Below, in pieces: positions 1-64,000 of a DNA stretch of 64,000 nucleotides (its first letter is position 1; every line of letters begins with the position of its first letter). The notes beneath the pieces are model-generated. The model saw nothing but the letters and a program-made list of their open reading frames with translations, was not told the DNA's origin and did no database searches. The DNA is from Tetraselmis striata (Eukaryota > Chlorophyta > Chlorodendrophyceae > Chlorodendrales > Chlorodendraceae): NCBI GenBank assembly GCA_006384855.1, contig VCJN01000857.1, positions 1-64,000 of the forward strand, in the 5' to 3' direction. Both the position numbers and the translations under genes were made by a program.

Positions 1-678
1 CGGCCGCATGGGGGGCGGTGCCACCTTAAGACGATCCAGCTCTGCTGATTTGAATCTCGGGCGAACAGCTGCGGTACATAGCATATAGTAATCAATAGTG
101 CCAGGAACAAACAGGCACTACCATTGTACCTCCCTCGTCTCTATCACTGGGTATTTGCAACCAATGTCAAGTAAAATGCGACCAACACATTGGAGCCTTT
201 CTGGCAAGTCAGGTGATGCAATTAAGTCACATCCCAGGCAACGCCCACCCACCATTCCCAGCTCTTCCGATTTGGAGCCTATTAAGTGTGCTGCGACATG
301 CATATGTGGTGGCAGAGCTGTGCAAAGGCGTGCACCCTTGAGAGCCTCTCCCTTGAATACCCTTGAGCGCCTCTCGCTTCACCAAATGCCAACCTAGCCG
401 CAGTAGGGCGGCGTGCACGACTACATGCTCGCTCAATATCGAATTTGACCCACTCCTGTATCGCGGACTCCACCGGCAAGCAGCTCCCCGGAAGGCCTGT
501 ATTCGTGACTGGGCTACCGCAGCTAGAGCAGGTGTTCGCCGCGCGCTACCCAGTCACCAAGGCCACGGGCATCCACACCTTCCTAGCAAATAATACAAAC
601 CGGAGGAGTATGAGTATGGAGGAGTGGCATTGGCTGCCGGCTCTTCCCTTTGGTGTCTTGCTTTCTCTGGCCAAGGGG

Positions 679-680
<2 letters not shown>

Positions 681-729
<49 letters not shown>

Positions 730-751
730 AATATATGTATATATATATATA
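681..751. repeat. (AT)n microsatellite
   Basis: Nearly uninterrupted AT dinucleotides, with a short TTTAAATATATG interruption near 727. It is self-complementary and gives spurious Tyr-Ile open frames on both strands. Confidence 0.95.
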
Positions 752-931
752 CGTTTTCGCCTATCTCCACGCATACACCAACCATGCACAGACATTCATC
801 TACCAACCTGCAGCCTGCGCCGGGTAGTTTGCTTGCTAGGGGTCCAGTAGGGCTTGGGATGTGCATGGGCAAGGAAGGTAGAGGTGGGAGTGGGATGGGT
901 TAGTGAAGTGGAGTTAGTGAAGTGGCATGGG

Positions 932-936
932 TTACA
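932..936 (-). terminator. putative TGTAA poly(A) signal of gene A
   Basis: TGTAA on the minus strand, 123 nt past the stop codon at 1059. TGTAA is the usual polyadenylation signal in chlorophyte algae; its use here is inferred. Confidence 0.4.
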
Positions 937-1058
937 GGGCCGCCGCCCACGGCAAAGGGGGCTAGGGAGGGTGAGGGTTTTAGGGTCTCCCCCCCCCCCC
1001 CCCCCCACACACACACAGCTTCCCCTCCGGGATGTGCTGACAGCCGGGCGGCAAACTC

Positions 1059-3433
1059 TTATCTCACATACAGCCGCACACAGCCCTTGGCCGCCTCGCG
1101 CCACCCCGCTTCCGCCTCCCGCGCCTGCCGCTCTTCCCCATGCAGAGCCTCCCCGCCCTTCCCGCCCAGCGGCGGCAGCTCCCGCGTGGCGCCCGCCGCG
1201 TCCATGAACAGCACGTGCAGCGCCTCCCCCGCCACCGGCGGCGCCCCGTGCGGCGCGAGCGCGGCACTGAGCGCCTTCGCGAGCGCGCTGCGGCTTCCCA
1301 GCGCGGCGCGCGGCAGCGTGAGCCCCCAGCGCAGCCCCGCGTGGAAGCACTTCACGCGCCCCGCCGCCTCGTACGCGCTCCGCCCGCCGCTGCCCGCGCC
1401 GCCGCGCTCCCCGCCCGCCACCGACTGCACCAATTGCTCCGCCGCCAGCTCGGCTGCGCTAACCGCGCCTGGTGCTCCGCGCCTGGTGGCAGGAGGGGAG
1501 GAGGCACGGCCGGGTCAGAGCAGGTGAGCGACAAAGGAACAGGCGCCAGTTGGGGAGGGGGGGAGGGGAGGTCAGGTAGGTTCGTAAACTCTGAAATAAC
1601 CAAAAATCCCAAATGAAACCATACACCAGACCACAAAATTCTGGCGGACCATAGACCACAAAATCTTAAGGAACCCTAGGGGAAACCATAAAATATGCAA
1701 TCCATGGTGTTACGGACCACGGTTTTGGGTCTTAAGCCCTAAACCGCTTCAAGCCCAACGGCATTGTTGACAGGGGCATGGGTGCCGACGCACCGACCCA
1801 CTTAGAGTTGACCTCTGACAGGCAGGGCAGGTTCTCAGTGGCAGCGTGGTTATCGCCGCGCCGGCACCCGTGTTTTGTCCAATCGCCCCCGACATTGGGT
1901 GCCCACTACCTTCCGAACATCATTCCCCCGACAATCGCGATACTGATACGGCACCGCAGCTACAGCGCTACCGGCTCACGACGGTGCTGCAGTGCGGTCC
2001 GGTTGAACCTCGTCCAGCACTCCAGCGTGCTCGTCCGGCGTAGTCCCCCCCCCCCCCCCCCCCCCGGGGTACATAGCCCTCACCAGTGGGCGCGGCTTGG
2101 CACATGAAATCGCGCGGTGCCTCTGCTTAGCTGGCTATGGGAATGGCGGGGGGTCCGGTCCCCATCGCCCTCATGCAGAAGGGGTGTGGAGAGGGGGCGC
2201 CCAGGGGGGGGGGGGGGGGGGCACCTGCTGGGGCCGACGTCCACAGCGCGCGGGCCGGCAGCGGGCAGCGGGTGCGGCGGCGGCAGCTTGGCGCCCTTGC
2301 TGCCGGGCAGTGGGCCGCCGCTGCCACTGCCGCCGCGAGCCGGCGCCCCGTGCCGTGCGTGGGAGCAGCCTGAGTCAGTGGAGGTGGTGCGGCCCAGGCG
2401 GGGTATGCCGCCCGGCTTGCCTGCGGGCTCCCCACCGCTCAGCTTCGGCCGCTTCTCCAGCTTTGCGGCCGCCTCAGGGGGGCGCTTCCTGCTTGACCCG
2501 CAAAGGGGGGGGGGGGGGGGGGGGTATTGCTACTCAGCGACCCTAACACGTACAAAAGAGCCCGGCAATGGGGCCCTGGGCACCCAGGGGCGCCTAGTCC
2601 ATGCCAGCAGGCAGCCCCTGGATGAAGCAAAGACACCATGATGCATGCTATAATACTCTCTCGCCTGGGACCGAGAGGAGTTTAGGTGTGATTGAGGTCG
2701 AGTGTGTTGGGAAGGGGGGGGGGGGGGGGGGGGGGATATGGAGAAGGAGTCGGTGCAGGCGCAAGCCCGGCGCTCTCCTCTGGCAAAGCCATTGCCCAGT
2801 ATGGGAGCAGTGCAATGAGGCGGGACAGCAACAAGCAATAGCAGGATGACAAGGGGGTTACGGGTGGGTGGCTTTATGGGGGGGGGGGGGGGGGGGGGGC
2901 AGCTGCAACAGACAGAGAACGAGGGGAAAGAAGAGGAGGCGGGGCAAGGGTGGGTGGGGGGGGGGGGGGGATGTCAGCTCGTACCGCGGCTCTTCGCGTG
3001 CTCTCTCTCGCTCCTCCTGGCTGCCACCCCTGGCCTTATGGCTGCCACCTGCGACTGCACCTCCATTGCCCTGCTGCTGCTGCTGCTGCTGCGGTGGCCG
3101 CGGCCGCTGGCTGCCCACCGGCGCCTGATGCCGCTCCTTCCCCCTCTCGCGGCGCGGTGCCTCCCTATCCTTATCCTTTTTCCTGTCACGCTCACGCTCA
3201 CGCCCCCCGCGCTCACCCTCCCGCTGCGCCCGCGGCTGTCCTGGCGCGCGGCCCTCTCCGCGCTCCACCTCCCGCCGCAGCCGGCCAGTGCTGCCTTCTC
3301 GGTCCCCACCCCGCGAGGGCCGCTCCGGCTTCTCACCGTCAAACAGGCCGCTGGCGGCACGCCGGCCCAGGCCGTTCATCTCCCGGTGCAGCTTCAGGAT
3401 GAGCGCGCGGGTCTCGGGGTCCGCGTCGTCCAT
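1059..3433 (-). CDS. Gene A: disordered nuclear-type protein with PB1-like C-terminus (Aux/IAA-like layout)
   Basis: Predicted exons on the minus strand are 3433-2985, 2488-2225 and 1458-1059, with GT-AG introns between them. The phase closes exactly, giving 371 codons including the stop (370 aa). The start ATG sits in a GCGCCATGG context. Residues 10-20 hold LILKL, an LxLxL pattern like the EAR repression motif. Residues 40-160 are charged and low in complexity, with RE/RD/RK runs and seven glutamines. KRPPEAAAKLEKRPK looks like a nuclear localisation signal. The last 90 residues look like a PB1 fold of the Aux/IAA-ARF kind: a RVKCFHAG first strand, a long first helix, an ALHVLFMD strand and a KGCVRLYVR last strand. 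The acidic OPCA motif is poorly kept and no GWPPV degron is seen. The splice model is fairly sure; the domain call is tentative. Both introns carry sense-strand C tracts. Confidence 0.5.
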
Positions 3434-4337
3434 GGCGCCCGCTGGTCCGCCCCGTGGGGAGCGGAAGCAGATGCGGTGCTGCTGCCTCTGCCTCTGACGC
3501 AGGCCTGGCGGGCCTCCCACCCGGAGCTCTGGCAGGGGCTGACCACAGATTGCCCCCACCACGCTGTCTGGCTGCCCCGCGCGATCCCCCAAGCACCGTA
3601 TCTGGGGGCTCTTCTGCCACGCTGGGGCTGGTGCTGCTCTTTGTGCTGGTTACGTTGTGGGCCCTCTCAGAACTGGCTGCCCGCGCTGTTGGGCAGCGGG
3701 CGGCGGCGCACGGTCACGGCCACGGTCACCGGCGGGGCGGGAGATCCAGCAGCTGCTGCCGCTGGTTCGTGCGGGGTGTTTCTGTGGGCCTGCGGGTGCT
3801 GGAAGCTTCGCCCGCTCGGTCTGCCGCGGGAACGAACCACCCGGCGACTGGTCCGGGGGGATAAAGCTGGCGACCAGGCTGAAGGGCCTTGGGGCCAGCG
3901 GCGTTGCGGCAGGGCAAAGTGCCCACGCAGCGGGGCCGCGTTTACTGAAGGGGCGGCGGCGAGCGGGCCGGTGATGCGAGGGGCGGCGGCCTGGGCAATA
4001 GTCCGAGTCGCCGCCTGGGTGCTCGCGATGTCCGTTATGTGTTCGCAGTGTTTCTGTTACGATACGGCCGTTACGTATGGCGCCAGCTAGAGAGAACACA
4101 CTACGGGCCCTGCCGTGGTACTCGTACTATAGGGGGAGCGGCCACTGAACAGAGGCGAAGCTCGCGGGTGTGCTATTGGTGGCTGCGTCTACAGTCAACC
4201 CGCGTGGGCTGACGGTGGGCTCGGGTGCCTCGCCGGACGAGGTCGTCGCTGCGTCGGAGCGGCCTCGCGGCCGCCTGCAGCACGTCGCACAGGTACGCGT
4301 ACAGTACTACAGCGTCGTGCGAGATGCGAGCCGCATT
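3434..4337. other. upstream region of gene A, no gene seen
   Basis: GC-rich sequence 5' of the minus-strand gene A. It presumably contains its promoter, but I see no clear TATA box. The long open frames through here on both strands lack splice support or recognisable domains. Confidence 0.4.
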
Positions 4338-4383
4338 TGCAGTACTAAAAGATCAACTTGCTGTGTTGATCTTGTAGTACTGC
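4338..4383. repeat. 19-bp hairpin
   Basis: The left arm at 4339-4357 and right arm at 4364-4382 pair over 19 bp with one mismatch and a 6-nt loop (TTGCTG region). The word GATCTTTTAGTACTGCA recurs near 56,402-56,418. The hairpin sits just outside the left arm of the repeat block starting at 4421. Confidence 0.8.
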
Positions 4384-5844
4384 ATTAAGTTTCTACAAGC
4401 GGGTCTTTAAAATAAGAGGCTTGCTGTTTTTCCGCCCTAGGGACAGGACTGGCAACAGTGAAACCCTTGCAGCGTCTCTTCGACGGCCGTTTAGGCGGCA
4501 GCAAACCACTCGCAGAAAGACCTGGGTCGGCGACGCTCCGTTTGAAACAATAATAAGCAAATTGCCGATGAAACATTCTGCAAGACTAACTACGGGCCGT
4601 GATAAATTTCCAACGTTGTTGGATGAACACCGCCTAAAACACAATGAGCAAAAATACCCGGCACTGACCACGACAAGTCTGCCCTACTCGTTTGGGCGTC
4701 GGCCCATCCGAATAATGCGAGTTGGGTTAGCCCGCTCCCGCGGAACATAGCATTTCGGGAGTGCGATAATCCTTAAAGATGCAAAAAAAAGGCAATGTGA
4801 GGGAGGGCCCGACGCCAGATTTTTCCCATTCCCAGTGAAGTCTAGGGCGCGGTGAATAAAGGGAGGGACCCCACCCCCCAAAAATGGCAGTTATTAAGTC
4901 CTCAAGTGTTCACGCAATAACTTGACTACTAATAAAAATATCCCTAAACTCCGGAACTAACAACCCAAGCAAAATAATGACGGTGATACCGCCACCGCGG
5001 GTACTCCACCAACATATGTTCGATAGTCTCCGAATCACTTCGGCCACATACATGACAGTGCTCAAGGAACCGCTCACGCATGAAATGAATCCGGGCCAAT
5101 CGGCAGGCAGTGGGAAATACTTGGGTGCGTAATGTGCAGCCCGGTCACAACTACCGCCGCGGGGTCAGCCGTACCTTACTGTTGTTGCAACGGGTTTGAC
5201 GCATAAGACGCCTAGACATATTACCCATGTGTTAGCTTGAGGGTTGGGCTATATAGTCATATACTTCCCGTATTGCAACCTGAATTTCAGTACCGAAGGC
5301 TACATTGAAGCCTGCAAAGTACAGTATGCAGTGTAGCCTTCAGCGCAACCTTTATTCGTGCTAGCTTGCACCGAGTGCATCTTTCAGCGCAGTCTTTAGT
5401 GTAGGCTGCAGTGCCAGCCCGCAGTGCTCGGCATATCACTACAGACGCGCGTATCCGGTGTATAAAGTGTAGCATGTTGCAAGCTGCATGTAATGCAACG
5501 GCCAACTGCAAGAGAACATAAGTTTAGGTTACTATTCCTACTCGCCGCCCACCCCTCCACCCTCGCACCTCTCGAGACTCGGTGCCATCCGCCCGGTCGG
5601 CGGCATGATGGTGATGGCCGGCAATAGCTAAGCTTTCCAACCATTGACACACACCCACATGTAGGTGTCGGGGGCTGAAAGCCGCCACCGTATGGCTAGG
5701 GGTACATATCAGCGGGATCGGAATCTTGGGATACAATATCAAGTACGAGTATCGGTGTGCCGATCGACCGGCGCAAAAAAACAGTCTGACGAGCACACAT
5801 TTGTTTTTTGGTGCCGCGGCTTGCCTGCACGTCGTGCCATGGCG

Positions 5845-5884
5845 CCTATCCCTACGACGCACGCCTCAGCGTCGTAGGGATAGG
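5845..5884. repeat. perfect 16-bp hairpin
   Basis: The left stem CCTATCCCTACGACGC (5845-5860) and right stem GCGTCGTAGGGATAGG (5869-5884) are perfect reverse complements around an 8-nt loop, ACGCCTCA. No gene is adjacent. Confidence 0.9.
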
Positions 5885-5969
5885 TGCACGTGAGCGAAGA
5901 TGCGTACGGGCCTCGGCTGGATGTGAGTTCCGATGTCGGCGGGATGTAGCACAAAATAGTATTGGTGTT

Positions 5970-6490
5970 TTGCGGCGCCCGCCGCTAGGCAGCGGCCCAT
6001 TAGGGTATAGGATCATGGGTGCGGCTGGCCCGGCGGCACCACACCCACCTCCACGTTGTGGGCGCTGGTAGACAATCCTTAGATCCGTGTTCGCCGGTTG
6101 GGTGCGGCAGGGCTGAGCGAGTGAGCGGGGTGGCCGGTTGACGCTTATGCTCGGGTCCTGCGAGTCTGCGACGACCGGGGAGCCCTATGGGAAGGGAGGG
6201 GGGGGGGGGGGGGGGGGGGAGGGGGGGGGGCTTTTCAAATAATACTCGTTGTCCCGGTAACGCCTGATGGCGCCGCTGGGCAGCAGCCATGTACGGGAGG
6301 CTGCTAAACAATAAAATAATCCGTGTACGACCTCGGCCTTGCGTCGGCCTCTCCGAAATCCACCTACATGTGGGGAGGGACGTGTGTACGACACGGACTA
6401 CGGGGGCATGCTTCTCGCGACGGCTGCTCGAAATGAAATCGTGTTTTCGTACCTCGATACGACCCGCGACCGACTTGCAGAAGATCTGTT
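5970..6490 (+). repeat. dispersed repeat R1, copy 1, with poly-G tract
   Basis: About 500 bp here match 22,270-22,700 on the opposite strand. Shared landmarks are GGCAGCGGCCCA, CCACCTCCACG, a long G tract followed by GCTTT, AATAATACTCG, a CCTCGGCCTTGCGT stretch and AAATCGTGTTTTCGTAC. The G tract lies at the same place in both copies, so it belongs to the repeat. Confidence 0.75.
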
Positions 6491-7122
6491 TCTTAAACGC
6501 CGAACGAAGAGGCTTGACTAATTCCTCCCATGCTATCGGCCCATTAATCCCGTTTATTGCGGGGGCGATGGGTGGCGATGTACCGTGGCGGTTTCTTACG
6601 CCGGACGGTTTATCGCAACCCGTTGTGCTAGGGGGTGGGGGTCACGCAGCGACTCCCGATAGTGCCGCGCCCAACACGCATTGAATTCGCCCGGCCCGGT
6701 ATGAAGTACCCCCGATACCGGATCGCGCACTAGCTGGTCGCTTACGTCCCCGAATGTACCCTACCCCTTATACGGAGAGAGCACGCCCACTTCCAAAACT
6801 TCCGTCTTCCACCACTCTTCTTAAAATCTTGAACCGCTTTTTGCACGGCCCGCTCCCTCTGGCGGCGGCGGCTATTACGTACTAGTGTTCGAACTCTATG
6901 CCGTACAACATCATGATGATTGTGCCGTCGCTAGAGCGACATATCGAGAGGCCCCAGTCCTCCGGCACGCCATAAAGGCCATGCACCGACGATTCATCGC
7001 CCCTAGGATAGACCGTTCCAGCGGCGGCCCTAGGCCACGACGCATGGGCTTGGTAACAACCCCTACCCCGCGCGCCGCTGACCACACTGCAGGGATAAAT
7101 TGGTCGGCGCCGGTGTCTTGGG

Positions 7123-7153
<31 letters not shown>

Positions 7154-7617
7154 GTGCTCCCGAGGGCATGTTGTCTACGACATGTGGGTCAACTAGAGAG
7201 GCGAGCACTGCGAACGGATTAGTTCTGACGAAATCGTGGAATGGTTTCGGCCATTCAAAGGGAGAGCCACCGTGGGCCGGTTTGGGAATGGACCTTGCAG
7301 GCAAGCGTTCATGCTGGGGAGGTGGACGGGTATCCTCACGGATGGCGCCCACATGGAAAGAAGATAGGCGCGACAGGAAGTGATCGGAGGTGTCCCAAGA
7401 GTAGTCCCCTCATGCCGAGGGCGAGAGGGGGGGGGGGGGGGGGATATGGTGGGGGGAGGGGGGGGAGGCATGCAATGAAGTGGTCGTCGAGAACACGGCA
7501 GCTGCCCCTCCGGCAAGTGCCGCGTTCGCGCGCCAATACGTCCCGTGGCGCGCCATATGTGTTTGCCGCCGGGAAGGCAACGCCAACGCCGGAGTAGAGT
7601 CGCCAACTTATTTTCAT

Positions 7618-8071
7618 TTATTCTACATTCCCGCCCGCCAAGATCAAATCCCTCGGATAGCTCGTACGAAGCCGCACCAGCTCGTCGTGCAGGCGGTCCC
7701 GATACGGTTCTCCATGTGAGCCGGCGGAGGGGGAATAGGCCGAGATAAATATAGTGGCCGCGGAGTCACTTCAACCTCCTCCCCACCCGGACACACGTCC
7801 ATCATGGGTGGGTCGCGCCGACTGCGCCCGCGCCCGATACGGCGACCGGACTAACACACAACACTCACGTTCCCATGCAACGGGGTTACCGAACGAATGG
7901 CGGTCGGAGTACCCAATCATTAAAACGCACTCGCATATCGGTCGCACTAACCGTGGTCTTATGAACGAGGAGAACAACTACGGATCGCTCGATCAGTAGC
8001 GCGCCAACATCCTCCACCTTAGAGGACAAGCCATTCACATTAAACGTCGCAACGCACAAGTGGGCGGGCAT
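7618..8071 (-). pseudogene. LINE endonuclease (EEP fold) remnant
   Basis: Minus-strand fragments in shifting frames match the start and middle of the apurinic-like endonuclease of non-LTR retrotransposons. VATFNVNGLSSK (around 8050-8015) corresponds to the conserved first strand with the metal-binding Asn. FISAYSPS (about 7740-7717) and DLILAGGNVE, followed by a stop at 7618, correspond to the 'YAPS' and 'GGDFN' motifs; Asp-Phe-Asn has decayed to Asn-Val-Glu. At least one frameshift lies between the two parts. Downstream minus-strand sequence to about 6.9 kb is probably more of the same element. It cannot encode an active endonuclease. Confidence 0.6.
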
Positions 8072-9179
8072 GGGAGGGAAGGTCGGGCAAGGATAGAGAG
8101 GAGCAGCGGGAGGGCGGGCGGTGTGGCGATCCCAATACGAGCGTTACTGACCCCCGCCGCAAGTATAATCCCCATCGGCTTGCAAAACGTTGTAAACGTT
8201 CGCGGATATGCGCACCCTGCCCTTTGGTATAATACACATATCAACGCGCACTAACCCATCCCGCTGCGGCACACACGATCGATCTTCGGAATGGCCGAGG
8301 GTCGGCAATTAAACGCCCGATCGACGCGGTTCCAAAAGGCAAGTGAGGCGACCGGTCCCCCCAACAACACACACGACGCAGCGACACCCCAGGCTGCCCA
8401 TCCTGGGGCAATCATAATGGAGCTACGGTTATGTTGTACCAAACGGGAAAACTCGGTAATGTAGTAGGGTAATGGCAAACAATACTTGTCGCGAGGTATT
8501 GTTACGGGTTACGGATCCCGAGTTGCCGGCCGGACACGGCCGACAGCACATGGGCGGATACCGCTCGGTTACGGACTAGTTTAAACGCGATGGCGGGGCT
8601 ACAGCCTGACAGGCGGGCGGGCGGTCGGACGGGGGTAATCTTGCCTGCGGAGCGGGGCCAGGATGCACCACAGTCATGTCCCGACCTCGTGGCGTCATGT
8701 GCTTTCCTGTCACGTTCGACTTCGCCTGACAAGGGGAGTGGGGGTGGGGTGGGGAGGAGGGAGGGATCTCGACGCAAGCAATTAGTTAGTCGGTTAGTCT
8801 CCAAACCGCGCGACCGATCGCAGGATCCTCGCCGCCACACGCAACCGCGACGACGCCGCGAGGTGTGGCGGTAGTAGGATTCACAACCGTCAGAATCGCG
8901 GTGTCCGAGTGAGTTGCTCCCCGTAAGTCGAATTGCGGCGCTATGCGGCGATGCATGCCAAGCGCTGTGCGCGGGCGGGCTGCGGTGGGGGAGGCTGAGA
9001 CCACGCACGGAGTTGGAGGTGTAGTGGCGGTATTTCTTGGCATGTGTGTCCCGATGCCCGCCCGCAGAGCACATTTCCTAGGGAGTTGCCGCATCGGGTT
9101 GGACCAAGGGGCGGCGACATGACAGTCATGTGGCTCGAGCGGCACCCCCCCCCCCCCCCCCACCTCTGCTGGAACTTCA

Positions 9180-9830
9180 TAACCCTTGACGTTGAACCGG
9201 TGCATGAACATGCCGGTCAACGTATCGAGCATCCGGCTGCGCTCGTACTCGATCTCGTGGTCCGCCTTATGCGCGGTGACCACATTGTTGCTGTCCTTGA
9301 GGATGTTGCTGCCCTTATCGATAACCATGAGGTTCTCCATATTTCAGCGACGATGAGAGTGATAAGTTCTGACTCGCAGAACGACTTGAGGAACGTGACG
9401 ATCTCGTGGACCTCGGCCAGTGGGTGAGGCGTGGTGATGGGCCCGATCCTCTTTGTGTCGTGAATCTTGACCACGTCCGCTGTGAGGCTGGTGCGCTTGA
9501 CCGCGCGTTGACACTTGGCTGGCCCATTGCCGCCTTCCGCCATGTCCAAGAGCTGCTTGGAAGGGTTGGCCACGCGCTCCTTGAGTTGGGTGATCGCAAT
9601 ATGGTTTAAGACAAGCTCAAGATGGAAACCCGTAATGATTGCGAGGCTCCACGCTCTAGTCGTACGAGTGCGCGATTGGCGACTTGCATGGCCTCCCGCG
9701 CCGGTAGCGTGCGCTCGTCATGGTATGCCGCCGATCTAGCGAGCACCTCATCCGTTGCACGCTGATCTCCGGCGTGCTGAACCCTTTCATGACGCTCATG
9801 GGCCTCGATCTCGGCTTCCTCAAGCTCAGT
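9180..9830 (-). pseudogene. unrecognised broken ORF inside the repeat block
   Basis: The minus strand carries two ORF-like stretches of ordinary amino-acid composition in different frames: about 9605-9335 (with ANPSKQLLDMAEGGNG) and 9340-9180 (MENLMVIDKGSNILKD through FNVKGYEVP). A Glu/His-rich stretch lies upstream (ELEEAEIEAHERHE, about 9830). The frame changes near 9335, which suggests a decayed gene. It could be the first ORF of the LINE whose endonuclease remnant lies downstream at 7618-8071, but I recognise no family. Confidence 0.3.
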
Positions 9831-10795
9831 CATGCCATTCGTAGTTGTGGTGACCGAGTCTCCCGAAACGCTCAGTGTGGCGCAAGTGCCACTCGTGTAG
9901 GGCACTTGTTAGGGTTAAAGGGGTTGCTTATACCCTATGCTGGTTAAGGCTGATCATAAATGTGCAATATTCCAGGATTTCAGGTCATAAACCCTAGATT
10001 CTGCTGCCCTACTATTCGTAATCTCGGATTCGGCGAGAAAGGGGCCTGGGAATTATGTGGAGAGGTGTAGATTTATAGTAGGATTATTCATATCATCACC
10101 ACACGAGTTCGTAAATTAAAAGGTACCATGTACGTTATTACGTTGTAGCGTTGGTATTATCATTGTCCTAATTTGGGGTTGATGTTAGTTCCAGAGTTTC
10201 TGAGTTTTATTGGTAGCAGTCAGGTTATTGCGTCAACACCTGAGGATTAATTGCCTTCATTTTGGGCGGGGTCCCCCCCCCCCCCCCCCCCCGCAATCAC
10301 GACGCCCTGGATTGTACTGAAAGTTTTCCAGTTTTAGCGTCGGCCCTTGCGCTCCTATATTAAAAAGGCAATATTGCTTCCTGCATATTGCCTTTTTTGT
10401 TGCACATGTAGCGACCAATCTTTTATATCGCAGTCCCTATGCTTTGCTCCGCGGGATGGGGCTTGCCCCAACTCGCACCATGGAGATACAGGTACTCGAA
10501 TGGGCCGACGCCCAAACGAGTATCGGGCGGACCTTTCATGTTCAGTGCCGGGTATTTTCATGGCAGTATTGTTTTAGGCGGCGATCCAACAGTGTTAGAA
10601 CTTCTATTATTGGCCTTTAGCGACTAATCCTTAATTAGTGTTGCAGAATTCTTCTGCACATTATTGCTTGTTGACTAAAAACGCTACCCAGGGCTCTCCG
10701 TAAATGGATCGCTGCCTAAACGGCCGTCGTAGAGACGCTGCAAGGGTTTCATCACTCTGCTGTTGCCAGTCCTGTCCCGGGGGCGGGGAAGAAAC

Positions 10796-11107
10796 GGTGT
10801 CATCTCCGGCTCTGGTGCGCGCGCGAAAGCGCGCCCCGTGTCTGCGCGCGCGGCAGCAGCTTCAGCAGCCGCAGCGTCTGCCATCATCGCCGCGGCTCAG
10901 CATCACGCACAGGATGCCGACCGGCGGGGCGCGCCTGTCGCGAGCTCGCGGGCGGGTCAGTGCGGGGGCCGTGGGCAGCCTGATGCACGACCACGGGAGC
11001 GGCGACCACACTTCTCTATCGCGCCGAGGCGCAGTCCGCCTCACCCTATCTCTTTCGGAGCCCCAATACCTTAGATCCAACCCCCACCTGCCGGTCGTGA
11101 TAGCAGG
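10796..11107. other. upstream region of gene B
   Basis: GC-rich sequence between the right arm of the repeat block and the ATG at 11,108. It should hold the promoter and 5' UTR of gene B; no TATA box or other defined motif is evident. Confidence 0.4.
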
Positions 11108-13333
11108 ATGGCCGTGCCGTCCCAGCAGCAGCAGGCGGCTGTGGCGGTAAGCGGCTCTGCCAGCAACGGCGCCGGAAGTGCGCCCGCACCGCGCTCAGCT
11201 TGGTCGGCGGCCGCCCGCGGCTCCCGCGGCGGCGGCCGCGGCGGGCCGGCTGCTCCGGGGCGAGGGGGAAGAGGCGCTGGAGGCAAGCCGAGCCAGTATG
11301 GCCCTGCCCCGGCCGCCGGCGGGCAGGCGCGCTACCGTGACGCCGCGGGCGGCCGGCCGGTTGCCGGCGGGGCGCGCGGCGGCCCAGCGCAGTTGGCGCC
11401 GGAGCCCGTCACCGTCGCTGACTTCGGCGCGGCCTTTGGCGGCGAGTACGAGCGCGCCCTTGCCGTACCCGCCGCCGGGTCGCCGCAGCGCTCGCGCTAC
11501 GGGCTGGACCAGCAGCACGCGGAGCAGCAGGGTGGCGGCGGCGGCGGCCCCGCCCAGCCGCGGGCTGCCTCAGATCCTCCGCCGCTCAGCAACGGCAACG
11601 GCAACGGCGGCGCCTTCTCATCTCCGGCGACGCACCGCCCGGCGCCCGGGGGAAGTGTAGAGGAGCGCCTGACCAGCGTTAAGGCGGAGCTTGCCCGTCT
11701 CGCAGCGGTGCGCCCGTGACCACCTTGTCTGCCCTGCCCGCGCGCCTCGACCGCCTGGGCTTCACGCAGAATTCCGTGTGCCCCTGCCGGTGCGTTTTGG
11801 GTCTGCGATAGCAGATGAAATTTGAATAATTTTTATGATAAAGCAGCAGTCGCCCTTCGAACTCATCGAGCCAGCAAAGCGCATCGACGCGGCGAGAGAC
11901 GCTGCGCGAGGTCGTGGGGACTATATTCGCAGCATACCAAGCAGATGTCGACCAACTCTTTGACAAGGGCTCATTCGGGCACCGCACTCCGCCCCCTCGC
12001 CACCCGCACTCGTGCCGATTCGCCGAGCGTTGGGTTGCCGCTCCGTCTCTTCGAGGGCTTCCGAGGCAGCCGCCACGGCCGAGCTTCGTCGTCGGGCTGC
12101 GCTGACTGCTCCCTCCCGCTGCTGCCCCCCCCCCCCCCCCCCCCCCCTCTCCTCCTCCGTCCTGAATGGCGGCTCCGCAGATCGAGGCCGATCTGCAGCG
12201 CCAGGTGGACGAGGAGAGCGAGGTGATCAAGCTCAAGGCTGAGTCGGCCTCGGCGGCCCTGGAGATCGCCGACCTGAAGGAGGAGCGCGCCAGCCTGCTC
12301 GCCAACGCGGAGAGCGAGCGCCGGGTGCGTCCCGGCAGACGCGGAACCTGTCCTATAACCCGTCGCTGCGTCCGCTGTCATGCTGACGTCGCCGGGGGCG
12401 TTTCGGGCCTTCCAGTCATTTGTGGCGCAGCTGCAAGAGAAGGGTGCGGAGCTGGAGCGGCTGAAGCGCGAGGCGTGGGGCAAGGACGAGGCGATCCGGG
12501 AAAGGTACGTGCTCACCGGGAGAGTATTCGTTGGCTGGGATTGCCAACGTGGATGGGGTATCTGTGCTTACTTGGAGACGGGGTTCCATCGCTGCCAGGG
12601 ACGTGCAGCTGATGGAGCAGACCAAGAAGCAGGTGGACACCGACACCAACATGGCAGCCGCAATGGACAAGATCAGCAGCGCGCAGGCGCTGCTTAGCTC
12701 GCGGGAAGAGGAGATGGAGAAGGTCGCCGCTGCCAAGGAAAGCGAGTATAAGGTAGCCCCCTGGTTGCTTGACGACAGTGGGAGTACGCCCCTTCGCCCC
12801 TATCGGGTCAAGCACCGTATCCTCATGTCCCCGCACCCAGGCTGACGCCGCCCCCTCCTCTTCCATCTGCCTCAGGCACGCGAGGCAGAGCTGCTGTCGG
12901 CCATCACCGAGTGGCAGCGCATGGTGCACAGCAAGGAGGAGGCCATCTGGCATATGCAGGCGGTGCACGCCAGTGAGAAGAGTAACATGGAGGCGCACTT
13001 CCTGCACCAGATCAACCACATTCTAGCCGAGAAGCGCGCGCAGGCCGAGGAGCTGGCGGCGCTCAAGGTGCGGGCCGCCATGCCTTCCTCCCCTCCCCGT
13101 CCCATTGCCGGCCTGCACGCCAGCACCTACATGCCGGCAGCGCACCTCCCAAACCCTCGTCAGCAATGCATGCCCCCTCTCCTCCCTTTTCCCTCAATTC
13201 CGATGCTGCAAGCCTCTACAAGTCATGCTCAGTTACTGGGTTGGTCTACCATGGCGGCTGGGGACGGGAGGCAACATGCTGCTGGGATACATAGACATCG
13301 GTCAGCTACTACAGCTTTCGCTTTCCCCTGTGG

Positions 13334-13364
<31 letters not shown>

Positions 13365-13900
13365 TTTCGCATTTAGGCCGGCTCTCAGCCGCATCAGACA
13401 TGTGTGTCTGCGCAGGGAGGTGCACCAGCAGGAGAGGTTGGCAACACCTCCACGCCGCCGCCTGTTGCGATCGCGACCACCGCTGCGCCGCATATGGTGC
13501 CCCCACAGCCTGGCGGTAGCGGCGCGCCGTCAGGGCAGGGTGGCAACAGTGGCGGCGGCCTGCACTGGATCGAGAGTCTCATGAACGGCACCGCCCACAA
13601 GGCGGCGGCCGCCGGGAGTCACCCCCATGCCAACAGTGCCGGCGGGCTGGCCGGCTGGCAGCAGCCGCAAGGTTGCCCCCCCCCCCCGGCTTCCCCTCCC
13701 CTCACTTCCGCGCCCCGTTCCGTTACACTTTCCAACCCCTCACACGCCCTGGCTCACATAGCATCTCTAAACGGGGAATAGAAGCAGGGTGATGAGGAGT
13801 GCACAGCCTGAAGGAGTTGCCACGGGATGCCCCCCCCCCCCCCCCCCCGGCGCACACACACAGCAGCAGCCACACTTCCTTGTGAGGTCGCACTCACAGG

Positions 13901-13949
<49 letters not shown>

Positions 13950-14865
13950 TATGTGTGTGTGTGTGTTTGGGGGAGGGGGGTCTCAGCCGGGGCACTGGGT
14001 CTCCCGGGTTTTCACTGGGGTTTCCGCGTTGGTTTGTGGTTTTCGTAAATCAGTGCAAAATGCATGGAGCAGTGCAATTTACATTCAATATGTCGGGCGT
14101 CTCCAGCAGCGACCGCACCGCATGAAAGGGCCACCACACGGGAATATGTTGTGTTACCCTCCCCCCCCCCCAACCCTTTTCTCGCCTCTGACGTTTTAAT
14201 CACCATGAACAATCCCTATCTGTGTGACAGCCTCGGAACCTTACATTCCAGGGTGTGTTTTCTATGCAAGAGGGGTTCTTAGCGCGAGTGTCAGGCCTAC
14301 CCCCCCTCCCCCTTTCCTCCCCAGCCCACCTTTGACGGCGACGCTATCTAGTGTATGTGGTCTTTGAAGGTGGGGTCCCTGGCCGCCAAGGACTGCTGCC
14401 CTCAGCATGGGCTGTTGGTATCCTCTGGCGGCAATGCGGTCGGCTGAGTTGCGGCTCTGCCCTGTGGCGGTGCGGTACCACAGGGAAGGAGGAAGGGCAG
14501 GCGCACCATCCCTCGCTCGACCCGCGTGTGCCGCGCCCCAACACGGGGCATGCGCACCACGGTGGCGGCCCCGCGGCGGTGCGGCTGCTGACGGATCCGG
14601 AGCTGACGGGCCTGCTTAAGAAGGTGGTGCCGCTGGGCAAGGAGTCCGCGAGGCCGTGGAGCGGTGAGGACGAAATGGCCTTTGAGGCCCTGCTCGCGCC
14701 CTTCAACTGGGCGGACCATTACGGCCCGCAGGTGAGCACGGCTCCCACTCTTACCATCGCAAACACTTGCAACTTCGCTCCACCAGACCTGGAGCAAAGG
14801 AATAGCGAGAAGCCAGGAACCAGCTTAAGCTTCATGTCGCACAGTGTCTCTGGTCCCGAGATATT

Positions 14866-14902
<37 letters not shown>

Positions 14903-15712
14903 CCTGAATTGGGTTTGCGGTTCCCCCAAACGACTTGTTTTGTAGTCTAGCGGTCATCATCAAGCAATGCGCTTTTAGCGTGGCAGGGTAACCCGTACAC
15001 AGCTGCCCCCGTGAATCACTATACACCAGAGAGCCAGAAGAAGTACAAAAAGAATACAGTGGGCAGGGTTCTGAGCGCAAATGAAGGTTGGTACATCAAT
15101 CATAGCAAGACCAGCGAAAAATGAGAAACAGATGGACATGACTACTGTAGTTGATCTCGAATAGTGGCAAATCAGGTGGCTAGCTAGGGGCAGAGCATTG
15201 GCGGTGCTGACATTGCCCTCTTCCCCCCTCCCTCCCTGCTCCATGTTCTGGCGCAGCACGGCTCGGTGATGGACTTTCTGCTGTCTAACAGCGACGAGTT
15301 TCAGATGCTGCCGGACGGCTCGGTGTTCGCGTTTCCCAAGAAGCTGCAACCCGTGTTTGGCACCATCTCCCCTGCTGGCATCCCCAGCCCCGTGGGGACG
15401 CCTGCCGCGGCGGCGCACGCCAGCCGTGTCCCGGCGCCTGCCCCCGCCCCTGCCGGGCGCCCTTCCGCTGGCGCCGTGATCGTGACGCCGATGCCGTCCA
15501 TGCCGCCGATGCCCGCAGCCAGTACAGAGGCGCCGGCCGCGCCGGCTCCGGATGCAGGGGGCGCCCCGCCCCGCCGCCCCAACAAGGTCATCCAGACGGT
15601 GGCCGCGCCCACAAAGGGCGGCGGCAGGGGCGGCGAGGGGAAGGGGCGCCCGGAGAGCCGCGGCCGCCCGCGCCGCGGCGGGGGGGGCAGGAGTCGGGAC
15701 GCCGCTAAGTGA
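11108..15712 (+). CDS. Gene B: RGG-rich, coiled-coil protein with possible winged-helix C-terminal domain
   Basis: Predicted exons are 11108-11707, 12181-12324, 12431-12504, 12599-12752, 12876-13067, 13416-13671, 14484-14731 and 15257-15712. All introns are GT-AG and the phase closes at 708 codons including the stop (707 aa). The start of exon 7 is the least certain. Residues 1-180 are low in complexity, with a QQQQ run and many RGG/GRGG motifs. Residues 185-390 are heptad-like and charged, a long coiled coil (for example ADLKEERASLLANAESERR). A Gly/Pro/Asn linker follows. Residues 500-585 (LLTDPELTGLLKKVV ... FNWADHYGP, then VMDFLLSNSDEF, MLPDGSVFAFPKK) have the look of a small winged-helix, LOTUS-like fold. 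The tail is Ala/Pro-rich and ends in more RGG. RGG plus a winged helix suggests RNA binding, but no named family is recognised. Confidence 0.65.
13904..13947. repeat. (GA)n microsatellite in an intron of gene B
   Basis: About 22 GA units in the sixth intron of gene B (13,672-14,483), followed by a GT run. It lies after a C tract at about 13,831-13,848. Confidence 0.95.
14871..14899. repeat. (CA)n microsatellite in an intron of gene B
   Basis: About 14 CA units in the intron 14,732-15,256 of gene B. Confidence 0.95.
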
Positions 15713-17322
15713 GCAGCCGCGCGCCCCCACCCTCAAAACGGAACCCTCCAACTGAGTCCCTACTGGGTCTCACCTAGCACCACCCGCTGGGCTTGCCCCC
15801 CCCCCCCCCCCCCCCCCCCGGCACCCACCCGGGCCCCCTTACCCTCTCTAGCCATGATATCCTTAATTCCCCCATGCGTGGCCACTGGCCAGCTACCCTT
15901 AGTTCCTACCCCCCCACCACCACATTTTGCCAAGGGGTTGACTCTCCTGCTGGTATGTAATGCGTAACATACACCATGGGCGCTGCTGCCATTCAGCTGC
16001 ATGCACTGGACAGGGTAGCCCGCACACGCCCAGCTAGTCCGGTGTGCGCCCCCCCCCCCCCCCCCCCCCGGCGACTCGTTGGGCACGCGGTGGCGCTGAC
16101 ATGGGTGGGAGCGAGCCTGGGGAGGCCAGCGGTGATTGACTGGACGCGCTGTGAGGGCCATTTGCCAATTCAGGAACACCTAGGAAATGGGGTTCGAAAC
16201 GGCGCAGACAGAGGTAGCCACAAACACGGATCAGCGACAAACCCTGTAGCAATAAAATGGGTTCGCGGATCCCCGAAATAATGAATTGATTTGCAGCATA
16301 CAGTCAGGGTTGAGCTTTCGTACATTCGTGGTGTGTTCTTATGAATTGGACCGCGGATACTTTTGTTTTCCCTCCTTGGTGTGAGGGGGTAAATATTAAA
16401 TGCATTGCAATTCCAGAGTGGGGTTACGGTACTTTGGCAATCTGGATCAAACTCTCGGCTGGGGAGCCTGTGTGTGGGGCACGGAGGGGGTTGGCGGGGG
16501 GGGGGGGGGGGGGGTAGCAGGAGGGGTTGAATACCCTTCACTACCAACCCTTGGTAATGTAGGTAGCCAACGCCCATCAGTGGAAGGCCAGCAGGTTGGT
16601 GGGACTCTACGGCAGCAGTCGGGCGAGGAGGGCTACAAGCAGCCGTCAACACCACCACCACCACGGCGGAAAAGCCACCACAGCGCGCCGGCAGACGCCG
16701 CACTTCAGTTGCGCGACCAATTAAGGTGCTGTAGTGCTAGGTGGTACAGTGATGCGGCCTGTGTCTGGGCTGCCACATTCCCCGGAAGCCCGCGCAGGTT
16801 CAAGGGTCTAACTGAGCGGGAACGCCCGCCTGCCATCACTTCACAATGCTGTGCTCCCCAAGTAGGATCCTCGCAAGTCATTGAAATTGCATAAGAGTCC
16901 CTTATCCATGCTATACCGCACAGATATTCCGGCGACCTCGCGCTGCCTCTGCGAGTGTCTTGGGCGATCCTCATATATGGTAGCCCTATGATAGCCCTCG
17001 TGTCCACATAGCTACGAAATTACTGATACCATTGTGAGAGGGGGGGGGGGGGGGGGGGGGATTCCGGCAGGCACCAAAATTATTGTGTAAACGTTAGGAC
17101 AAATATTACAGCATGCCGCAGCAGAGCGCCAGCCAGGAGACATTCCGGCTCCAGGCACGGTCACGCCAACACACCCAACAGCCTTATCACCCCCACGCCT
17201 GTATCACGCTGCCTCGCCCACATGGCCAGGCGGGGCTGTCCGGCGGCTTGTTCCTTCTCACGACTCCATCGCCTTCAGCACCGCGTCCCAGGATTTCCTG
17301 CAGCCCAGAAGGCGTGGCCTCC
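15713..17322. other. intergenic, homopolymer-rich, no gene seen
   Basis: The interval between gene B and the 3' end of gene C. It holds C tracts near 15,797-15,818 and 16,050-16,069 and G tracts near 16,498-16,514 and 17,041-17,060. Open frames here cross these tracts and show no domain. A Gln-rich frame on the plus strand at 17,113-17,400 overlaps the end of gene C and was not accepted. Confidence 0.4.
15956..15960 (+). terminator. putative TGTAA poly(A) signal of gene B
   Basis: TGTAA 244 nt past the stop codon of gene B, the first on this strand that I noticed downstream. Confidence 0.35.
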
Positions 17323-17954
17323 TCAGCTGCGCCCCACCTCAAGGACATTCAAAAGCTGTCTAGAGAAAGATTTCAGACCGGCAAACGTGGATATGGTTAG
17401 GGTTTGGATCGAGAGGTGCCAAATGAAGAGGAGCGAAAGGGGGGCGGGGGGGAGGTTAAATCGGTAATCAAAAACATAAGGTTTCGAACGCGAGAGCTTG
17501 ACATGGCACGAGGTATATTGGTAACCGGGAAAGGAGATAGGGCATAGGGAAGGGGTTTGAAAATTTCATACTTGTAGCCACTGGGCGGCAGCCGGGGTGT
17601 CTCCCAGGCGGCGGTGTGCGGCTTTGGGGTGTAGACATGCGTGGGCGAGCGCGGGACAAAGCCGCCGTAGGCGCTGCTGCCCGGGGACCAGTCCTGGGGC
17701 GAGTATGCGCCGGTCGAGCCACCGGTCGACTGGCCGAAGGGGCCGTTGGTCGGCTGGTATCCCGCAGTACCGGGACGCGAGTTGGTGGGAGTGGAAAACT
17801 GGAAGTCGGACGGCGAGACGGGGTCGGGCGCGGGGTGAAACTGCTGCGAGGGGCTGCCGCCAGCCTGACTCGCGCGCTCGTACTCGTACGTCCCCCCTGA
17901 CAGCACCCGCGCCACCCACAGCTGCGGGCTGAAGCTGCCGTCAGGCAGCGACAT
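17323..17954 (-). CDS. Gene C: small Pro/Ser/Gly-rich protein of unknown function
   Basis: Minus-strand ORF with ATG at 17954-17952. Exon 1 probably runs to 17572, where GTATGA is a plausible donor. A short second exon at 17359-17323, after a good acceptor (TTTCTCTAG), brings the frame to a stop at 140 codons. Without splicing the frame stops at 17397 (185 aa). The protein starts MSLPDGSFSPQLWVARVL, which could be a short folded segment. The rest is rich in Pro, Ser, Gly, Thr and Tyr, with no domain that I recognise. There is no signal peptide. The even amino-acid mix and GC-rich third positions favour a real exon, but exon 2 is tentative. Confidence 0.4.
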
Positions 17955-18240
17955 GATGGCGGACTCTTGCTATCGTTCTATGCAAAGGGAACCTCTGCGC
18001 CGTGCACTGGTGTTCTCAGCTCTGTTTCTTCCGGCTGCTCCCGGCGGCCCGAAGATCGCGTTTGGCTCGTCCCGCCGGAGGTGCTGCCAGCCCTTGCCCC
18101 CGCTATGACTATTGTTCTGGCCTGCGCCCCAGGGGGGGCTGCTGCCGCCTAATATTGCTGTTCAGGTGCCGAATATCGTCGACAATCGACGTTATTTTAA
18201 GCCTCCGTCCTCGGTAGCATATAAGGATTTTATTACATAA
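17955..18240. other. 5' flank of gene C
   Basis: Lies between the ATG of gene C and the left arm of the inverted-repeat element at 18,241. It should contain the gene C promoter; no motif is recognised. Confidence 0.35.
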
Positions 18241-19153
18241 GGGCTTTCACAAAAGCGCACTACAAAAGGAACTAACAGCAACTATGAAAGGTTGCCAGCA
18301 AAAGAGAGACATAAGCCTGAAACCAAGGTAGCATATAAATAACAACGATAGCCCCTCCATTATTGTGCAGTAGTTCACACGCGGCGCGTTTTCGATTCGT
18401 TATTTCATACGGTAAGGTACGTTCGAAGTGCCTGTACGTTCAAAAGCTTTTTAAAATAAACGGCGGTGACTACGTCGCAGCACAACGCTGGAGCGGGCTC
18501 CGGCGCGGAGGCGACTACGAGTACGGCTGCCGCCCTAGATCCTCGTATGCTGCTCAGACGGTTGAGTGCTGCTACTGCTGCAGATGCACCGTGGATGGTG
18601 TGGCAGAAACATCTTTTGGCGACAACACATTTCGTCAAATTATGGTCGCTTCATTTCAAATTAGGAGGTCGCTACGTTAAACGAGTATATAATTATTGAG
18701 ATTCAGGACGGAGATTGCTTTTTTTACGACCAAGTACCACCTGCACGGGTTTATTTCTATGTCGAAGCGGTTTGTTGGCGGTTGCAAAAACCCCGACTAC
18801 TATGTTTGTTTTTTGGCCCGCGCCCCGCGCGGGACCACAGGACTGGCACCAGTGAAGCCATGGCTTAATTGCGGTGTCTGTTCAACGGCAATTTTTTCCA
18901 GGAAAAAGCCCTGGGCGGATGGGTGGGCGACGACACCCACTACATACATAATCATCAATCATCAATATTAAGTTGCGCGCCGTATGGGGACTAGTCGCTA
19001 ATCCTTATCGTACCCGTAGCGAATACCTGGAGCGAAATAAATGATTTAATAGTTGCTGTTAGTTCTGTTTCTAGTGCGCATTCTGTTCTCTTTTGCTGGC
19101 AACCCTTCATAGTTGCTGTTAGCTCTGTTTGTAGTGCGCATTTGTGAAAGCCC
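18241..19153. mobile_element. ~0.9-kb MITE-like element with ~66-bp inverted ends
   Basis: The left end 18241-18308 (GGGCTTTCACAAAAGCGCAC ... GCCAGCAAAAGAGAG) is the inverse of 19089-19153 (CTCTTTTGCTGGCAACC ... GTGAAAGCCC), with about 90% identity by eye. A partial third copy lies at 19,050-19,080. Two more copies in the right-arm orientation lie at 47,268-47,330 and 47,377-47,442. No transposase is encoded. The interior at about 18,815-18,945 also resembles the arm of the 4.4-10.8 kb block (GGGACCACAGGACTGGCACC). Confidence 0.6.
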
Positions 19154-21029
19154 TGATGTAACAGTAATTACTGATTTAATAGTCGGGTTTATAGCCCCCC
19201 CCCCCTTGGTTGCCTCCCCCCCCCCTCTCCAGAAATGGTGTAGGTGGTTGATGTTATGTGCTACGTATTGTTTATCCCACCAACAAGAAGCAACTTGCGA
19301 TGCAATATATTGCTTGTTCCACTCTAGTGCGTCTATGCATCAACTCATGCATGTACACTCGCAAGAACTACAAACCCTAAGACCACAAAACACTTCAAAC
19401 TTCTTGGCTTGTAGTTACAGTGGCATATGGACCGCATAGCTAGTGGCCTCTAATGCACCGCGCTTGTGCTTGGTGCTGTGGTGCATGCCTAACCATGCGA
19501 TGGCCATAGCCTTGCGCCTTCGTTCCGGTTCAAGAGCCTTCATGAGTTGCTTTCCATTTCGTTTGTAATACTTCGCGTTGTTGTCAACGCACTTCTAGCA
19601 CACGGGCAAGATTGTCTTGAACGGACGCTTTCACAGTGGCTTTGATGCCACCGCCTGCTAGTGTGCCATCATTGATGGCGCGGCCGCTTGTGGAGACAAC
19701 GCGGGATGTTGCGCACAGCTCCGCATAGGTAGACCGCATGATGCAGCGGGATGGCGCGGTGTGGTGCACATGTGGCGTGGCGGTGCAAAGTACATGCCGC
19801 AAAGCCGCACTCGTTCGCGCCGCGGTCACCTTATGTACAACTCATATACTTGCTACACAATTGCGGGCAAGCTATGCATTTTTAAACCCCCACCCCCGTG
19901 GGGATTCGGATTTAAATCAGGTACCTAAACCCAACTATTAAATCATATTGTCTTGACTACTACATGCGTATAATGGGCGCGGGAAATACCTGCTCTAAAC
20001 GTGTTTATGGGGTTTCATTCCCACCAATGTTGATTGTCCTATAGTGCGACCCGTACGGTCTGGCGGTGGTTTAAAGCGGTCAAGTTACCGGTACCAAGCA
20101 AATGTTTTAGTACGGACTGCCCCATCGCCCGTGAGCCATGCTTTCCCGGCCGGGGAGCTACTCAGGACAGCCACCACCATTTCGCATGCCATCTTCCAGC
20201 TCGCTGCCTTATTCGGCAGCAGCTTCGCTTATTTGTGCGCGCGAGTATCGCATAGGCTTAGTTATCAAGTCTGCACCGAGGTCCTATTCCCGGTAGGGAG
20301 GAGTCATGCCATGCACTTGCGTTACATCATCGGCAGCGATAGACAGCCCCTCGGGTTTCCGGGCTCGTGCCTCCGAAGTCGCTTTCCGTTTCTGCTATGG
20401 CTTTGTAGCTTGGACATTTTTCGGGTGGCGATGCGCACGGTATGAAACTGGAGCTGTGGGGTCTATTGAAGATGTTAAACCTCAGCACCCGAAGCCGAGT
20501 TTCAATACGGACTTTCGTGGGTTCCTGCTAAAGTGGAGCAGCCTCCCGCATTACAATCTCTCAATGATCAACTCTCGAGGTTTGGTGTGGCGGACGCGCT
20601 CGGTACCATGGCCGTTGCTCGTCTTGATTGTCAACGATGACAACTATGCCTACCGCAATAAGTCGGCGGCGCGGAGTGACGGAGGAAGACGTCCGTGTCG
20701 TTAGGACGGCCGTTGGCCGTCATGCAAGACACGTCAACTCGGTTCGCGGGCCCTTGCAACATGGCATCGCGACATCAACGGTCGTTGTGCTGTGTGTTTG
20801 CTTTTCGGGCTAACCGCGTAATTGCACCGTTACATACGGGAATGGCGCCGCTCATACGCCCGTGTTTGAGACGTTTCGCTGCTCTCGCCCTAACCGTGCC
20901 CCAACAAGCAACGTTTGCTGTGGTGGTTGTGGCGAGCGTCTGCCTGGCGCCGTCCGTTGCGTGCTCAACTTTTTCCGACTGGAACTTCGTCATCACCCGA
21001 GAAACAACAACGTGGAGAGGGCCGTTGGG

Positions 21030-21640
21030 GGGGCAGCTCTACCACATGGCGTACCCGACGTCTCGTGGCGCCCGTAACAACCCCTTCCCGGCTCCGGCTT
21101 GTGTCCATCGGCGACCGTCGCCGGTGTAGCAGCGGCGGCCGCCTTGCCACGACCCTCGTCCCGGCGTGACGTTGGCATCGTCATCACGGGTCGGCGTAGG
21201 CTGCCGACCAACCCGTTCTCGACTTCTCAATTCCGTACCCCGGTACCGCCAACATTGCGAGCTGCCTACCCGAAGCAGCTCCGCCACGCTGCGCGACTTG
21301 TGCGCTCCGTGGCGTTAATTGCGAGCTTGCCCCGTTGCAGTTTCGTGGTCGGCGGCCGCCTCGCCACACCCCGCGCACCCATTGTCGTGGCACATGCGTA
21401 CCAAACTCGATTGGCATTGAAACATCGCCGGCCAACTAACCCGAACTTCTCACCGCCGACATCGCGAGCTGCCCGCCGAGGGGCAGCTCATCCGCTTCGC
21501 GCGACCTATGCGTTTCGTGGCATCGTCACCGTGGGCCTACACCTTGCGCGCTCGTGGCCGGCAGCCGTCGCTTGTGCAACAGCGGCAGCCGCCTCGCTAC
21601 CGACGCCACGCCCCGCATCGCGAGACACGCGATGCGACGT
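21030..21640. repeat. degenerate tandem repeat, about three units of 205-240 bp
   Basis: Landmarks recur in the same order. GCGAGCTGCC lies near 21,257 and 21,465. GCAGCTC followed by a CGTGGC word lies near 21,035, 21,275 and 21,485. GCGGCNGCCGCCT with a downstream CACG/CCGC word lies near 21,133, 21,347 and 21,583. The units are diverged and rich in CGT/GCG. Confidence 0.55.
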
Positions 21641-22269
21641 ACCGAGTCGACCGGCTTTCTGCAGTATCCCCGACACGTAGACACACACACAGACACAGAC
21701 ACACACACGCACACAGACACACACACACTTCTTCACCCGGTACAACACGCCCACACTGGGTTCCATGTGGCCGTGCCCCATTGCATTATGCGTTCCGGGT
21801 GCCGCCCCACATTCGACGCAGCAATACGACCGCCGTTGGTGGAGCGGCGGCAATACGTACGCTGCCATCGTCGCGCTCGTCGTGACGTGTACAAGGCAGC
21901 TTGCTCCAACCCAACGCTCTACCGGCAACGCCCAAGCACCAAGGCCGCTCGGCCGTCGTGCTGCTGTGATGAACCCCCCCCCCCGCCTTAAAATGCTGCC
22001 AGCTGTGTTCCCGGACGTCGTCCTCGGAGTAGGCTCCCAACATGTCTCCGAGCGTTCGGAGGTAAAGGCGGGGAAAACACCCCTTGCACCGCTGGCCGTA
22101 TGCTCTCCGATCTTGTGGAGCACAATATATAAGCATCTGTGCCGGATCGCCCGGCGGCGCGCTGTAGCCCACCTGCCCAAGCTCCTGGCCGAGGTCACCG
22201 CCCGAGGGCGGCTTCTTGGGTCCCGTGCACGGCTGAATTTATTACAACCGCCACCGTACAAGGCTGTGC

Positions 22270-22700
22270 CGAGTATTGTAACGCCCCCCGTACCAGGCCG
22301 GCGGTCGCACCGCGAAGTACGAAAACACGATTTTGTTTCGAACAACCCTCGCGAGTAGGCTGCCCCCTACCGAGTCGTACATACCACCCTCCCCAATCCG
22401 TAGGCCGGATCTTGGGAGAGCCCAACGCAAGGCCGAGGCTGAACATGATTTTCTTACCAGCCCCCTATTGTACATGACTGCCGCCCGGCGGCACCAGGGG
22501 GCGATGCCGGGACTTCGAGTATTATTGGAAAGCCCCCCCCCCCCCCTCCCCCCTAGGGATCCCCTGTAGTCGCAAGATCCGAGGACGCGCCACAACCGGC
22601 TACCCCACACGTGGAGGTGGGGGTGGCGCCGCCGGGCTTGCCACACTTCGGATCCTCCGCTTCTTGTGGGCCGCTGCCTGGCGGCAGGCGCCCCACCGGA
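22270..22700 (-). repeat. dispersed repeat R1, copy 2, inverted
   Basis: Reverse complement of 5970-6490, including the homopolymer tract (C on this strand, about 22,533-22,553) at the matching position. Confidence 0.75.
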
Positions 22701-23839
22701 TATTCAGTGCCGCCCCGCCCGCCTGCGGCGCCATGCATATATAGGCGCCGATTCCGGGGCATCAAAGGTAAAGAATCTCTCCGCCGTCAAGTTGGACTCG
22801 CTCTATTCCGCGTCACTCGATCTTCACCATACCCCACTACAATGGCGACCGAGGGTGGAGCCGCGCCAACCGCGGCTCGCTGTCATCATGACCCAAGACG
22901 AGGCGATAGCATGGCGATGGCCAGCAAGGCCATATACAAGATACCAACAAGCGATCTGAGGCGGAGACGCATAGTGTAGTACGGGGAGGGGGTTTCGTAG
23001 GTTGGGTAACGACGGGTTTGGACAGTGAGCAGTGATGCGGGCCGTGACGGCTTTTGGGTTGGCGGTGGCTCAGCCAATCCCGGCGGCGGGGGTTGGTGCG
23101 GATGGCGCGACCGCAGCGAGATGGCGATTTGAGACGGTTGCGAGGCTGGGAGGCTCATCATGCTACTTGCAGTTTTCAGCCCGTCACTTGGTCATTTTCA
23201 ACCGTTTTGCATGATCTTTTACGGAAATGGGACGGGGTTTTCGTGCTGTGTTACGGCATACAAAGCATGAAAACAATTTCGGTGGTTTGAGAAATTCGGG
23301 ATTGTAGGTGTAAGTGTACAAACCTACACTAATCCGGGAAGTGTCTAGGAAACATCATAGACCCTATATCGCACAGATGTGATATAACGTTTTTATCATG
23401 TGAGAAGCGAGGCGGCTAGGGGGCATGTGGGGGCATGCAATTTCGTCCCACCCGGACAGTCCGATGCGGCTTTTGAAGGCGAACACGATGGTCGGGGCAC
23501 CTTTTTGGAAAACCCTAGAGAACAATTAACCCTATTAAACCCTATATCTTACCTACACGTTACAGGGTCAAACTCAAAAATGTGGTCCTGCCATTTCATG
23601 CTGTAAAACCTAAAAATGGAAACCGCTGGTCGAAAATTTGAAACCCCTGAAAAGCAATGCGGGACTTAAAACCCTAGTCAACCCCAGGATCAGCCTCCCA
23701 GCCTTGTATTCACATATGGGGTATAATCGTAGGTCGGAGCGCGCGCTCTCCAGATCGGCAAAATAATCTAGGAAGTCGGATCTACGACCAACAATCTACT
23801 GGGGCTGGCTTCGGCCGACGTCCCAGGGCGAACTTTACT

Positions 23840-24878
23840 TAGCGAGCAATTCCCCTATTATGGGGCACCCAAATTATGGGGCACCCTCTCGGGGCAAGGC
23901 CAGCCGTAGCCAGTAGGATTGCAGGGATGGAGGTGGGCTTCTCACCAGCCCTAGACCTATCTGTCTGCTAGGTTTTCCCAAGCGGGCGGTGCGCGCATGC
24001 CTCGTATCTGGGAGCTGTGACCGGGATAGTGGAGGTGGGTCAGCTCGGAAAATGTGAAATTTCAAACTTCGAATCTTCACCCGCAACACGTGGCCGCTCT
24101 CTGCCAGCCGACGACACCTCCTCTCGTAACCTGGCTCGCCACCAGGGCCAGCTGTGACGTGACATACCTAGCAGGGATGATGGGGTGAAGGGCTGCTGTG
24201 TTGGTCTGTCGCGGGGGCGGTCGGTGGGCGTGCGTGCGTGCGTGTGCGAGCAGGAGCGATCTTGGCGAGTCGGCTCGGGAAAAAAAACGGGCGGCGCGCC
24301 TTCTCCCCGCGACGCAGAGCACATTGCCAATCAGCCTATGGCCAGGGCCGTTGCTGCAGCCAGCGCCGCGGCGGAGGCTCTACAGGCTGGGCCTGGCGCG
24401 CTCGAGACGCCAGCAGAGTCGCAGGCAGTGGGCGCCCCCCGGACCGACCCGACCTTGACCGCGATGGCGCTCCAGATCCTCGCCATGGCGCAGGGCTTGC
24501 CACCACTCCGGCAGCCTCTAGCCCCTCTAGACACCAACGTGGGCAGATAGGGGGCGGGGGGGGCGTCTTTAGGCTCGTGGCCGGGCGTGGTTGTGACGTC
24601 GCCGCGCATGTGTCCCTAGGTGATGGTGCGCGGCAGGCCCGCCGCGCGGCGTGCCCCATAATTTGAAAACTCCGATTTTCTAAAAAGGCCCGACCTCCAC
24701 CCTCTGAACCCGGCACTTCTATGCCTAAACTTTGTCAAATTGAGTCATAGAACATGCCACAGACAGCCAACAGCACCCGGAATGGGATGCAAAAGACGGG
24801 GATGGCATGCAGTAATGTGGCGATTCGGGAGATTAGGTTAAACAGAAAGGTGCCCCATAATAGGGTAATTGCTCGCTA
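23840..24878. mobile_element. 1.04-kb element with 30-bp terminal inverted repeats
   Basis: The left end 23840-23869 begins TAGCGAGCAATTCCCCTATT. The right end 24849-24878 is its reverse complement with one mismatch in 30 bp. A TA lies at each outer edge, compatible with a Tc1/mariner-type TA duplication, although that TA also belongs to the palindrome. The inner word TTATGGGGCACC repeats just inside the left end, and GCCCCATAATTT lies near 24,655. A short Ala-rich frame (ATG at 24,338) is the only ORF inside; no transposase is seen, so it would be non-autonomous. Confidence 0.7.
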
Positions 24879-25230
24879 TTGAACTCTTTACTGCTTCCAC
24901 CCCGCAGTCCCTGTATCCCATAGAGGACCTTCCTGATTGCCCTTTTTATTTGGGTGATTTCCGATATCGCCTTCTGCTGCTGGCTCATGTAATTACTCTT
25001 AACAAACTAGCGGCTTTTCGAATATACGGATAGTCGCTAGATTTCTGTCTACGTATCCTCCAGCCTGGCCGGGGCAGAATCACAAATTCCTTTCCCCGTG
25101 GCGCAGAGCCACGCGTTCGTCGCAGTGATCGCGCATTCTGTGGCTGCCTACACAGGCAGACGCGAACACGCGGCTACTCCGACCTGCGTCCACTCTCCCC
25201 TACCCCCTGAGCTGACGCTGTGCGGACGCT
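24879..25230. other. upstream region of the Rad7-like gene
   Basis: It contains a fragment near 24,925-24,990 (GATTTCCGATATCGCCTTCT ... CTGGCTCATGTAA) that recurs near 50,600-50,650 and partly near 39,050. TAGTCGCTA lies at 25,031-25,039. The promoter of the Rad7-like gene should lie here. Confidence 0.4.
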
Positions 25231-25531
25231 ATGGCACGGCCGAGGCGCGGGCGACCGGCTGCCGCCGCGGGTGAGATCGCTGGCGAGGAAGGTGGCGAGC
25301 AACCCGCGGCAGCAGACGTTCCCGAGGCCGCCGTCGAGGTGGAAGCGCCAGGTAGGGCGGACACGGACCTGCCTCGCTTGGCCTAGGCACACGCCCAGAT
25401 TTCAGGACCCGCCTTTGCGAGCAGAGCAGATGCATGTAGAGGCTCGTGCGGCTCGTGCTTGGAAAAATGGAGAATGGGGAGGGGGTGAGAGGAGGGGGGG
25501 GGGGGCATCCGAAAACACCGGATATGGGCTG

Positions 25532-25563
<32 letters not shown>

Positions 25564-27344
25564 ATGGCGTGCTTCTTGCGTGGAATGGATGGGTGGGTTT
25601 GGAGGGGGGGGTGGGGGGGTCCATGGAGTGACTTTTTCTGCAAAGGAGGAGTGTCGGGTCGGATGAATGTTTTGTGGCGTGGCGCGTATGGTGGCGAGCC
25701 TGAGCGCCCTGGGGGGTCCCTTGCCCTCCGCTGCTGTCACAGCCGCAGACGCGGCCGCAGACGCAACCGTAGGGCCGCGCATGGCGGAGGTGATGCGGCG
25801 GGCTGCTCGGCGCCGCGCCGCGCACTTTGCGCACTTCAACCCGGAGACGGACGAGGTCGCCGTGGACGGCCGCAACATTCACACCGGAGGCTCGGAGGTG
25901 CGCTTGCCTGGCTGGGCATGGCCGTGGTGTCACTGCGAGTGTGTCAGCTGCCTGCTTCTAGCTAACGGGGGCGTCGATTTGCGGACGGGTTCAGGCGCGC
26001 ACTCTGGGGCCATGGGCCAGCGCCCGGCAGCTGGAGCAGGGCCGGGCGGAGGAGCTGGAGGCGCGCAAGCAGCGCATCATTGAGGCAAGCCAGGCGGCCA
26101 GGGAGGACGGTGCGGAGCCCCCCCCCTTACCTTCTGCCGCGCCCTTTCCCCCTTCCTCGCCACCAGTGCATGGTGATGGCTGATGCCCCCTCCCCCCTCC
26201 CCCCCCCCCCCCCCGCTCTCGCTCGGCCGGCAGTGGACTGGACGCCACGCGAGGCGGGCGGGCAGGCGCGCAAGCGCAAGGTGGCGACGCTGTTTGACAC
26301 CACGCTCGGGCTGCTCACCGAGTATGTTGACTGCATTGAGAGCCTGGACGGCATCCCGGACGCGCTGAGGGTTACCCCCCCCCCCCCCCCCCCCCTCTTT
26401 CCTCCACCATGGGGTCCTCTCCCCCGCAGGCCCTCAGCCTGCGCCCCCTCATGGAGGCCAGGCCGAGTGCTTCCTACCGCCGCAGCGTGGCTTCGCTAGT
26501 GGTGTCTGTTTCTGTCCTTCTTTGCCTGTGTTGATGGTTGGCCCGGGAGGGAGACACGGGGGGGGGTGGTGCGCAAGCATTGACGAGCTGATGAGCTGAT
26601 GCCTGCGGCGGTCGTGGCGCCCAACCAGATCAAGCTGGCGCAGTCGGCGGCCGCCCGGCGCAAACTCACCGCCGATGTGGGGCAGGTGTTTGTGGCAGGC
26701 GCCCCGGCAGAGGTGGATTCCCCCCTCCCCCCCATTCTGACGGAGGGCTTGCCTCCGTTCCGGTCTGTACATCCCTGCGATTCTTGATTTTTATTGGTGT
26801 GTGTAGATTGATGTAATGATTGCCTATGGAATGATAGTACATTGATGAGCATCATTCCACATTCTATCTCGCAACTGATGGAATTTTGTCATTTTGTCAT
26901 GATTGGCGCATACGATGGCGAGGGCTTTATGTCAGCCGCATGGCGAGCATACCACCATGCAGGGGGTGGCCGCTCCTCTGACACGGCGGCGGTGCCCCCC
27001 CCCCCCCCCCCCACCCCCGGGGACTGGCGCAGGTTGTGATGCGCGACCTCACGCAGGTGGACGAGGCCAGCCTGGGGCAGATGCTGCAGGAGGCGGCCAC
27101 CCCGCGGCTGCACCGCCTGGAGCTGGGTATGTGCGGCCGCGGGCTGAGCGACCAAGTGAGCCCCCCCCCCCCCCCCTTCCTCCCCCGCCAACCCCCCGGG
27201 TTGAGACCGACAAACTGTCCCCGAACTTGATTTCCCGTTATTCCTACAAATTTCCGCCATTTCAGGAAAATCGTCACACGCCTCCAACAGGATCCCTCCA
27301 ATACACGACCAACCTGATGTCGCTTAACGAGTCGTGTCCCTCTT

Positions 27345-27375
<31 letters not shown>

Positions 27376-30270
27376 GGCAGGTCGCCATGAGCCTGTCCCG
27401 CACCCAGCTGGAGAACGTTGCGCACCTTGAGCTCACAGGCGCGTACCGCATCTCCGACGACGGCATCAAGGTGGCGCCTCCTCACCCGCACTGCGCCAGC
27501 TGCCCCCCCCCCCCCCCCCCCTGTTGTTTCGCAGCAAGCCCCCCCATCCCCCCCGACTGACTGCGGGGCGCGGCCCGTGCGCGTCGCAGGCGCTGCTGAA
27601 GGCCATGCCCCAGCTGCGGGAGCTCGGCCTCCGCGACGCGTGCCGGCTGCAGGATGCCGTCACCGCCCTGCCGGAGGCGTGCCCTCTGCTGGAGGTCAGC
27701 CGCTGCCCTGCCTGCTGTTGCCAAACCTCGGACAGCGAGGGGCTGACGCCTTGCACACCACCTGATACGCCGCCCCCCCTGTCTTGCGCACTCTCTTCCA
27801 CAAAATCGAATCAAAACACTGTCTACACGACTTTATTCTATCCGTATCACTCTTATACATGGTGTTTCTCGGTTTCACAACTTTAGAAACGCAACCGTAA
27901 GAAACCCTACAGCCCTTGCACTCATGCTGATTTTTTTTTTTGTGTGTGTGGGGGGGGGGGGGGGGGGATCGCGCTTTGGCTCCCCGCAATATGGGTAGCT
28001 GGACACACCTTGGATCTACCCAGCCTCCCTGGGGTACAGGATTTAGCTGCAGCGTAAAGACATAAAATGCTCGAGGCATACGTCAAAGGAGCGGCAAAGC
28101 ACTGCGGCTGACGTCGCTGCTGCTGTCGCCTCTCACCACCAAGTGCGCTTACGTGGGCGATAAAACGGTCATGAGAACACTGCGAATAAGCACCTGCCCT
28201 GCCTGCCAGAGGTCGAATGTGTCAGACAAACCTATAGCGGAATGATAGCGAATGTCCTCACCGGTTGCCGCTAAGAGTTGGTTCTTTCAGGTGCGTCTGC
28301 ACCCGTATGTTGGCAGCGGTACCGCTGGTCAGGGGTCGGCGATGTTGTGATGGCTGAGCACTCGTTTGACGCCCCCCCCCCGCCCGGCACACGTGCGTTC
28401 CTCTAGGCATCAGGGAAAGCACCACCCAGCAGCCATCCCCAGCCTTCAACAGCCCCATGCTGCCATCCCTTCCGTCCCCTTCAACAGGGTACGGCTCCTG
28501 ACGAGTCCCCCCTCCCCCCCCCTCTGGCCTTTTCTTTACAGAGGCTGGACCTCTCCGGGTGCCGCGGCCTCTCCCCGGAAGCAATGGCGTCCAGCCTCCC
28601 CCTCCTCAAGAACCTGAGAGACCTGAGGTTAGTCTGCTGAAGCATGCGATTCCCTTTCAGCAGCTGCGCGTCCGCCAAAGCGTCCCTGGGCCGGGAAGTT
28701 TCCTCACCTTTTGTCCCGTCTCATCAGCCCGGAACATTGTCTGCACTGGATGAGCCTGACCGCACCTGGATGCGCCGTGCCGTCGCAGCTTGGACGCCGT
28801 GACGGAGGTGGACGACACATTCTTGCAGCTCATTGCCGGCAGCCTCCCCCTGGAGCGCCTCAGTGTCAACTTTTGCCCTGAGGTCACAGACAAAGGTGGC
28901 TGCCTGATGCGCTCGTGATTCAGCCGCCCTGCGTGCCACCCTGACCCCTGGCCCCCCCTCCTCCTCCTTCCCACGCCATCAAAGAGACAGACTGAGTGCA
29001 GTCACCCACCGGGGCTTCGCAGGGCTGTGCGCGGTCGCCAGGATGAGAGGGCAGCACCTTTTGGAGCTGCGCTGCAGCGATGTGCCCAAGCTGACCGACA
29101 CGTGCGCATTAGGCGGCAGCCACATCCCTTGCCCCCCCCCCCCCCCCCCCCCCCTCTCATCTCTCCTATGTACCATCCATGGTGCTCCGAAACCATCCTT
29201 TGCGCTATGGTGCATACGCGCGCCATCCGCCACAGCTGATGCTCCACAACCATAATGCGTAACTGTACGCACACTCAAAAGGATTTTTTGGCATATTCCG
29301 ACGCAGCCACCGCTACTGACCTTGACTGCTCCAAAACCATCCGGTATGAAGGCCCCCAAAGCAGAGTGGCCGTTGCTCTACGGCCGTCGATACCGAGTGC
29401 GGTGGCCGCAATATAATTTGGAACCACTCTGCCCCCTTTCTTGCTCCCCCCCCCCCCCCCCCCCCCCCTTTCTATCCCTGCTTCATAACATTGACGGTGC
29501 TCCGAAACCATCCTAGGCGCTTTGCTGCATAAGCAGGCCATCCGCCACAGCGAATGCTCCTAAACCAAAAACCATAATGCGCGGGGTATGCAAACTCAGA
29601 AGGATTTCATGGTACATTCAGACGCCGCCACCGCTACTGATCTTTACTGCTCCGAAACCATCCAGTATAAATGCCCCTAAAGCAGAGTGCCCGTTGCTCC
29701 ACCACCGCCAATACCGGGTGCGGTGGCCGCATTATAATTTGGAACCACTCTGCTCCCCCTGCCGTGCTGCCCCCCCCCCCGCCCCACCCCTTCCTCCTTT
29801 TCCCTGATAGCTCTGGGTGTCACAGCCTACATCGGATTTGCGCGCTGACCCAATTGAACTGTCTGCGCAGGACTCTGCTGGAGCTGGCACAGAGCTGCCC
29901 CGAGCTGCACACCCTGTACGTCCAGCGCTGCGCCAAGCTGACCGACGCCGGAGTCGCCGCGGTCGCCCAGAACGGCAAGCTACGCTCGCTGTGCGTGGCG
30001 CACGTGCCGGACGTCGGCCCGCTCGCCTGCGCCGCCCTCACCCGCTCCTGCACCGACTCCCTGGAGTCGCTGGACATCTCGTGGTGCCGCGCCGTGTCGG
30101 ACAACATGCTCGGGGCGCTGGCGGACGCCTGCTTCCGGCTGGCCAGCGTCACCGCGTGGGGGTGCTCCCAGATCTCGGACCGCTTCCTGCTGGGTCACCG
30201 CAACGACGTGCTGGTGGAGGTGCTGGGCCCGGTGGAGGCGCCACTTGCCTCCGCCCCGGTGGCCGTGTAG
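25231..30270 (+). CDS. Rad7/Rhp7-like leucine-rich repeat protein
   Basis: Predicted exons are 25231-25351, 25743-25897, 25995-26109, 26234-26370, 26629-26712, 27033-27155, 27381-27470, 27590-27694, 28542-28627, 28789-28895, 29023-29101 and 29871-30270. The phase closes at 534 codons (533 aa). The N-terminus MARPRRGRPAA is AT-hook-like. RRRAAHFAHFNPETDE (about residues 60-75) and GPWASARQLEQGRAEELEA match conserved segments of plant and fungal Rad7. KVATLFDTTLGLL ... SLDGIPDALR (about 148-176) is the diagnostic pre-LRR segment. AMN1/F-box-type cysteine-containing LRRs follow from about residue 215 to the end, finishing in WGCSQISDRFLLGH. In yeast Rad7 works with Rad16 in global genome nucleotide excision repair and in an elongin-cullin ubiquitin ligase; in algae this is inferred. 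An exon at 26430 was rejected because dropping it restores the family spacing. Confidence 0.85.
29132..29780 (+). repeat. tandemly duplicated ~315-bp unit with poly-C inside a Rad7-like intron
   Basis: Two units lie in the last intron (29,102-29,870). Unit 1 is about 29,132-29,446 and unit 2 about 29,447-29,770, with an offset of 315 bp measured at GGTGCTCCGAAACCATCC (29,181 and 29,496). Each starts with a C tract of more than 20 nt, and a third C tract follows unit 2. A shorter internal repeat, GCTCCRAAACCATCC, occurs again in each unit. The units are roughly 80-85% alike by eye. Confidence 0.85.
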
Positions 30271-31962
30271 ACGCCATTCACCGGACCCACTATGCGGCAC
30301 CTCCGCCCTGTCGTTGGCCCTAAACGAAAGGAATTTGAAATTAGCCACAACCGAATCAAGCTCTTTCTCTTGGCAAGGTGTCTTTACCCAGCATCAGGGA
30401 TGGGCCCGCCCCTGGCCAACCCGCATAGGGTCCGCTAGGCGGCACCTCCGCCCTGTCGCCGGCCTACTACACTGGAACCGCATGCGCTGATTCTAAGAAG
30501 TGTGTTTGAACATGAGACCCTAATATTCCCTGATTGCGCACATCGGCGCTACAAACCACCAGCTCCCTCACCAGTGCACACTGCTGCACATAGGGAATAT
30601 TTGGGCACAAGGGATGAATGCATGGTATTCTCTATTGTTACCACTCGCAGCTGGCTCGCGTACATATAACAAGGGCATCTTTCCTGTGCTGAGTAGGTAG
30701 CAAGGCCTCGCGTAGTCAAGTAGAGCTCTCTCCTGCCATTTTTGGCGGTCGTGTTGCTGACACAGGTGTCGGGCCGCTGTCGAGAGAGAGGCGAAAACAA
30801 GGTCAGATTTCAGGTGGAAATAACTTTGTCTACATGATAAAACGCGAAATGTATTATTATGCGAAATGCTACCGGAGAGTGCTCGAGTGTTGCATGTCCA
30901 TGTGTTTTAATTCTCTCATTTGTGTAACCAAATATCGTAGAAATATCGCCGGTGGTCAGTCTAATATGCAAGGATTAACAGAGTTGTCTGGTATTTGAAC
31001 CAGCAGCAGGTACGAGTATCTCATAGTGCTAATCCTTAGTTTGAACTGCACTCTAGTGATGGTAGCGTCGTCTGCTGCTACAGGTATTGCGCCAGGTGGC
31101 GTCCCGGGCCCGCCGTCCGCGTGTATGGTAAGGATAACTTCTACTAAAAGCAATACCCTGTAGCGACTACATACTTGGGCATTGTTGTTTCTGAGTTTTG
31201 TTTTAAATCTTCCCGCGCAACTATGTCTTAATATACTACACACCTCGTCGGCATGCAGTACGTTTACGCGGGATTGAACCCCGACAAGTGCGCCATCTCA
31301 TCAACTCCAAAAGTACTGCACGACGCCCCGTCATGTACATTCGTACCCCGACGGTACCCCCGGATCTGCCGAGCTGGCATCTTCGGCGGTTAAAACCCGC
31401 CCGCAACCGCGCGCGAGCCGTTAAATACAGGCAGTATTCCCATGTATACCCGTGGTAACAGACACCTGGCACGACGCGCCGACGACCGCTCGAGGGGTTT
31501 CCTAGGAGGGGGCTACAGCCATGCTGCACCGCCGGCGAACGAGCGCCGCCGGTCAAGCGTCGTGATGGCGCGCTGATACAAGTGCCTCTGCAACGTCCTT
31601 CAGGCGTCTCGTTGAAAACAGTCTAGCTGAGCGTGCCCCGCCCTTGGCTTTTGCGCTTCGTTTGCACCCGCTATCCCGGGCCTGGCGGGCGCAGTAAATA
31701 GGTTTGACGGACACGCGCCGCCACTTGAAAAGTGACAAGCCACGTCGCGATCGGCGCCAGTCGACACGCAGCTGCAGCACTCTTGCTTCGACACTCATCG
31801 TCGCTACTCGTACAGTTGCTGCAGTTCCATCGCCAGGCCCCGGCGCACCTTGCACCTCCTCAGAGCGTCCCTTCCGACAGGCGAGGAGGGCGGCGCGCTG
31901 GCGTTGTTTCAAACGAACTGAACCGCCAGCCTAACCTTTGGTAGCAGTCGTCGTCAGGGAGG
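30271..31962. other. intergenic between the Rad7-like gene and the Cys-repeat gene
   Basis: Lower in GC than the genes. TAGCGACTA is at 31,161-31,169. No coding exon, tRNA or long repeat is convincing. TGTAA near 30,924 is a distant candidate poly(A) signal for the Rad7-like gene. The 300 bp before 31,963 should hold the promoter of the next gene. Confidence 0.4.
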
Positions 31963-34900
31963 ATGCACTCGCGGTCGTGGTCTCGGGGGGCAGTGCTCCT
32001 GGCGCTAGTCTCTGTTACGGTCACAAGCACCGCCAACGCTCTGTTCGAGCCTCGCTACGAGCGTTGCGAGGCGCTGCTGGACCGACGCGAGGTGATGGAC
32101 GTCTGCGGGCACTCCATCAACCCCTCTGCTGTCGCGTACTTGCCGTCCGCACGCCGGCTGGTGATTGCTGGCCAGGAGTACCTCATCCACGCCACTGAAA
32201 GCGGCAGCGGCCGCCTGGCTGTTGATGGGTGCTACTTCGGGGCCGACCGCTCCTTGGGCCGAGGAGATATCGAAGGGATCGCCTCGCTTGACTTCGCGCT
32301 CAGCAAGCCGGAACCAAACATGGACCCCAGCGGCCGCTTGACAGCCAACTGGGCCAAGGTGAGGAGCACCGACGCCTCCTTGCAGCACTCGCCCCTGCTC
32401 TCGACAGCTGGAGTACTTCGGCTATATATTCCACTGCCGCTTCCGGCTGTTTCTAATGCACATTTGTTGCGAAAGCAGTCGCAATGTCACCGCGTGTCCA
32501 ATACCGGCACACTGCTCGTCTTGTACGGTACGATACTGTTAACGGGTAGCCTGGCTGAGCCTGTTGCCTGTCCTGTCTGCCAGAGCTTGCGCTGCAATGC
32601 CCCTCCTGTTCCGGAGGCGAAAACCATTATTGCCTTTATTGGGCACGTGCGGCTTCTGTCGTGCCGCACTGCAGGGGTTCCTATGTAGTCGCTACCGGCT
32701 ACCCGTACAGGATTGCAGTGCAGCGATAGAAACGAACTTCTTCCGCTAGATGAAACATGCTGAAGAGACGAGTGCCCTTTGTGTTGCGGCTGTGTGTAGC
32801 TCAAAGCTTTGGAGGGACACATCCTGGCCATGGAGGAGAACTACGCCTTCCGAGGCGTCTACCTCGTTGACACTGGGCGGCTCGGCTCTGGCCTCACACG
32901 CGCCGAGAGCGCGACCGTCCAGCGTTTTCCGATCTCAGAGTACCTGCGCAACCTCGAGGCTGTTGCCTTCGTGCCGGACCTGACAGACGACGCGTATCTC
33001 GGCATCCTTCTCATGGGCTCGCAGAATCGCCGCATTCAGGCGTGCCGCATCCCTCTTGGCGACTCGTCCAAGCCGGTACGCTGCCGCCCGTCGCACAGGA
33101 TTTTGCCACCCCTGGCAGGCCATCAGCTCGACGCTTATCACCGCCTAGTAGCGACTACTGCCCCACAATCAAATTTCCACAGTTACAATCGCGCCTGTGT
33201 CGTGCTCAAACGTCTTTGATGACCCACTCAACGGATGCTCTCCGAATATTAATTTGATAGTAATCACACAAGGCCCCGGTACGGCATAGGAATTGGTATT
33301 AACCCCACCAGCAAGTAGACGGAATCGCATCTATCTTTCCGCACGGCGCGTTTGGGACATCACGCATGACCTCCTATGTCGTCGCCTGGTCCTCAGGTTC
33401 GCTGCGAGGACAAAACTGCGCGCTACTCTCGCTCCGTGGACTCCATGGAGTACGACCCCACTTTCGAAGTGCGCCCAGGGGTCTTCGGCGCGCTGGTGAT
33501 CGGGGCCGACCCTGCCGACCACGGCGTTTACGTCGATCCCTGGGCCCTGGCCCTGCGCGGGGAGGTGGTGCGCTGGTCGGATGAGTTTGCGATGCGGGGA
33601 GGCTCGGTGGGCGGCGTCCGGATGACCGGACGGGAAGGCCATGCGATATATGGCGACAAGGTACTCCTCCAGCATGCTTCCACTCAGGCACATGCCGTTG
33701 CCGTGTGCCTCTGATGCATGCACCTTGCCAGCGTATTGTCAACATCAGGGGGCGACGGTTTCTTCTAGACACTTCGACATGGCATGTTGATCAGCATTTA
33801 TGGCTGCCCATGTTCAGGTTTTCTACGCCCTTGACGAAGGGAAGCGCGCCAGTGGCGCGGTGGTTTGCCGCATGAGCACCAAGCCGCGCTCGCGCGCGTC
33901 CAGCATCAGTGGTTGGCACCCCACCGATGCCGGCGACCCCAACAGTTCAACGCCCGCAGCTGAATTCGCTCTCTCCGCAACCAACGCCCTCGCGGCAGCG
34001 GCGCCCTCCCCATGGAGCGCTAGCGAGCCCATGGATGCTCTGAAGCCAGTGCGCGAGGTCACTCCCGAGTACATGCTGCAACGCTGGCCGGCGTATGCGC
34101 GAGCCGGCGACGGCGAGTGCGGCTCGCTGTGCCAGAGCGAGAAGAGCGCCATGTGTGTGCTGTACCCGGAGCTCTGCGTGCATCTGCGCTGCCAAGACGT
34201 CCTCAGCGGCGCGGACACCAGCTTCGACATGGGCGACATCTGCGATGGGACCGATAGCAGCGGCGCAGCGATCGGATCGCCCGAGGCCCTTGCCGCCGCA
34301 GCTCTCACGGAGGCCAACATGGTCACCGGCTGGCGACAGCTTCGTCTGGACAACGTTGACGGGCGCTGTGACGGCTCGTGTTTGGAATTCAAGGCGCTGA
34401 TGTGCGACACTTTCGCTGCACTGTGTCAACAGCTACAGTGCGAGGATCAACGAATGGGGGCAGTGTCCGAGGTGGTGTCAGACTGTGAAACCGTTCCTGC
34501 GCCACTGGAACGCGGCATGCTGCTGCCCATCACGCTCCGCAATGACCAAATGTCCGCACGATGGGCAGCGCACCACCAGTTTGATGCAGATGTGGCCACA
34601 TCGGACGCGCCGTCCTCATCCGCCGGCGAGGCGGAGGCGCCAACGAGTGCGGGCCTCTGCAACCGACGATGCCAGGAGGACAAGCGTCAGATGTGCCTGG
34701 GCAACCCGACACACTGCTGGGCGCTGCGGTGCTCTGACATCCGCGCCGGCATCACACGCTCCGTCCTTGACTGCGACGACAAGCCTCCGGCCGAGATAAT
34801 GATGCCGGGCCGCCAGAGCTCAACGTACGCCGGAGTGTAGAGCCCACTCGTACGCCTACTGGCGCAATGTCTGACTGTTGCCTACTGTGATTAACATGTT

Positions 34901-35729
34901 GTGGATCTTCTTACCGTGCAGGACGGCTGCGGCGGTGGAAGATGGTTTGTGCAAGTGGAATGGCTGCGGCAGCTCTGCGCAAGCCAGGCCTGGTGGCTAC
35001 TGTTCTGCCTCGCTCGCAAACTGCGTCTCCGACTGCGAAGGAAGCTGGTGCCCTAGCACGCCTGGCTACGAGGCAGTCCTACCCTGGAAGGCTTTCCTGC
35101 TGGGAGCCGAGCCGGAGGTCTCTGGCCCTGCTGCTGGTAGTGTCAGCGTCCAGTCACAGTCGGAGAGCAGTACGCCAGCTGCCGGCAGTAAGCATGCGGC
35201 TGGCGCTCCTTCCACGCCAGAGGCAGAGCGCCCAGTTCTTGGTTACTGCAACTGGGATGGGTGCAACGGGGAGGAGCAGGGCTCGGAGTGGTGCCGGGAG
35301 AGCGTCGACAACTGCGTGTTCACCTGCGGCGGGTCGTGGTGCTGGCACGCACCCGCTGGCCACACCGCCGAGATCAAGCCGTCCGAGTCCCCCCGTCCCC
35401 ACAGCGACAGTGTCCCGGCACCCGAAACCATCGACATTCCGCCTCCTCTGCCCCCCGCGGCTCCCGTTGATACCCGGCCCCAAGTACGCAATCCTCCCGT
35501 CACTTCGAGCGACGTCCGGCTTCCGTCGGACCGGCGAGAGGCGGCGACCGGGTCCAGCCTGCTGCAGGGCCCCACAACAGACGACCTCGTGGTCACACTG
35601 AATGTAGACGACGTCGCGGGCTGGCTCGGGCTGCAAGACGATCGTGTTGCGCGCCTGGTGGCGATTCTGGAAGGCATTCCTAATGTGTCGCTCACTCGGA
35701 ACCCCGTCGACCCTGGCATCGGCAAATGA
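31963..35729 (+). CDS. secreted protein with propeller-like N-terminal half and two families of Cys repeats
   Basis: Predicted exons are 31963-32358, 32800-33075, 33397-33660, 33818-34824 and 34922-35729. All introns are GT-AG and the phase closes at 917 codons (916 aa). Residues 1-26 are a signal peptide: basic start, AVLLALVSVTV core, ANA cleavage site. Residues 27-330 have short strand-turn repeats (RRLVIAGQEYLIHA, RGVYLVDTGRLGSG, GALVIGADPADHGVYVDP), suggesting a beta-propeller. Three units near residues 413, 495 and 592 share the exact spacing C-x3-C-x7-C-x6-C-x4-C. Two C-terminal units near 657 and 756 share C-x-W-x-G-C ... C-x6-C-x3-C-x2-SW-C, a motif seen in other secreted algal proteins and perhaps carbohydrate-binding. 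No catalytic motif is recognised. The protein is probably secreted or in the cell wall. If the last intron is retained, it ends at 34,840. Confidence 0.7.
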
Positions 35730-35948
35730 GGGCCGGTCACACGGAGGCGGGATCTACGTATAATGTTATCATAGCAACACAGGCAACGCCGCCATCTCCT
35801 CCATGCAGCATCTGTTGGCACCGCCTGGTATGCGAGCGGCGCCAAGCCGGACTGCTGGTGGAGGAGGTGTGGGATGTGTCTGATGTTGATGACGGCCAAC
35901 AGAGATGGGAGCACACTGTCAACAACACATATCTGCTCATATTCACCT

Positions 35949-35953
35949 TGTAA
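35949..35953 (+). terminator. putative TGTAA poly(A) signal of the Cys-repeat gene
   Basis: TGTAA 220 nt past the stop codon at 35,729. Confidence 0.35.
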
Positions 35954-36725
35954 ACTGGTTATTCAACCCCGCGGCAGTGGCTGGACTGCAAGAAACCCCT
36001 GCATGTCGGCACTGGCTGCTGGCGGGAGGGTAAGGAATATTATTGGAAGGCATGCTCACACTTTGCACCAAACTCTTCGATTCCGGTTGTCGATACTACA
36101 TGATTGGATAAGTGTATTTCTGCAGCGCTGAGCAGCAGCGCGCATACATAGACGCATATCCTCATCCGCAGCAATAAATATCAAGCGCACAGCGCCGCAG
36201 CGACCTACTATGCTGATTATTCATCACATGCCTACCGTCTGTCATGGCACATAGCAGCTACCCTGTAGCGCATCAGAAGCAGCAGCGCAAATATCATTAT
36301 AATAATGCCCACGCAAGGTAGCAGCAGCATCTGTTGTGTTGTGCGTTGTCTCGTCGTGCCTGCAAATAGCAGCAGTAGGGTACCTGAGACACTACTGCAA
36401 CACCAAGAAAGCGCAACTCATTATAGACTCATCAAGGCAATAATAAACGCAATAATGTGTACACATCGTCAATATAACAAACTTGCAATAACGTCATGAT
36501 ACACTCTCCACATAAGTCTGGGCTTCGTGGATGTATTCGATGCACCCATACGTGGCTGCATCGAGGCGTACTTCTGGCACGCATGCGCAATGCACGCTGC
36601 TAAGGGCAGTGTGGCTTGGGCAAAATGCTGTGATGCTGCCGCGCGTTAGACCCCATTGTGCCATGCCACAAATATAGCCGCCGCCAGCTCCCCACAAAGC
36701 AAGCTGTCATTACATTTAAGGCAAA

Positions 36726-36728
<3 letters not shown>

Positions 36729-36813
<85 letters not shown>

Positions 36814-36824
36814 TTTGTGTGTGT
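36729..36824. repeat. (GT)n microsatellite
   Basis: About 45 GT units, with TT interruptions near 36,811-36,816. It gives spurious Cys-Val and Thr-His frames on the two strands. Confidence 0.97.
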
Positions 36825-37440
36825 GGCGATGGCGCCAGGCGCCCGCTCGCTTCAAAACCAGCATCAGACGACGCGCCATCCGTGGCTCCGTCACTTCGTA
36901 CTAATACCCATTCTAATACCACTACATCGCCCTTGGCAGGTTGGATACCCACCGCCATAATGCGTGCAGGGCATTTAGGATAATTACATGATGAGTTGAC
37001 ACGCCTTATGTAATTTCATTGCTGCGGCTGGCTAGGGAGCGAAGTCATCACGGCGGCAAACCCGTGCTGTGACCTTTGTAGTTGCATGCGCAAAGCGTGC
37101 AAGGTTCCTCGCAGCAACCTCTTTCGCTGTATTGGTACGAACAAGCCTGGGCAGTGCATGGCAAAGTGCGGACACGTGCACACAGCGCGTTACTGTGAAC
37201 CGATTGCGATGGCGTGGCCTTATTTAAGGCATGCTGGGAGTTGCTGGAAGTAATCCAGCGAAGCGTCGATTTTTCGGCGGTGAGCTTTATTGCCGTACGG
37301 GTACGCGTATAGTGCAGCGGATCGGGCCTATAGGTGCATGACTAAAGCGCTTATCTACTGGCATGTACTACTAAGTACTATAATCCACCCACCCGCCCAC
37401 CGGTCCTTAATTACACAGCCGTCCGATTACGATCTCACGG

Positions 37441-37720
37441 TTGGGAGGCTATGAGTAGTGGTACTCGCTACTCGCTGCTGGTAATGGAAAAAAAATCTCT
37501 GGTACTTCAAAGCGCGCTGGCAATGCGAACGCTCGCTGCTGGTACTGGTACTCGCTACTCGCTGCTGGTACTGCTGGTACTGGTACTGGTACTGGCCCCT
37601 GCTGGTACTGGCACTCGCTGCTGGTAATGGAAAAAAACACTCTGGTACTTCAAAGCGCTGGCAATGCAAACGCTCGCTGCTGGTAGCGACTACTTCAAAG
37701 CGCTGGCAATGCAATTCATG
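37441..37720. repeat. minisatellite of GCTGGTACT and a ~70-bp unit
   Basis: A segment reading CTGGTAATGGAAAAAAA, CTCTGGTACTTCAAAGCG, CTGGCAATGC, CGCTCGCTGCTGGTA occurs at about 37,473-37,545 and 37,617-37,683. A third partial copy follows (CTACTTCAAAGCGCTGGCAA). Between the copies lie GGTACT repeats at about 37,530-37,610. Confidence 0.8.
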
Positions 37721-39513
37721 GACCTGTAGGCCAGTGATATTGAACCCGTTCTTTTAAAATTTTCTGAAAAATCGACGCATCGCTGATTCAACTGTCAAGT
37801 TATTTACTTCATACTAATGTGAAATGGGCGGCGGCCAGCGGGGATTAGTATTCGCGTATTGAAGCGCGGAACACCGTCCCGCTGTGCTGTGCGGCGCTAA
37901 TAAACTCATAAAATGGCGGAGCAGCATGAACCACTACAATATTAATAAAGTTGGTGATTCGTTTGTTTTGCGCAATCACACCCAACTCACTATATATCAT
38001 TCACAATACGCATCAAGGACATTGCATACTGTATCATTATTGGGTACCGGCAGTATAGTGATATGACGAGTATTCAGGTGCGAAATGTGCCGTGAAGTTC
38101 TACGTCCACGTTGTGGCCACACATATATGTCGCTGAAATATTGGCATCGTGTTTCGATAAACGAGATTTTACGTTTTCAGCCGCTACTGCTGATTGATGC
38201 ACGTGGCTTAATAAGACAAGTATGTACCTTCCCTGCTAAAGCCCTAAAGATGCCCATCAGGCCAGCAGATGCCCAAAAAGAAACGTGTTAATGTGTTGAT
38301 GCGGTATACGGTATGTAGACTTGTGTATGCAGCAAGTTTTTTCAATTAATTTGCATTGTTCCAGTCCCAGCCCTTCCTGCAACAACGCCAGCAGGTAATA
38401 CTTAGAGGATAATAGTATTATCCTCGTGTAGTCGTCTCATTGCAGAGGTTGCTCAAGGGCAACACTGCAGTTGCAATGATATTTATTTCAACATGCACCC
38501 GATACAACGTGCAGTGGTCGGATTAAGTTGCGCTTACATGCATGCCCCCACGCACGCACGCCCCCACCGCACTCAACGACGTCGTATACAACCCCCTTTG
38601 TTAACCGGTGTGTTTCCTCACGCGACATTCATCGGGCGCCAGGATCGTCGTCCCAGCACTGTGCAATCATCTCACTGTGCAGCATGCGCGTCGCGGCTGC
38701 CGCGGCATGATGTGTGGGCGACGGCACCGCACCAACAGCCTAGCGCGGCTAGTGTGTTCTAGAGGTACTGATTAGGTACTACCATACTACTGGAATTTTG
38801 GAGATGCCCAATAATGTAAACGAAGCGGTGGCGCGCGAGGACTGCGCTGTATGTAGCACATTTTTAATAATACGACGGTCAAAGGGCTTGCTGCAGCCCT
38901 GTGCTGATGAAGCAGGGTAGCATGGTCATAGTAGGGGCATTGGGCTTGATGGAATTCTGTGGTGATAAAAGCTGAAGATAAATGTGGAACAGTCCAGGTA
39001 TTTTGATGGCGGGCTCCCGGATCTGAACTCGTCTCCCATGTTTCGTTTCCGCCTTCTGCTGCTAGCTCATGTAAATATCTTATGTTTCGTCGCTACCAGA
39101 ACTTTATTGCAAGGATTTAGTTCAGGACGCGTATATTATTTCATGCAGAGGGGCTGTTAAAAAAAATCGTCGTCGCGCCATCATCCGATCGGCGCGGTTC
39201 GTCGGAGGATGACTGTTTTTTCGCGGAGGTCATAGCGTTTGATGATGCTGGTGATGCGTGCCGACCGGCCGGCCGGCGCTACCGCGCGTCAGGTCGTTGT
39301 CGTTGACCGCGCCTGCCGGGCGACCGTGCTCAGTACGCCGCAACCTCCTCGGAGCTGACCGAGCTTCCACAGCGCTGTGTGGGCGGTAGGGAAGGCGACT
39401 CCACAGGCCCGCCACGCTGTGTCCGCGTCGCCGGTGTCAGGCCTGGGTACCTCAGGCTCGCGGCGGCCAAACCGGCGACAGCAGGCGCAGTGCAGCGCAG
39501 CGGACCGGCAGTG

Positions 39514-42500
39514 ATGCGGTCGCCACGACGAGACAAGCTGTTGGTCGGGTTTATCGCCGCCTTTGTCGCCCTGACTCTTCTCGGCCTACACAGGGTACCC
39601 CCCGCCGCCGCCATCCCTCCACACCCGCTGCGCAGGGAGGGCGCACCTGCATCCTAACGTGGACCTCTCGGCGCCGAGGACTATCACATTCGTATTAAAT
39701 GGCGACGCTGAGTGAGCTTCGCTCTGCTTTGCAGCACACGCACCTGCACTGGGGCTTCCGCCGGCGAGGCCCGATCGACATGGTCGGGCCCGGGATCCTG
39801 AGCGAGGATTTCACGGCGCACCACCTGGATGCCGCTCAGATCGAGGTGCCCAAGGCCGAGAGAGGGGCCTGGCCAGGCAGCGCGGGCCGTGAGCAGGTGT
39901 GTGATTCTGTGAGAGCTTGTTTTTTTGTCGGCGCGTTGTCTTCCCCAATTGGTGTGCTTTCCTGCCGAAAACTTGTCCGCGGATTCCCACCGCCGGAAAG
40001 TACGCGCGGGTGGGGCACTCGCCGCAGGGATGACGGGCTGTGCTGCGGTGCGCACATGCCCCATGTCGTGCGCGCAGTACAACGCACTGGTGCGCAACAT
40101 CACCAGCGGTGCGCGCGGCCTGGACGAGGAGGGCATGCGCGCGCACCTCGCCGCCAAGCTGCCGCGGCTGATCCCGTACAAGAACAGCTTTATCATCAAC
40201 ACGGAGACCTGGTCCGCAGGCGACCTGATCAAGCAGCCCAAGCACCTGAGCCTCGAGGGGCGGCTCAACCGGGCAGCGCGCGGCCACGTGCGCCCCCACC
40301 CCCTCCACACCAGAGAGACCGCCCGTTCTCTTTAGGCTCCTAGCTGACTCCAGCACGCGCTGGGCAGGCGGACGCCGCGACGCGGGACATGAAGTGGGAC
40401 CACGTTGGGATGCTGAACGCCAGCTGGATCAAGGCGGGGCTGGTGGCGGAACACGACGAGCTGCGGGACAAGTGGCTCAGCAAGGGTGCGGGAGGCGCAA
40501 GCTGTGCCTGCCCCCCCCCCCCCCCCCCCGCCCACCCTCCCCCACCACCACCACCACCAATGAAACTCACCGCTTGTTCCCCTGCTCGCAGGGCCCTCCA
40601 CGGCGAGCTGCGCCATTGTGGGCAACGGCGGCGGGCTGCTGCTGGGCGAGGCGGGCCCGCTTATCGACCGGCATGATATCATTTTCCGCTTCAATGGCGG
40701 CCCGGTGCGCGGATTTGAGCGCCACGTGGGCCGCCGCACCACCATCAGGTGCGAGTGTGTCGGGGCTGCGCAGAGCGTGGCCGAGACCCACAGGTCGTCA
40801 AGTTGTTGTTGTCGCCCTGTGGCCGGCACAGTGTGTATGGTATCGTTCTAGTGGGTGCGGTGGTTTTGGAGCGCGAGTCCGGTGGCCCCACGTGTTCCCG
40901 TTATTGTACCTCTCAGCCGGCAAATGCGAGCGCGCCCGGCAACGGTGAGATTATCAACCCTGCCTCGATGATATAGCGAGCGCGGCCGACTCATCCGTAT
41001 TCGGGTAGTCTTTCCTTAACAGTCCAGGATATCAGCGATCAACGCCGCAGCCGCGCTCCTCGTCCGCGGAGTTGAAGTGGTTTCGGAGCGAAATCCCGTG
41101 AGCTGTGTGTGTCCATACGAATACTGCCTGCCGACCAGGGACCACATGTCTCACACTGTTCTTTTCAGCAGCCATCGCGTGCCGCGTGGGGCTTAGAGGA
41201 AGCCCCTGTCTTTCACTCCCCATCCAAGTCATCGGAGTCTCCCTGGCGCCCACAGAGGCCTCACCTTGATTTGTTTGGCCGCCTTGCCAGGCTCGCAAAC
41301 ACGGAGCACTTTGCCTTTTACGACGTCGGCGACGAGATAATCCTGCAGCACTGCACCAATCGCTTCTGCACCGGCAACCTCAGTGCCATGGCGGACGAGA
41401 TCATGAAGTACAAGAAGTGCCTGCGGGAGGCGGGGGTGGTGCGCCGCCCCCCCCCCCCCCCCCCCCCCCCCGTCTCCTCTCCGGTGGCGCCCGGAGCTGA
41501 CCCGTGCCTGCGGCTGCTTGCTGTGCCAGGGGAGTGCAAAGAGCACGGACCCGGAGGCCGGTTGGTATTCTGCGGACGCGGCAGGCGCCTCCAGATGGGA
41601 TGACAGCGCGGAGCTCATCAGGTGTGCTGAAGCCCCCACATACTCCTGCGTACCCCCACATACTCCCACATACTACCTACGTACCGCACACCCTGGCAGC
41701 ACGGAGCGCAGTGCCCCAACGAGGTGTTTTGCCATTGGATTGCTACCGTGCGATTAGGCAGCGGGTGGGGGTGGATAGGGACGGTGGGGGGCTAAGGCCA
41801 GGATGGCTGGCGTGCAGGGATGAGGGCTCCGATCACTCCTGGATGCCGGGGACCTGGGGCCTTGGGCTATGGCGGCGGAGGCTGCAGCAAGAGGCGGGCG
41901 CTGGAGTCGCCGCGGAGGTGCATGGGGGCGGCGGTGGCGTGGAGGAGGGCTGGGCAGGTGTAGCGATGGGGGAGGGCGGCGGGCCAGAGGAGGAGGAGGA
42001 GGAGCATGAGCAGGGCAAAGAGGAGGCGGCGGAGGAGGAGGGCAGGGGGTGCAGGCTGGATCCCAAGTATATGGGCCGGGTGCGACTGGTTGACCCCCAG
42101 TTCCACTACACGGTGATGCAGATCTTCCCGCACGGCGCGCCGTCCAATGGTTTCTACGGTGCGCCGCCCCCTCTATGGGGCATGCGCGCGTTGGTACCGT
42201 GCCGGCATCCCGCCCTGCCTGCCGTTGGCCTGGCGGGCCGCTTGCCTGGCGCGAACCCGGGTTGCACACAAAACCGCCTTGTAGAAGGGGTTAAAGTCCC
42301 GCTTGCAATTAATTCAGCTGAATGCAGCTGGAGAGACCTACCGTGAACGCGCTTTGGGTCCGCACATAATGATCCCCCCTGTGGAGACGCGGAACCCATA
42401 AACTTATATACATATACCGGGACTACGGTGCACCAAAGTAACCCACGAATACAAGCGGAATTGTTAGAAGTGGCGAATTACTTTCTTTTCGCGAGCCCAT

Positions 42501-43951
42501 TGTAAAGTTTGAGTTAGGCTGAACAGGGAGCTGTGACCCCCCCCCCCCCCCCCCCCCTTGCGCGCAGGCTCCCTCATCGCCAACGAGCTCTGCCATTCCG
42601 TCACGCTGTTTGGCTTCCAGAAGAACTGGCGGGTGAGGGGCGGGGTTCCTGGTCCCCATGCGCGTCGGGGATATGTGAAGGCGGGAGAGAGGGAGAGTAG
42701 GGGGGGGGGGGGGGGGGGCTCCGAAACCACACCAGGAACATTACGAGGACTAGCGAGGGCCACAGGACATCAGGCCAATCGGTGTCCTCTTAAGGGCTCA
42801 ACAAAAACTGCACTTAGCGCCAAGCGATGAAGCGCGCCGGGGAAAGGCTGCTACGATGTCGTGTCTTTTTTGGCATATCGTACGTCACTACAGGTTCTTA
42901 TCGCACAGACTACCCTTTTCTAGTTAGTGCGCCGTTCGCGCACCCCTTTCTAGTCCGTGCTTGCTTGCGGATAAAGGGACGGGGTTATGCGCCTGACATC
43001 GGCGACATGCCCCGCAGAACACGCGGCACATCCCGTACCACTACTACAACAACGTGGAGCCAAACAACGCGCAGACCACCCGAGACATGTACGGCCTCCC
43101 CGCCAGTCCCGCTTCCACATGCGGATGCAGTGCTCGCTCCGCCGCACCGCGGTCTGCTGCCATGGCGCGTCGCCGGTGCGAGGGATGGGCGCGCTGACTG
43201 GCTGGGTTTGGCCTGCGCAGGATCGAGAAGAGGTTCTACCCGCTGTGGATGGAGAAGGTGAATGAGGACGCGAGGGGGGCGCCCGCGTGGCGGGAGTGGG
43301 CGCAGGAGATAGGTGAGTCCGCTACCTCAGTTGCAGCCGATCTGCCTTTGATGATTGGATGGGCGGGGGGGGGGGGGGGGGGTGGGGGCTTCCACAATGC
43401 CGTTCGTTCTAGAATCTGTGCAGTTTCGTCCGTCTTAACTCACAGTTGTATACAATGCAGCAGTAGGCATATACTTGCATGAATTGATGAAGGCATCATC
43501 AGATGCCGCCTTCTGGGCGACATGCATGTGCTGGTTGGCAGGTGACTTTGGCAAGTCCTAAGTTGCTGTGAGTCGCTGCCCTTTATGTTGCTCACTGACC
43601 CCTGCTACTGCGGGGATCGTTCACATATCGGCTGACCCCCTCCTCCCCCCCCCCAACTATGTGCTGATCCGCCCCCGCCCACCACCACCGCTTCTGCGGC
43701 CAACCTCTGCTGTCCCGATCCAGTGAGCTGCTTCCCGCTTGTAATCGCTGTGTGCTTATGGCGCAGGCTGGGAGCACGACAAGTTTGTGTATGCCGAGCA
43801 GGTATACAGCAACCTGATGACGCTCGACCTGCCCGACCGTCCGGCGAGCCCGCCGCCGCCGCCGTACCAGGAGCCGCCGCCTGCCGCGCCGCCCCCACCG
43901 GCGCGCGCTGGTTCTAGGCGACCGCGCCGGGCGTCTCGCGCTCCCGCATAG
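39514..43951 (+). CDS. GT29 sialyltransferase-like glycosyltransferase
   Basis: Predicted exons are 39514-39594, 39735-39896, 40078-40287, 40368-40485, 40592-40748, 41291-41435, 41530-41621, 42055-42158, 42568-42632, 43018-43088, 43221-43312 and 43767-43951. All introns are GT-AG and the phase closes at 494 codons (493 aa). Residues 8-25 (KLLVGFIAAFVALTLLG) are a type II membrane anchor after a basic N-terminus, as in Golgi transferases. Sialylmotif L is clear: CAIVGNGGGLLLG through DIIFRFNGGPVRGFERHVG and RRTTIR (about 195-243). Sialylmotif S is PSNGFYG plus the helix to VTLFGF (about 350-372). Motif III is IPYHYYNN and motif VS is WEHDKFVYAEQ with the expected His and Glu. The tail is Pro-rich. 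In plants and algae GT29 members often do not use CMP-sialic acid; the donor here is unknown and could be a Kdo-like sugar. Confidence 0.85.
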
Positions 43952-43954
43952 AGG

Positions 43955-43959
43955 TGTAA
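43955..43959 (+). terminator. TGTAA beside the GT29 stop codon
   Basis: TGTAA four nt after the TAG at 43,949-43,951. This is very close for a cleavage signal, so a further downstream signal may be used. Confidence 0.25.
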
Positions 43960-45747
43960 CAGGATGAGCTCAATGCCTTGACGGCCTGCCAGCAGCCAGC
44001 GAGGGGTAGGAAAGTGGCCTACTCTAACGCTGTCTGGCGGGCTTATAGACCCTCGAGACACTCCACGATAACCCGCCAATGGCAGCTCAGCAGCTTTCAA
44101 CCCAGAAAAATGATATATCAAATCACAACACCGTGAGTTGCGATTATCCCTTAATGACTCCTATATAGTTTTAAGGGCGCGCCATTGGTTGCGGATTTTC
44201 CCCGGGGCTCGCCTTCCGTTGCCCATGCTTGCCCGGCGATACCTTAGCCCAGCGCACTGGCTGTTCAGCCCAGCGCCTGGCTGTGCAGCCCAGCGCCTTT
44301 CCATGCGCACCTTGCTGTTCTCCGCGCGCGCATCCACACACAGCCATTATCTCATATCACATTATATTATGTACATTATCATGACATGTATTCCTGCTGC
44401 TGCACGGCGGGGGCTCTCACTGTATATCATCTAGTGCCTGTACCTCTCATCAAACCTCTGCACTCCACCAGCCTTGAAACCCATCTGCAGTTCAATGGCC
44501 TGCCCCGCCCCACGCGTCTGTTCTTGCACTGCGACGCCAGCCATCATATCCGCACAAAGTTTGATAGAAAGCATACCGAGATTCGAGCATCTGTTCCTGG
44601 GACCTTGGTTGCGCGACCCGTGGGCGCAGCGAACGATTCTCTTCACAGATCCTTATGCGCCTGTTGGTCGTTCCACTGAGGGCCGCCGGGCTCATCAGCT
44701 CAGCAGGCAGCGCGGGATCATCTGCCTGCTGCAAAGCCTGTGCAGTGCAGCTGAGGAGTCTGGACAGAATGATCGAGGCGCTGGGCTTGCGTGCGAGTAT
44801 CGCATGCCATCTGTCCATCATCAGCTTCCTGCATGGGCGCGTGCGTGGCGGTTCTGCTGCTGCTTGGCCGCAAGCCTGGGGACCGCACGGAGGAGAGGGA
44901 GCTCTGCATTGTCAGCGCGGGCATCTCAAGCACAGCGGAGGTTTGCCCCTGGTTGACGGTATCTGCAAGGGCGCCCAGTCCTAATCACCACCCACCGTGG
45001 GGTGGTCATTGGTCATTCCAGGAGATGATGTCACACTCAGCTGCGGCACGCCACCAGGTGGCAACAGCACTACGTGTACAAGTCGAGGACTGTGTCTAAT
45101 TCTGCTCATGTTGGGATGCGCGGCGGTGATCATTGGCAGCACGATGGCAGGGCCAGAACATACAGCTATCGGAGTCAATCAAACGTCACCGCGGCGTGTC
45201 TGCATCTGTTCAGAAACGCGCTGTGCCAGCGAGTCTATGCGCTTGCTGGACTGGGACCATATACCTGCATGCATTTGCGTCGGATCACTGCGCCGAGTTG
45301 CAGATGCTCTTTCAGTGACGTCTCAAGAGTGACGGACTCAGCGGCGCCTCCCAACAAGCAACATGGTGCTACATGGCAGCGCCCGCAACCGTGTGGGCGC
45401 AATGTGGCCATCGTTTTCGTTGCTCCTGACACGTACGAACATGACGCGAACACAAAGGCCAGATGAGAGCGGCTGCTGGCTGGCCTCACTTAACGGCGTG
45501 AAATGGTGAGCACTGCTGCTGCCAAGCTGATCCATACGATCACTTTATCTGGCCTGGATGATGAGAAATGCACACGGCGACCAGCGGGTTCCTTCATGTG
45601 CTTTATGTGCATTGTTTATACAGTTATTACAGAACTTCGCCATGATCGACAGTTGGGTTTTATTATTACCGGTTTTGCAAAATGACGAGTTTCTAAAACC
45701 AAATATAGATATTGTCCCTAATATTTATATGCTGATGGTAAAACTAT

Positions 45748-45752
45748 TTACA
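45748..45752 (-). terminator. putative TGTAA poly(A) signal of the kinase gene
   Basis: TGTAA on the minus strand about 64 nt beyond the stop codon at 45,816, in an AT-rich stretch. Confidence 0.5.
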
Positions 45753-45815
45753 TTTGCTATACAGTGACGCTGTGCCTGCTGTCAGCAACGCCGAGCAAAT
45801 TTATCCGAACACCAG

Positions 45816-46781
45816 TCAGCAGTCCGCGAGCCAAGGGTGTTTCAGAGCTTCATCGATGGTCAGGCGCGCGTTAGGATCGGCCTCCAGCAGCCCAGAAATA
45901 AGCTGCCTTGCCGACGGAGAGATGAGCTCCCATACTGGGTCGTTGAAGTCGAAACTGCGGGCTAAGACGAGTTTCAGAACGTCGTGATCTGTCTGCCCGT
46001 CGAAAGGCATGTATCCGGAGAGCATGGCGAACAACATGACTCCCAGGCTCCACACGTCGCACTCCTGGCCATAGCACGTGCGATGCGGGTTATCAATGCC
46101 CGCGCGCAACACCTCGGGCGCCACAAACGCGGGAGACCCGCAGCACATGCTCATTCGCGGCGCCTGGACCTTCGACCCCACTCGGCACGCCAGCCCAAAG
46201 TCGACAATCTTGATCGACGACAGGTCGCCTTCATCCACGAGGATGCAGTTTTCCAGTTTTAGGTCCCGGTGCACGACGCCTTGCGAGTGCAAGTACCGCA
46301 CCGCCTCGAACAGCTGCCGGATGAGGTTACGCGCATCCTCCTCGGGCAGCGACCCGCGTTCGTGCAGTGCCTCACAGAGCTCTTCGCCCCCGAGTAGCTC
46401 CATCACTATGTAGACAGCAGACTCGGTCTCATGGTACTCTACCAGGCCGGCGATGTTGGGGTGTTCCAACTCGCACATCGCGTCGACTTCGCGCAGGATT
46501 TCCTCGCGGATGTAGGCTGTGTCGCGCTCGTCACCTTGGTAGAGAGAAATGTGCTTGCAGGCATACTGTTTGCCAGTCTTTCGGTCGGTGACCCTTTGGA
46601 CGACCCCAAAGGAGCCTTCACCCAGCCCCGGGCCGACGTGGTACTTCTTCAGCGGCGAAAGCGCGGAGCGATACTTTGCGAGCCGAGCCTGCTGGACACG
46701 GGTCAGCGACGCCACAGCGTCGTCGCTCCCTGAACTGGTGGAGGCGACCGAGGCATCGCAGGATGAATTTAGGCGCCCCAT
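45816..46781 (-). CDS. CAMK-type serine/threonine protein kinase
   Basis: Single-exon gene of 321 aa. The ATG at 46,781 gives MGRLNSS; an upstream in-frame TTG is not used. A Ser/Asp-rich leader (1-45) precedes a complete kinase domain: glycine loop GLGEGSFG (52-59), Lys76 in ACKHISL, Glu in the C helix, HRDLKLEN (171-178), DFG (194-196), APE (221-223) and the DVWSLGVMLFAMLSG segment of helix F. The protein ends right after HPWLADC, at the end of the domain, with no EF hands, CBL-binding or autoinhibitory region. It resembles the catalytic half of CDPK/CaMK and SnRK kinases. The activation loop reads MSMCCGSPAFVAPE: the usual Thr before CGSP is not present, though Ser211 is near. The lack of introns contrasts with its neighbours and could mean retroposition. 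Substrate unknown. Confidence 0.9.
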   Translation of the reverse strand: MGRLNSSCDASVASTSSGSDDAVASLTRVQQARLAKYRSALSPLKKYHVGPGLGEGSFGVVQRVTDRKTGKQYACKHISLYQGDERDTAYIREEILREVDAMCELEHPNIAGLVEYHETESAVYIVMELLGGEELCEALHERGSLPEEDARNLIRQLFEAVRYLHSQGVVHRDLKLENCILVDEGDLSSIKIVDFGLACRVGSKVQAPRMSMCCGSPAFVAPEVLRAGIDNPHRTCYGQECDVWSLGVMLFAMLSGYMPFDGQTDHDVLKLVLARSFDFNDPVWELISPSARQLISGLLEADPNARLTIDEALKHPWLADC

Positions 46782-47897
46782 GCTTATTGCGACACGGTTG
46801 CTTCGCAAGTGGCAACTCAGCTGCAGAGTTTTTGAGCGGAGTGAGGATGCGCACTACTCACCCGCGCCACAACACGGGTTGCTAAAACACTCCTGCAGTA
46901 CAAGTCGCGGCGCTCGGAAGCCTTGCAAGCCGCGGTAATGAGCCTGCGTGTCCAAGACGGGAGGCCGCGCATAACCCTACGGTGCCCGGCTAGGTAGTGC
47001 TGACATACGCGGGTTGTTACGGAGGTAAAAAGCAAACGTCGCCAGGGCGATGCTGCGGTAACATTGAATGTAAATTTGACAATCCTTAGCGTGTGCGAAT
47101 ATCATCGCAAGTTATTTAAAATTATACTATTATTGCTGTATCGTTATTTGCGACGTAATTCGCACAGCACGCCAGCGCATCAGGCATCACGCCACATCGG
47201 AGTTTATTACGTGCACTAAGTAAAACTATCACAATCCTGAATCGTTTTGTGCAACTACTGTAATCCTTTTTCTGGCAACCTTTCATAGTTGCTGTTAGTG
47301 CTGTTTGCAGTGCGCATATTTTAAAGCCCTTCTTGGCTCCCTGGCCTCCTGCTCGACCCTGGTCAGGCTTATGTATCTCTTTTGCTGGCAACCTTTCATA
47401 GTTGCTGTTAGTTATGTTTCTAGTGCGCATTTGTGAAAGCCCAGATGTATAATTAAAATGTTAAGCCCTGATGTAAAAAGTCCTACTGTAATCCTTACCG
47501 TCGGACGCGTCGCACGTTAATAAGAGTGTACCTGGGCCTTGTGATTTACCGAGTGGCCTGGCGTGGGGGGGGGGGGGGGGGGGGGGGTTCCAGTAATAGT
47601 ACATTTCTGCTTTATTTAATTCCCAATAACCAAAAATACCCTGTTTGTAGAGTAATTTAAAGTAGTATCCCTGTATATTGCTGGAGCTCATGTGGCACAT
47701 TTGACCCGCAAAAAGATCAGGCAGCGACGGCAGCCAAAGGGCTCAACTGTTACAGTGCATGTTGCAAACCATGTCTAGTCGCTATATTAGTCAAGAGTAA
47801 ACATAGCTTCATTAGCAGGGGGTGGTTGCTAGGGGTTCTTGGGGTGTTGCTTGACCCTGCTCTACCAGCTCATATTCGTTAGACTATACGGCATCAA
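46782..47897. other. 5' flank of the kinase gene and repeat copies
   Basis: Promoter side of the kinase gene, then two direct copies of the end repeat of the 18.2-19.2 kb element (47,268-47,330 and 47,377-47,442). A G tract follows at about 47,567-47,587, and TAGTCGCTA is at 47,776. No gene seen. Confidence 0.4.
47268..47442 (+). repeat. two direct copies of the 66-bp end repeat of the 18.2-kb element
   Basis: Both copies read CTGGCAACCTTTCATAGTTG, then CTGTTAG, then AGTGCGCAT and AAAGCCC. They are spaced about 109 bp apart and match 19,089-19,153. Confidence 0.8.
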
Positions 47898-49870
47898 TCA
47901 ATGCATCCTCACCATGTTAAACACACTATTGTAAGTCTCCAGCAAGCCCAAAATCACATAGCAATGCAACAACTTCACTACATTCTCATGCTTGAGAGAA
48001 GCACGGATCTTGGTGGCCACACGCTTGTGGATTGACTGCATGCGCTCCACATGGCATGCGGTGGGCGAGCATGACAAGATGCGGAAAGAAATATATCCCT
48101 CGGAAGACATGGTTTCATGCGATTAGTCCGCCGAAGCAGTAGCGCGCATGCCGCCGCATGACATCGCATGATGGTCGTCTGCGTGGCTGAGGGCTCGCGG
48201 CTAGGGTGTTGCTCACGCCACTCAGAGCCTCTACACAAGCATAGCTCTCCTTGGCTTGCTGAGTAACTCGTTCCTAACATTGGCAAAGTGTTAAACACCG
48301 CCGCGAGATAGAACAGGTCGAACTCTTTTAGAGTGGCATTTAATTCGGCGCAATAGAGGCACAAACTCGCCAAATAAAGCACGCACATGCTAGCGGGATG
48401 TTTCATTAAGATACTTCCTTGCTTCGGACATAAAGGGATCGAGCAAAATAGCAACATGCTCGTGAACATGGTGAAAGAGGGTCCCCATGTGGCCGGCTAA
48501 TGTCCATCGCCGGAGGAAAGTGGTAGTAGCGGACTGCTTCAAATTGATCACGCCCTCCCGGTCGAGAGCAGTGCAATCCCACTCGTGCAAGTCGACCACG
48601 AGACCAGTGCAGATCGGGCATTAATATACGAATGACATGTGGGTGTTGTCGCCCTCGATGTGTCGGATGGCATTCCCCAACGGTGACAGGAGGGCCAAGG
48701 CAGCATGTAGCTCATCCCTGAAGCAAATTATTGCCGACGAGATCTCTGCAAATGAAGCGCCTTACATTGGCAACGCGCGTGCCATTCCTGCTGGAAGTCG
48801 CGTCCAAGTATTGTGCTGCATGATGTCTATCCGAGAGCTCATTCCGGAGATTCATGCAGTCGTTCATCACACTGCGCAGCATCAACGTATAGCACATGCG
48901 AGAATCGTGTCTCCGAGCGGAGAGTACGCGGACCGATACGAGTCGGGCATTTGAAGCGCAAGAACATTTGGCGCAGGCGCTCATGCGAAATCACAAACAC
49001 AAGGCGGATGAAAGCAACATCCGCCATGATACTCGACATGAGCTTGGCGCAGTCTTCGCACAATAGATCAAGCAAGTGCGCAACACAGCCATAACACATC
49101 ATACCATTGTAGGGGGCATCGAGGGATTGCAAGGCGTTGCGCATGTATCCTTCATTGTCCGCCACCACCGCGGAGCACGATGACTCCTTGGAACCCGGCT
49201 GCTTTCCGCCGTTGGTGAGCAACTCTTTGAACTTGGTAGCGTAGAAGCCCGCATCTTCACGATCCTCGCCAACATCAGCGCAACAAAAGTCAGGAAGGCC
49301 ACTTGGTTGCCACGTTGCGGAGTGAAGTTGACAACCTTGGTCCCCGTCTCCGTTTTGAAGCCATCTCCAACAAGCGTGTCATACTTCGCGACGTTCTCAC
49401 CGTTACACGGTACGGCGTTCCCGACACGGCGATCATGAGCGTGATGTTGTTCATGTTGAAGCAACCTTTCCCGATGAGCAGCTTAACCTTGCCATACAAG
49501 CCAGACATGCCAACAGTGCTAAGCCACTTGTGCTTAGACATGGCGATAGAAAGGGCAGCCACTCGTCACCTTGCGAGTTTTGTCATCAATAAGCCAACAA
49601 GCTACCGTACAATGTCGGAAAAACGATCGGGTTATGGGCGCATACATGTGGTATGTTGTTGCAGTTAAAAGGAGATGCTCGACGATCTTGGCAGGGTTCG
49701 TTCAACGACGGTTTTTTTTAAACTGGCAGGAACCACAACCACAATCACAACCGCCATGCGCACACTTCCAACGACAAACCTCGACACTGACGGCCTTGTT
49801 GTCGTTTCAAGAGCGGGTGACAATCAACTTGCCCCTCTCGGACGGACTCGGCAACATGGCCATCGCTCTC
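47898..49870 (-). pseudogene. degenerate hAT-superfamily transposase (DUF659 type)
   Basis: Minus-strand fragments follow the order of a hAT transposase. Near 49,760-49,690 lies a BED-zinc-finger-like piece (WKCAHGGCDCGC ... NPAKIVEHLL, with a stop inside). Around 49,360-49,260 lies VVNFTPQRGNQVAFL. At 49,170-49,020 lies the DUF659 core VVADNEGYMRNALQSL ... CYGCVAHLLDLLCEDC. At 48,860-48,400 lies the middle region, ending LLDPFMSEARKYLNE. At 48,080-47,930 lies the C-terminal dimerisation segment RILSCSPTACHVERMQSIHK ... KHENVVKLLHCYV. At least four frame changes and stops separate these parts, so it is inactive. Terminal inverted repeats and the 8-bp target duplication were not located. Confidence 0.75.
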
Positions 49871-50399
49871 AAGGGTATTGGCCTTCCGGTCGCGCTTCAT
49901 GCTCATTGCGGCTGCGAATGTATGTAGTGGGGTTAGTTGGGGGCTTGTTGTCGAGTTATGAGTTGCGCTTTGCTACGCTGGCAGGGAATGAAGGGCGGGG
50001 CGGAGGACGCTGTGTGCAACGCACCTTGATTGCTTGCTTGTATCTTCCGATGTAATGCCGATCGGCTGCGTACCGTTTGGATGCTAGCTGGTTCGCCGCC
50101 GTGACGCAGGCTAATGGCACAAACAGTCGCCTCCTTGCCTGGCGGGGACGTGGCGCGTGCTCTGTTGGGCGGGAAGACGGTAGTGCGCAGTTTTACTGCA
50201 CTACGACCTGGATACCGGTCCCAGTACCGGCAGTGGATACCACACCCGTTTTGGTACGGTACCGCCAGTAATCCTTACCTACATTAGCAGGTACCGTAAC
50301 CTACTACCTACTGGTACCGGTACCGTACTGGTGTGAATTACAAAAAGGGCAGTTCCCCAGAACTGCTGGTACTGGTGTGAATTACAAAAAGGGCAGTAA
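49871..50399. other. flank of the hAT remnant, no gene seen
   Basis: Contains GGTACC-rich palindromic sequence at about 50,206-50,325 and the direct duplication at 50,326-50,396. Confidence 0.4.
50326..50396 (+). repeat. direct duplication of TGGTGTGAATTACAAAAAGG
   Basis: The 28-bp word ACTGGTGTGAATTACAAAAA followed by GGGCAGT occurs at 50,326-50,353 and 50,369-50,396. An inverted relative is at 56,441-56,466. Confidence 0.85.
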
Positions 50400-50927
50400 C
50401 AAACTGCCCCCGGCACGGGACGGGCAATAGTAAAACCCTAGCAGCGTCTCTCCGACGGCCGTTCAGCAGGCAGCGATCCAGTCACGGAAAGCCCTGGGTA
50501 GGCGACGACGCTCCGTTATAGTCAAGGAAATTGCCGAAGCATTCTGCGAGACTAATCAGCGACCCGCAGTCGCTGTAGAGGACCTTTCTGATTGCCCTTT
50601 TATTTTGGTGATTTCCGATATCGCCTTCTGCAGCTAGCTCATGTAAATAATTAGCGACTACAGGCCGACGGAGTTTCCAGAACTGTTGGATCACCGTCTA
50701 AAACACTGCCATCAAAATTATACCCGGCACTGAGGCCACTTGCCCCCGATATCGGATCGATATCCGCGTCGGTTCGGTTTCCCGGTATTAAGGAATAAAA
50801 AGTACTGTACTCGCGAATGGCCTAACCGGCTTGCTTAAGCAGCGGCCTTACCGAATCGTCGAATTGACCGTTACCGGGTCGTTGCAACGTCGGCACCTCG
50901 GGGTGCAAGACCACACATTTTCCTTAA

Positions 50928-51366
50928 CCTGCCTGCGAGCCTGACGGATCGACATGGTCAGCCCCTAGGGGCGAGTCGCGCTATGGGACTGCGGGCGGCG
51001 GGCGGTCCGCGGGCCGGTCGGCTGACCCTTGCCCATGAAGCGCCACACGTTCCGTGGGTCAAAGTGCGGGGCGCCGGAGGGTTTGAATATTTTTATTCCG
51101 CGCGCGCATGAGCGCCATCGCCGCACTTCGGAGTCTCCACCCGCACCATGTAGTTACCGTAATATATAATGCCCGCGCCATCCCAGGCACAATGTCTGGC
51201 CAGCAACCCCCACCCGACCGCACCGGCGCCCCGCACTTTGACCCACGGAACGTGTGGCGCTTCATTGGCAAGGGTCCGCCGGCCCCGCGGACCGCCCGCC
51301 CGCAGTCCTAGAGCGCGACTCGCTCCTAGGGGCTGACTAGGTCGATCCGGCAGGCTCGCAGGCAGG
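50928..51366. repeat. foldback element, two ~145-bp inverted arms
   Basis: The left arm 50,928-51,077 (from CCTGCCTGCGAGCCTGACGG) and right arm 51,223-51,366 (ending GGCAGGCTCGCAGGCAGG) are reverse complements at roughly 90% identity by eye. The spacer is 145 bp. The arms include ACGTTCCGTGGGTCAAAGTG and its complement. Single strands would form a long stem. Confidence 0.85.
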
Positions 51367-53376
51367 CGGCAATTCATCGGACGGCTTGACGCGCGCAATG
51401 GCGGGCAACTGCGAGTGGCGAGTCCGGCCGCCATATGGACTACTACCCCAAGTGACGGTGGCATGGCAACAGAGGCGCGCGACAACGGTCACGACCCTCG
51501 GGTGCGATGAGCGGGGCGGAGATGAAGGCCCAATGTGTTCTGGCCCGCCCGGCGGCGGTGTTCATCCAACAACAATATTTCAAATTGGCAGCCGGCCGAT
51601 CTCTAGGCTTCTCGAAACACCCAAATCCCGATGGCATCGTTTACAAAAAGGACGCTTCTAGCCCGCGCAGCGGTACGGGACAGCACCTGACGCCACACGC
51701 CGAAATACAATAAAAAGTATTAAAAAATAATGAAAACCGAACCGAACGAAGTGAATATCGATCCTATATCGGGAGTTACGCAATTGCTAAGTATTTTAGC
51801 ATTTTGGTATTTTCTCATCAAAGTACTGAAATAATGAGTCGTCGCTGCGACCCTGGCGCGATTACATTTTTACGAGTATTTTATTTAGTATGTATTTCAA
51901 AATACTCCCTCGCCTCGCGGGGTGGATATTTTCGTCAAAATACACCCTCGGCGCCACCTAACCCCCCCCCCCCCCCCCCCTCCCGAAAATACTAGCGAGT
52001 ATTTTAGTGTTTTGGCCCATTGTACGTACGTGCTTTACTGCTGGTTCGGACTCCCACATGTTTGGCATCCGGCGCTCGGGCCTGCCGAATCACCACCCGG
52101 GGGGCTGCGGCTGCTATGAGATCTCCCCGCCCCCATTTCCTCCCCAAACGTCAACATACCGCCTGCCACCCTCGTGAGTGACACCTTCTCGCTGCCCGAC
52201 GACAGTGAGAAGGATGGGCGAGTCCCCGCCCGTTGACAATGAGGCCGGCGGAGATGGCGGTGGTCGTGATGCGCGCCTGCGCATGCTACATGCCCCGCAT
52301 CGCCTCCTAGTACGGAAAAGGGGAGCTCCCCCTCGCCAGTTGAGGCGCATGCTCATCTCGAGCAAGACCCCGAGGACGACAGCCGGGTCAAGAAGGGAGA
52401 GGCGCACACCGCGGGCGGGAGATGACGACGGTGGAGGCGATTTTGTATGCCCGTGTTGGAAACGAAATTTACCAGCGAGGCGCGCGATGCGCGACGAGAA
52501 GGAGTGAGTCGCTGATGATCGACTCTACAAGAAGCAAGCTGAGGAGATGGAGGCCAGCGGCGAGTGATCAACGATGGCCAACGGCCAAGGCATGCAAGGT
52601 ATCCGCTGCTGTCTCGATCAGGCAGCGCACGCTGTCTGGCAGCATGTGGATCATGTTCGAGCAACCAAAAGGAAAAGTTGGCGTCCGGCTGTGTGTCCCG
52701 GATACGGTGCCTCCGCTTCAGACGAATGACTGCGGCGAGGAACGTCGTGCTCGTCTTAGCGAAAGGGCGGGGCGGGGGGGGGGGGGGGGGGAGAGACATC
52801 GTGGCAAGCGACACGAGGGACCAATCGCTGTGATAGCTTGAAGGCGGCCGTGGCTACTCGAGGTGGACTGGCCGGGAGCCAACCAATAAAACTTCGTGTG
52901 GGGTGGGCAGCGAGTAGTCGCGCCGGGTTGGGCGGGCGGGCGATTTATTCAAATCCGCCAGCAAGAAATACTTAAATATTGTATGTGCCGCCAATTCTGT
53001 CAAGGGGTATGAGTGTTTGGTATTTTGGTATTTTCCGGCCTCAAATACCAAAATACTAAAATACTCGGTAATCGCGTAAGGGGCCTGACCACGAAAGGTC
53101 CGCCCTACATGTTTGGGCGTAGTCGGCACATTCGAGTAATGCAAGTTGAGGCAAGCCCCATGCCGCGGAGCAAAGCATTTCGGGAATGCGATACATGTGA
53201 TGCAACAAACAAGGCAATGTGATGAGGAGGGCCCGGCGCCATAACTGGAAAATTTCCCAGTACATCCGGTAAAATTAAACCATCCAGGGCGCCGTGAAGG
53301 GAGGGAGGGACCTCGCCCAAAATAAAGGCAGTTGAGGCTTCAGGCGTTGACGCGATAACTTGGCTATTAATAAAAT

Positions 53377-53620
53377 TGCCGTCAGTGCCGGGTATTTTGA
53401 TGGCAGTGTTTTAGACGGTGATCCAACAGTTTTCCGACAGTGATCCAGCAGTCCGTCATTGGCCTTCAATTAGTCGTGCATATTGCTTCGGCAATTTGTT
53501 TGTTGACTACCGGAGCGTCGCCTACCCAGTTCCGTAACTGGATCGCTGCCTAGACCGCCGTCGTAGAGACGCTGCAAGGGTTTCACTGGTGCGAGTCCTG
53601 TCGCGGGGGTAGGAAAAACG
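53377..53620 (+). mobile_element. 244-bp insertion with 8-bp target-site duplication AATAAAAT
   Basis: AATAAAAT occurs at 53,369-53,376 and 53,621-53,628 around the insert. The related sequence at 4930-4970 continues across the junction without it (AACTTGACTACTAATAAAAA then CCCTAAACTCCGGAACTAAC) and so acts as the empty site. The insert starts TGCCGTCAGTGCCGGG and ends GGGTAGGAAAAACG, with no obvious terminal inverted repeat. It is the same unit found at 4425-4680, 10,530-10,795 and 50,405-50,735. Confidence 0.7.
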
Positions 53621-53891
53621 AATAAAATCCCTAAGCTCCGGAACTAACAACCCAAATTGTGACGGTGCTGATTACCCCACCGGTACCTGTACCGGTACTC
53701 ACAAAACATGAAAGTACTGTAAAAGTGAAGTAAAGTTCGCCCCGGGACATCGGCCGAAGCCGCCCCAGCACTTAACCTCTTGCGCAAATTGCAGGTCGTA
53801 GGTCATAGCCCCTAAGACCATTCATTTGAACCCCGAATGCATCAGGCGGGTAAACCCAGGACGCGCATGGCCGATATTGCCGAAATACATC

Positions 53892-53958
53892 GACCAGGAA
53901 TCGAACCCGGGAAGGATTACTTCTCGCATACGAGACGACCGCTCAACCGAGCAGCGGA
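53892..53958 (-). pseudogene. tRNA-like relic
   Basis: On the minus strand a D-arm-like CTCGGTTGAG, an anticodon-arm-like CGTCTCGTATGCGAG and a near-perfect T arm CCGGGTTCGATTCCTGG occur in order. The flanking sequences do not pair as an acceptor stem. A TAATCCT stretch lengthens the variable region. If folded as tRNA, the loop CTCGTAT would read CGT (Thr). It is probably a tRNA-derived pseudogene or SINE piece. Confidence 0.4.
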
Positions 53959-54891
53959 CAATTGAAGGAATGTACCATTATTTAACCATGAAATATAAAC
54001 AACCGCGCGCGTCTGGCGCGCAGCGGGGCCCCGGCCGGTGCGCGCCGCATGCTCGGATAAATTTCCTGCTATTTGTAGTTAGGATACTGGTACGACCGGT
54101 ATAATCACGGTAATTATTAATATTATACTACAGGTGTGAAAAGTAAAGAACGCGGGCGTTTCACAGCCAAACGTTTAATCGATGCCCCTCGCGGTACAGC
54201 TAGCCGTTGGGTACCGGGTATATATAATAAAGCAAAGCGCGAGCGAGAGTGTCACTTTCGCATTGTGCTGCGGCCTGAGCGTGTGAGCGACGCTCTTTCT
54301 AGCGCGCACGCCCGTGCGCAGGCTCGATTCTCGCAGTGGGGCAGATTTTCTCGTGGTGAGAACCACGTTGCATGGACAAAAAACACAACAAACCGGCGAC
54401 CGCGCGGGCCGGCCACACGCTCGGTGGCAGTCTCCACGCTCCCCCTCCATCGCTTGTGCGCGAGCTGTGGACGCTCAATCAGTCTAACAACGGGCCGGCT
54501 TGCGCGACGCATCGGAAGCGCCACGGAGCGGATCGTGCAGGCGATCGCGGGGCACCATGCTAGCGCATGGACCAATGGGTCGCAACGACACGCGCAAGGA
54601 CATGCGATTCTGCCCCCTCTCCAACGTCTCCACCACGAGGCGCTCGAGTAGCGCTCCAGTGACACGTCGCGCGCGATCAGGTGGCCATTAATATCAGAAA
54701 GAGGGCTCCGGCGCCGCCATGCGTCGGAAGCCGTAGAAAACCGGCCGATCAACGCACGACGCGTCGGAATATGTCTGCGGGGTGACAGCTCGGGTGTCGA
54801 CTCGCGCAAGGGTGACGAAACTCCCGCCACGCCGCCGAAGGCAAGCATAGGTGGGAGGGCGGATCCGGGCTGCAAGCACTAGTGACAGCCG

Positions 54892-56173
54892 ATGCCACAG
54901 CGGTTCCGGACGTGCGTTACGCTGGCGGGCGAGCAGCGCGGAGCCGACGCGCGATGGGAAAAGCGCCGGCGTGCCGCGCCATGGCTCCGCAACTGCCTCC
55001 CGTCCGAGGTTGAGGCCTTTTCGGAGGCGGTGGATGCCACCGTCCTCGCGGCGGTCGAACGGGTGCTAGGGTTCTCTTTTGATCCCTCCACGTACGGCAC
55101 CGACACCAATCCGGTGGTCACCGATTTCCTGGCGGAGCTTTTGCACGACCCCGATCCCATGGCAGCGGAGGCGGCTACCTTGAGCGAGGATGCAGTGGTC
55201 AGGGTGCGCAGCAGGCTCCACCTCCCAACTCGGTTGAAGGGCGCTGGCATCCGCCGCATGTCTACAGTTCGTGATGCCGCGTTTATCGGCTGCATGAATG
55301 ACATCCTCCCAAGGTTCCTCACTAGGAACTCCGACACCAACATCACCACCCTTATTGGTTTCTTTGACCCACAGCTTGGGTCCGTACTTAGCCGAGGCAG
55401 CTTCAACGCAACTTCTTCAGCCCGCCGGTATGACCATTTCCTCAACGATGCTCGTGGGTCGGCTAGGTACGCCGCGGCGGTGCGCGAGACGTGGGGCCGC
55501 CTCCAAGCGGCTACTGCTGGCCACCCAGCGACGCAGATGCGCGCGTGATGGAGCGGGAAGCAGAGGCTGCGTCGGGCTCGCAAAAGGTTCTGACGGCATT
55601 TCTAGACCAAGCCAACCACTCTCGGCTTCGAAATGAGGTGTGCGCTCTCCCTGTCATATGTAGGGGGCGGATCTTGTTCAACCAGCTCGATGATGCGGCG
55701 TCGGGCATGTGGACGGTGGCCATCCCCACCGCGCGGACGGTCATGGCTCCGCATGAGCTGCGGGAGGTCGCTGCCGGGTACTTCTTTCTGCCTAGCCCGT
55801 GCCTGGCCCTGGTCGTCGGGAGCCAGATCATTTTTCCCTCGACGGAGCACAACCCCGTCACTGTTGACCTATACGGCGACGCGCTCATGAACCTCCCGGC
55901 ACCTAGAGACGCCCACTTTTGGGCGACATACAGCGGGGGTTGGCAGTGCGGGATGCGGCGTGGCACAACACGGACCCCGGACAGAAGGGCCCTCTTCGAG
56001 ACATCATGGGTATGTCGGAGTACACGGGCATGTTCTTCGGCACAGTGGGTGAGGTGAGCAACGGGGTGCAAGGGGGTGCGCCGCACTACTGTGCGCGGTG
56101 TCGCATGCTTGGCTGCGGATCGGGGTGCTCTGTCATCGTGGGGCACTCGGTGCACCACCCGGGCTCACCATGA
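54892..56173 (+). pseudogene. LINE (non-LTR retrotransposon) 3' coding region, frameshifted
   Basis: The first frame (54,892-55,548) carries segments typical of the region after the reverse transcriptase: a helical RVRSRLHLPTRLKGAGIRRM followed by AAFIGCMNDILPRFL. The reading then shifts frame near 55,520 (MAPHELREVAAGYF, FLPSPCLALVV) and again near 55,920. It ends in a Cys-rich stretch (CARCRMLGCGSGC) just before the stop at 56,173. A second, inverted copy lies at 59,040-59,950. The reverse-transcriptase core itself is not recognisable upstream. Identification rests on the overall pattern of such elements in algae, so the family is uncertain. Confidence 0.55.
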
Positions 56174-56524
56174 GGCCTTACTCGCAAGAGATTTTCTCGG
56201 TGGCGGTTCCAGAGCGTGCTCGCCGCCTCATCAGACGGCGCAAATTCGTCCGCCACCCCGTTGCCGAAGCTGCACACCACGTCCGGGGATCACCCTCGCG
56301 CACACGTGCAAGCGTGGCCCGGACTCTGAAGCGTGCGCGCATCACTCATCCATCCGGCCTCGTGCGGGATGCGGGCTGCCTCTAGGCGGATTGCTTTGCT
56401 GATCTTTTAGTACTGCATTTAGCAGTAGTAGGTGGATTTGTTACTGCCTTTTTGTAATTCACACCAATACTACTCATCAGTACCGGCAGCACTAATCGAA
56501 ATAATCGTGGATTCAAAATATTAG

Positions 56525-57376
56525 GCCTGTATGACACGGGACATGCTCTACCTACCGGTAGACCGCTCTACCGCCGTAATATTTCTACACGCACAGCGCG
56601 CCACATCGCAAAAAGCAAATGGCGACTAGCCAATCACCATGTAGTATTTTCACTTTTCCAGTTCCTCTTTGAGCCCTCAGAACGGTATGACACGGGAACA
56701 GCTCTACCGGTCAAACTAGCCGCTACCGCCTTACCGAGCATCGCAGGACCAACCGCACTTGATGCTCGCTCGGTCTCCTTGGCTCAAGTCGGTTGAGCGC
56801 TGCCCGCCGCGACATGAGATCCAGATGGAGACGGGTCAGCGAGGCCAGCGGGGCGATGCCCTTCCGGTCGAAACACGCTAGGAGGCAGCGCCCCGCTGGG
56901 CGCACCGGATGGCGAGACGTGCCGCTGGGACAACGGCATAGCGCCCGGCGCCCATGGCGCCCGAAAGGATCCACATACACCTTGACTGGCCGCTTGACCG
57001 GCCGCCCGTGGCGCCTTGCGGGGCGATTCCGGGCGCGCAGCCATGACCGTGAGGCGTATAATCTGTGTACCGCCCGCGCGAAGTTTCGGTGGGACTACAG
57101 GGAGCGGCGGGCGAGGGGTAGCGCGATGAAGTAAGGTGGATTCACCAGCGATCGGGTGCCGCGTCCAAAATACAGTGGTAGAGCGGTAGAGCGGGGGGTG
57201 GCATCGGTAGATAGCTACCGATGCCACCCTACCGCCGAAATGCTAGACCGGTCTACCGCTCTAGGGGTGACCGCTCTACGGCCGAATTGCACTTTTTGCG
57301 ACGTGGCGCGCTGTGCGTGTAGAAATTACGGCGGTAGAGCGGTATACCGGTAGAGCACGTCCCGTGTCATACATGC
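56525..57376. mobile_element. ~850-bp MITE-like element with ~90-bp inverted ends and a central cruciform
   Basis: The left end 56,527-56,617 (TGTATGACACGGGACATGCTC ... TACACGCACAGCGCGCCAC, then TCGCAAAAAG) is the inverse of 57,290-57,375 with few mismatches. A third partial copy (TATGACACGGGAACAGCTCT) begins at 56,686. At 57,196-57,229 the 15-bp stem GGGTGGCATCGGTAG and its perfect complement flank the loop ATAG. The word CTACCG/CGGTAG runs through the whole element. No ORF of note. Confidence 0.75.
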
Positions 57377-57630
57377 CTTGACCAAAAACACAACCCGTCG
57401 GAAAAAAAACAAAACCCGCGCACACATTAGCGACTAATCCTTACTGGTCGTGCCGCCGCGCCCTATAGTTCGCTCACTTCACCGCCCACCCCACGCGACC
57501 GCTGCCCGCGCTCGGTGACGGCGCATGCAGCGACGGCAAGATTCTAGACAAGGAGGAGACAATTTTGAAAGTGGGCGTGATTTGGGATGGGAGGCCCGAA
57601 TTGTATCCCTTCGGTGAGCAGTAGACTAGA

Positions 57631-57905
57631 ATGAGAGTTACGCCTTAAGCTTAAATCCCAGGGGCGGTGACGTAACTGTGTAATTACATGTGTAATTACG
57701 CGCCCCCATGCTCCCGACCAGTAGTCGCGGTGTAGTGAGCGACGCGCGCGACAGCGCGCGAGTATTGTACCTCGTATGTATCACAAAATATGATCGAATT
57801 TATATACAAAATATAAATGCGGGTTTATTACGCGCGTAAATCCCAGGGGTGACGTAACTGTGTGATTACACCTGTAATTACGTGGGGGTGGGGCGTAACT
57901 CTCAT
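57631..57905. mobile_element. 275-bp element with 14-bp terminal inverted repeats
   Basis: ATGAGAGTTACGCC (57,631-57,644) and GGCGTAACTCTCAT (57,892-57,905) are perfect inverted ends. Inside, ATCCCAGGGG ... TGACGTAACTGTGT with ATTACA occurs twice (about 57,656 and 57,839). A CTAG just outside both ends may be the target duplication. Non-coding. Confidence 0.6.
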
Positions 57906-58040
57906 CCTAGGCAGTAGATGCGGACCCACAACCGCCACGAGGTTATTCAGTACATGGCGAAGGAGATAGAGCCGCGGATATCGTTTGAGCATACTTGCGG
58001 ACCATGTCTCCATGACAGTCGTGAAGTAAGGCAGAAGGTA

Positions 58041-58754
58041 TCATTCGTCAATGAAGCTCCTACAATGTAGAAATCGCACGGATTCTTCCAGATTACCCGA
58101 CTGTAGGAAAGCGGTCGCCGCGCCCCCTAAGTTATCATTCGTCGGTGATGTTATTCCCCCCCTATGAACGGTCAGAGAATCGTCGTAGGAGCTCATTTCT
58201 CCGACCGGACCCCTTCCATTGTAGGAGCGTATTTCATCCTCCAATAGAAGCCACCAATTGACGACATGGCGGGCGATCGCTCCGACCATGCCCCTCCCCC
58301 GGCCTGATTCCTCGGCGCACGGCTCATAGGCGTCGCTGCCGGGGATCTTGAGGGCCGTGAGCCGCGGCGGCGGCCTCTTGGCAGGCACACCCGGCGCGCG
58401 AAGGCGGGCTGGGCGCGTCACGCTCGTGGCCATGGGGGCTGCCCTCGCCGCTAGGGGAGCCCGGCTGGGCTTGTGCAGCTTTGTTCGGCTCCTGGGTGGC
58501 CATAGGACCTGTGGGGGTGACAACGCGGGGCTCTGGGCTGCGCCCCGACCTCGGCGGTCTATTGACCGTGGGGGCTTCGGGCTTAGTTGGCCGGCGGGCC
58601 GGCCATCCCTTAAAGCATGAGCCGCTGCTGCAGATGCGCAGAGCTCAGGCCGCCGGGCCCGGCATGCACAACGAACTTCAGCCCTTCGTCCGGTTGTACT
58701 AGTGTACGGATTTACACATATAAGCGCTAGTGATAAATCTGCCGCTTGAAGCAT
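58041..58754 (-). CDS. unrecognised 237-codon ORF
   Basis: Minus-strand ORF from an ATG at 58,754 to a stop at 58,041. The first two thirds are Arg/Ala/Pro-rich and could be a by-product of GC-rich DNA. The last 80 residues (from MVGAIARHVVNWWLLLEDEI onward) have ordinary composition, which is why it is listed. No domain is recognised and no splice sites or poly(A) signal were assigned. It lies between transposon remnants and may be part of one. Confidence 0.2.
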   Translation of the reverse strand: MLQAADLSLALICVNPYTSTTGRRAEVRCACRARRPELCASAAAAHALRDGRPAGQLSPKPPRSIDRRGRGAAQSPALSPPQVLWPPRSRTKLHKPSRAPLAARAAPMATSVTRPARLRAPGVPAKRPPPRLTALKIPGSDAYEPCAEESGRGRGMVGAIARHVVNWWLLLEDEIRSYNGRGPVGEMSSYDDSLTVHRGGITSPTNDNLGGAATAFLQSGNLEESVRFLHCRSFIDE

Positions 58755-59039
58755 AACTAAGAGATCAACACAAACAGCTTAAAAGGACTAAAAGTGGCCT
58801 TCAACCCGCGCGTCTGCGCAAGGCGGGACGATTGCGTGATGCGCGCCCGGCTAAGGGTTCGGGCCACCCGTGCGCATGTGTGCGAGGGTGATCCTCCGCC
58901 GCGATGTGCAACTTTGGCAATCGGACGACGGACGAATCTACGCTGCCTGATGAGGCAGCGTGCGTGAACGCTCTCGTCGAGCCGCCACCAAGCTCAGCAA
59001 CCCTATGACATATCTAGCAAGTACGGTCTCCGTCCGATG

Positions 59040-59950
59040 AGTTCGGGTGATGCACCGAGTGTCTCACGATGAGAGGGCGCCCCGTTGGCCTGATTTGCTA
59101 CCAAGCGCGCGACAACGCGCACCGTGCAGCGCACCCAAGCCCCCCCTTGCTTACCTCACCAATGTGCCGAAGGCCATGCCCCTGTACTCCGACATGTCCA
59201 AGACGCTTAGAAGTGGGCCTCGCTGTCCAAGCTCAATGTTGTGTTACTGCCAACCCTAGTCGCATGTCATCCAACATGGCGGTGTGCTCAATAAATTTTA
59301 AACAAAGCCACAACCGTGGCCCGGGGCACTATTGTGTTTTTCACTCATCGACCCTGTACCGCATGGTCTTGAATTTATTCCGGCTTTGTGGGCTTCAAGC
59401 TCCGGGAATCATAGCTAATGGATGGTCACGATGCTGCTCACCGAACGCCGGGAGGGAGAGCTCTCCGTCTGATAGTGGGTATTTGAGTTCATCCTTATTG
59501 GGTACATCGTTGCTCATAACATGCACTGCTTGGCGGAAAAGTCGTCCACTTTTCGGCGCACATGGATGCCCAGATCGTCAACACAATAATCGACGAAGGC
59601 GGCGTCCGTGATGGCATCATGCTGAACATGCCAGTGACTGAGCGTGGCCGGGTGCGGGAAGCTATGTGAGCTCGTCGCCATAGAGGTCGACAATGACGGG
59701 GTTGCAGCTTAATTGTGCTATGTCGATGGCATGATGATATTATATGGCTCCGCCCGACTGAATGTGGCAGTGCTGCCCGTGCACGGGCTAGGCAAAAAGA
59801 AGAATCCGGCAGCGACCTCCCGCGTAGCTCATGCGGCGTCATGGGGATGGGGATGGTAACCGTCCATCACATGCCCGACGATGTCGAGCTTGCCGAACTC
59901 CCGCACCAGAATACTATATCCGTTCGTCCCGGCATGTGACGGGGAGAGTG
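59040..59950 (-). pseudogene. second, inverted copy of the LINE 3' region
   Basis: Reverse complement of the 55,500-56,160 segment with many changes. Shared landmarks include the region coding MTPHELR (59,842) corresponding to MAPHELR, the CTAGCCCGTGCNNGG word, and CACTCGGTGCATCACCCG near 59,040-59,065 corresponding to CACTCGGTGCACCACCCG at 56,146-56,163. Stops and frameshifts occur throughout. Confidence 0.6.
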
Positions 59951-59995
59951 CCTACATGATTGCTATCAATTATACCGTGCTCGTACCAGCATACC

Positions 59996-60022
59996 GAGAG
60001 AGAGAGAGAGAGAGAGAGAGAA
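59996..60022. repeat. (GA)n microsatellite
   Basis: About 13 GA units inside a purine-rich stretch. Confidence 0.9.
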
Positions 60023-61249
60023 AGGGAGGGGGAGAGGGAGAGAGATCTTGCACGAAGATGTAGGTATACCGACTACATTATTGATTATTCAGCCACCACC
60101 CCAGGCTGCGGAATAATGATTATTCCGCCGACACCCTAAGCGCCGGCGCCCCAAGGCCGCCCCATCAACACATTCTGCTACGGGGTGCGTTTTCGTCTTA
60201 GGGTTAAGCGGCGCTATGTATTGTACTGCATAATTATAGTACATAGTAGATACAAGTGTACATGCAAGATGTGAGGCCATCACCAGAAAAACCGGAGGGG
60301 GGCGGCGAGCGGAACTTTACTTGAGAAACTTTACTTGTTCGCGGGGCATGTAACTTACTTTACAGCATACGAGCTTGGTAATACATGTATTGCGCGCACC
60401 GCGCGCACAGTGGCGGCGGCTTGTTGCCGTTTGTGCTGACGATATGCTGCGGTGTAGCTGCTAGTTGGTGCTGATTCGCGCCCAAACGATGATAGCCACA
60501 AACCCAGCTCGGCCGCCGCCAACTGGCCGCTGCTCACCGAGGAGGAGGAGAGGGTGATCATGGAGACCCAGGAGACGGAGGCCAAGCAACATCATTAAGC
60601 GCGTGACTTATTGGACAAGGTTGCCGGTAGTAGGTGTTGCAACACGGTCGTAGCGGTAGGCCGAGATGCCAAGAGGGTCGGGAGGGGGGCGTAGCCACAA
60701 ATTATGTTGCAACTGTCGTTACATGTTGTGTCTGCACTATGTGTCATTGCCGATTCCCCTTCGCACAAGCTATTCTATTTCAAGTGCTACACCCTTCTGC
60801 AACATCATGCATGAGCAAGAGGCAGCAACAACGAACCCACATTCGATGATTATCACAAAGGTGAGACTGTGTAGTGCATTCCATAGTGATGTTGGGGACT
60901 GCCGAGCATAGTGCGGGTTTAACTGGAAAACCCGAGGGGGGCAACCGAAGACAGACTACAGGTATTCATTAGGCCAGTAAGAATTATAAGTGTGTTTTAG
61001 GTGCCATATGTCGCTCAAAGCAGAGGGGGGGGGGGGATTTTGTAGCTGGGCAAAGTTTGGTAGCTAGTACTTTCCACTTTGCTTACCGACTCCAACTAAC
61101 CGCCATACCGTACGCACCGCACAACCCTCGCCAGCACCGCCGCCGCCGCGCTAGGCCGGCATGATGTTGTTGCCCCGAGCGCAAATACATATCAGTCCAC
61201 AACCACGCCTACCTCACGGCGCCTGCCTTCGGCTTGGGTAGCTGACACC
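60023..61249. other. no gene seen
   Basis: Mixed-composition DNA with a G run at 61,025-61,036. Short frames only, none with recognisable features. Confidence 0.4.
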
Positions 61250-61633
61250 ATGTCGGTATCCACCAGGCACACCGTGAAGGTGGAGGTGAAGTGGGACGGC
61301 ATTGAGTTTTCGGGTTTTCTAGAGCAGGATTGGCTAGAGGCCCGTACCGTGCGCAGCATGCTATAGATAGAGTATGCAGTGAACGACATGGACCCTAGCC
61401 TATCCTTTGAGCTCGTTGAACACATTGAAGCGGTCGTCGTGGAGTACGAGGTGTTCAGCTCGCCATCCTCGGGCAATAAGAGACGGCATGTGACCGGTGA
61501 GTCCGGTAGGTGGCAGCCGCATGCTCCAAGACAACTTAACCTGTGGGATGCGATGGAAGAGGTGCCCACTCGGTCACACTTCGAGTTCGCTTGGTGGGCA
61601 TACGCCAGAGGGGGGAGGGCGGGGCAGCCATAG
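61250..61633 (+). pseudogene. 127-codon ORF interrupted by one TAG
   Basis: From the ATG at 61,250 the frame reads MSVSTRHTVKVEVKWDGIEF, then FLEQDWLEARTVRSML, meets TAG at 61,364-61,366, and continues in the same frame (IEYAVNDMDPSLSFELVEHI and on) to a TAG at 61,631-61,633. Composition is even and protein-like on both sides of the stop, unlike the shadows nearby. It could be a pseudogene with one nonsense change, or the stop could lie in an unseen intron. The family is not recognised. The ORF ends about 400 bp before the palindrome array. Confidence 0.45.
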
Positions 61634-62041
61634 AACATTACTGTTGTATAATCGTGTGCTTTGTGCTCTCAATGCTGCCCTCATGCCTTGATATGCACAC
61701 CTCTGCCCCCTACACAATATATGGACGATTGCAGCACTTTTCCCATGGACACTGATGTTGATAGTACTTTACACATTACATAAGCCAGCTACAAAACTTA
61801 TGGAGGGGGCGGGTCAGATTATTAGGGGGGGGTACCAAAACATACTAACAGTTCTTACTGGCCTTAAAAATCATGATGGCCCGACATGATGCGATCATTG
61901 CGCGGCAGCGGCGAATGCGACCATGCGAGGACGACGTGCGAGGGACATGAGCTGGCTTCATTTTTCGCATGCATTCGCTAGTAGCGACATCGTGGGTACA
62001 TAGTACTATATATGTTAAGACCCACGTACGAATTTGCCATG

Positions 62042-62669
62042 CATGTGTACACACAGGTCGCCTTGTGTATACACAGGTCATCAATTTGACCTGTGTATAC
62101 ACATGTCATACTTTTAATTGACATGTGTACACACATGTCATTATCTTGCCTGTGTATACACAGGTCGATACCGTAATGACATGTGTGTACACGGGTCATG
62201 TTTACTTTGACCCGTGTACACACACGTCACTTTTTATGACCCGTGTACAAACATGTCAAAGTGATCATGACCCGTGTACACACAGGTCATTACGGTATCG
62301 ACCTATGTATACACGGGTCACAAATGATACCTAAAGCCCGACACCTTGTTTGCACATGGGGCATCTGTGAAATGGTCTGGGTGAAAACATGTACTTGGGT
62401 CATATGTCATATATATGACATGTGTACAAAGAAGGCAGCGATGTTCGCACTTGGGTCATTTTCCATGACATGTGTGTACATAGGGCGATTTCAAGTGACT
62501 TGTGTATACATAGGTCATGGTAAAAATGACATGTGTGTACACAGGTCAATGCAAGTGACCTGTGTGTACATAGGGCATACAAGGTAATGCCCTGTGTATA
62601 CACAGGGCACCTAAATGCCTTGTGTATACACAGGGCGTTTTGACCATATGACCTGTGTATACACATGGC
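62042..62669. repeat. array of ~18 imperfect 20-bp palindromes with ~30-bp period
   Basis: Consensus GACCTGTGTATACACAGGTC, itself a perfect palindrome. Units start near 62042, 62060, 62088, 62120, 62148, 62178, 62209, 62238, 62269 and 62300, then after a degenerate gap at 62417, 62467, 62497, 62528, 62557, 62589, 62617 and 62650. Spacers are about 8-12 bp and differ. The spacer plus borders GGTCGATACCGTAATGAC (62,163-62,180) is the exact inverse of 62,286-62,303, so the left block also folds around about 62,233. No gene covers it. Confidence 0.9.
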
Positions 62670-64000
62670 ATTTTCGTACCTGGGTCTTCACATATACTTT
62701 TTTTTTCAGTCGCTAATAGCGCTAATAGTCGCATCGATGACTACCCGTACATCGTCAGCGCGACATCATCAGCATCGCGCCATAGTCGCTAATCGTAAGG
62801 GCGATGACAGCACGTGCATCATCAGCAGCTTGCTGCGGAAAGTATCTCCAGTATCCCAGTAGCGACTACCTGTACAGTACCGTACGAGCAATATATAATC
62901 GCTGTGTTTTGACGAATTGCGCGCATTTGAAAGTGAAATTATTGCGTTTAGTTGTTATTTATTCCTGATTCTTCTCAATTTTGCAACGGAGCGGGTATCA
63001 AATCTCAGTATATTACTACAGTCCGCAAATAATACAAGGGACACTCTGTGCGTACCCGTACTCGCATGCCATTATTACTGCCACGCGGCGGAGGCCGCGC
63101 AAATTGGGGCGGTAGGATGTCGGTAGTGGGATAGCGAGAAGATGCCATGAGTTTCAAAACCAGGGTTGTAGTGCTTAACTTACCAGTAGTTAAGCTCAGT
63201 GGTCACAGCGGTTCCTCCGTTCCTGGGGGCAGGTAATCCTGAAGACCGTGCGGGAGTGATACATAGACGTAGTGAACCGGGGGCGGCGGGGGGGGTGGGG
63301 TCGCTAATAGTAGTCGATTAGGTAGTAGCGTCGATCAGGTAGTCGATGATTACACAGCAGTGCGAGTCTCGTTTGCCAACGGAGCGTGTGACTTGATTAC
63401 AAGGCACCCGCCACACCTAACGAGTAGGGTGGGATGAATTGGGTGCGAGAAGCGCTTGTCCCTCGTCCCGCCCTCCCCCACCGCCTTGTCCGCTTCAAGC
63501 GAGAGCCCGCCCGCCGCGACCGGTGTTGAGACCGACAACAACACCCATGTATTCCATCATCGCCTTGAGATGGTGCGACGCAGTCTTGATAAGAAGTGGT
63601 CACATACCCAAAAGAAAAAGACATAAATGTTGGCAATCAAGGCACAATCTTATGACAGCAACAACGCAGTCACGACGTAGTCCCATTTCCGTGGTTTATT
63701 TAAATATTACGCCTGAACCAGATATGTTACGTGGTTAGTTACAGCAGAAGTACGGGCCTTAACTCAGTTAAGTTCTGACGGAACTTAATTCCGCGTAATG
63801 TATTCCTGCCAAAACTCAACTCTGGTCGAGGCAACCAAGCCCAACCCCGGCTTCAACACGCTCTCCGCATATCGTTGCCTCCTTGTACCTGGTAAGGGGT
63901 TTCTATGGCACATTTTGCTTGTCTAATAAAATGCTATTCGAAGAGCGGCTTGCAAACTCCACCACGTACTCCCGTCCCTCATCGTCCTCCTGCGCCAGCA
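62670..64000. other. right end of the window, no gene seen
   Basis: Contains several GTCGCTAATAG/TAGCGACTA words (62,700-62,870 and 63,300-63,350) and a short G-rich run near 63,280. Frames of up to 99 codons are present but without domains. A gene may begin past the right edge. Confidence 0.35.

Follow-up and report, generated by a model that had tools for sequence, protein, structure and literature searches.

The palindrome array in our window (the whole stretch of Tetraselmis striata DNA analysed, 64,000 nt) is not free-standing but fills a 680-bp non-autonomous DNA transposon, which is likely to be a cut-and-paste element of the Ginger2 (integrase) type reduced by internal deletion to a MITE-like copy, its palindromes being candidate binding sites for dimers of the element's transposase. 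The element has inverted ends (TGTTAAGACCCA...TGGGTCTTCACA, inverted repeats of about 22 bp) with TATA on either side, and comprises the following features, array units being placed by half-site scoring:

62009..62012, unstranded, left target-site duplication, TATA
62013..62692, plus strand, whole non-autonomous element of 680 bp, with boundaries common to other copies, terminal inverted repeats (TIRs) and a target-site duplication (TSD)
62013..62035, plus strand, left TIR TGTTAAGACCCACGTACGAATTT, with a degenerate half-site at +7 inside
62040..62319, unstranded, left array of 10 palindromic units starting at 62040, 62060, 62088, 62120, 62147, 62178, 62209, 62238, 62269 and 62300
62149..62317, unstranded, inverted duplication in the left array, arms 62149-62229 and 62237-62317
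62300..62329, unstranded, internal-deletion junction, matching both arrays of the full-length copy L006 (matches 3263-3578 and 6502-6898 overlap here)
62417..62669, unstranded, right array of 8 palindromic units starting at 62417, 62467, 62497, 62528, 62557, 62589, 62617 and 62650
62670..62692, minus strand, right TIR
62693..62696, unstranded, right target-site duplication, TATA

The initial annotation had counted about 18 palindromes, and half-site scoring indeed places 18 near-palindromic 20-bp units at 62040-62669, against 0-1 per shuffle in 20 base shuffles; the consensus at up to three mismatches gives 14 matches, and none in 100 shuffles. Most unit steps are 27-33 bp, in keeping with the 28-33 bp repeat first described, and steps of 20, 50 and 117 bp, which that description lacked, also occur. 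The spacers had been read as partly mirrored, and they are, because an inverted duplication sits inside the left array, its 81-nt arms being 85% complementary and 7 nt apart. A 14-bp core of the unit, CTGTGTATACACAG, occurs exactly 225 times in the genome, whereas its backward control does not occur.

With positions 61900-62900 as the query, a search of the 224-Mb genome returned at least 140 first-look candidates, of which 40 were scored: the window itself and 39 other places at 84-94% identity, spacers included. We refer to these copies as family A; each of the 40 places also gives a reverse-strand self-match that reflects an inverted duplication of about 81 bp in the left array. Main matches extend no more than about 14 bases past the element, and some begin within it, with the exception of C2786, which shares the flanks too (94% over the whole query) with the same TATA filled, and is therefore an allele or duplicate. 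The array had been set apart from a simple satellite on the ground that its spacers differ; the copies are dispersed rather than tandem, which upholds the distinction, but spacers are conserved between copies of family A, so that the sequence and its spacers are common in the genome, yet as a dispersed element.

Identical 4-bp TSDs flank 16 of the 26 family A copies measured, and nine of the other ten are one base off. Pairs of TATG/TATG, TATC/TATC and CAAT/CAAT (copies L011, L019 and L033) set the length at 4 bp and indicate a duplication, not a fixed TATA belonging to the element. The 26 copies diverge from their majority by 2.5-6.4% (4.3% for the window copy) and represent about 21 independent sites as judged by flanks, with at least five rows repeating an insertion (window/L025, L027/L043, L029/L030, L037/L040/L041). 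Left out of this table were L022 (850 bp), L010 (413 bp), the 3.6-4.7 kb copies L006-L009, and the one-ended or endless copies L012, L013, L015, L016, L020, L023, L028 and L032.

The origin of the window copy is explained by full-length relatives that share its ends and its TATA flanks (L006, 3628 bp; L007, 3639 bp; L008, 4741 bp); the window copy corresponds to about 310 bp of their left end and about 390 bp of their right end. In the 30-bp overlap at 62300-62329 the sequence matches a unit in either end's array, which makes it probable that the deletion extended from one unit to another. The 680-bp element thus derives by internal deletion from elements of 3.6-4.7 kb that carry a gene for an integrase-type transposase, and has the hallmarks of a MITE in its 680-bp length, its TIRs and TSD, its ends shared with L006-L008 and its missing internal coding region. 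A search for empty sites was made for three copies, and we counted no match as proof: for the window copy the only other match was C2786, filled at the same site; for the joined flanks of L021 diverged relatives were found, one spanning the junction at C1706 (69%) and another at C2333 (76%); and for those of L019 there were two separated pieces at C1013 (72% and 78%). Among the 26 family A copies, fixed unit positions are conserved no more than spacers (0.955 vs 0.950), and therefore give no sign of selection on inserted copies, and triplets 4-6 vary more (0.835). The window copy has no demonstrated role at its present site.

Family A copies also show an excess of C-to-A (or G-to-T) change turning CCTG (or CAGG) into CATG, in 148 of 744 site-copies (20%), beside 197 other transversions in about 16,100. 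In the coding part the same exchange is seen at 5/91 sites between L006 and L013, 7/82 between L008 and L013 and 0/93 between L006 and L007, a hint of excess there as well, so that it may be a mutation hotspot of the T. striata genome.

Exon-like frames between the full-length arrays encode a CxxC finger and an integrase core (GQVDLIDYQS, LQAD.GREF, HSPSNGG.ER), and further frames a C-rich PHD-like motif, a middle domain and a CXC-like cluster, labels that derive from cysteine spacing; neither the CXC nor the PHD model of Pfam matched in the transposase exons. The integrase domain rve (PF00665) was detected in three of four joined-exon members (B twice, C once; best E 4.6e-5). The family A member gave only rve_3 at E 0.15, below the curated cut-off; it is 60% identical to the B and C members and has the conserved D, D and E and a CxxC. 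The H..H and CxxC of the finger were spotted by eye in exon translations, the finger having no profile hit. Searched as a single protein, the transposase gave only below-cut-off Pfam matches (rve_3, E 0.036) and no match in the PDB; a profile search of the PDB gave one weak integrase match (E 0.29), and the fold predicted for the middle and CXC-like region was uninformative, at a mean pLDDT of 36.6. Within the genome, the integrase exon protein has 87 matches (122 candidates scored) and the CXC exon protein at least 150 (the best 150 of 263 candidates scored); a search for viral relatives of the transposase gave 66 pattern matches, none confirmed.

The family A copy L008 carries at 6551-7228 a roughly fourfold coding repeat, SPAASEPMAEDAAAPPTDGLAAELA, absent from L006. 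Many short, open CXC-like matches (query residues about 57-125, 64-71% identity, no stops; C2053, C443, C389, C1179 and others) have no integrase match nearby, and are possibly a separate gene family. Genome-wide, many equal-scoring rve matches lie in open frames of 1771, 2147 and 2953-2970 codons, which suggests recently active LTR-type retroelements. The chlorophyll a/b-binding family has 63 matches in the genome, and for one such protein (L072) the fused antenna chains of 9vfj were best by summed score, followed by single-domain chains such as 9is4_Y and 6kac_Y, 6kac being a green-alga structure; we read this as the mark of a photosynthetic host of the green lineage.

The main text of the Ginger report (PMC2836005) describes Ginger2/Tdd elements as having TGTNR termini, a 4-bp TSD, an RTATAY target preference and a transposase with a finger and a DDE integrase-type core, and it includes a small non-autonomous relative, Ginger2-1N1_NV, of 252 bp. 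The T. striata elements resemble them in all of these respects. Specifically, the ends of family A and of three sister families, B, C and D, usually read TGTTA or TGTTG, with deviant termini in single copies (TGTTC in L042, L012 and L020; TGTTT in L048; TTTTA in L039; CGTTC in L009; TATTA in L068); among the 26 family A rows the left TSD is TATA in 17, preceded by R in 23, and Y follows the right TSD in 23; and the H2C2 finger is visible by eye, with the DDE core detected by rve outside family A. It is on termini, 4-bp duplication, RTATAY target and integrase-type transposase that the putative assignment to Ginger2/Tdd rests. A further mark of Ginger2/Tdd is the absence of GPY/F and YPYY motifs. 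Ginger1 was rejected, as its CCGG/CCGT target duplication is not found in the 26 copies, which are TATA-like, and so was piggyBac, whose TTAA duplication occurs in 0 of 26 and whose transposase is unrelated to that of the present element.

The palindromes of the four related families A-D, which share one genome, are built in one 20-bp frame, with half-sites that differ symmetrically from family to family (GACCTGTGT, G..CCATGT, GACACATGT and GACTTGTTT). The family palindromes are GACCTGTGTnnACACAGGTC for A, G..CCATGTnnACATGG..C for B, GACACATGTnnACATGTGTC for C and GACTTGTTTGCAAACAAGTC for D, and their consensus arms are complementary at 9/9, 8/9, 9/9 and 9/9 positions respectively, family B having the least symmetric units and extra inserted 20-bp steps. 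TATA lies on both sides of the family B element L045 (4797 bp) and the family C element L047 (5144 bp); for family D, L049, L067, L068, L069 and L070 provided termini and one flank apiece, and the D palindrome occurs at 51 places in the genome with up to two mismatches, at several of which (C849, C1587, C1798) it stands on both sides of an integrase match. Of 18 ends fetched, L052, L055, L064 and L065 had no terminus and were unused, and L059 gave a terminus that was not used in the motif-based position scan; of six family D stretches, L066 lacked a terminus and L071, whose TIR carries an insertion, was unused. Some ends have few copies behind them (one for B_left, one for C_left, three for D_left and two for D_right), and the symmetry and spacing tests below use one copy per family end.

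Counted from the element's tip, the unit starts form a ladder:

A, 5′ end (L006): 7, 24, 44, 72, 103, 130, 161, 192, 221, 252, 283, 312, 344
D, 5′ end (L069): 7, 24, 44, 72, 103, 132, 163, 194, 223, 253, 286, 314, 345
C, 3′ end (L047): 7, 24, 44, 71, 102, 129, 160, (180), 220, 251, 282
B, both ends (L045): 7, 24, 44, 71, 91/92, 122/123, 149/150
A, 3′ end: 7, 24, 55, 83, 115, 144, 175, 205
D, 3′ end: 24, 55, 84, 114
C, 5′ end: 24, 44, 87, 114, 146

In the full-length L006 and L008, the first of these positions holds the half-site GACCCATGT. The positions 7, 24, 44, 71/72, 102/103 and 129-132 are nearly base-exact across three families when their best ends are compared, the A 5′ layout occurring at the 3′ end in family C; the D 3′ end resembles the A 3′ end, and the C 5′ end leaves the ladder after +44. 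Beyond its first full unit, the A 3′ ladder (L006, 3267-6894) repeats the 5′ ladder with an inward displacement of 11-14 bp. Steps of 20, 28, 31, 27, 31, 31, 29, 31 and 31 in A compare with 20, 28, 31, 29, 31, 31, 29, 30 and 33 in D (permutation P 0.0016), and the corresponding tests gave P 0.0007 for A vs C and 0.0015 for D vs C, each with one copy per family and, for C, with one unrecognisable unit (191) hand-placed between 160 and 220, where the sum of 60 equals that of A. The cumulative offset among the chosen A, C and D ends is at most 4 bp over about 260 bp. Their TIRs are alike at 16-18 of 23 positions and fixed unit positions at 0.62-0.78, whereas spacer identity (0.42 for A-D, 0.32 for A-C, 0.38 for D-C) is at the level of mispaired spacers (0.43, 0.36 and 0.38), indicating that spacer lengths were retained while their letters were lost. 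Indels or the loss of units have shifted the ladder in other copies, including L048, L051, L054, L057, L060, L061, L063, L068 and L070.

The near-three-turn phasing first proposed was not supported at 10.5 bp per turn, where the phase vector for hand-listed unit positions at six ends is weak (R 0.04-0.50); a phase of about 10.0 bp fits better and beats a jitter of ±5 bp in five of six ends (P 0.001-0.021; C_right, P 0.26). Motif-free palindrome profiles, superseded by the motif-based scan for unit positions, correlated best at zero shift in six of 28 end pairs and within one base in two more; the two ends of A match at a shift of 11 (r 0.61), and the remaining pairs at other shifts.

It is a serious if tentative possibility that these ends are fixed-geometry templates for an ordered transposase filament whose distances are selected, with private, co-evolved half-sites that prevent cross-mobilisation and amount to a natural specificity code. 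Selection would then hold the inter-site distances nearly base-exact while site letters and spacers turn over, the private half-site of each family being triplet 4-6, in D also the TGT core, and related families could share one genome without mobilising each other. Alternatively, the units might have arisen by tandem duplication and been kept alike by short gene conversion. Since a palindrome can be converted in either orientation, this would yield a symmetric consensus in each family without any co-evolution of a protein, and the spacing would be inherited. The likeness of units within a family while their spacers differ, the inverted duplication inside the family A left array, the common ancestry of the families and the indels in some copies fit this account, although indels are also expected under neutral drift and the spacers are saturated between families, yet the chosen A, C and D ends have kept their register; we regard this account as unlikely.

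Changes within the array had been described as symmetric, as if the palindrome itself were conserved, and this was not borne out. Right halves were dealt out among 20 window units taken at a looser threshold, and 136 of 180 arm cells were complementary vs 137.9 expected (P=0.77). Across the 26 copies, too, the half-sites of a unit are independent, left and right triplets agreeing in 114 of 409 unit-copies vs 112.8 expected, and within each family we found no half-site covariation (P 0.36 for A, 0.97 for B, 0.61 for C and 0.25 for D). Between families, 538 of 729 arm cells are complementary vs 442.4 ± 10.8 when dealt out over all families (z 8.8), a pooled result that says no more than that four (nearly) symmetric consensuses differ, and that reflects few independent events. 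Such change between families fits each half-site being read by one subunit of a dimer and not base-paired hairpins, and a motif that differs by element family would point to an element-encoded protein rather than a host one. It is improbable that the element has borrowed, in its arrays, the binding sites of a host regulator or silencer: some other elements carry host-factor sites, but a single host factor would not drive a motif to change symmetrically by element family within one genome. We reject, as very improbable, a role of the palindromes as hairpins, whether DNA cruciforms or transcript stem-loops, that feed small RNAs or fold the ends; every unit could self-fold on one strand, as is read directly from the sequence, but this predicts paired changes within units, and there are none beyond chance in the window or in the 26 copies. 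Phased repeats taken alone may resemble a satellite, a centromere or a replication element with no link to transposition, but dispersal over many contigs with TIRs and TSDs leaves that reading next to no probability.

The initial annotation had offered a binding array for a dimeric protein, a replication or centromere-like element, or a transposon end. The present analyses, whose tests were aimed at other readings, gave nothing in support of the second, and the first and third combine, the transposon being established by its TIRs and TSDs and the dimer sites suggested by spacing and by symmetric change between families. We infer binding, the binding domain and the filament. Each 20-bp palindrome would be bound by a dimer of the transposase that the element itself encodes, perhaps through the CXC-like, cysteine-rich region at its C-terminus. 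About 7-13 dimers per end, spaced at fixed distances that approximate multiples of 10 bp (20, about 30, 50, 60), would assemble into the complex by which the ends are recognised, paired and cut. Within the TIR, the half-site at +7 would lead to the cleavage point, and the specificity of the transposase would have diverged along with its sites. The array would in this way serve transposition.

Several known transposons have features in common with this arrangement. Relative to Ginger2/Tdd, the T. striata elements have at their ends ladders of palindromes, about 300 bp long, and in addition a cysteine-rich C-terminal region, and the words palindrom- and subterminal are absent from the main text of the Ginger report (PMC2836005). 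Among piggyBac and piggyBat ends, the left end of piggyBat likewise has several sites, with at most three palindromes on one end vs about 7-13 here (PMC11707139); the target of these transposons is TTAA. The left end of IS1535, of the IS607 family, binds several transposase dimers at helically phased subterminal motifs in a filament, but it belongs to a bacterial serine recombinase and has four short direct repeats and no TSD (PMC6188088). Hermes, a hAT element, has many sites per end for its transposase zinc finger and a quasi-palindromic pair at the tip, but its motifs are short AAGT sequences (PMC10368747), and hAT repeats vary in spacing and orientation (PMC6188088). In Galileo the long, repetitive TIRs contain multiple sites for its transposase (THAP), but these are three and far apart, and the word palindrom- is absent from the main text of that report (PMC3688188). 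In literature searches, palindrome ladders on Ginger-type elements were not found in the titles and the beginnings of abstracts of the papers listed, a coverage short of subscription journals and Repbase. Multiple transposase sites are known in other transposons, and a ladder this long on a Ginger-type element may be new.

Integrase-type DNA transposons are cut-and-paste relatives of the integrases of LTR retroelements, and to our knowledge the way in which they choose their ends has been little studied. Four families with similar ladders and four different palindromes offer a ready test of how the DNA specificity of a transposase changes, and, if the fixed-geometry reading is true, they would constitute a natural specificity code. 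The same four families could be used to test whether the synaptic complex reads spacing rather than sequence.
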